A stretch of 29,738 nt of DNA from a virus. Within the stretch, counting starts at the first letter, position 1; every line of letters begins with the position of its first letter. A program made the translations under genes and the position numbers. The stretch lies in IMG/VR virus record IMGVR_UViG_3300038548_000112, positions 1-29,738 of that record; one strand, 5' to 3'. Below the pieces are notes generated by a model. It was not told the DNA's origin, made no database searches, and saw only the letters and a list, made by a program, of their open reading frames with translations. This document shows positions 1 through 29,738 of the stretch, piece after piece.

Positions 1-125
1 CTGTGCTCTTCCCGGCCATGTTGAGTGAGCGTAAACCCTTGGTCAAAGATATCCGTATCTCGAGCGTAGTTATCTCGAACGTAGTTTACAGCTTCCCATA
101 AAGATTCTGGTGGCCTTGTTGACAT
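1..125 (-). CDS. N-terminal part of an unknown leftward phage gene
   Basis: The minus strand opens with ATG at 125-123 and reads without a stop to the window edge, giving 41 residues (MSTRPPESLWEAVNYVRDNY at the start, then an acidic and polar stretch). An AGAGGTG ribosome binding site lies about 8 bases upstream of the ATG, and an extended -10 promoter sits about 50 bases upstream, so the start is well supported. The fragment is too short to assign a family. It points left, away from the rightward genes, and probably heads the early leftward transcription unit. The C-terminus is outside the window. Confidence 0.72.
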   Translation of the reverse strand, partial: MSTRPPESLWEAVNYVRDNYARDTDIFDQGFTLTQHGREEH

Positions 126-177
126 CTGCTTACACCTCTGAATTAAGTTACTTATTGATTACCGTATTGGCAGAGCC

Positions 178-186
178 ATTATACCA
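178..186 (-). promoter_or_regulatory. Leftward extended -10 promoter
   Basis: On the minus strand the sequence reads TGG-TATAAT, a perfect -10 box preceded by the TGn extension that can substitute for a -35. The hexamer 17 bases further upstream (GGCTAT) is a poor -35. Transcription would start near 171, leaving a leader of about 45 bases before the ATG at 125 with its AGAGGTG site. Confidence 0.6.
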
Positions 187-268
187 CACTTCAATAGTGA
201 ATAGCCAGGATGATCTAAGGGCTAGCCTGGGGCCTATAGTAGTGGTGTGAACCCTATGTGCATGAATA

Positions 269-297
269 TTGTATGGGACTGCGATCTATGGCATAAT
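269..297 (+). promoter_or_regulatory. Rightward extended -10 promoter for the 339-2026 cluster
   Basis: TTGTAT at 269-274, a 17-base spacer, and CATAAT at 292-297 preceded by TGG (289-291). The -10 matches five of six consensus positions and carries the TGn extension; the -35 is weak (TTG only). Transcription would start near 304, about 35 bases before the first gene of the rightward cluster. It is the mirror partner of the leftward TGG-TATAAT at 178-186. Confidence 0.5.
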
Positions 298-338
298 ACC
301 CTAGCTGGTACTTTATCAGCATCACACAGGTAAAGACG

Positions 339-1037
339 ATGACAAACGAACAACGTACCAACGCGATAAGGAAGGTGAAAGCCTGCCTTGCGCACGCAGA
401 CTCGGAGCGTAACGCAAACGAAAACGAACGCGCTACTGCTCTGAGACAGGCCAATGCACTCATGGAAAAGTTTAGCATTGGCATCATTGACCTCGGTGAC
501 ACAGACGAGCTCGGCGCCGTTGGCGAGGGCAAAATCAGTGTCGGCGCCAAGCCCTGGAAGGCGGATACGGTCAACGCAGTAGCCGCCCTCTACGGGTGCA
601 AGGTCCTGTACGGATTCGGCAACGCCTACATCTACGGAAGGGACCACTACCGGCATGTGGTGGAAGATATGGCTGGCTTCGTAATGGGCAGCATTGAAAA
701 GGAAGCCAAGGCTAAGAAGGGCGATAAGACCTTCAAAACCAGCTTCAGAATGGGGTGTGCTCAGGGCGTCTGGGGACAAGTCAATGCCATCCTTGCAGAG
801 CGTGCTAAGGCTCACGACGGTATCAGTGCATCCAAGGCTCTGGTGCTTGTGGACCATTTCAAGCAGGAAATGTCCCTTGCCGATGACTACATTGCCGAGC
901 ATGTTGGCAAGGTCGGAAAGGGCAACGCCCGCAAGATAAAGGATGCCAACGCTTTCCTCGCCGGCAAGGATTATGGGAGCACCATCAACTTGTCTGACCA
1001 GCTTGGCGATGCCTCCCCCAAGGGCCGGCTCACATGA
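339..1037 (+). CDS. DUF2786/DUF7168-like phage protein
   Basis: 232 residues. The N-terminus (about residues 8-48) has the DUF2786 pattern: a helical stretch with AIRKVKACLAHADSERNANE and then ALRQANALMEKFSIG, matching the family's K-x-x-L-A-x-A...S-x-N-x-x-E-A-x-x-A-x-x-x-A-x-x-L-M plan. The rest, with GCKVLYGFGNAYIYGR and a helical second half, fits the DUF7168-type C-terminal region that often accompanies it. Biochemical role is unknown; such proteins are common in phages and prophages. It is first in a tight rightward cluster, with an extended -10 promoter 40 bases upstream and an AGG ribosome site 8 bases before the ATG. Its stop overlaps the next start (ATGA). Confidence 0.85.
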   Translation: MTNEQRTNAIRKVKACLAHADSERNANENERATALRQANALMEKFSIGIIDLGDTDELGAVGEGKISVGAKPWKADTVNAVAALYGCKVLYGFGNAYIYGRDHYRHVVEDMAGFVMGSIEKEAKAKKGDKTFKTSFRMGCAQGVWGQVNAILAERAKAHDGISASKALVLVDHFKQEMSLADDYIAEHVGKVGKGNARKIKDANAFLAGKDYGSTINLSDQLGDASPKGRLT

Positions 1038-1258
1038 TAACCGTCAAGCCATGCAGTGGATGTGGGAATTATCCCACATTCTGTACCTGTGGGGGTGGGA
1101 TCCCACAGGTGTATGCTCCGTGTATCAGCGCATTCTTTAACCAGCACGAAGCTAAGCTCATCAACATAAGCGAAGGCCCACAAGGGGAGGACGTCGCCAC
1201 GTACACATGTCCTCACTGCCACGGCATTCACGATAGTCGAGTAATCCGAAATGGATGA
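1034..1258 (+). CDS. Small zinc-ribbon-like protein
   Basis: 74 residues. Cysteines come in two clusters: an N-terminal C-x2-C followed by C-T-C (residues 7-19), and a C-terminal C-P-H-C-H-x3-H (around residues 59-66). This spacing suggests a small metal-binding fold, possibly one zinc held by both ends. No specific family is recognised. The ATG overlaps the preceding stop by four bases (ATGA), so translation is probably coupled. The gene end overlaps the next gene by eight bases. Metal binding is inferred from the cysteine pattern only. Confidence 0.75.
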   Translation: MITVKPCSGCGNYPTFCTCGGGIPQVYAPCISAFFNQHEAKLINISEGPQGEDVATYTCPHCHGIHDSRVIRNG

Positions 1259-1460
1259 GGACGCAGCCAACTTAATCCAAGCCCTTAGCGAGGAGCTTGA
1301 GTATTACATTGCCAGTGATGAACCAGGCATTGCCCTGGACTCCACTGATGCAGAACGTTTAGTCACAGAGGCTCAACAAGTTGTTTATGATCACGAGTGC
1401 TCCAAGGTGGACCTAGTGGATGGCAGACCCAAGCCCACTGTCCTCAGGGGGTACATCTAA
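1251..1460 (+). CDS. Small acidic hypothetical protein
   Basis: 69 residues, strongly acidic and mostly helical in the first two thirds (D/E-rich, ALSEELEYY, DAERLVTEAQQVV). No motif that I recognise. It starts inside the end of the zinc-ribbon-like gene (8-base overlap), and its TAA shares one base with the ATG of the next gene (TAATG), both typical of translational coupling in this cluster. Function unknown. Confidence 0.7.
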   Translation: MDEDAANLIQALSEELEYYIASDEPGIALDSTDAERLVTEAQQVVYDHECSKVDLVDGRPKPTVLRGYI

Positions 1461-1594
1461 TGCTCTGGGCAATGAATGGTCTGGGCCTAGTCGCCATAGG
1501 TCTTATCGTAGGTGGGGTCGTGCTGGCTATCCTGAGCCGGCCCCTTGTCAAACTCTGGTACTGGCTGGAGGAAATAACAGATGAAGAAGGTTAG
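1460..1594 (+). CDS. Small single-pass membrane protein
   Basis: 44 residues. I chose the ATG at 1460 (TAATG overlap with the preceding stop) rather than the in-frame ATG at 1397, which would run far into the upstream gene. The protein is a hydrophobic helix at about residues 5-27 (GLVAIGLIVGGVVLAIL) followed by a short basic and aromatic segment and an acidic tail, ending EEITDEEG. It is probably an inner-membrane protein. No family is recognised. The next small gene begins inside its last five codons. Confidence 0.65.
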   Translation: MLWAMNGLGLVAIGLIVGGVVLAILSRPLVKLWYWLEEITDEEG

Positions 1595-1736
1595 CTGGAT
1601 ACTCGCCCTGTATCTGACCGTCGTGATTGACGTTAGTGGGCAGGGCTTCACATACATCACGATGGGTCCCAACGGGGAAACTCTGGTGTGTACTCCGCTC
1701 CAAGGGGGTGGATCATATTGCGTGGTGCAGCCATGA
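1581..1736 (+). CDS. Small secreted or membrane-tethered protein
   Basis: 51 residues. The N-terminus MKKVSWILALYLTVVIDVSG has the shape of a signal peptide: two lysines, about 14 hydrophobic residues, then small polar residues. The exported part is only about 30 residues and contains two cysteines (C37, C47) that could form one disulfide across a glycine-rich hairpin. There is no lipobox, so this is not a lipoprotein. It overlaps the upstream gene by 14 bases, and its TGA overlaps the next ATG (ATGA), which supports it as a real coupled gene. Role unknown; a periplasmic factor is possible. Confidence 0.65.
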   Translation: MKKVSWILALYLTVVIDVSGQGFTYITMGPNGETLVCTPLQGGGSYCVVQP

Positions 1737-2026
1737 ATAACGCACGTGACATCTACATAACTTCTGCCCAGGGTAAGAGCCTTACCGAGCAGATGGCAAA
1801 GGTTAGTCCAGACATTAAGCTGGGTGAATTTCTAACGGCCCTTGCGAAAACTAACGAACGCTCGCTCAAGCTTGGCAGGTGTTACATCAGATGTAACACA
1901 AAACACGACCCACCCCTCGGTGACATGATACTTAGGGTGGAATTTGAGGGTCTTGACGCTGATATTGAGTCCTTCTGCAAGGATTTGTTGCATCTGATTA
2001 CGTCAACTGATGTAACAGGTGGTTAG
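1733..2026 (+). CDS. Hypothetical protein next to the repeat region
   Basis: 97 residues. I place the start at the ATG at 1733, which overlaps the previous stop (ATGA); an in-frame ATG at 1688 would run through the upstream gene. The sequence is a mixed alpha/beta protein (MNNARDIYITSAQGKSLTEQ; then a K/R-rich middle with two cysteines; then ILRVEFEGLDADIESFC and a helical end). No family is recognised. Its coding sequence carries several copies of the 9-bp element GATGTAACA/TGTTACATC, including a 19-bp palindrome at 1880-1898, so the gene overlaps the putative origin or control region. A role in binding those sites is possible but unsupported. Confidence 0.75.
   Translation: MNNARDIYITSAQGKSLTEQMAKVSPDIKLGEFLTALAKTNERSLKLGRCYIRCNTKHDPPLGDMILRVEFEGLDADIESFCKDLLHLITSTDVTGG
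1880..1898. repeat. 19-bp palindrome of two opposed 9-bp elements
   Basis: TGTTACATC-A-GATGTAACA is a perfect inverted repeat around one central A. It is the outermost full copy of the element that recurs up to 2219, and it lies inside the coding sequence of the 1733-2026 gene. Confidence 0.85.
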
Positions 2027-2034
2027 ATGTAACA
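1986..2034. repeat. Further 9-bp elements at the 3' end of the 1733-2026 gene
   Basis: Exact GATGTAACA copies lie at 2009-2017 and 2026-2034, and a one-mismatch TGTTGCATC lies at 1986-1994. The copy at 2026-2034 begins on the last base of the gene's stop codon. Confidence 0.75.
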
Positions 2035-2084
2035 CAATGAGTTCCGCGCGTAACCCCTTGTAAGAGCTGGGGATTTTACCGATT

Positions 2085-2111
2085 TGTTACATCTGTTACA
2101 TCTGTTACATC
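2085..2111. repeat. Left iteron triplet (TGTTACATC x3)
   Basis: Three exact tandem copies of TGTTACATC with no spacer (2085-2093, 2094-2102, 2103-2111). They face a second triplet of the opposite orientation at 2193-2219 across an 81-bp A+T-rich core. The core starts with the palindrome TTAATATTAA (2112-2121). Confidence 0.95.
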
Positions 2112-2192
2112 TTAATATTAAATAAGTGTCTATTGAAATATAGTGTACTAATCAGCTCTATATAGGTGGTAAATACTCTGCAATGGTAATCC

Positions 2193-2219
2193 GATGTAAC
2201 TGATGCAACAGATGTAACA
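2193..2219. repeat. Right iteron triplet (GATGTAACA-like x3)
   Basis: Three tandem 9-mers: GATGTAACT (2193-2201), GATGCAACA (2202-2210) and GATGTAACA (2211-2219). They are the reverse complement of the left triplet, with one mismatch in each of the first two. CCCCAGCTCCTTA at 2240-2252 mirrors TAAGAGCTGGGG at 2061-2072, so the symmetry extends beyond the triplets. Confidence 0.93.
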
Positions 2220-2314
2220 AGTGTTGTTGACAAGGACGTCCCCAGCTCCTTAAAAACCCGCCCGTTGCGAGAACGACGTCCATAAATTAAAACGTCGAGC
2301 GGTCTGAGATAACG

Positions 2315-2376
2315 GATCAAACTGTCATGATCTAGATCTGCTCAAACGCTAATAGTTCAGGATCGGGATCGCGATC
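2315..2376. repeat. Cluster of six GATC sites with two palindromes
   Basis: GATC occurs at 2315, 2329, 2335, 2361, 2367 and 2373, six times in 62 bases where chance predicts fewer than one. The palindromes GATCTAGATC (2329-2338) and GGATCGCGATCC (2366-2377) make up part of it. Dense GATC sites are known from Dam-regulated enterobacterial origins; Dam methylation in this host is not known. Confidence 0.8.
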
Positions 2377-2420
2377 CGCGGCTCCGCCGTCTAGTAATTA
2401 AAGTTGTTTTCCTGGGCAAA

Positions 2421-2446
2421 TAAAAATCGGGGCCATCCTTGGCCCC
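2421..2446 (-). terminator. Rho-independent terminator of the 2457-2726 gene
   Basis: On the minus strand, GGGGCCA-AGGA-TGGCCCC forms a 7-bp stem with a 4-base loop, followed at once by GATTTTTATTT. It starts 10 bases after the leftward gene's stop codon, exactly where its terminator should be. Confidence 0.88.
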
Positions 2447-2456
2447 ATGTTCCGCC

Positions 2457-2726
2457 TTACTTGGCCCAGTTCACCCAGCCCTGCTTCAGCGCGTAGCCCA
2501 CGAATTTACCGCCATCGCCGGCAGTAATGTAATCGTGCTTGTGGGCAATTTCGGCGTAGGTCCGTCCAGCCTTTATCGCTGTGCACATCTGCGCATACTG
2601 GTCAATGGTATGCTCCACGCGTCCCTTAAACTCCTTGCAGCCGTCCAGGGTCAGCATACGCTTATCCACAGGCTTTTCGGCTTTGGTGTTTTCGGTGGTG
2701 GTGGTCTTTTCTGCTTGCTTAGCCAT
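2457..2726 (-). CDS. Small leftward protein of unknown function, possible helix-turn-helix
   Basis: 89 residues. The first 20 residues are low-complexity (K/T/E-rich); the remainder is compact and helical, with CKEFKGRVEHTIDQYAQM and then GRTYAEIAHKHDYITAGDG. The stretch T-Y-A-E-I-A-x-x-x-x-Y-I could be part of a helix-turn-helix, which would suit a regulator sited between two operator-rich regions, but this is a guess from spacing. The start is fixed by AGAGGA about 8 bases before the ATG. It has its own promoter (2875-2903) and terminator, and is the only leftward gene embedded in the rightward block. Confidence 0.8.
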   Translation of the reverse strand: MAKQAEKTTTTENTKAEKPVDKRMLTLDGCKEFKGRVEHTIDQYAQMCTAIKAGRTYAEIAHKHDYITAGDGGKFVGYALKQGWVNWAK

Positions 2727-2811
2727 TTTAGTATTCCTCTGTGTAAAGGTTTAACGTGTTTTCCGCGCGCCCTACCCTTGGCGACCAGCCACCCCTGTGA
2801 CCCGACCCGCT

Positions 2812-2825
2812 GCGGTAGGTACCGC
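2812..2825. repeat. Hairpin-forming palindrome in the leader of the 2457-2726 gene
   Basis: GCGGTAGGTACCGC is a near-perfect palindrome within a G+C-rich stretch. It falls inside the roughly 140-base untranslated leader predicted for the leftward transcript and could form a stable hairpin there. Confidence 0.5.
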
Positions 2826-2866
2826 TTGTGTGGAGCGTGGATGGGGAAAGGCCCCCAACCCAAACT

Positions 2867-2903
2867 ATAATAAGATTCTACCATAGTGCTACAAGAAGTG
2901 CAA
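2867..2903 (-). promoter_or_regulatory. Leftward promoter for the 2457-2726 gene
   Basis: On the minus strand: TTGCAC (2903-2898), a 17-base spacer, and TAGAAT (2880-2875) preceded by TGG, again an extended -10. A second, overlapping pair (TTGTAG, 16 bases, TATTAT at 2872-2867) is also possible. Transcription would start near 2868, leaving a leader of about 140 bases. Confidence 0.6.
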
Positions 2904-2992
2904 GCACTTTCGCAGTATAAAAACTAATGCGAAATCCCCCCAATGTTGGCACGAGACTTGCATACCCAATCGCCCAGGTTTGTAGTAATCTA

Positions 2993-3090
2993 AGTTGTAC
3001 AACTCCAGGTTGTTATCCTGCCAAGCAATACAACTCCAGGTTGTACAACTCCAGGTTGTATGCCCCCACCCCGATACAACCTAAAGTTGT
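2993..3090. promoter_or_regulatory. Array of four ACAAC-N5-GTTGT operator-like palindromes
   Basis: Inverted repeats lie at 2999-3013, 3030-3044, 3045-3059 (all ACAACTCCAGGTTGT) and 3076-3090 (ACAACCTAAAGTTGT). Their starts are 31, 15 and 31 bases apart, so the array is symmetric. An extra AGTTGTACAACT palindrome (2993-3004) overlaps the first. The half-sites resemble the ACAA...TTGT operators of lambdoid helix-turn-helix repressors such as 434, with one more base in the spacer. The array lies between the leftward promoter at 2867-2903 and the late rightward block. The rest of 2727-3219 holds no gene I can support. Confidence 0.7.
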
Positions 3091-3183
3091 GACGGAAGAC
3101 CGGGGGGGTATGAACCCCAACCAAAACTTTTTTCCCACTACCCGACATCCACACATGGAGACGAAATTCAAGACATTCAGGGA

Positions 3184-3212
3184 TTGCATATCCCCGCGTA
3201 TGCGCGTATAAA
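3184..3212 (+). promoter_or_regulatory. Possible rightward promoter before the late operon
   Basis: TTGCAT (3184-3189), a 17-base spacer and TATAAA (3207-3212) make a fair sigma70-type promoter. Transcription would begin at about 3219, directly at the ATG at 3220, so either the first gene is read from a nearly leaderless message or the match is fortuitous and the true promoter lies in the palindrome region upstream. Confidence 0.35.
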
Positions 3213-3219
3213 GGAGTGT

Positions 3220-3381
3220 ATGCCGTCGAAGTCCAATAAGCAGCGGAAATTCATGCGTGCAGCGGCTCACGATCCCAAATTTGCGAAACGCAATGAGATT
3301 CCTCAGGGCGTAGCGCGAGATTTCGTCAATGAAGACGCCAAACGCAGACAGCGTCTCGTCGCACAAGAGGTGAGAAAGTAA
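3220..3381 (+). CDS. Small basic conserved phage protein
   Basis: 53 residues beginning MPSKSNKQRKFMRAAAHDPK. This N-terminus (MP-K-S-x-K-Q-x-x-F-M) is a recurring signature of small basic phage proteins related to the DUF3008/DUF7681 kind, usually found near packaging genes; function unknown. I use the ATG at 3220, preceded by AAGGAG at a short spacing of three bases. A TTG at 3184 would add twelve poorly matching residues. It is the first gene of the late block and ends one base before the next ATG. Confidence 0.7.
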   Translation: MPSKSNKQRKFMRAAAHDPKFAKRNEIPQGVARDFVNEDAKRRQRLVAQEVRK

Positions 3382-3382
3382 G

Positions 3383-3850
3383 ATGCCCAGCAAAATCAAC
3401 CCGTATGCCGAAAATAGCACCGGAGCAGCGATGGAGGCTTGTTACAACTCCTGCCAGACTTGTAAGTTCTCCATGGACCATCACATGATGCTCCAATGCT
3501 GTCATCCGAAGCGTGGCAAGACTATGGCGTACGACATCAACGCCTGCCGCTCCATGGATGAGAAGTACGAGAATGGCTTCATGCTGCAAGAGCAGAGTAA
3601 CTACTGCGTGGAGACGAGTTGGTGGTGCAAGGAGTTCAGTGCCCAGGACATCGACAACGACCCCAGTGACTATGGTGGAGGCAACAAAGCAGCGAGTGAG
3701 CGCTATATTAAACGAATGCGTGAGCAAGCAGGGCCAGAGCCGAAGGAGACAGAGGGAGACCGTAGAGAGCGTCTTCGCAAAAAGAAAGGCCCCAACCCGA
3801 AATATGGCGGTGGATCCGTAGGAGGCGCAGCGGCAGGCGGAGGCACTTAG
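3383..3850 (+). CDS. Cysteine-rich protein, putative metal binder
   Basis: 155 residues. Eight cysteines fall in the first 82 residues: C20, C24 and C27, then C39-C40 followed by H41, then C55, C75 and C82, with a HH pair at 33-34. This looks like a small metal-binding or disulfide-rich domain. The second half is charged, then glycine-rich (KYGGGSVGGAAAGGG). No named family is recognised. A GAGG ribosome site lies about 11 bases upstream of the ATG. Its TAG shares a base with the following GTG start. The C-terminal tail lies in the stretch whose reading frame is discussed in the findings. Confidence 0.75.
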   Translation: MPSKINPYAENSTGAAMEACYNSCQTCKFSMDHHMMLQCCHPKRGKTMAYDINACRSMDEKYENGFMLQEQSNYCVETSWWCKEFSAQDIDNDPSDYGGGNKAASERYIKRMREQAGPEPKETEGDRRERLRKKKGPNPKYGGGSVGGAAAGGGT

Positions 3851-4083
3851 TGACCGACATAGCCAACTGGAGTATGCACGTCAACGGGACGAGAGCCCAA
3901 ATCGCTACCTCTGACGAGCGTAACAATCCAGGAATACGTATTGCGAGCTTGCGGCGAAGACGGCGCAAAGGATACGACGATATACCGGGCAACCCCAGAG
4001 ACAAGGCACGTAGAGATGTTACTCGTGGACACCGTGCGAGCCGTGGCCGCGGAAGACCTCCAGGACCACCAGGACCGCCCTAA
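3850..4083 (+). CDS. Arg/Pro-rich hypothetical protein; frame uncertain
   Basis: 77 residues from GTG at 3850, with a good GGAGG site 6 bases upstream. Both ends are coupled to neighbours: TAGTG at the start and TAATG at the end. The first 30 residues look ordinary, but the rest is extremely basic and then ends RPPGPPGPP, which is unusual. Another frame across 3920-4096 reads like a normal soluble protein (VTIQEYVLRACGEDG and onward). The real product may therefore switch frame, or the sequence may carry an indel. If the frame is right, the protein is a basic nucleic-acid-binding tail upstream of the terminase. Confidence 0.45.
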   Translation: MTDIANWSMHVNGTRAQIATSDERNNPGIRIASLRRRRRKGYDDIPGNPRDKARRDVTRGHRASRGRGRPPGPPGPP

Positions 4084-4493
4084 TGCCAGAAGAAATTAAA
4101 ATAGTAGAGACGATGTCCACTGAGCAGTATGAAGCTCAGCAGGCATTGGAGAGTAAGCTCAACGACATTGCCACGGCTTCTACACAGTACGGTGGAGGCA
4201 AGCTACTCAAGTTCACGCGCTCTACCAAAGTAACTCGGGCAGATGTAGTTGAGTCTTTTACCAACGCTTTCCAGATGATAGGGGGAGTTGATAGACTTGC
4301 GCTGTGGGCTGACCAGAACCCAGGCGATTTCTACAAACTGTTCGGCAAACTGATGCCCCCCGCTGCGAGCGACTTACTGGACGGCCAGCGTGAGTTCGTG
4401 GTGAGGCACATCCTCCCGCCCCCTGAAATGGATACGAACCCACGCCAGACTCAGCGCACGCTGGAAGCGGAGTACACTGAGATAGATGCCTGA
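4083..4493 (+). CDS. terS: Terminase small subunit (DNA-recognition)
   Basis: 136 residues. Small terminase subunits bind the packaging site and load the large subunit. The diagnostic part is residues 55-95: a helical stretch, then QMIGGVDRLALWADQNPGDF and YKLFGKLMP. The pattern GG-x-x-x-L-x-x-W-A-x-x-N-P-x-x-F-Y-x-L-x-x-K-L-x-P is typical of one family of phage small terminases. Position supports it: it lies directly upstream of an unmistakable large subunit and overlaps it by eight bases. The C-terminal tail is polar and acidic, as expected for contact with the large subunit. Confidence 0.82.
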   Translation: MPEEIKIVETMSTEQYEAQQALESKLNDIATASTQYGGGKLLKFTRSTKVTRADVVESFTNAFQMIGGVDRLALWADQNPGDFYKLFGKLMPPAASDLLDGQREFVVRHILPPPEMDTNPRQTQRTLEAEYTEIDA

Positions 4494-5799
4494 AGTAACA
4501 GTCCCTTATGAACCACGACCACAATTCATGCCACTCCACCTGCGAAAGCAGAGATGGGCGGTCGTGGTGGCGCATAGGCGAGCTGGTAAGACGGTGGCTA
4601 CCCTCAATGACCTCGTGTCCATGGCGCTCTATACTGACAAGGAGCGAGCCAGGTATGCGTACATCGCTCCATTCTACAGCCAAGCGAAGCAGATCGCTTG
4701 GGATTATCTGGTCCACTACTGCCGCGATGTTTCTGTCAAGGTTAGTATTTCAAGTCTTTCTATTGATTTATTTAACGGTGCTCGTATCACTCTATACGGT
4801 GCTGATAATCCTGACGCACTTCGCGGGGTTTACTTTGACGGCGTTGTCATTGACGAGTATGGCGACTGCAAGCCTTCGCTATGGACTGAGATTATCCGTC
4901 CGACTTTGGCAGACAGACGTGGGTGGGCTACCTTCATTGGAACTCCGAATGGGCTGAACCATTTCTACGACATTTGGGAGTTTGCCAAGGCGCATCCAAA
5001 CGAATGGTTCACTTTACAACTGCCACAGAGCGAAACAGGCATTCTCGACCAAGACGAGGTCGAAGAAATGCGGACCATGATGGAGGAAGATGAGTTTGAG
5101 CAAGAAATTGAATGCTCGTTCATGGCCGCGACTCGAGGTGCGTTCTACAGCAATGAACTCAAGAAGGCACAGATTGGCTCTTACCCGGTTGACCCCAGCC
5201 GAAAATCGAACTACGTTTTTGACCTTGGCTACACGGATTCTACAGCAATATGGCGATGGACGGAATACCCGGACGCCATTGAAATAAACTTGACTTATGA
5301 ACAGGATAACAGGTCGATACAGTATTATATTGATTGGCTCCACTCTCAGCGGGAAGCCGGTCTTACGATTGGAGATGTGTGGTTGCCTTTCGACGCTAAG
5401 GCCAAGACCCTCCAAACTGGTAGAAGTATCGTGGAACAATTCCTCAGTGGTGGGATACGGCCTAAGATTGTCCCGAAACTCGATTTGCTGGACGGAATTC
5501 AAGCAGCCAGAATGCTTTTTCCAACCCTGTACTTTGACGAACAGGGCTGCAAAGATGGACTATTGGCGCTCCGTAGCTACCGGCGCATCTGGAATCCCGA
5601 GCGCAGCGAGTATGGAGCCAAGCCCGTCCACGATTGGTCCAGCAACTATGCGGATTCCTTTAGGTACCTCTGTCTTGTCGCTAAAACCAAAGAAGACAAC
5701 CTCCCTGGAGAGCCAAGGCCATTTGCACGAGAAATCAACTATGGCTTCTGCTTGGATGACCTCTGGAAGACAAGAGAAGAGCATGATGGGTGGCACTGA
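4486..5799 (+). CDS. terL: Terminase large subunit (packaging ATPase/nuclease)
   Basis: 437 residues. This is the motor that pumps DNA into the prohead and cuts it. Walker A is at residues 30-36 (HRRAGKT), Walker B with the catalytic glutamate at about 120-124 (VVIDE), and the coupling motif near 147-155 (ATFIGTPNG). The C-terminal RNase H-like nuclease begins with FDLGYTDSTAIW, giving a first acidic residue, and ends with the acidic D in SNYADSFRYL; the middle acidic residue is probably in WLPFDAKAK. The length is at the short end for the family but all motifs are present. It follows the small subunit with an eight-base overlap, and its TGA shares a base with the next ATG. Confidence 0.95.
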   Translation: MPEVTVPYEPRPQFMPLHLRKQRWAVVVAHRRAGKTVATLNDLVSMALYTDKERARYAYIAPFYSQAKQIAWDYLVHYCRDVSVKVSISSLSIDLFNGARITLYGADNPDALRGVYFDGVVIDEYGDCKPSLWTEIIRPTLADRRGWATFIGTPNGLNHFYDIWEFAKAHPNEWFTLQLPQSETGILDQDEVEEMRTMMEEDEFEQEIECSFMAATRGAFYSNELKKAQIGSYPVDPSRKSNYVFDLGYTDSTAIWRWTEYPDAIEINLTYEQDNRSIQYYIDWLHSQREAGLTIGDVWLPFDAKAKTLQTGRSIVEQFLSGGIRPKIVPKLDLLDGIQAARMLFPTLYFDEQGCKDGLLALRSYRRIWNPERSEYGAKPVHDWSSNYADSFRYLCLVAKTKEDNLPGEPRPFAREINYGFCLDDLWKTREEHDGWH

Positions 5800-6236
5800 T
5801 GGCTAAGTCGCTCAAAAACCTCATAGCTCCTACGCCTCTGTGGTGTGCTGAAATCACGAACAGACTAAAGCGTTTAGAGGACATTGTGTCATTTCTGGGG
5901 GGTGCCAGTTTCGTATTCGATAATAATACAAGTTCTGGCGACCCAGGTCCAGGTAGATTTCGTCTGGACAATAGCGTAAAAGCCTTGTCAGTCGCTGCTT
6001 TTGTGAGTAACATTACCGAGGGCGGCATAGATGTTGATGACATCTACGACGGAGTAGATCCTGGTGATCAAATGATTTTTGCACAAGAAAATGATCCTAG
6101 TCGCAATTTGCACGTGACCATCACTGCTGTGGCAGATAATGGAACGTGGCACAAATTTGATTATAATGTCGACGCGTCCAACGGAGCAGAATTCCAAAAT
6201 AACCGCAGTTGCTCAATCTCCATAATTAGGAACTGA
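5799..6236 (+). CDS. Hypothetical protein with coiled coil and beta-rich C-terminus
   Basis: 145 residues. The ATG at 5799 overlaps the terminase stop (TGATG); I prefer it to a GTG nine bases earlier. Residues 15-35 form a short helix with heptad spacing (EITNRLKRLEDIVSFLGG). The C-terminal 60 residues look beta-stranded (MIFAQENDPSRNLHVTITAV, then a stretch ending NNRSCSISIIRN), the style seen in fibre and decoration domains. No family is named with confidence. A small trimeric virion-surface protein is possible. Confidence 0.7.
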   Translation: MAKSLKNLIAPTPLWCAEITNRLKRLEDIVSFLGGASFVFDNNTSSGDPGPGRFRLDNSVKALSVAAFVSNITEGGIDVDDIYDGVDPGDQMIFAQENDPSRNLHVTITAVADNGTWHKFDYNVDASNGAEFQNNRSCSISIIRN

Positions 6237-6237
6237 C

Positions 6238-6429
6238 ATGGCTAACGAAATGATGTACGCTCAGGCCCTCCGGCAGGACCCTACTCCTCAACCCTCAATG
6301 TTGGGCACAGGATCAGCGGCTTCGGCTGCACAGGACATCAAGGATAGAGGCTACAAGCTACATGTCGCCGAATCTGAGGCGCTGGGTGAGACGCCCCAAA
6401 CTTACGAAGCGTGGAAGGCGGGCCAGTAA
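6238..6429 (+). CDS. Small protein preceding the portal gene
   Basis: 63 residues, starting MANEMMYAQALRQDPTPQPS and ending in a helical stretch (ESEALGETPQTYEAWKAGQ). A small gene of this type often sits directly before the portal gene in short-tailed phages, but I cannot name its function. AGGAACTGAC before the ATG provides the ribosome site. Its stop codon directly abuts the portal ATG. Confidence 0.72.
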   Translation: MANEMMYAQALRQDPTPQPSMLGTGSAASAAQDIKDRGYKLHVAESEALGETPQTYEAWKAGQ

Positions 6430-8472
6430 ATGTCCACTACAGAAACCAGTTCGAGAGAAATGGGACAATCGCCTGTTGAACCTCGGGTAAATGATGACAA
6501 AAACCCCGATATACAAGGCGAACTTCTTGGTGTTCCCAAGTACGATATTCAGTACTGGAAAGACCAGATAAATTTAGCCAGTAAGGAGTTACAGAAGTTC
6601 CATGAGCGTGGGCGTAAGACTCAGCGACGCTACCTCGATGACCGTGAAGCCAATGACGAGCAAAGCAGAAAATTCAACCTTTTCTGGGCTAACACGGGAG
6701 TCCTTCGGGCTGCTCTATATGCTAACCCACCCTCACCCACCGTTAAGCGCGAGTGGGACGATTTCAATGACGACGTGGGCCGAGTGGCAGCGGAAATCCT
6801 GGAACGACTACTCAAACTTGGACTCCAGCGCCCAAGAGGCGATATGGACGTCGCCTTCTCCTACGCTACCGAAGACCGCTTAATTCCCGGGCTTGGGCAG
6901 GTCTGGCTGAGGTACGACGTACAGACACAGACTAAGCAGATTCCCAACACGCCCATAGAATACGAGCAAATTACGGACGAAGAGGCCATAACGGACTACA
7001 TCTATTGGGAAGACTTCCTGTGGTCTCCGTGCCGTATTTGGGAAGAGTGTCGGTGGGTTGCGCGTCAGGCGCACATGACTAAAGAGCGAGCAGTTGCACG
7101 TTTTGGCGAAGAGGTTGCCAATCGGCTAACCTACAGCGATAAGTTTGAGAATGTGGACCGAGTGGGCGCACAGGACAATACCCCTGTTCGCCGCCCTGAG
7201 GCCACGTCCAGCGTGTGGGAGATTTGGAACAAAACCACCAGGACTGTCTACTGGGTTTCCACCACTGATGTAGATCGCGTACTGGATAAGAAAGAAGACC
7301 CACTTGGTTTGGAAGGGTTCTTCCCTTGCCCGAAGCCGCTCCTTGCTACTCACAGCACGAGCAACATGACTCCGCGGCCGGATTACTACATGACCAAGGA
7401 TCAGTATGAAGAAATTGACACGCTTAACACGCGAATCAACTGGCTTGTCAAAGCCTGCAAAGCTGCCGGAGTCTACGACAAGTCAGCAGAGGGCATCCAG
7501 CGCCTCTTCCAACAGGGCACCGAAAACTCGCTCATACCCGTTGATAACTGGGCTATGTTTGCAGAAAGGGGTGGTGTTCAGGGACAAATTGACTGGATAC
7601 CTATTGAGCAGATTGCAGCGGTAATCACCATTCTTACTGCGAAACAGGGTGAAATGGTCCAGCAACTTTACGAGTTGACTGGTATCTCCGACATCATGCG
7701 TGGGAATACCGAAGCACGAGAGACCCTCGGTGCCCAGCAACTCAAGGCTCAGTACGGTAGTGTCCGGCTCCAGTATATCCAGGGCACCATCGCTGAGTTT
7801 GTCACAGAGGCTATGCGTATCAAGGCCGACATTATCTCCAAGCACTTTCAACCGGAGACGATTATTAAGAAAAGCCTTATACAGATGATTCCGCAGGTTG
7901 ACCACCCGCTTATTCAGCCTGCTATCCAGCTTCTTAAGAATACGCCCGTCGCAGCCTACCACCTGGAGATAGAAGCGGACACCATGTCCATTCCGGACTA
8001 TGCTGTGGAAAAACAGAGCCGGCTGGACTACATCACGGCTATGGGGCAACTTATCAGCCAGAGCTGGCAGGCTATTGAGGCTGCGCCAGAGATGGCCCCC
8101 CTCGTGCTACAGACTCTCCAGTGGGGTGCGGCTGGGTTTAAGAACGGCAGGTACCTGGAAGGTGTGCTGGATCAGGCTGTGGACCAGGCCATGAAGATGA
8201 TGCAGAAGAAGCAGCAAGAGCCGCCTCCGCCTGACCCCGCAGTCATTGAGGCGCAGGCTGACGCGAAGCGTAAGGACCAGGAAGCCCAACAGGATGCGAT
8301 GATTAAGGCGCGAGATGCCAACGCTGAGGTGCAACAGGGCAACATGGAGACGCAGAATGAAATCCAGCAGGATAATCTGGATGCTGCTAATGAGCGCCGT
8401 CTTGCTTGGCTCAAGGGGCACACTGACGCTGAAATCGCGCGCATGGTAGCGAGGGCTAGGACTGATGCGTAG
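6430..8472 (+). CDS. Portal protein (head-tail connector)
   Basis: 680 residues. Portals form the dodecameric ring at the capsid vertex through which DNA is packaged and ejected. The size, the position between terminase and scaffold, and the sequence support it: an N-terminal helical region with FNLFWANTGVLRAALYANPP, a middle with IYWEDFLWSPCRIWEECRWV, then YELTGISDIMRGNTEARETL and GAQQLKAQYGSVRLQ, a block common in portals of this podovirus group. The last 100 residues (QKKQQEPPPPDPAVIEAQAD onward) are a charged, Gln-rich coiled coil, like the barrel of P22-type portals. It overlaps the next gene by eight bases. Confidence 0.9.
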   Translation: MSTTETSSREMGQSPVEPRVNDDKNPDIQGELLGVPKYDIQYWKDQINLASKELQKFHERGRKTQRRYLDDREANDEQSRKFNLFWANTGVLRAALYANPPSPTVKREWDDFNDDVGRVAAEILERLLKLGLQRPRGDMDVAFSYATEDRLIPGLGQVWLRYDVQTQTKQIPNTPIEYEQITDEEAITDYIYWEDFLWSPCRIWEECRWVARQAHMTKERAVARFGEEVANRLTYSDKFENVDRVGAQDNTPVRRPEATSSVWEIWNKTTRTVYWVSTTDVDRVLDKKEDPLGLEGFFPCPKPLLATHSTSNMTPRPDYYMTKDQYEEIDTLNTRINWLVKACKAAGVYDKSAEGIQRLFQQGTENSLIPVDNWAMFAERGGVQGQIDWIPIEQIAAVITILTAKQGEMVQQLYELTGISDIMRGNTEARETLGAQQLKAQYGSVRLQYIQGTIAEFVTEAMRIKADIISKHFQPETIIKKSLIQMIPQVDHPLIQPAIQLLKNTPVAAYHLEIEADTMSIPDYAVEKQSRLDYITAMGQLISQSWQAIEAAPEMAPLVLQTLQWGAAGFKNGRYLEGVLDQAVDQAMKMMQKKQQEPPPPDPAVIEAQADAKRKDQEAQQDAMIKARDANAEVQQGNMETQNEIQQDNLDAANERRLAWLKGHTDAEIARMVARARTDA

Positions 8473-8797
8473 GCGTTGGATTCAGAAAATTGACCCGGAA
8501 ACTGGTAAAGGTCGGCTCGTTGAGGTACCCCTTAACCACTTCACGCCCCGACGTAGTCTCTCGGACACCGATGCACTTATTAGTGATAGACACTATGACG
8601 GGATGCGTGCAACGGACGGCGCTGATATCTCCACACGTGCGAAGCACAGAGAGTACATGCGCCGCAACGACCTCACTACCATCGACGACTTTAAGCAAGA
8701 ATGGGCCGACGCCCCGCGTAAACGAGAACTAGCAGCTAAAAAAGGTACGCGGGAGTCTATTGAAAGAGCAATCCACCACCTAGAAGGACCAACGTAA
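8465..8797 (+). CDS. Conserved hypothetical protein between portal and scaffold
   Basis: 110 residues, basic at the N-terminus (MRRRWIQKIDPETGKGRLVE), then a conserved-looking core SDRHYDGMRATDGADISTRA followed by KHREYMRRNDLTTIDDFKQE. Proteins with this core recur after the portal gene in podovirus late operons; the function is unknown to me. The start overlaps the portal by eight bases, and the TAA shares a base with the next ATG (TAATG). Confidence 0.78.
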   Translation: MRRRWIQKIDPETGKGRLVEVPLNHFTPRRSLSDTDALISDRHYDGMRATDGADISTRAKHREYMRRNDLTTIDDFKQEWADAPRKRELAAKKGTRESIERAIHHLEGPT

Positions 8798-9897
8798 TGG
8801 GCGAGTCACTTAAAGAAAGTTTGGAGGCCGCGTTTGATGAAGATCCCAGCACTCCTGAACCCAGTCCGGTGGTGGACGAGTCTCCGCCAGTGGTGGACGA
8901 ACCTGTGGTGGACGACCCCAAGCCCGCCGAAGAAGCCCCTGCCACAGAAGAGCCAGCACCCGGCGATGACCGCACCGCTATCGAAGCCTCAGCCAAAGGC
9001 GAAGGCGAAGACAAAGGCGAAGGCAAAGAAGGGGAAGAAGTTCCAGCTACCACCCCAGGATTAAGGCCTCCTTCTAGCTGGAAGCCCTCAATGCGGGATA
9101 AGTTCCTCACGTTGCCAGAGGATGTGCAACGTGAGGTTCTGCGGCGTGAGGTTGATATCTCCAAGGGTATGGAGATAGCCGCAGAGTCTCGTAAGTTCAA
9201 ACAAGAATTCGACACGCACGTAGCTCCCTATGCGGCTGAGATCGCCAGCAGGGGAGTTACGGCGATGGACGCCTTCGACAATTATCTTAAGACTGCGTAT
9301 GCTCTGCGCCACGCCCCTGCTCAGGAAAAGGCCGCTCTTGTAGCTGGCATGATTCAACAGTACGGTGTAGACATTGGTGCGTTAGACCAAGTTCTTACTA
9401 ACCAGATTGAGAATCCCGGTGCTCCTGGTGGTGGAAATGGAGTAGACCCGAATGTCGCCGCAGCGGTGACCCAGGCCCTCCAGCCCTACCAGCAGATGTT
9501 CAGCAGCATACAGCAGCGAGAGATACGCTCTGCTGAGCAAACGCAGACGGACGTTACCTCTGAAATTGCAACGTTCAAGGCTGACGATGCAAATGAATTC
9601 TTTGAAGATGTTAAGGTCGAGATGGGCAATTTCTTGGAAGCCGCAGCAATGCGGAGCCAACCTATGACTTTACAAGATGCCTACGACCGTGCTATATTAT
9701 TACGACCAGAACTAGCTGAGATCGTTGCCCAACGCAAGCTTCAAACGCAGGCGGAAGCAAAGACCTCAGCGGCGGCGGCAGCAAAGGCGAAGGCAGTAGG
9801 GATTACGGGCTCGTCACCCGACACAGGTTCGGGACGAGCACCAGCCCAAAGTCTGCGCGGAGCCATCGAAGCTGCCATCGATTCTACTGATATGTAG
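8797..9897 (+). CDS. Scaffold-like protein
   Basis: 366 residues. Scaffolding proteins guide prohead assembly and lie just upstream of the major capsid gene. The first 90 residues are acidic and proline-rich with short repeats (three VVDE/VVDD blocks, then EGEDKGEGKEGEE). After this come helical stretches (SMRDKFLTLPEDVQREVLRR; LTNQIEN; EFFEDVKVEMGNFLEAAAMR) and an Ala/Lys-rich helix near the C-terminus. The disordered acidic front and helical remainder, with no enzyme motif, fit a scaffold. At DNA level GTGGTGGACGA occurs three times (8869, 8890, 8905). The assignment rests on position and composition. Confidence 0.72.
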   Translation: MGESLKESLEAAFDEDPSTPEPSPVVDESPPVVDEPVVDDPKPAEEAPATEEPAPGDDRTAIEASAKGEGEDKGEGKEGEEVPATTPGLRPPSSWKPSMRDKFLTLPEDVQREVLRREVDISKGMEIAAESRKFKQEFDTHVAPYAAEIASRGVTAMDAFDNYLKTAYALRHAPAQEKAALVAGMIQQYGVDIGALDQVLTNQIENPGAPGGGNGVDPNVAAAVTQALQPYQQMFSSIQQREIRSAEQTQTDVTSEIATFKADDANEFFEDVKVEMGNFLEAAAMRSQPMTLQDAYDRAILLRPELAEIVAQRKLQTQAEAKTSAAAAAKAKAVGITGSSPDTGSGRAPAQSLRGAIEAAIDSTDM

Positions 9898-9916
9898 TCT
9901 CCCAGTTCGGGGAGAC
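9897..9916 (+). promoter_or_regulatory. Hairpin upstream of the major capsid gene
   Basis: GTCTCCC and GGGAGAC form a 7-bp stem with a 6-base loop, beginning on the last base of the scaffold gene's stop codon. There is no T-run, so it is not a classic terminator. It may mark an RNA processing or stabilising site in the 102-base gap before the capsid gene. Confidence 0.5.
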
Positions 9917-9999
9917 CCTAGAGCATAGACGGCCCACTTGTCGTCGCCCACTAGGGGAAAGCCGAGCAGGTTTTTAGGTTCATCCTATGGAGATTACAA

Positions 10000-10980
10000 A
10001 TGGCATTCCCAAACGTATCCGACATCGTCACTACGACTATTGAAAGTCGTACGCGACAAATCGCGGATAACGTAACCAAGAACAACGCGCTACTCGCGCG
10101 TCTCGAGCAGAGGGGCAACGTGAAGCCCTTCGGCGGCGGTTCCGTTATCTATCAGGAGCTGAGCTTCGCCGAGAACGGCAACGCCGGTTGGTATTCGGGA
10201 TACGACCTCCTGCCGGTGGCAGCGCAGGACGTGATTTCGGCAGCCGAGTACGCGATCAAGCAGCTTGCCTGCCCGGTCGTGATGTCCGGTCTCGAGATGC
10301 TCCAAAACAATGGCCGCGAGCGTATGATCGACCTGATGGAAGGTCGTATCAGCGTGGCCGAGTCCACGATGGCAAACGTCCTGGCGGACGGCGTCTATTC
10401 GGACGGCACCGGCGACGGTGGTAAGGAAATCGGTGGCCTCGATATCGCCATACCTACGGATCCCACCGTGGGCACCTATGGCGGAATCGACCGCGCTGCG
10501 TTCCCGTTCTGGCGCTCCCAGGCATTTGACTCCGCCAGCATCAACGGTGGTGCCCTCACAGCGGCCAACGTCCAGAACCTCATGAATGAGGCATGGGCGA
10601 GCCTCGTGCGTGGCAGCGACCGGCCCGACCTCATCCCCATGGACTCGACGTTCTGGAACTACTACGTTTCCAGCTTGCAGAGCCTTCAGCGCTTCAACGG
10701 CACTGAAGTCGGCAAACTGGGGTTCCCGACCATCAAGTACATGGATGCGGACTGCGTGCTGGACGGCGGCATCGGCGGGTTCTGCCCAGCCGAGACAGCG
10801 TTTATGATGAACACCAAGTACATCTTCCTGCGGCCTCACCGCGACAGGAACATGGTGCCCTTGATGCCCAGCAAACGCTACGCCATCAACCAGGACGCCG
10901 AAGTCCAGATCCTCGGCTGGGCCGGAAATCTCACTACCTCCGGTTCCGAGTTCCAGGGTCGTCTCTTCGACACAACCTAA
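10000..10980 (+). CDS. Major capsid protein
   Basis: 326 residues. It forms the icosahedral shell, presumably with the HK97 fold. Evidence: position after the scaffold, and sequence such as ALLARLEQRGNVKPFGGGSV, AENGNAGWYSGYDLLPVAAQ, a long helical spine candidate (AEYAIKQLACPVVMSGLEML) and MNTKYIFLRPHRDRNMVPLM near the end, all typical of podovirus major capsid proteins. The gene stands apart: it has a 102-base leader, a GGAG site 7 bases before the ATG, hairpins on both sides, and codons that end in C or G far more than its neighbours, all consistent with high expression. Confidence 0.92.
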   Translation: MAFPNVSDIVTTTIESRTRQIADNVTKNNALLARLEQRGNVKPFGGGSVIYQELSFAENGNAGWYSGYDLLPVAAQDVISAAEYAIKQLACPVVMSGLEMLQNNGRERMIDLMEGRISVAESTMANVLADGVYSDGTGDGGKEIGGLDIAIPTDPTVGTYGGIDRAAFPFWRSQAFDSASINGGALTAANVQNLMNEAWASLVRGSDRPDLIPMDSTFWNYYVSSLQSLQRFNGTEVGKLGFPTIKYMDADCVLDGGIGGFCPAETAFMMNTKYIFLRPHRDRNMVPLMPSKRYAINQDAEVQILGWAGNLTTSGSEFQGRLFDTT

Positions 10981-11003
10981 CAACTCAGGTGGTGGGTTGC
11001 TTC

Positions 11004-11033
11004 GGGCGGGGTAGATCCCCCGCCCATCTTTTC
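11004..11033 (+). terminator. Terminator-like hairpin after the major capsid gene
   Basis: GGGCGGGG (11004-11011) and CCCCGCCC (11018-11025) form an 8-bp G+C stem with a 6-base loop, followed by ATCTTTTC. The T-run is weak, so partial termination or 3'-end protection of the capsid message is likely; the late genes continue downstream without a new obvious promoter. Confidence 0.6.
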
Positions 11034-11052
11034 AGGCTCAGGAGAGTAAACT

Positions 11053-11451
11053 ATGACTTTTCCAACTGCACGAGCCGGTTCCTTTATCGACCCCGACCCC
11101 TCACAGACCAACGACAATGCTGTGGATGACAATGGGGGTGGAGCGTGCGTAGGAATTGGCATTGGTTCCAAGCAAATTTGGGACCCTTCGGATTTGAGGG
11201 GCGGCTACCCTCAACCTTGGTCCACGCCTAATGACCTCACGAACCTCCAGCGCCGTATCGGCGAGGATGGTGCCGCAGTCGGCGGCCCCTCCATTGAGGG
11301 ACAAGACGTGGAGTTTCAGCCTAACGAAATGGAGTTTGTCACAGCCGACGCACAGATTGCGCCGAATGCGATAGTGACTCCGGGCACAGGACTTAACCGA
11401 ACCGGTCAAACGATCGAGGCTGGGCAGTCTGTCTGGGCCGTCATTCCGTAA
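11053..11451 (+). CDS. Hypothetical structural protein after the capsid gene
   Basis: 132 residues with little predicted helix: Gly/Pro/Asp-rich, for example NDNAVDDNGGGACVGIGIGS and NAIVTPGTGLNRTGQTIEAG. Position directly after the major capsid gene suggests a minor head or decoration protein, but no family is recognised. A strong AGGAG site lies 8 bases before the ATG. One base separates its stop from the next ATG. Confidence 0.7.
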   Translation: MTFPTARAGSFIDPDPSQTNDNAVDDNGGGACVGIGIGSKQIWDPSDLRGGYPQPWSTPNDLTNLQRRIGEDGAAVGGPSIEGQDVEFQPNEMEFVTADAQIAPNAIVTPGTGLNRTGQTIEAGQSVWAVIP

Positions 11452-11452
11452 C

Positions 11453-11836
11453 ATGGCTCGCGTAACCCGAGAAATCGGTCGTGTCGTCAAAGGTGGCGAC
11501 ACGACCGTCTATTCTATAGTGTTTGATGACGCTGACGGCAGGATTGCGTCTCTCATTATGGTTGGCAATGCTAATGAAAGATCTATCATGGGCATTGGCG
11601 GTGGAGGGGCTTCTCGTACGGATGGTTTGAAAAATGACCCCACAGTGACTATAGACTTGCTTCCAGACAATATCTTCATGATTGACGATGGTGGTGTCTG
11701 GAAGAAGCCTGTTGGTCTTAAGACTGCTATTGAGATGTTTCACGAGCAAATGGCTCCTGCAGAGATTACTCGTAGGCGTGGAGGATTAAAGCCCGCCGAA
11801 CCTATCCGCTTGCCTCCTAGAGTGATAACTCCGTGA
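11453..11836 (+). CDS. Hypothetical protein of the head-decoration group
   Basis: 127 residues, mixed beta and helix: TTVYSIVFDDADGRIASLIM, a glycine patch (GIGGGGASR), then an acidic loop and a basic, proline-rich tail. No motif is recognised. The TGA overlaps the GTG start of the large PKD-repeat gene by three bases, so translation of the two is probably coupled and the products may work together on the virion. Confidence 0.68.
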   Translation: MARVTREIGRVVKGGDTTVYSIVFDDADGRIASLIMVGNANERSIMGIGGGGASRTDGLKNDPTVTIDLLPDNIFMIDDGGVWKKPVGLKTAIEMFHEQMAPAEITRRRGGLKPAEPIRLPPRVITP

Positions 11837-14400
11837 CTATAGGAATTGGGTCTACTACTGTCGGTGGTGACGAAGAAGTAGATGAAGTAACTGTATCTCA
11901 CGAAACAGTCGCGGGTAAAGGCAGGCTCTTGATGGTCGGCCTTGCTTTCAATAATTCCGAGGATGAAGTAGCAACTGGCGTCACTTACGACGGAGTGGCT
12001 ATGGACTTCGTTATTGCTGAGATGCGGGATAATGATTCTCGTGCTGAACAGTGGAGGATGTACGACCCTCCCGTGGGTACGTTTGATGTTGTCGCTACTT
12101 TGGATGCCGTATTAGAAGCTAACAATGGCTTCGTTGTTGCGGCTATAAATTTCACAGAGGTAAACTCCGCCGACCCATTGGGTGCTTCAGCTGCTGCAGA
12201 GGCTGAGACAGATTTTGCAGAGGTTACAGTAGCTTCGGCAGTTGGCGACATTGTCCTGGATACTTTTGCAGCTGAAGATATGGGCATACCCGGACCTCCG
12301 GGTGCTGGGCAGACCGAGCAATGGAATACTGCCGCTGGTAGCGGTACTCGAGAAGAGCACGCTGCTGGCAGTACGAAAGCCGGTGCCTCTCCTAACGTCA
12401 CTATGGAGTGGGATATTGCTGACCCCGATAAGTGGGTGCTGCTTGCTACGTCTATTCAGCCATCAGTAGTTCCTACTGTAGATGCTGGTGGTCCGTATAC
12501 CGGCGATGTTGATGTTCCCGAATTACTCGCTGCTACAGTGACTCCGGGCACTGACCCTGCTCCTACTTTCTTGTGGTCTATTGACTCTGGTCCTGGCGGC
12601 GGGGTGTTCACACCCAGTGCCACGGTTGAAGATCCTAGCTTTGAAGCTGATGCAGTTGGCACATACACACTGAGGCTTACAGTCTCTACTGTAGATGCGC
12701 CAGATGTATTTGACACGGCGAGCTTTGAGAGTGAAAGCGCCTTTACTGCCCCGATAGTAGACGCCGGTGGTCCGTACAATGGCGACTCTGGGCAAGCTAC
12801 CGCTCTCAACGCTACGGTAACTCCGGGCAGTGACCCAACTCCTGCCCTGCTGTGGACGATTGATTCAGGCGGCGCTGGTACGTTCTTACCTAGTGCGATA
12901 GTAGAAGACCCCACATTCACACCTACATTCCCGACAGTAGGTCCGTATACGCTGCGGCTCACTGTTACGCCTAGTGATGGCCCTCCCGTCTTTGATACGG
13001 CTGCTTTTGAGAGTGACCCTGTAGAGCCGATAGTAGACGCTGGTGGTCCGTATTCAGGTACGGTTGACACCCCCATCGCTCTCAATGCTACGGTGACGCC
13101 GGGCACAGATCCTGCGCCTACGCTGTTGTGGACAATTGATTCAGGCCCAGGTACAGGAGATTTCCTACCTAGTGCTACGGTAGAAGATCCTACGTTTACT
13201 CCAGATCTTACTGGCACCTACACGCTCAGGCTTACTGCTACTTCTAGTGATACTGCGCCAGTTTTTGACACCGCCAGCCTCGATAGTCAGGGGTTCGTAC
13301 CTGTTTCAGCACAGAGTGTTGTGGGGATAAAGACTGATAATTTAGGTCGTCCTGTTTGCGCCTTCCTGGGTATAGGTGACCCCCTCCCCGCTGGGGCAGT
13401 ACATCTGGCTGGCGATGCTCTTGCCTTTGACGGCACCTTACTCGTAGCCATTGATGACGGGGCGGCTCCCCGTACTGTGGTCAATGGTCTGCCACACACG
13501 AATAACGGCATTCGCATTGTTATAGAGGCACCGGGGGATGTAAACCTCAATGGTTGGCGTCTAAGAAGTGAGCCCCTGGCTCAGTGCATCAATGATGGTG
13601 CTCCCGGAGTTCCTTTCTACAACAAAGGCTTCGCTATTGATGGCACAGGGCTGATGTTTGTAGTGGATGGTGGACCAGCGCCCACTCCTCCACCGGCTGA
13701 GTTTTTCCCGCCTGCTTTTTCAAATCTACAGCTTTGGTTTGATGTTCAGAGTAACGATGTAACCTTTGGTCCTCTTAGCACTATCAATGGAGTGATTTCG
13801 CTAGACGGCCAAAATGTTCGTGAAATGAATAGTAGAGGTACGGGTGCTGTAGCCATGATTCAAAATGGGGGTAATCCTCCAATAATGCGTGATGATGGTA
13901 GTGGCCCTAATGGAACAAGGTTCCTTGAACACATAGGGACAAATGTGCTGATTTCCAACCCAGACCCTTCATATACTGGCGGGTTGACAGGGTATGCGTT
14001 CTATGTTGTTTGTCGCGCCAATACAATTCCACTCTCAGCCGTGAATAGAGATGCCTATAAGTGGGTTCCCACTCTTCTCTGGGGGAATAATACGGGGAAT
14101 GCTTGGCAAGTAGGGTTTGGATCAACCGCCAGAGTTACTCTTAAATCCATGGTTCTAAATCAGTGGGTCTATTTGTACGGCACGATTGATAACGCCACAG
14201 ATGCTTATGTGGCTAAGGCTTCTGGAGTAGCACAAATATCTGGAACTTACAACACTTACAACAATCCTTTTGTGAATGCAGATGTGCAACTTGGCGAAAG
14301 CAGCATTGATGTAGTAGAGGCAGCATCTTATGACAGAGAGTTGACTTTACTGGAGTTGACTGACTTAGAAACTTATTTTAACGATAAGTTTGGATTGTAA
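11833..14400 (+). CDS. Large virion surface protein: beta domain, three PKD/Ig-like repeats, lectin-like C-terminus
   Basis: 855 residues from GTG at 11833. Residues 1-210 resemble a beta-sandwich module of secreted bacterial proteins (GKGRLLMVGLAFNNSEDEVA; then FVVAAINFTEV; then VGDIVLDTFAAED). Three PKD-like repeats follow, starting at about D217, D310 and D402 with VDAGGPY, each 92-93 residues and ending GTYTLRLTV or similar. After a linker comes a C-terminal domain from about 625, starting SNLQLWFDVQSNDVTFGPLS, with a LamG/concanavalin-like plan and ending in a helix-like DLETYFNDKFG. The gene lies just after the capsid genes, so capsid display with glycan binding is plausible; a tail role cannot be excluded. 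Codons are A/T-richer than those of the capsid gene. Confidence 0.75.
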   Translation: MTIGIGSTTVGGDEEVDEVTVSHETVAGKGRLLMVGLAFNNSEDEVATGVTYDGVAMDFVIAEMRDNDSRAEQWRMYDPPVGTFDVVATLDAVLEANNGFVVAAINFTEVNSADPLGASAAAEAETDFAEVTVASAVGDIVLDTFAAEDMGIPGPPGAGQTEQWNTAAGSGTREEHAAGSTKAGASPNVTMEWDIADPDKWVLLATSIQPSVVPTVDAGGPYTGDVDVPELLAATVTPGTDPAPTFLWSIDSGPGGGVFTPSATVEDPSFEADAVGTYTLRLTVSTVDAPDVFDTASFESESAFTAPIVDAGGPYNGDSGQATALNATVTPGSDPTPALLWTIDSGGAGTFLPSAIVEDPTFTPTFPTVGPYTLRLTVTPSDGPPVFDTAAFESDPVEPIVDAGGPYSGTVDTPIALNATVTPGTDPAPTLLWTIDSGPGTGDFLPSATVEDPTFTPDLTGTYTLRLTATSSDTAPVFDTASLDSQGFVPVSAQSVVGIKTDNLGRPVCAFLGIGDPLPAGAVHLAGDALAFDGTLLVAIDDGAAPRTVVNGLPHTNNGIRIVIEAPGDVNLNGWRLRSEPLAQCINDGAPGVPFYNKGFAIDGTGLMFVVDGGPAPTPPPAEFFPPAFSNLQLWFDVQSNDVTFGPLSTINGVISLDGQNVREMNSRGTGAVAMIQNGGNPPIMRDDGSGPNGTRFLEHIGTNVLISNPDPSYTGGLTGYAFYVVCRANTIPLSAVNRDAYKWVPTLLWGNNTGNAWQVGFGSTARVTLKSMVLNQWVYLYGTIDNATDAYVAKASGVAQISGTYNTYNNPFVNADVQLGESSIDVVEAASYDRELTLLELTDLETYFNDKFGL
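12475..13290 (+). repeat. Three tandem PKD-repeat units in DNA
   Basis: Units begin with GATGCTGGTGGTCCGTAT at 12481, GACGCCGGTGGTCCGTAC at 12760 and GACGCTGGTGGTCCGTAT at 13036. The periods are 279 and 276 bases, all in frame. The second and third units share GATAGTAGACGC before the Gly-Gly-Pro-Tyr codons, so unit loss or gain by recombination is possible. Confidence 0.8.
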
Positions 14401-15872
14401 TGACTAAGTTCATTATAGTAGGTGCTCCAGGACCAGCTACGCTGCCTCCGCCATTTATCAGCGGTTTGCAGCATTGGTGGGACTTCACTGACGCCAGCCA
14501 GGTCTTTCAGGATGTAGGAGGCACAACGCCTTCTGGAGATACTGACCCTATTTTGCGTGTGAATAACAAGGGGTACGACGGACAGCCCCTCATTGACTCT
14601 GACTCAGACCTTACCTACACAGAGAATTTACTTCCGGGCATTAACGTCGGTTCCAATGCGGGTCTGCTCCCCCTGATAACTGTGCTGAATAATGCGTTAT
14701 CTACAGACGGAATAACAGTTGTTCTTATCGTACGTAGCCAGGATAGTGTTACCTCCAATCCTCTAAAGTGGGAGTTTAGTGGAGACGTTTCACAAATTCA
14801 AGCTGACATAGATGGCTCTGGCAACTGGGAAATTCAGTTTGACTTAGCAGACGAAAGAGATACTTTCAAGTCAGTAGTTACGGACGAATTGCTGTCCGTT
14901 TACGGAGCCATCAAGGGTGGTTCTTTAGACTACAAGGCTTCTGGTGCTCCTCTACAATCTGGTTCTAGCGGCTACCCTGTCACTTCTGCAGGGCTTACGA
15001 TCACGGTAGGAGACCTCACTGGTGATATTGCTGAAGTCTTAATTTATGATTTTAAGCTGAGTGTATCTCAACAGGCTGCACTGGACCAGCGAAACAACAC
15101 CAAATACGATGGGTTGCCTGAGTTGATTCCTTCCGGGCCGGTGCCTCCTGCCGTTGGCAATCTTCTACATTGGGTTGATGCTGCTGACGCGGGAACTGTA
15201 TGGGCAGACGCTGGGGGCACCATCCCCGCGACTAACGGTGTCACCGTTGAACGAATTGATAACAAGGGTAGTCGCGGTACGCCGTTCCTGAGAGTAGGGT
15301 TCGGCGGGGTTGAATACAAGACTGGCGTTCTCAACGGTCTGAACGTCATCGAATTCACGTCAATCAGCGGGCAGCTTTCTATCATTGGCGAGACGCCAGG
15401 GCTTCCCATCAGTACAACTGGCTGCACTCTGGCAATGGTCACGCGTCGCATTTCAGCAACTCCGCCCAGTGGTACTCAGATTCTATGGCGGTGGACGCCG
15501 TTCATCGGGGTGCCCGGTCCAGGCTTGCGCCTTGGTAACTTTTTCGCTGATTTAAAGAGCGTCATTGATGGGATACCGGACGAGGTATTTGTCGCTGTGG
15601 CGGCGGTCAATACATGGTACCTCATCTACATCTCGCTTGAGCCATCCGGCTCTACCAATGATGCGAAGTTCGGCAGCCCAGGTCCTGAGATAATAACTCC
15701 GTTCGGTGACCCCACTGATATACCTGACTTTGCAGATTTTCGCTGGAGTACCGGCAGCACGCCTATGGAACATGCAGAGGCATGGTTCTGGGACCGTCCG
15801 TTAACTTTAACTGAACGAGCGGATCTTGTCACTTACGCTAACACGAAGTATGGCGTTCTACCCCACTTATAA
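14400..15872 (+). CDS. Surface protein with two lectin-like (LamG/ConA type) domains
   Basis: 490 residues. Two related domains stand in tandem: one opening LQHWWDFTDASQVFQDVGGT at about residue 23, one opening LLHWVDAADAGTVWADAGGT at about 255. Each then has a VNNKG/IDNKG turn, beta-rich sequence, and a closing helix (QQAALDQRNNTKYDG; ERADLVTYANTKYGV). The same plan ends the upstream 855-residue protein, so three copies lie across the two genes. Such domains usually bind carbohydrate; the target here is unknown. The ATG overlaps the upstream TAA (TAATG), suggesting balanced production of the pair. Confidence 0.75.
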   Translation: MTKFIIVGAPGPATLPPPFISGLQHWWDFTDASQVFQDVGGTTPSGDTDPILRVNNKGYDGQPLIDSDSDLTYTENLLPGINVGSNAGLLPLITVLNNALSTDGITVVLIVRSQDSVTSNPLKWEFSGDVSQIQADIDGSGNWEIQFDLADERDTFKSVVTDELLSVYGAIKGGSLDYKASGAPLQSGSSGYPVTSAGLTITVGDLTGDIAEVLIYDFKLSVSQQAALDQRNNTKYDGLPELIPSGPVPPAVGNLLHWVDAADAGTVWADAGGTIPATNGVTVERIDNKGSRGTPFLRVGFGGVEYKTGVLNGLNVIEFTSISGQLSIIGETPGLPISTTGCTLAMVTRRISATPPSGTQILWRWTPFIGVPGPGLRLGNFFADLKSVIDGIPDEVFVAVAAVNTWYLIYISLEPSGSTNDAKFGSPGPEIITPFGDPTDIPDFADFRWSTGSTPMEHAEAWFWDRPLTLTERADLVTYANTKYGVLPHL

Positions 15873-15884
15873 AAGGAAAATGAA

Positions 15885-16505
15885 ATGAGCACACCACCTA
15901 CAGTTATGGATTCCCGTTTCGTTGACGAGCCGAGCGCCACTGGTGCTCAACGTTTCCGACATGATGAGCGTTTATACGCTACATTCAACACCAAGCCGGT
16001 ATTCGACCAGCATTCTTCCAACGAGAAGGGCAGGCCCATCTACTTGGACAGGGACTTCATTACTATCATTGTCCCTGGCGACAAGCATTCCGTAGTCATG
16101 CGGCAGGCCCGCCCTGTGGATATTCAGCGTTTCCCGAAACAGTACGAGGCTTTCAAGTCTGGCAAGGAAGAGCAGCAGCAGGGCACTCCCTTGGGACTCA
16201 TGCCTTGGATTTCCCCAGGGCGCGTGGAGGAGTACAAGTTTTTCAAGATTGTCACGGTAGAGCAACTGGCGAATGCTTCCGACGAGGGCGGCAAGAATTT
16301 CATGGGTTTCCAGGCCGACAAAGTGAAGGCCAAGGAATACATGGACGCTGCTAATCGCGGCATAGGTGTCCAGGAAATGGAGGACGAGCTTGCCAAACGT
16401 GATTTAGAGCTAGCTGCGCTGAGGTCTCAGATGGATGAGCTCATGGCGGCTAAGGATGCTCAGAAAAGTGACGACGATGTAATCGGGATCACTGTGGAGG
16501 CATAA
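15885..16505 (+). CDS. Conserved phage protein with C-terminal coiled coil
   Basis: 206 residues. The middle has a pattern seen in many phages between head and tail genes: ITIIVPGDKHSVVMRQARPV, then RFPKQYEAFKSGKE, then GTPLGLMPWISPGRVEEYKF and TVEQLANASDE. The last 45 residues form a coiled coil (MEDELAKRDLELAALRSQMD). Exact function is not known to me; a structural or assembly role fits the location. AAAGGA about 8 bases before the ATG sets the start. It shares one base with the next start codon. Confidence 0.78.
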   Translation: MSTPPTVMDSRFVDEPSATGAQRFRHDERLYATFNTKPVFDQHSSNEKGRPIYLDRDFITIIVPGDKHSVVMRQARPVDIQRFPKQYEAFKSGKEEQQQGTPLGLMPWISPGRVEEYKFFKIVTVEQLANASDEGGKNFMGFQADKVKAKEYMDAANRGIGVQEMEDELAKRDLELAALRSQMDELMAAKDAQKSDDDVIGITVEA

Positions 16506-17251
16506 TGCCCTTTCAAATCTTACGTGATGACACGCTAATCAATATCGCCAATCGGGCGCTTGCGGCTGTCGGTTTTCCAGCTCAGACTGATGTGGCGGGG
16601 TCTAACGACCCCGCCGTTCAGCAAATGGTGCAATCTGTGAACCAGGCAGGTACGGATCTGCTTGGTATGCACGATTGGCAGCAGATGTTGAAGACATTTG
16701 AGGTGTCCATTATTGCAGATTTCCCAGGGCAGAGCAGTAAGTTCGTAGACTTGCCCGAAGATTTCTTGATGTTTAAGGACCAGAGCCAATGGAACGTATC
16801 ACAACAGCTCCCTATGATTGGCCCCGTTCTGTCACAGGATTGGCAGCGCGTCACCGTTCGGACAGCCGACTTTGTTACGAGGTTGCTCTGGCGTGTGAGA
16901 GACAACCAGTGGGAGATAAAGAGCCCACCGGAAGATTCACAAGATCTGAGCATGGAGTACATCAGCCAAGGCTACATACAAGATCAAGATGATGCCACGC
17001 TGTTCAAGAATTTCGCTGACAAAAACGGTGATTTGTTCTTAATCGACCAGTACCTGATCTACTATCTGGCTAAAGCGAAGTGGCTGGAGGTCAAGGGCTT
17101 TGATTCAGCCGCTGCCATGCGTGATTTCCAGGTGTCGTTTGAGCAACGGTTCACACAGGACCAGGGTGCTCCGGTGCTCAGCCTGATTAATCGCACTGGC
17201 TACCGATACCTGGATTACTGGAACATACCGGACACGAACTACGGGGTCTAA
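16505..17251 (+). CDS. P22 gp4-like head-tail adaptor (tail accessory factor)
   Basis: 248 residues. In P22, gp4 binds below the portal after packaging and extends the channel. Features seen here are the opening DTLINIANRALAAVGFPAQT followed by a helix with NQAGTDLLGMHDWQQML, a central beta region (FVDLPEDFLMFKDQSQWNVS; then QWEIKSPP), and a closing helical part (FLIDQYLIYYLAKAKWLEVK). A domain opening with helices, the F-x-L-P-x-D-F motif and the length of about 250 residues fit the adaptor family. It sits directly upstream of the nozzle gene, as in P22-like tail machines, with a one-base overlap. Confidence 0.8.
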   Translation: MPFQILRDDTLINIANRALAAVGFPAQTDVAGSNDPAVQQMVQSVNQAGTDLLGMHDWQQMLKTFEVSIIADFPGQSSKFVDLPEDFLMFKDQSQWNVSQQLPMIGPVLSQDWQRVTVRTADFVTRLLWRVRDNQWEIKSPPEDSQDLSMEYISQGYIQDQDDATLFKNFADKNGDLFLIDQYLIYYLAKAKWLEVKGFDSAAAMRDFQVSFEQRFTQDQGAPVLSLINRTGYRYLDYWNIPDTNYGV

Positions 17252-18897
17252 TGCCACTTCAACCGATACCGAAACAGAACGTAGGCGTTGGCATGAGGTC
17301 GGCGCAGACCAATGTCGTCCAGCGAGTGACCCAAGCTGCCCCCACGAATGGGTTGGTATCGCAGAAGCCCCTTGCGAATATGTCACCTGCCGATGCCCTC
17401 CAACTGCGCAACTTCTGGGTGAAGCCATACGGACTAGAGCTCCGTCCAGGCTACCGTATACATCAAAACAAGCTTAATGACCCCGTAAATACACTTATGA
17501 GCTACGAAGCTCTGGTGCCGGGAGATAACAAGCTGTTCGCAGTGACGTTTGAGGGTATCACTGACGTGACCGATAGGCAGGATAACCCTATTCAGCCCGT
17601 ACGTGATGTCACGTTTAGTGCGCAGGTTCCTGGTATCACTGACCAGTGGTCGTGGGTACAGTTCTCAACGGCAGGCGATAACTTCCTGTGTGCTGTCAAT
17701 GAATTCAATGGATACTACACGTATTCTACGAGCACCGGCTGGGTTCAGCATATAGCGGGTGTAGGAGTCGGTGAGATAGATGGCACTGACCCCACCAAGT
17801 GGGATTATGTAATGTCCTGGAAACGGAGGCTGTGGTTTATTGATCGCAATAGCACGAAGGCGTGGTACCTCCCTGTTGACCAGATTGCTGGCGAGGTGCA
17901 AGAGTTTGATTTCGGTGCCTACATTCGTCAGGGCGGCACCCTCCAGCAGCTTGTATCCTGGACTCGTGATGGTGGCGACGGCCTTGATGACTTCCTTATC
18001 GTTATTGGTTCGCAAGGTGACGTCATTTCTTACCAGGGCACAGACCCGGAGAATGCTGACACATTCGCTATGGTGGGCATCTGGGACGTTGGGCGTGTAC
18101 CTACTGGTCGTAGAATTGCCATGAAATCAGGTGGTGACGTTCAAGTCTTATGTGAGACTGGCGTTATTCCACTAAGCGAGCTGTTTACCGGAGCATTGAA
18201 GATTGGCTCTAGTGAGTCAATGGGGTATAATATTCAGACTATCCTGGCTCGTAAGTTAAGCGAGAATTTAGACGAGCCACAATGGGAAATTCTGTACTAC
18301 CCACGTGAAGAGCAACTGATGATTAAGGAGCCGGTCACCATTAACGAGCGAGCAGCTCGTATATGGACGGCCAGTGTTCACAATAATGCTTGGTCACAGT
18401 TGGTCAATCTGCCTGTTCAGACTATGGTAGTCTTTGAAAGCACCATGTATGCTGGTGATCAAGACGGCAACGTCTACGAATTGTTCATTGGCAACAGCGA
18501 TAACGTGGGCTTTGATGGTCTACCCAATGAAGACCTCATTGGCCGAATGCAGACAGGCTTCAGCAACTATGACGTGCCTGAGCTCAAGCGATGCCAGCTT
18601 GTTCAGCCTGTATTCCAGGGCAGTTCCGCCCCTGGTGTTCAGATAAAGATGTACACTGAGTGGGACTTTGATAACCTACAGGGGTCTCCTGCATTCTTTG
18701 CTCCTAACGAGGGAGCTATGTGGGATGTGGACTTCTGGGACCAAGCCTTCTGGTCTGGTTCAGGCAATACCTATGAGGCTTGGGCAGGGTCGGGATGCCT
18801 TGGTAGGTTCCTGTCTCTGTACATGACAGTTCGTGGTCCGGCACGTCTAGTATTCACACACTGGACGCTGTCGTTTGAGATAGGAGGCCTGATGTGA
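17251..18897 (+). CDS. P22 gp10-like tail nozzle / DNA stabilisation protein
   Basis: 548 residues. Proteins of this kind form the hexameric nozzle under the adaptor and seal the packaged genome. The N-terminus (residues 40-80) carries LANMSPADALQLRNFWVKPY and GLELRPGYRIH, the usual opening of podovirus nozzle proteins. The middle is beta-propeller-like, with repeated WDYVMSWKRRLWFIDRNSTK and IVIGSQGDVISYQGTDPENA. The C-terminal part includes MWDVDFWDQAFWSGSGNTYE. Position after the adaptor agrees. The stop overlaps the next GTG start. Confidence 0.85.
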   Translation: MPLQPIPKQNVGVGMRSAQTNVVQRVTQAAPTNGLVSQKPLANMSPADALQLRNFWVKPYGLELRPGYRIHQNKLNDPVNTLMSYEALVPGDNKLFAVTFEGITDVTDRQDNPIQPVRDVTFSAQVPGITDQWSWVQFSTAGDNFLCAVNEFNGYYTYSTSTGWVQHIAGVGVGEIDGTDPTKWDYVMSWKRRLWFIDRNSTKAWYLPVDQIAGEVQEFDFGAYIRQGGTLQQLVSWTRDGGDGLDDFLIVIGSQGDVISYQGTDPENADTFAMVGIWDVGRVPTGRRIAMKSGGDVQVLCETGVIPLSELFTGALKIGSSESMGYNIQTILARKLSENLDEPQWEILYYPREEQLMIKEPVTINERAARIWTASVHNNAWSQLVNLPVQTMVVFESTMYAGDQDGNVYELFIGNSDNVGFDGLPNEDLIGRMQTGFSNYDVPELKRCQLVQPVFQGSSAPGVQIKMYTEWDFDNLQGSPAFFAPNEGAMWDVDFWDQAFWSGSGNTYEAWAGSGCLGRFLSLYMTVRGPARLVFTHWTLSFEIGGLM

Positions 18898-19349
18898 TTG
18901 TCACTAACGGCACTCCCTTCTTGCACAAGTGGCTCAATGAACGAGTCAGTGTGTCATACTCTACAGACTTCCGTGCAATAGGTTGGGCTGAGTATGGTGT
19001 GTTGAAGGCCGTCGTAGGGTATACTGACGCCAATGGGAAGACAGCACAGATACACGTAGCCGCAGAAGGTAAGAACTGGATGCGCCGTGAGTTCTTGTGG
19101 TACACTTTCTACTACCCCTTTGTTCAGCTTGAGCTGAACTGGCTGATTGGAGTGGTCAACGCGAATAACGCCACCGCCCTCAAGATGGACACTAACATAG
19201 GGTTCAAAGAGTTCTGCCGTATACCAGACGGCTACGCTGATGGGGAAGATCTTATTATGCTGCGCCTCCACCGGGAAAGTCCCCGAGTGCAGAGATGGCT
19301 CAGCTTAGGAGAACGATATGGGAAAGGCGTCACCGCCGCCACCGCCTGA
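18894..19349 (+). CDS. GNAT-fold-like protein, possible internal virion protein
   Basis: 151 residues from GTG at 18894, fixed by a perfect AGGAGG site six bases upstream. Residues 78-110 read QLELNWLIGVVNANNATALK and then MDTNIGFKEFCRIPDG; the N-x-x-N-A-x-A-L-x-x-x-x-x-x-GF pattern is the closing motif of N-acetyltransferase (GNAT) folds. T7 gp13, an internal virion protein, has been grouped with this fold, and the gene position just before the internal proteins would suit that role. No acetyl-CoA loop of the R/Q-x-x-G-x-G/A type is obvious, so catalysis is doubtful. It overlaps the next gene by 32 bases. Confidence 0.65.
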   Translation: MIVTNGTPFLHKWLNERVSVSYSTDFRAIGWAEYGVLKAVVGYTDANGKTAQIHVAAEGKNWMRREFLWYTFYYPFVQLELNWLIGVVNANNATALKMDTNIGFKEFCRIPDGYADGEDLIMLRLHRESPRVQRWLSLGERYGKGVTAATA

Positions 19350-20400
19350 TTACGCGGGAGCAGCAGAGGCAACTGCTGAATCTAGCAGAATAGCTACGAA
19401 TCAGCAAATGTACTTCAACCGTCCGGAGGTTCAAACTCCGTTCGGAAGTGAGTCGTGGAGTTACAGCCCTGTCACTGACCCTGTAACGGGCGAACAGTAC
19501 ACTACCGCTCAGCAGACTACTACTCTTGCACCAGAGGCACAGGAGGCACTGAGTAGTCAGCTCCGTATACAGTCGGCTCGCAGCGGCTTTGCTGAGGATA
19601 TGATCGGCCGTGTGGAAGGCGGGTATACAGAAGACCCAAACTTTGACCAGTTCGGGGAGTACACTGGTGCTGCGACTGACGCCAATCAAATACGAGAAGA
19701 CGCGTTTGGTCGTATGCAGAGTCTGTATGCCCCTCAGCGTGAACAAGACCGCAGCAGGCTGGAGACTCAGCTTAGCAACCAGGGCATCCAGCGAGGTACG
19801 AGTGCGTGGGATAACGCCATGCGTTCCATGGGCGATAACGAGATGCGCCAGGACTTGCAGATGATGCAAGGGTCCATGGGCGAGGCTCAGGCCATGCAAG
19901 GTATGGACCAGAGTGCTGCCAATTACGCGAACAACCTGCGCCAGATGCAGATAGCCGAGATGCTTCAGCAACGCCAGACGCCGCTCAATGAGCTGAATGC
20001 TCTGCTTACTGGGCAGCAAGTCAGCGCTCCTCAGATGCCTGGGTTCCAGGCGGCTGGTCGTGCAGAGACTACGGACTACAGTGGTGCCATGAAGAACCAG
20101 ACCGACTACGAAATGGACATCTTTAACGCTGAGCAGGCCAGCAAGGACGCCCTCATGTCTGGTGCCATGAACATGGGCAGTAGCATGATGATGTGCGATC
20201 TGCGTGTTAAGCGCAATCTGGAGCACATAGGCTACTACGAAGATGATATCCCGCAGTACGCCTTCCAGTACCTATGGTCTGACGAGTGGTTTGTCGGCCC
20301 CATCGCTCAGGAAGTGGAGCAGGTACACCCAGAACTTGTGTTTGATCACAATGGTATCAAGCACGTAGACATGAGAGGACTCGGCCATGCCGCAAATTGA
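19318..20400 (+). CDS. Internal/tail protein with C-terminal S74-like chaperone domain
   Basis: 360 residues. The start is set by TAGGAGA five bases before the ATG. Residues 1-10 are proline-rich (ASPPPPPDY); about 60-285 are helical, Gln/Met-rich and low in charge. From C293 the sequence CDLRVKRNLEHIG, then YAFQYLWSDEWFVGPIAQEV and EQVHPELVF, matches the peptidase S74 (intramolecular chaperone) domain, in which the usual motif is S-D-x-R-x-K. In cleaved members the Ser and Lys form the self-cleavage dyad; here the Ser is Cys. It may act as an uncleaved assembly domain. It lies among internal virion proteins, suggesting a virion role. Confidence 0.75.
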   Translation: MGKASPPPPPDYAGAAEATAESSRIATNQQMYFNRPEVQTPFGSESWSYSPVTDPVTGEQYTTAQQTTTLAPEAQEALSSQLRIQSARSGFAEDMIGRVEGGYTEDPNFDQFGEYTGAATDANQIREDAFGRMQSLYAPQREQDRSRLETQLSNQGIQRGTSAWDNAMRSMGDNEMRQDLQMMQGSMGEAQAMQGMDQSAANYANNLRQMQIAEMLQQRQTPLNELNALLTGQQVSAPQMPGFQAAGRAETTDYSGAMKNQTDYEMDIFNAEQASKDALMSGAMNMGSSMMMCDLRVKRNLEHIGYYEDDIPQYAFQYLWSDEWFVGPIAQEVEQVHPELVFDHNGIKHVDMRGLGHAAN

Positions 20401-20923
20401 CCCAAGAATGTTAGCTCAGGCCCAGGCCCTCAGGGGACCGCAGGGCGGGAACCCCTATATGCCGAATGCAAATCCTGCATCTATAGGGGCGACACCTCCT
20501 ATGGCTCCGGCACAACCTGTCGCCCCTCAGGGTCCACCTCCTCAGAGTGGCCTTGGCCTCCCTGGGCAGGGCGGGATAAACGCAGGCATCCCTACGCAGC
20601 TTCAGCCAGGAGCGTCTAACCTCGTGGCAGGTATGCCTCAGGCACAGGAACGCTTCAGCCAAGGCCAACGTCAGGGAGTACAGGCTGATACACTGAGGCA
20701 GAGTGCTTCAGATCCAGCTATGGGCAAGATGGTCGGCAACGTGTATGTTCCTGCCTCTATAACTCAGCACGGTGCTAAGCTCATGGAAGCTTATGTTGTC
20801 CGCCAAAAAGAGAAGGAACAGAAGGAAGAGCGCAGGGGTGCCAGTGAGGAAATGTCCATGCTGCGGTCTGGCTTCCTGGAGTCTTTGAAAGGAGGCGCTG
20901 GTAGCGACGAGGACGAAATCTAA
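20387..20923 (+). CDS. Pro/Gln/Gly-rich hypothetical virion protein
   Basis: 178 residues. The first 75 residues are low-complexity and rich in Pro, Gln and Gly (for example APAQPVAPQGPPPQSGLGLP); the remainder is helical and charged (EAYVVRQKEKEQKEERRG) with an acidic end. No family is recognised. It overlaps the S74-domain gene by 14 bases and shares one base with the next ATG (TAATG), inside the cluster of probable internal and ejection proteins, so a structural or assembly role is likely. Confidence 0.7.
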   Translation: MPQIDPRMLAQAQALRGPQGGNPYMPNANPASIGATPPMAPAQPVAPQGPPPQSGLGLPGQGGINAGIPTQLQPGASNLVAGMPQAQERFSQGQRQGVQADTLRQSASDPAMGKMVGNVYVPASITQHGAKLMEAYVVRQKEKEQKEERRGASEEMSMLRSGFLESLKGGAGSDEDEI

Positions 20924-21996
20924 TGGCTGGACTAAATAAAAGCGAAATGGCGCAAATCGATGCGATGGCTGCGGCTGCGGGGAAGCCAAACATCAACTTG
21001 ATGGCAGGCATGATTGCCGGCGACCCTCAAGCAGCCAACATGTCCTCACAGTTGCAGGCTCAAGCATCCCGTGCTGGTGCTCAGAGGGTGTCTGGTCTGC
21101 AGAGCGCACTCCAGGCTAAGGCCCAGAGTCGTGACGTGGGTGCGCGTCAGACTACCCTCCAGTCTGCTCGGGTCAAATCCCAGCGAGATGCTGCTAATCT
21201 TGCACGTCAGCAGGCAGAGTCTGACTATACCCGGGATCGTAAAGATGAGGTCACCGACCTGGAATTCAAACGCCAGCAGGCTATGGACTTAGCCGAGCTT
21301 CGTAATCAGCGGATGACGGCGCAAGGTGACAGAGAAAAGGCTCGCTTGAATAGACAGGAGCGTCGGTTCCGTATGACGCACCACAAGACTCAGCAGCCGA
21401 AGGACCTTGGTCCTACTCTTTCTAAATCACTTCACGAAAAGGCCACGACAATCCGTCATATGGATGACTCGCTGACTACCTTTAGGGATGACTTTGCTGC
21501 TGATATCGGTATCATTGGCAGAGGCCAGAACATTATATCCGGTGAGTTTGGCATCTCCACTTCCAAGGCAATGGATGATCAAGCGGCATGGTGGCGTGAT
21601 TACAAACGCTTCATCGAGCTAGTGGAGCGGCACGAATTCTTCGGTGCTACGCTGACCAAGGGTGAGAACATTTCTTGGAAGCAGGCTGAAATTCAAGCTG
21701 GTATGAAGCCTGCTGAGATTCGTAAGAATCTTAAGAAGCGTGGGCGAATGATGAAGGATCTTCTTGAAGAGTATGCCGAGGGCATCACCATATCCAAGAA
21801 AAACTTCAACGCCGTTAACGCTCTGGTTGGGGGCTCTCTTCCCGGCTTTAATGTACCAAAAGAATTGTATATTGAACCCTTCCCCGAACATATTCTAGAA
21901 GGTCAGGCGGGAGTCGATGAGAAGGACATCGACGAAATGACCATGGAAGAAATGCAAGAAGAAGTTAACAGGTTGAAGGAGGCCGGAGGTGGGTAG
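20923..21996 (+). CDS. Putative internal (ejection) protein, helical
   Basis: 357 residues. The N-terminal 170 residues are a long Gln/Arg/Ala-rich coiled coil (QLQAQASRAGAQRVSGLQSA onward to NRQERRFRM). The C-terminal half is a more compact helical domain (RRDFAADIG-type sequence around 190, then WWRDYKRFIELVERHEFFGA and RKNLKKRGRMMKDLLEEYAE). The size, alpha-helical character and position between nozzle and fibre genes fit an ejection protein delivered with the DNA, as with P22 gp7/16/20 or T7 gp14-16. There is no specific sequence motif, so this is inference from context. Confidence 0.65.
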   Translation: MAGLNKSEMAQIDAMAAAAGKPNINLMAGMIAGDPQAANMSSQLQAQASRAGAQRVSGLQSALQAKAQSRDVGARQTTLQSARVKSQRDAANLARQQAESDYTRDRKDEVTDLEFKRQQAMDLAELRNQRMTAQGDREKARLNRQERRFRMTHHKTQQPKDLGPTLSKSLHEKATTIRHMDDSLTTFRDDFAADIGIIGRGQNIISGEFGISTSKAMDDQAAWWRDYKRFIELVERHEFFGATLTKGENISWKQAEIQAGMKPAEIRKNLKKRGRMMKDLLEEYAEGITISKKNFNAVNALVGGSLPGFNVPKELYIEPFPEHILEGQAGVDEKDIDEMTMEEMQEEVNRLKEAGGG

Positions 21997-23833
21997 GCTA
22001 GAAGACTTACAGGCCGCACTCCAGCGGAAGCAGCTTGCTGCTGAGCTCGAGGGGCTTCGTAGTGGTCGGCAGGCTACGCCTACCGCGACCCCCCCTGTTG
22101 GAGCGCCTAGCGGTCCAGGGATGGCTCCTCAGAGGCCTTCCCCTGCTGCCCTGTCAGGCCCGCGCCCCCCCGACAACCAGTTCCCTGTGACAGTCGGCCG
22201 AGCAGCCATGCCGCAGACTATGAATAAGCTTATAGAGGAGCGGGGCACTCCTTCACTTTATCGCGCCGCTGAACATGCTATGGGTGTGCCTGAAGCTGAA
22301 CGTACAGGTGGGTTTGAAAAAGATTCTTACGGTGCTCGTGCTGATGCTCTTATAGGTAAGGGTGTCGCTGACTTAGGTCACGGTATCAAGCAGCTCACTG
22401 TCGGCCTAGACGAAGGTGACGAAGCTGATGTGCAAGCGTGGCGTGATCTCAGTGCAGGCGCAGGCATGGGCGAAGGCGAGGGTAGTTTTATCAATGCTGG
22501 TACGCTTGGAGATATCGCCGGCAACGTGGGAGCCTTGGCTGTTCCTCTAGGAGCGGCGGAGCAAGCCATCACGAAGGGCTTGACCGCCCTCCCCAAGTGG
22601 GCATCTAAAATCGGTGCTGCTATGGGAGTCGGTGGTGCTGAAGGCTTTGCCCAGCCTGTTCTAGAGGATGACTTCTTTGGCCGAGGAGCTAATACTGCTA
22701 TCGGTGCGGCTCTACCCGGTGCGTTGAGCGGAACTATACAGGCCGGTCGTAAGGTAATCACTCAGCCCTTCAAGATGAGTAGAGCAGCCGAGTCACTGGA
22801 GGCTGAGGGCGCGCAGCTTACTCTAGGCCAAGGTGTTGATGAAGCCGGTATTGTGGGCAGACTGGCTAAGAACATAGAAGACAATCTGGAGGGGGTTCTA
22901 CCTGGGATAGCGGGTGGTCGTAAGCGTGCTGAAAAAGAGGTAGCGGACATCCTTGCTCAGCGAGCTGTTCCACCAGGAGCACCTGCTCCTCAGCAGGCTG
23001 TGGGGTCTTCTGAATATTTCATGGAAATGGACGGCATCTTTGACACTTCATACAAACAGGTGCTGGATACCATTGATGGTAGGATTGACGTGCTGCCCAT
23101 GATGAACGCCGTCACTGATGCCATAGATTCAAAAGGCATGATGGTCAACCCCTCTGTTAAGAGGTCGATGCAGCGGCAGATGTCTTCTATGCTGGACGAG
23201 GCTGGCGGAGCGGCAGGGCTGAGTGTGCAGAACGCACGTAAGTTCCAGGAGAGGATTCGTAAGCAGCTCAGTAAACTCGCCTCTGTGGAAAACGCTACTG
23301 AGAATACTACAGGTGGAATTGAGATACTGGTCAGCATCAACGAGGCAATCACTGACATCTTTGCTGACAGGCTAGGCCCGGAAATGGCAGAACAACTGAA
23401 ACAGGTTGACCTCGCCTATGCTAACAAGATGCTCCTGGAAACTGCGGCAGGATTCAAACGTGCTGATCCACAACATATTTCAGTGCCAGCTTTAGAACGT
23501 GCAATGAGAGCACGAACAGGCAGGGGCAGGCGAGTACGTGGTAAGGGTCTTGGGCAGGATATCATAGACCCTGCGTTCGAAACTATGGGAGCACCGAAAG
23601 CTCCTCGTTGGGCGCGAGCATTATCAGGGGTAGGAGCCACGGTCGCAGCAGGAGTCGCTCCTATGGTAGCAGCGGTACCTCTTGGAGCTACCATGATAGG
23701 TACTCGCAGGGCTGGAGCCAAAGGTTTGTTCGGTCTGTATGCCCCACAGAGGCAACTTAAACGAGCAATGGAACAAGTGGTTGAGCCGAAGATAGGCACG
23801 GCAACTGCGACGATACACAGTAACGAGGATTAG
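21989..23833 (+). CDS. Putative DNA ejection protein with hydrophobic segments
   Basis: 614 residues from GTG at 21989, with AAGGAGG six bases upstream; it overlaps the previous gene by eight bases. It opens with an amphipathic helix (LEDLQAALQRKQLAAELEGL) and a proline-rich linker. Several Gly/Ala-rich hydrophobic stretches follow, near residues 170-240 (GDIAGNVGALAVPLGAAEQA; ANTAIGAALPGALSGTI) and at about 543-575 (GVGATVAAGVAPMVAAVPLG). The middle is helical (residues 320-500). Glycine-zipper-like segments in a large internal protein suggest membrane interaction when DNA is ejected. The family is not identified. Confidence 0.65.
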   Translation: MGRLEDLQAALQRKQLAAELEGLRSGRQATPTATPPVGAPSGPGMAPQRPSPAALSGPRPPDNQFPVTVGRAAMPQTMNKLIEERGTPSLYRAAEHAMGVPEAERTGGFEKDSYGARADALIGKGVADLGHGIKQLTVGLDEGDEADVQAWRDLSAGAGMGEGEGSFINAGTLGDIAGNVGALAVPLGAAEQAITKGLTALPKWASKIGAAMGVGGAEGFAQPVLEDDFFGRGANTAIGAALPGALSGTIQAGRKVITQPFKMSRAAESLEAEGAQLTLGQGVDEAGIVGRLAKNIEDNLEGVLPGIAGGRKRAEKEVADILAQRAVPPGAPAPQQAVGSSEYFMEMDGIFDTSYKQVLDTIDGRIDVLPMMNAVTDAIDSKGMMVNPSVKRSMQRQMSSMLDEAGGAAGLSVQNARKFQERIRKQLSKLASVENATENTTGGIEILVSINEAITDIFADRLGPEMAEQLKQVDLAYANKMLLETAAGFKRADPQHISVPALERAMRARTGRGRRVRGKGLGQDIIDPAFETMGAPKAPRWARALSGVGATVAAGVAPMVAAVPLGATMIGTRRAGAKGLFGLYAPQRQLKRAMEQVVEPKIGTATATIHSNED

Positions 23834-23835
23834 TC

Positions 23836-25263
23836 ATGCCACGCAACGCAGCAGGTCAGTATATTCTGCCAGTAGGGAATCCGGTAATAACGGACACCCT
23901 CATTGAGTCTGATGGCTGGGCTAACCCCACCATGGAGGACCTGGGTGCAGAAATAGAGGATTCCCTTAGTCGTGATGGCAAGGGGTCCATGAGAGCAGCC
24001 CTTGGTATCGTCGACGGCTCCCAAGCCAATCCAGGACTGCGGTTTATCGGTGAAACAGGCAGCGGTCTTTACCGCAACAGTGATGGTGAGTGGTGGCTTA
24101 CGGTCAAGGGTGTCGGCAAGATACAGATTACTGAGTCTGCTGGCATAATGCTGGCAGATGCAGTCACTGTGAATGGTGACCACACGGTCAATGGAACAGG
24201 CACCTACAATGGACAGCTTCAGATTATCGGTCAAGAGGATATTGTTCAGCTAATTATCACAGCCGATGCTGGACAGACTGAAAATCTAACGGAGTGGTGG
24301 ACTGCTGGCGGGGAGGTTCTTGCCTACATCACTGAAAATGGTAACTTGGCTATCCTTGGTACTGCTCCTGACATAGATGCTCAGCGATTGTTCATGGAGA
24401 ACTCAGAGTTTATATCTAAGTTCACCAAGTTTACCGATGATGACACCGGCAGTTTTGTTGATGTTCAACACGATATCATCAGCACCGTACCTGATCCTGA
24501 TTACTTTGCTCGCTGGCGTTTCGGCCGTGATACCATCGTTGATGAACTCAGGGTGGAGGTATTGCAAGGCGACGGCAGTGAGGTATCTGCCTTCGATGTA
24601 GATACCTCTACCGCTAACAACTTCACCACAGTTGGCAGTCGTCGACGTACTGGTGGTCAGACAGAAAACATGCACGAGTGGCGGGATGAAGCTGGTGCAG
24701 TCATGGCCGCTATTGACAAGGATGGCAACTTCATCGGTGGACCAGGAGGTACCGGAGAGGGTGGACAGACTCCCGACAACACCGGCAATGTTCCGGTCGG
24801 TGCCATCATGCAATGGCCCCTCGCCCCTCCGTTAGCTGGAGTGGAGTGGTTAGTTTGTGATGGTACTAGCCATCTTGTTGCCGACTTTCCCGACCTCCAT
24901 GCTTATCTGGGATACAGCTATGGTGGAGCAGGACTCAACTTTAACGTACCTGACTATCGTGGTAACTTCCTACGTACTCAGGACCAGGGCGCAGGCGTAG
25001 ATCCACAAGCAGGCATTCGTACTGACCGAGGCGACGGCACTACGGGTGATAACCCTGGTACGAGACAGGCTGAAGATGTTCTTGCTAGTGCTATCGGCGC
25101 CCATACTCATTTATACTTGGGGGTCGTGGGAGGTGGAGGGTTGTCTGGTGGTGGAGGTTTCAACGGAGTAATGAAACCTACTGGTCCAGCAGTCGGCGGT
25201 GGCACTGGAATTGAGACGCGCCCCGTCAACGTCTACACAGTGACAGCAATCAAGGCAGTCTAA
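23836..25263 (+). CDS. Tail fibre with phage tail collar domain
   Basis: 475 residues; probable receptor-binding fibre. The N-terminal 60 residues carry the attachment part (AGQYILPVGNPVITDTLIES). A beta-repeat module appears twice, GQTENLTEWWTAGGEVLAYI at about 147 and GQTENMHEWRDEAGAVMAAI at about 274, each ending with a GN(L/F) turn, as in many environmental phage fibres. From residue 321 there is a clear tail collar domain: GAIMQWPLAPPLAGVEWLVC, then FNVPDYRGNFLRTQD. It ends with ETRPVNVYTVTAIKAV, the usual C-terminus of such fibres. GAGG before the ATG gives the ribosome site. Confidence 0.88.
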   Translation: MPRNAAGQYILPVGNPVITDTLIESDGWANPTMEDLGAEIEDSLSRDGKGSMRAALGIVDGSQANPGLRFIGETGSGLYRNSDGEWWLTVKGVGKIQITESAGIMLADAVTVNGDHTVNGTGTYNGQLQIIGQEDIVQLIITADAGQTENLTEWWTAGGEVLAYITENGNLAILGTAPDIDAQRLFMENSEFISKFTKFTDDDTGSFVDVQHDIISTVPDPDYFARWRFGRDTIVDELRVEVLQGDGSEVSAFDVDTSTANNFTTVGSRRRTGGQTENMHEWRDEAGAVMAAIDKDGNFIGGPGGTGEGGQTPDNTGNVPVGAIMQWPLAPPLAGVEWLVCDGTSHLVADFPDLHAYLGYSYGGAGLNFNVPDYRGNFLRTQDQGAGVDPQAGIRTDRGDGTTGDNPGTRQAEDVLASAIGAHTHLYLGVVGGGGLSGGGGFNGVMKPTGPAVGGGTGIETRPVNVYTVTAIKAV

Positions 25264-25574
25264 TGGCTAGAGAAGAAGATGACCTAGACTGGGAGTGGTT
25301 CAATGAACGCTACAATGAGCGGTATCCAGAGACAGGTGTGCAGTTCAACCCTGATTCAATAAACTATGATATGGGAGATGCTTCTGCTGGTCGTGCGGCA
25401 TACAGAAATGCTGGGCAATGGGGTGATCCTGAGTACCCTTGGAGGGAACAAAGGCCCCGCGCTGAGTATGGAGCGGAGTTAAGGAGACAGCAGAAGCTGG
25501 CTGACGAACTTCGTACCGGCATCGATGCCTATCTTCCGGGAGGAGGGTTTGCAACTGAGGAAAACACTAGGTGA
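25263..25574 (+). CDS. Hypothetical acidic protein after the fibre
   Basis: 103 residues, rich in Glu, Arg, Tyr and Trp (DDLDWEWFNERYNERYPETG; then YPWREQRPRAEYGAELRRQQ). No motif is recognised. It might be a fibre chaperone or a connector because it is coupled to the fibre gene (TAATG) and to the next gene (overlapping TGA and GTG). The function remains open. Confidence 0.68.
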   Translation: MAREEDDLDWEWFNERYNERYPETGVQFNPDSINYDMGDASAGRAAYRNAGQWGDPEYPWREQRPRAEYGAELRRQQKLADELRTGIDAYLPGGGFATEENTR

Positions 25575-25906
25575 AGTGGAACGGCACGGCCTCAGCTATC
25601 ACTGCCATAGCTGGAATCGTGGCGCTGGCATTCGGCGCATGGTTCACTGTCACAGGGGCCATTGCCGGCGAAGCAGAGAAACTCAACACGCGCATAGATA
25701 GTGTCCAGCTTCAAGCTCAGGTAGAGGACGTTGACTTTGCTATCTACCAAGTCACACACAAGATGGATGTTATAGAGGGGCGTATTCTCAATGGGGAGGG
25801 ATACGCCAACGACGCCACCATATTGAAACAACTGCAACGTCAACTTGATGTTCTGTTACGCCGTCAGAACTTGGTACTCCAAAGAATTGAAAGTACGCTT
25901 AAATAG
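25571..25906 (+). CDS. Membrane-anchored coiled-coil protein, possible inner-membrane spanin
   Basis: 111 residues from GTG at 25571, overlapping the previous stop. Residues 6-30 are a hydrophobic helix (AITAIAGIVALAFGAWFTVT) and the rest is periplasmic-type coiled coil (EKLNTRIDSVQLQAQVEDVD; LKQLQRQLDVLLRRQNLVLQ). One N-terminal membrane helix plus coiled coil is the plan of Rz-type i-spanins, and the gene lies in the lysis region. No overlapping lipoprotein gene with a lipobox was found in the other frames, so the spanin call is tentative; it could be a simple holin-associated protein. Confidence 0.6.
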   Translation: MKWNGTASAITAIAGIVALAFGAWFTVTGAIAGEAEKLNTRIDSVQLQAQVEDVDFAIYQVTHKMDVIEGRILNGEGYANDATILKQLQRQLDVLLRRQNLVLQRIESTLK

Positions 25907-26270
25907 ATTCCTGCAGAATAACGAGTGCAGCCTCGGCGCCCTCGTAGCAGAGGGCTTCCGTGCCTATACGATGGAGCCTCCCTGGAAAAACAACAAGCCT
26001 AATGAGTCTTGCATACCACCTGGAGAATACGAGTGCTTTTGGCATCGTTCCCCTAAGTACGGTTGGGTCTACCTCGTATCTGGCGTGCCCAAACGAAGCC
26101 ATATACTTATTCATCCCGGCAACATCCCCAGACATACCAGGGGGTGCCTCTTGCCCGGGAATAAAGTGGGAGCTCTGTCTGGTTTCACCGCTGTTCTAAA
26201 CAGTCGCACGACAACCCGCAAGTTCTTTAAACATCTAGGAAAGCAACCGTTCTTATTGGAGGTGGCGTAG
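25887..26270 (+). CDS. DUF5675 protein in the lysis region
   Basis: 127 residues from TTG at 25887 (sequence MKVRLNRFL). An ATG at 25845 would add 14 residues that do not resemble the family start. DUF5675 hallmarks are present: YTMEPPWKNNKPNESCIPPG, then HRSPKYGWVYLVSGVPKRSH, then ILIHPGN and RGCLLPG. The family occurs in phages beside holin genes; no activity is established. The H76-P-G-N79...G86-C87 pair resembles the HxG...GC signature of L,D-transpeptidase (YkuD) enzymes, so a cell-wall function is conceivable. The stop overlaps the GTG of the holin-like gene. Confidence 0.78.
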   Translation: MKVRLNRFLQNNECSLGALVAEGFRAYTMEPPWKNNKPNESCIPPGEYECFWHRSPKYGWVYLVSGVPKRSHILIHPGNIPRHTRGCLLPGNKVGALSGFTAVLNSRTTTRKFFKHLGKQPFLLEVA

Positions 26271-26749
26271 TGGATATCATACTAGGGTTACTGACAGGCG
26301 GAGCCACTGGTTTGATTGGTACTGTCATTAGCGGTGGTCTGAAATACTTCAACATGAAGCAGGAGCAAAGCCATGAACTCAAGGTCATGGACATGGAACT
26401 CAGGCACATGGATAAGGAAGCCGAAGTTGCTCTCGCTATCGAAGAGAAAAAGCAGGAGGGGAAGGAGGCAGAGGCAGCGTGGCGTGGTCTGGAAGCCAGC
26501 TATCGAGAAGCAGGCCAACGGTGGAGCACCGGGGACAGCGGTTGGATAGTCGCCGTAGATGTGGTGCGTGGGCTGATGCGCCCCCTCTTGACCCTGGCAT
26601 TGGTCGTGTTGATGGGGGTTATTTACTTCACACTCGGGCCTGACAAGCCCACCATGCAAGAGCAGATAGTCGCCACCGTTTTATATCTAGCGACGTCCGC
26701 TGTCCTGTGGTGGTTCGGTAGCCGCATGGCTGATGGCAAAAAGAAGTAA
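26270..26749 (+). CDS. Holin-like protein (GTA 3TM type)
   Basis: 159 residues from GTG at 26270. Holins permeabilise the inner membrane to time lysis. Hydrophobic segments lie at residues 3-24 (ILGLLTGGATGLIGTVISGG), about 103-125 (MRPLLTLALVVLMGVIYFTL) and about 131-150 (IVATVLYLATSAVLWWFG), with a charged coiled-coil segment between the first two and a basic tail (ADGKKK). The VDVVRGLMRPLLT stretch and the overall plan fit the 3-TM holin family first described from gene-transfer agents. It is the last gene of the rightward late block. Confidence 0.75.
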   Translation: MDIILGLLTGGATGLIGTVISGGLKYFNMKQEQSHELKVMDMELRHMDKEAEVALAIEEKKQEGKEAEAAWRGLEASYREAGQRWSTGDSGWIVAVDVVRGLMRPLLTLALVVLMGVIYFTLGPDKPTMQEQIVATVLYLATSAVLWWFGSRMADGKKK

Positions 26750-26760
26750 AACGACGCCCT

Positions 26761-26793
26761 GTACGCCCCCCTGAGCGTTCTTCGGGGGGGTAC
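26761..26793. terminator. Hairpin at the convergence of the two gene blocks
   Basis: GTAC-G-CCCCCC (26761-26771) pairs with GGGGGG-GTAC (26784-26793), 10 bp with one bulged G and a 12-base loop. No T-run follows on either strand. It sits 12 bases after the holin stop and 75 bases beyond the end of the leftward sulfotransferase gene, the place where both transcripts should end. Confidence 0.45.
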
Positions 26794-26867
26794 CAGGGGC
26801 ATAGGTAGGGGTGCTAAGTGTGAACGGCACAGGCTGTCTGAGTAAATTCCCCAATTAAAACAAAGGG

Positions 26868-27380
26868 TTACAGGCGTAGACTACGCAGAAGGTAGTCTTC
26901 TGCATAGTATTCTATTATTGCTGCTTCTAACTCCGGAGTGCGGTGCTGCTCAAACCTATCCTCCCATGCGGCGTTCCTCCACGGCAAAGGATAGGGCAGG
27001 CCGAGTTTCCTGGTGAACTTTTCCATGCCATCCTCGGCACTTAGATCTCCATAAATGTCAGGGCGCACGCCTTCTAAGAACCATGACTGTCTAGCAAAGT
27101 GCCCATCTTCCATACCTATGCACTCCATAGGGTGTGGGACATTGTTGATGTTTGCATCTGTCAACCAGCCTGAAAAGTTGTACGCTGACTTGAACTTTTC
27201 TATGGGGTCACGCAGCATAGTCACCACAGTCAGATCTAATAGCTCCGGGTTTGTTTTGAAGTTTGCGTGGTGTGCTCCACGTTCTACCAATGCGTGAGCT
27301 AAAGACATGGAAGCACACTTAGGTATGAAAATAAAACAGAACGCATAATTCACCACGCACGGTCCTTGTATAGTATTCAT
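26868..27380 (-). CDS. Sulfotransferase-like protein
   Basis: 170 residues. Sulfotransferases move sulfate from PAPS to sugars or other acceptors. The 5'-phosphosulfate loop is FIPKCASMSLAHAL (residues 18-31, with K21) and the 3'-phosphate motif is VVTMLRDPIEKFKSAY (R57 and S65). Then comes HFARQSWFL (94-102), matching the H-x-x-x-Q-x-x-F-L block of membrane-type family 2 enzymes. The protein is shorter than the usual 250 or more residues but retains the cofactor motifs. It ends the leftward block and starts four bases inside the upstream gene with no clear ribosome site, so translation is coupled. The acceptor is unknown. Confidence 0.78.
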   Translation of the reverse strand: MNTIQGPCVVNYAFCFIFIPKCASMSLAHALVERGAHHANFKTNPELLDLTVVTMLRDPIEKFKSAYNFSGWLTDANINNVPHPMECIGMEDGHFARQSWFLEGVRPDIYGDLSAEDGMEKFTRKLGLPYPLPWRNAAWEDRFEQHRTPELEAAIIEYYAEDYLLRSLRL

Positions 27381-27727
27381 GGAGTAGTGAGGCGCTCGCT
27401 TACTTTGGACTCGCTGGTACGCCCGTTGACGTACTCAACATCCACGACGTCACCAGTCTCCAGAGCATCCCAGTGTTCGATGATATGCTTGTGAGCTTCG
27501 GGCAGGGTGGTCGCCCCACCGGGCCATTCGTAAGGGTCGCAGCATGAGTGCCCGCTACCTCCCGCAAGGTTAATCATTTGTATGTACTGTCGTTGACTCA
27601 TATAATCAACACCGTATCCAGCACGAGCAAGAAGGTAGCGTTCTTCCTCAGTAGTGGAGGTCAGGCGTATGCACATGACGGGCATGAACGTGCCTTCGTC
27701 TCTTATTTCGAACAGTTTTACTTCCAC
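27377..27727 (-). CDS. Conserved phage protein of unknown function
   Basis: 116 residues from GTG at 27727, which has GGAG nine bases upstream; GTG at 27742 in the same frame lacks such a site. Sequence: VKLFEIRDEGTFMPVMCIRL, then TEEERYLLARAGYGVDYM, then HSCCDPYEWPGGATTLPEAH and GDVVDVEYVNGRTSESKVSE. This combination is one I associate with a recurring phage hypothetical-protein family, without a known role. The four-base ATGA overlap joins it to the sulfotransferase gene. Confidence 0.72.
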   Translation of the reverse strand: MEVKLFEIRDEGTFMPVMCIRLTSTTEEERYLLARAGYGVDYMSQRQYIQMINLAGGSGHSCCDPYEWPGGATTLPEAHKHIIEHWDALETGDVVDVEYVNGRTSESKVSERLTTP

Positions 27728-27954
27728 GTTTTCTTTCTCCACTTAACGTACCACAGAATTATATCTGTGGCGAACATCATGCAGACACCGGCGGCAAGGA
27801 GTATTCCTCCGGCATACATAGACCAGATAAGCTCCAACCACGTCCCTGTTAATATGAAAAGTGCCCCAACCGTCCCGGATAACCACGCGTGACGGTTAAG
27901 AAATACCCCGTGATCTAGTAGGTCAGATAATTTTTGTCGTTGCCATTCTTTCAT
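27718..27954 (-). CDS. Small two-helix membrane protein
   Basis: 78 residues. An amphipathic, charged N-terminus (MKEWQRQKLSDLLDHG) is followed by two hydrophobic helices, about residues 25-43 and 47-68 (WLSGTVGALFILTGTW; MYAGGILLAAGVCMMFATDI), and a basic tail (KWRKKTWK). It could be a membrane-altering early protein or superinfection-exclusion factor, but nothing specific supports either. No ribosome site is visible upstream, and a promoter-like TTGACA...TATTAT overlaps the ATG. Its 3' end overlaps the next gene by 10 bases. Confidence 0.65.
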   Translation of the reverse strand: MKEWQRQKLSDLLDHGVFLNRHAWLSGTVGALFILTGTWLELIWSMYAGGILLAAGVCMMFATDIILWYVKWRKKTWK

Positions 27955-27979
27955 AATATAAGCCGGATGAGCATGTCAA
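27953..27979 (-). promoter_or_regulatory. Possible leftward promoter overlapping a start codon
   Basis: On the minus strand, perfect TTGACA (27979-27974) is followed after 15 bases by TATTAT (27958-27953), which overlaps the ATG of the membrane-protein gene. The spacer is short. If real, the message for that gene would lose its start codon or be leaderless, so the promoter would mainly serve the genes behind it. Confidence 0.35.
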
Positions 27980-28050
27980 CGGGTCCGGCAACTCCGCCAC
28001 AGAGGTAGGACGCTTGTGGCGTCCCTTCGCCCATGCCCTAGGACGAATGC

Positions 28051-28350
28051 TTACGAGTACCAGAACCTGCCGGGGTCATTGACCACGGTGCTTGGGTCCT
28101 CGTGTCTGTTGAATCTACGGTTTTCCTTTCCGCCTACTAGGGGGATGCACTCCACCTCACGCGTCATGCGCTCAGCCATACCCTTCCAGTAGGCGGCTTC
28201 CTGCTTCGCGCCGTAGAGTCGGCCAGCGTGGGCAACCCTTTCGTGAAGGGCCTTACGAGCAGCCGTAAGAGAGCTCTGGTATTGGGTGTGCTGGTAGATC
28301 CCAGTCACTGCGCTGGAGACTACCAGCGTCATCACTATAATAGTTTTCAT
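28051..28350 (-). CDS. Membrane-anchored or exported small protein
   Basis: 99 residues. The N-terminus MKTIIVMTLVVSSAVTGIYQ is a signal anchor or signal peptide with a short charged head, about 15 hydrophobic residues and small residues at the end. The remainder is helical and basic (LTAARKALHERVAHAGRLYG; AERMTREVECIPL) with one cysteine. No family is recognised. A good AGAGGTG site precedes the ATG, within the sequence TAACACAGAGG that also occurs before other leftward genes. Confidence 0.7.
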   Translation of the reverse strand: MKTIIVMTLVVSSAVTGIYQHTQYQSSLTAARKALHERVAHAGRLYGAKQEAAYWKGMAERMTREVECIPLVGGKENRRFNRHEDPSTVVNDPGRFWYS

Positions 28351-28364
28351 AAGTCACCTCTGTG

Positions 28365-28724
28365 TTAGTCTTGGTCAACATATCCTTTGCCTCGTGGCAC
28401 CCCACTATCGGGGTTCATGTACCTGTTCATAGCATTCACACTTTCCAGGGCATCCCTGGCTTCAGCATGTTCCTGCGCCAGCACGTCCCCTGTCTTTTCT
28501 ACAGGTATTTCTGTGTGCTGTTCGAGCTCATGCTCAATTAGTTTGTCAATGAAATGCTTCGCCTTACGCAGGTCTTCCACCCCATTCTTCTTACGCCAGC
28601 GCATCATATATTTGATAACCTGGGCTTCCATGTACGGGATGTCGTGCATTAGGACGAAGTCCCAATGCTCAATGCGCTCCCCTTTATAGTGAGCGCCGCC
28701 TTCTTGTTTGTCGTTAGCTGCCAT
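28365..28724 (-). CDS. DUF3310 protein (T7 gp1.7-related family)
   Basis: 119 residues. The DUF3310 core covers residues 8-70: GGAHYKGERIEHWDFVLMHD, then IPYMEAQVIKYMMRWRKKNG and VEDLRKAKHFIDKLIEHE. The family is common in phages and is often annotated as nucleotide kinase because T7 gp1.7 has such activity; I have not seen a kinase motif here, so the enzymatic role is uncertain. The ribosome site is GGAGG in AACACGGAGGCAG just before the ATG. It overlaps the upstream thymidylate-synthase-family gene by 11 bases, and both probably belong to nucleotide metabolism. Confidence 0.85.
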   Translation of the reverse strand: MAANDKQEGGAHYKGERIEHWDFVLMHDIPYMEAQVIKYMMRWRKKNGVEDLRKAKHFIDKLIEHELEQHTEIPVEKTGDVLAQEHAEARDALESVNAMNRYMNPDSGVPRGKGYVDQD

Positions 28725-29691
28725 TCTGCCTCCGTGTTAACCATGTGACGCAAGCGTGCCTCCAATCAGGAGCATCGATGTAGTTTGCCAAGTCAATTGC
28801 TATTGGCAGATCTCTTTCCTTATATGCCTGGAAGCTTTGCCACATAGGGTATGCTACACCAGATAAAAAAGAAGAGCCAGTATTATCGTGCGGCTTGTCT
28901 AGCCACCCCTTCAGCTCGTCATCAAAGACAGCGTAGTCTCCTTGGAATAAGAGGGGGCCGGGGGATATAGCCTCCCCTAGATAGTGGTTGATTGACCGCG
29001 GGTTCCCCCACAATTCTTCAAACCGGGGCATTCCTGGATAAACGTGGAAGTTATTACTGAATTGATATAATTTACCGACTAGCTTTCTTAGCGAACAGGC
29101 TATATACTCCTGCAGAAAACTAAAGTGAACGACATTGGCCCCATAGCATCCCCAGATGGCATCGTTGCTCCGACACGTGATAGTCAGGTCTACGTAGTCT
29201 TGTCGAATGTTTACATACAACTGAGTGTTGCATGGTAGATCTTTAGAGTCTGTTCCCAAGTCCACGAGAGGGTCCCACATAGTGATGACCGCTCTCCTAC
29301 TATCTGGGTGCTCCTCTAACAGATGTACGACCTTGTGTACTTGGTCTTCGTTCCAATGCTGACGCCATCTGTACCCGTATGCTCCTTGTAGAGTTTCACC
29401 GTCATCACTAAACTCACGCATACGGGGGAGCAGATACTCCACGTACTCTAGATCTCTGCGTCCCGCCAGCATCCACATAGACTCAAAGAAATGGAAGAAA
29501 GGGTTGGCATCACGTTGTTCAGAAAACAGTACACGTTCACGGGGATTATGATAAACATTAACCACGGGATAAGGAGATACAATGACCTGACCATTTCTAC
29601 TATCCTGTACCTCCCCTGATATCTTTAGCCACCACAGACCATCCCCGTAGTTTTCGTTGACGTTTAACCTGCTAATCGTGTGGACTGACAT
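28714..29691 (-). CDS. Thymidylate synthase-family enzyme (dUMP/dCMP methyl- or hydroxymethyltransferase)
   Basis: 325 residues. ThyA-fold motifs in order: E70 in FFESMWMLAG (folate-side glutamate), GAYGYRWR (103-110), the SRR dipeptide at 131-133 for phosphate binding, catalytic C154 in DLPCNTQLYV, RSND (174-177), and NFHVYPG (214-220). The residue after the catalytic Cys is Asn, not the His of cellular ThyA. The segment after RSND is GCYGANVVHF, one residue longer than the usual G-x-P-F-N. These features recur in phage enzymes related to dCMP or dUMP hydroxymethylases, so the product may be thymidylate or a modified base. GGAG lies 10 bases upstream of the ATG. Confidence 0.82.
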   Translation of the reverse strand: MSVHTISRLNVNENYGDGLWWLKISGEVQDSRNGQVIVSPYPVVNVYHNPRERVLFSEQRDANPFFHFFESMWMLAGRRDLEYVEYLLPRMREFSDDGETLQGAYGYRWRQHWNEDQVHKVVHLLEEHPDSRRAVITMWDPLVDLGTDSKDLPCNTQLYVNIRQDYVDLTITCRSNDAIWGCYGANVVHFSFLQEYIACSLRKLVGKLYQFSNNFHVYPGMPRFEELWGNPRSINHYLGEAISPGPLLFQGDYAVFDDELKGWLDKPHDNTGSSFLSGVAYPMWQSFQAYKERDLPIAIDLANYIDAPDWRHACVTWLTRRQNGS

Positions 29692-29738
29692 TGTCTACGA
29701 ACTCCAGTTTGTACACGAGGGCGAACCGCTCAGCACTA
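29672..29738 (-). CDS. C-terminal end of a gene upstream of the thymidylate-synthase-family gene
   Basis: On the minus strand the last 21 codons of an open frame (SAERFALVYKLEFV onward) end at TAG 29674-29672, overlapping the start of the next gene by 20 bases. Overlap of this kind is normal in the leftward block. Another frame stops right before the ATG and cannot be excluded. Too short to assign. Confidence 0.4.
   Translation of the reverse strand, partial: SAERFALVYKLEFVDNVSPHD

Follow-up and report, generated by a model that had tools for sequence, protein, structure and literature searches.

Facing nine-base iterons around an A+T-rich core, a probable replication origin in a lineage of uncultured tailed phages

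The DNA analysed here (the window) comprises the 29,738 nucleotides (29.7 kb) of a virus record, a fragment of a tailed phage with genes for terminase, portal, major capsid, amidase, tail proteins and thymidylate synthase, and a near-identity search with it in named phages gave zero matches. The features that concern us are the following.

1688-2026, + strand: small ORF of 112 aa, overlapping auxiliary sites
1880-1898: outermost site pair, a 19-bp palindrome TGTTACATC-A-GATGTAACA, auxiliary, inside ORF 1688-2026
1986-2034: auxiliary sites, TGTTGCATC at 1986 (+ strand) and GATGTAACA at 2009 and 2026 (- strand)
2064-2073 and 2239-2248: exact outer inverted 10-mers, GAGCTGGGGA and TCCCCAGCTC, candidate members of the element
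2085-2111, + strand: left arm, three exact tandem copies of TGTTACATC, period 9
2112-2192: A+T-rich core, 81 bp, G+C 28%, proposed unwinding region
2193-2219, - strand: right arm, three inverted iterons AGTTACATC, TGTTGCATC and TGTTACATC, period 9
2457-2726, - strand: small convergent ORF of 89 aa, to the right of the array
4486-5799, + strand: terminase large subunit (TerL), the anchor gene
6430-8472: portal
10000-10980: major capsid

The array sits between the 3' ends of the two small convergent ORFs, neither of which has a family match; relatives were also sought with ORFs 1688-2026 and 339-1037, and neither scan returned any. Allowing at most one mismatch, TGTTACATC has 11 sites within 340 bp (eight exact, three with one mismatch), starting at 1880, 1890, 1986, 2009, 2026, 2085, 2094, 2103, 2193, 2202 and 2211, so the count of about eleven copies given by the first-pass annotation was reproduced, as were the two facing triplets, the 81-bp core and the palindrome within the gene. 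These numbers are far above those in shuffled sequence: the whole window holds 15 sites versus 5.7 +/- 2.4 in shuffles, and the best 9-mer cluster per 350 bp reaches 11 copies (8 exact) versus 3-4 (2 exact) in 12 dinucleotide shuffles. The inverted arms, taken as 2084-2111 and 2193-2220, are 28 nt each, 93% complementary and separated by 81 nt. The core between them has a G+C fraction of 0.284 versus 0.524 for the window, only 0.12% of segments of equal length are less stable, and across the window no 81-bp segment is less stable than the one that starts at 2084. The mirror symmetry was also said to extend into flanking arms; exact 10-mers do exist there, and they are kept as candidate members only, because they are centred about 4 bp away from the centre of the main arms, and TCCCCAGCTC, on the right, is absent next to the array of the related contig L007. 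Two independent contigs start at or in the array (position 1 of L002 is window 2253, and position 1 of L007 is about window 2104), perhaps because assembly is interrupted by strain variation in the array. An exact scan of viral contigs with TGTTACATCTGTTACATC gave 65 stretches, most with only two copies, and was set aside; L007 is the only one that shares phage DNA with the window.

Relatives were collected through TerL, except L176, which was found through its helicase. In the related phages checked, the array lies at the same place and has a plan of three sites facing three around a weak core, so that the refuting outcome named by the first-pass annotation, absence from that place, did not occur. 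The 9-mers themselves differ among lineages: GGGTAYWCT in L008, L009 and L013 (sites of the GGGTATTCT/GGGTACACT type), GGTAGCCNN in L111, L116, L118 and L176 (in the last as GGTAGCCAG/AGTAGCCAG), and GTTGCCNNG in L115 and L119, while L114 has TGTAGCCT with a period of 8, and the sites are of the GGTAGCC or GTTGCC type in relatives whose TerL is about 60% identical. L007 shares TGTTACATC with the window, with three inverted copies and a similar start of the core, its left arm being lost at the contig end. A site search found 9-13 sites per array region versus at most 0.31 expected from the rest of the source, and 4 sites in L007, where the left part is missing. The relatives' cores span about 60-92 bp, and the usual order is an auxiliary "<<" or "<<<" cluster, then ">>>", the core and "<<<", with two sites only in the left arm of L008 and L009. 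A "<<" or "<<<" cluster lies left of the core pair in L008, L009, L111, L114, L115, L116, L118 and L119, and "><" pairs in L111, L118 and L013 occupy the same relative place as the window palindrome at 1880-1898. The distance from core to TerL is likewise similar, 2374 bp in the window and 2.3-2.44 kb in L008, L013, L114, L115 and L119. By a strict tandem-plus-inverted score, eight sources exceeded their shuffles (the window, L008, L009, L118, L115, L119 and L176 with period 9, and L114 with period 8); L111 was marginal and L013 was missed, and both of these arrays were read by the site search. The paired score found no array in the cultured phages M6, AXL_3, PW916 and phiM5, which carry more distant helicases of the kind described below, and this absence counts against reading the array as an origin. 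A further cluster of alternating ACTGTAT repeats lies right of the array in L111 (7911-8095) and in L113 (4874-5058).

The protein that most plausibly partners the array is a helicase whose gene lies outside the window record and was read from G001, a contig with 98-99.9% identity to the window; G001 starts at window 2253, just right of the array. Array and helicase never occur on one contig in this particular lineage, and TGTTACATC is paired with the G001 helicase because G001 and the window are near-identical. G001 encodes PolA as well as this 695-aa protein, in which DUF5906, DUF3854 and a weak VapE-like match were the only Pfam matches (E<=0.001), with neither DUF927 nor D5_N/Primase_Cterm among them. 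The structural model of the protein (pLDDT 76) matches the C-terminal region of NrS-1 polymerase with Z 25, the best solved-structure match for the helicase and its C-terminal part (E 9e-17), and SaPI5 PriRep1 (7om0/7ola) with Z 18 over residues 254-655, the alignment reaching residue 651-655; its N-terminus resembles the primase domains of T7 gp4 and DnaG (Z about 12). Segment 573-661 is predicted to form helices and then a wing of two strands, as would be expected of a winged helix; this reading rests on the full-length model, where pLDDT is about 80 in the segment, since the C-terminal 175 residues modelled alone gave pLDDT 35. The helicase gene is upstream of the array in 8 of 8 independent relatives in which the gene and the sequence beyond it can be read, at 83-227 bp in L119, L114, L118 and L176 and at 1.2-4.7 kb in L115, L008, L013 and L111; L174 and L175, whose contigs stop within the gene or short of the expected position, are outside this count. 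No distant-group helicase was found in the GTDB genomes scanned.

The type of iteron is inherited together with the C-terminal part of this helicase. Gene-by-gene comparison of three complete or near-complete genomes (the window lineage, L008 and L013) placed the window lineage closest to L008 for TerL, portal and PolA, in line with the species tree; for PolA the identities are 75% between the window lineage and L008, 70% between the window lineage and L013, and 68% between L008 and L013. The helicase departs from this tree, with 57%, 55% and 62% for the same three pairs. Its N-terminal 300 residues are near-equally similar in all pairs (61-65%), residues 401-530 give 46%, 48% and 67%, and residues 601-695 give 38%, 36% and 67%, so that the C-terminus is 36-38% identical across iteron types versus 67% within the GGGTAYWCT type. 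In the TerL tree the TGTTACATC phages (window and L007) group together within a GGGTAYWCT background with support 88/97, which suggests that the switch to TGTTACATC iterons is probably derived. A second and sharper case is the pair L114 and L119, in which identity is 99% for TerL and 97% for the SF3 core, versus 30% for the helicase C-terminal domain, and in which the iterons are TGTAGCCT versus GTTGCCTTG, with different periods too. Left of L119:6171, a point within the helicase gene, their DNA is about 85% identical, and homology resumes at L119:6682, immediately right of the array (77-84% identical), so that the replaced segment is exactly the C-terminal domain plus the array. L114 is a 5.3-kb contig, and other genes may therefore also differ in this phage. 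Co-variation and the L114/L119 swap agree, and both suggest that the iterons are read by the helicase's C-terminal part.

We turn to function, where the sequence comparisons favour an origin: the array is probably the replication origin of this phage lineage, at which a phage primase and SF3 helicase would bind both sides and open the core. The first-pass annotation had suggested initiator binding and strand opening at this place, and with the array co-varying with a helicase-type initiator this is the best-supported reading. We infer initiator binding, ring number, melting of the core, priming and direction as follows. The initiator would be the phage-encoded primase and superfamily-3 (SF3) helicase, whose winged-helix-like C-terminal domain would recognise the 9-bp iterons, the three tandem sites of each arm recruiting several helicase subunits. 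By analogy, two helicase rings of opposite orientation, one per side of the core, might then assemble and melt the A+T-rich DNA between them, after which the TOPRIM-type N-terminal primase domain and the phage family A polymerase could begin bidirectional synthesis; the auxiliary sites on the left would probably raise the local concentration of initiator or control firing. In the closed relative L008 (41.5 kb) the GC-skew minimum lies at 1.3 kb, 4.2 kb from the array at 5.5 kb, and this skew is not diagnostic for the origin because it follows gene orientation.

The main rival is a stem-loop (cruciform) origin as for pRN1/BIP-1, in which an SF3 protein would recognise the folded arms and not the 9-mers. 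All 11 arrays tested do fold, 10 of them better than all 200 shuffles (DNA folding z -5.9 for the window, weaker in L119 with z -1.9), and pRN1-type proteins, which likewise have SF3 and winged-helix domains, use a roughly 100-nt stem-loop downstream of their gene. Nevertheless, we regard it as improbable: the same 9-mers also occur outside the stem in both orientations, uneven spacing in the right arm of L013, L118, L119 and L114 breaks the stem and keeps the sites, and a hairpin has no need for the likeness of sites within a genome. It is the sites outside the stem and the unequal right-arm spacing that favour site recognition over the hairpin. An operator array for a phage transcription regulator or anti-repressor, serving autoregulation or control of the late operon, would suit repeated intergenic sites that include a perfect palindrome and in part overlap a small ORF; this reading has been weakened and is now very unlikely, as the array lies between convergent gene ends and not at a gene start, 3+3 sites flanking a meltable core are unusual for operators, and the site sequence switches together with the helicase C-terminal domain, as a cassette. 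Still less likely is a pac/cos packaging site for the small terminase, suggested by its position, about 2.4 kb ahead of the terminase genes, and by the start of contigs G001 and L007 at or in the array. Against it, the two contigs start at separate positions (2253 versus about 2104), the sequences of the window, L008 and L013 continue across the array, and L114 and L119 have quite different arrays although their TerL is 99% identical and their DNA over the genes before TerL about 84% identical, which argues against a terminase as the reader. A partition (centromere-like) site or replication fork barrier would fit iterated sites in a convergent intergenic region and has the slightest probability of all, given that the genes tested included no recognisable ParA/ParB-type gene and that the cassette link is to the helicase.

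Read as an origin bound by an SF3 helicase, the array comes close to several described systems, and the earlier statement that no element of this plan had been described needs qualifying in view of the SaPI Rep and the pRN1/BIP-1 stem-loop origins. In the SaPI Rep/ori system (SaPI5 PriRep1, PDB 7om0/7pds, and the related SCCmec Cch2) the initiator is likewise a (primase-)helicase; in that system the C-terminal domain of a self-loading helicase reads short iterons, and the origin is directly downstream of the initiator gene. The isolated C-terminal domain of Cch2 binds its own repeats, and two hexamers have been proposed for SaPI Rep origins (PMC7581432). The G001 helicase model shares the fold of these proteins, a D5/SF3 core with a PriRep1-type C-terminal domain, and short iteron clusters are likewise present, here flanking an A+T-rich stretch on both sides. 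The array differs from SaPI origins in its strict 9-bp period with mostly 3+3 sites, in a helicase of other Pfam families at the sequence level (DUF5906, DUF3854) and in the kilobases that separate gene and origin in several phage lineages. Moreover, it belongs to a tailed phage with its own TerL, portal and capsid and not to a satellite or island; as these genes are in the same record, we say that the array works like a SaPI Rep origin, not that it is one. The alpha protein of satellite phage P4 is also a primase-helicase whose C-terminal part recognises short iterons, with sites in both orientations; P4 is a satellite and requires two separate regions, ori and crr.

Other replication proteins share part of this picture. 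NrS-1 polymerase, the best solved-structure match, is also a phage replication protein; it has an archaeo-eukaryotic prim-pol and an 8-nt priming site present twice, and such an iteron array has not been reported there (PMC7102993). The phage primase here is instead DnaG/T7 gp4-like, and a separate PolA is present. The pRN1/BIP-1 origin, downstream of the gene, is a stem-loop roughly 100 nt long whose shape is kept while its sequence diverges (PMC4234260). An SF3 helicase replication protein with a large stem-loop near its gene is found in both systems, whereas the pRN1/BIP-1 stem is not described as iterons and the 9-mers here also occur outside the stem; in place of an archaeo-eukaryotic prim-pol N-terminus, the phage protein has a T7 gp4/DnaG primase and DUF3854. 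Plasmid iteron origins (RepA/RepE) have direct repeats of about 17-22 bp and a DnaA-dependent Rep, in contrast to the 9-bp period and inverted arms of the array, and no plasmid Rep was recognised among the proteins scanned.

If the origin reading holds, it gives uncultured phages known here from metagenome contigs alone both an origin and an initiator, and widens the range of iteron-reading SF3 helicases from satellites to non-satellite tailed phages. The L114/L119 pair is a natural domain swap in which the reading of double-stranded DNA sites by an SF3 helicase, two-ring loading, and origin diversification as opposed to cross-use can be tested. We further raise, as a tentative idea that may well prove wrong, an exchangeable origin module in which the initiator C-terminal domain and the facing iteron arrays recombine jointly; close relatives might thereby gain incompatible origins with the other replication machinery unchanged, perhaps escaping satellites or superinfecting relatives with the same initiator.

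Several minor observations concern other parts of these genomes. A conserved inverted repeat, TGTTGCAGAATnCAGAATAA ... TTATTCCGCTTTCTGTAACA, is common to AXL_3 and PW916, where it lies between the primase and terminase genes (L100 47412-47545; L098 18932-19064) and is possibly an origin with another plan; nine-base clusters in L098 and L100 were rejected as arrays, being low-complexity repeats. In the window, operator-like palindromes ACAACTCCAGGTTGT (three copies) and ACAACCTAAAGTTGT lie at 2990-3095, upstream of the structural operon, and ACAACCT repeats are far more numerous in L007 (950-1120) than in that stretch. The long ORF 11833-14400 contains imperfect internal repeats of 66-70% identity (window 12470-13290). 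Elements like TCAAACGGC(T)ATAG and TAGTAATTAAAGTTGTTTT recur at window 2330-2360 and 2385-2420, L007 245-420, L008 5800-5830 and L023 around 7990, and are possibly promoters of a phage-specific kind. Finally, genes for thymidylate synthase, 5-hmdU DNA kinase and a TET-associated glycosyltransferase stand in a row (window 28714-29691; L022 16574-18161), which suggests hypermodified thymidine in the phage DNA.
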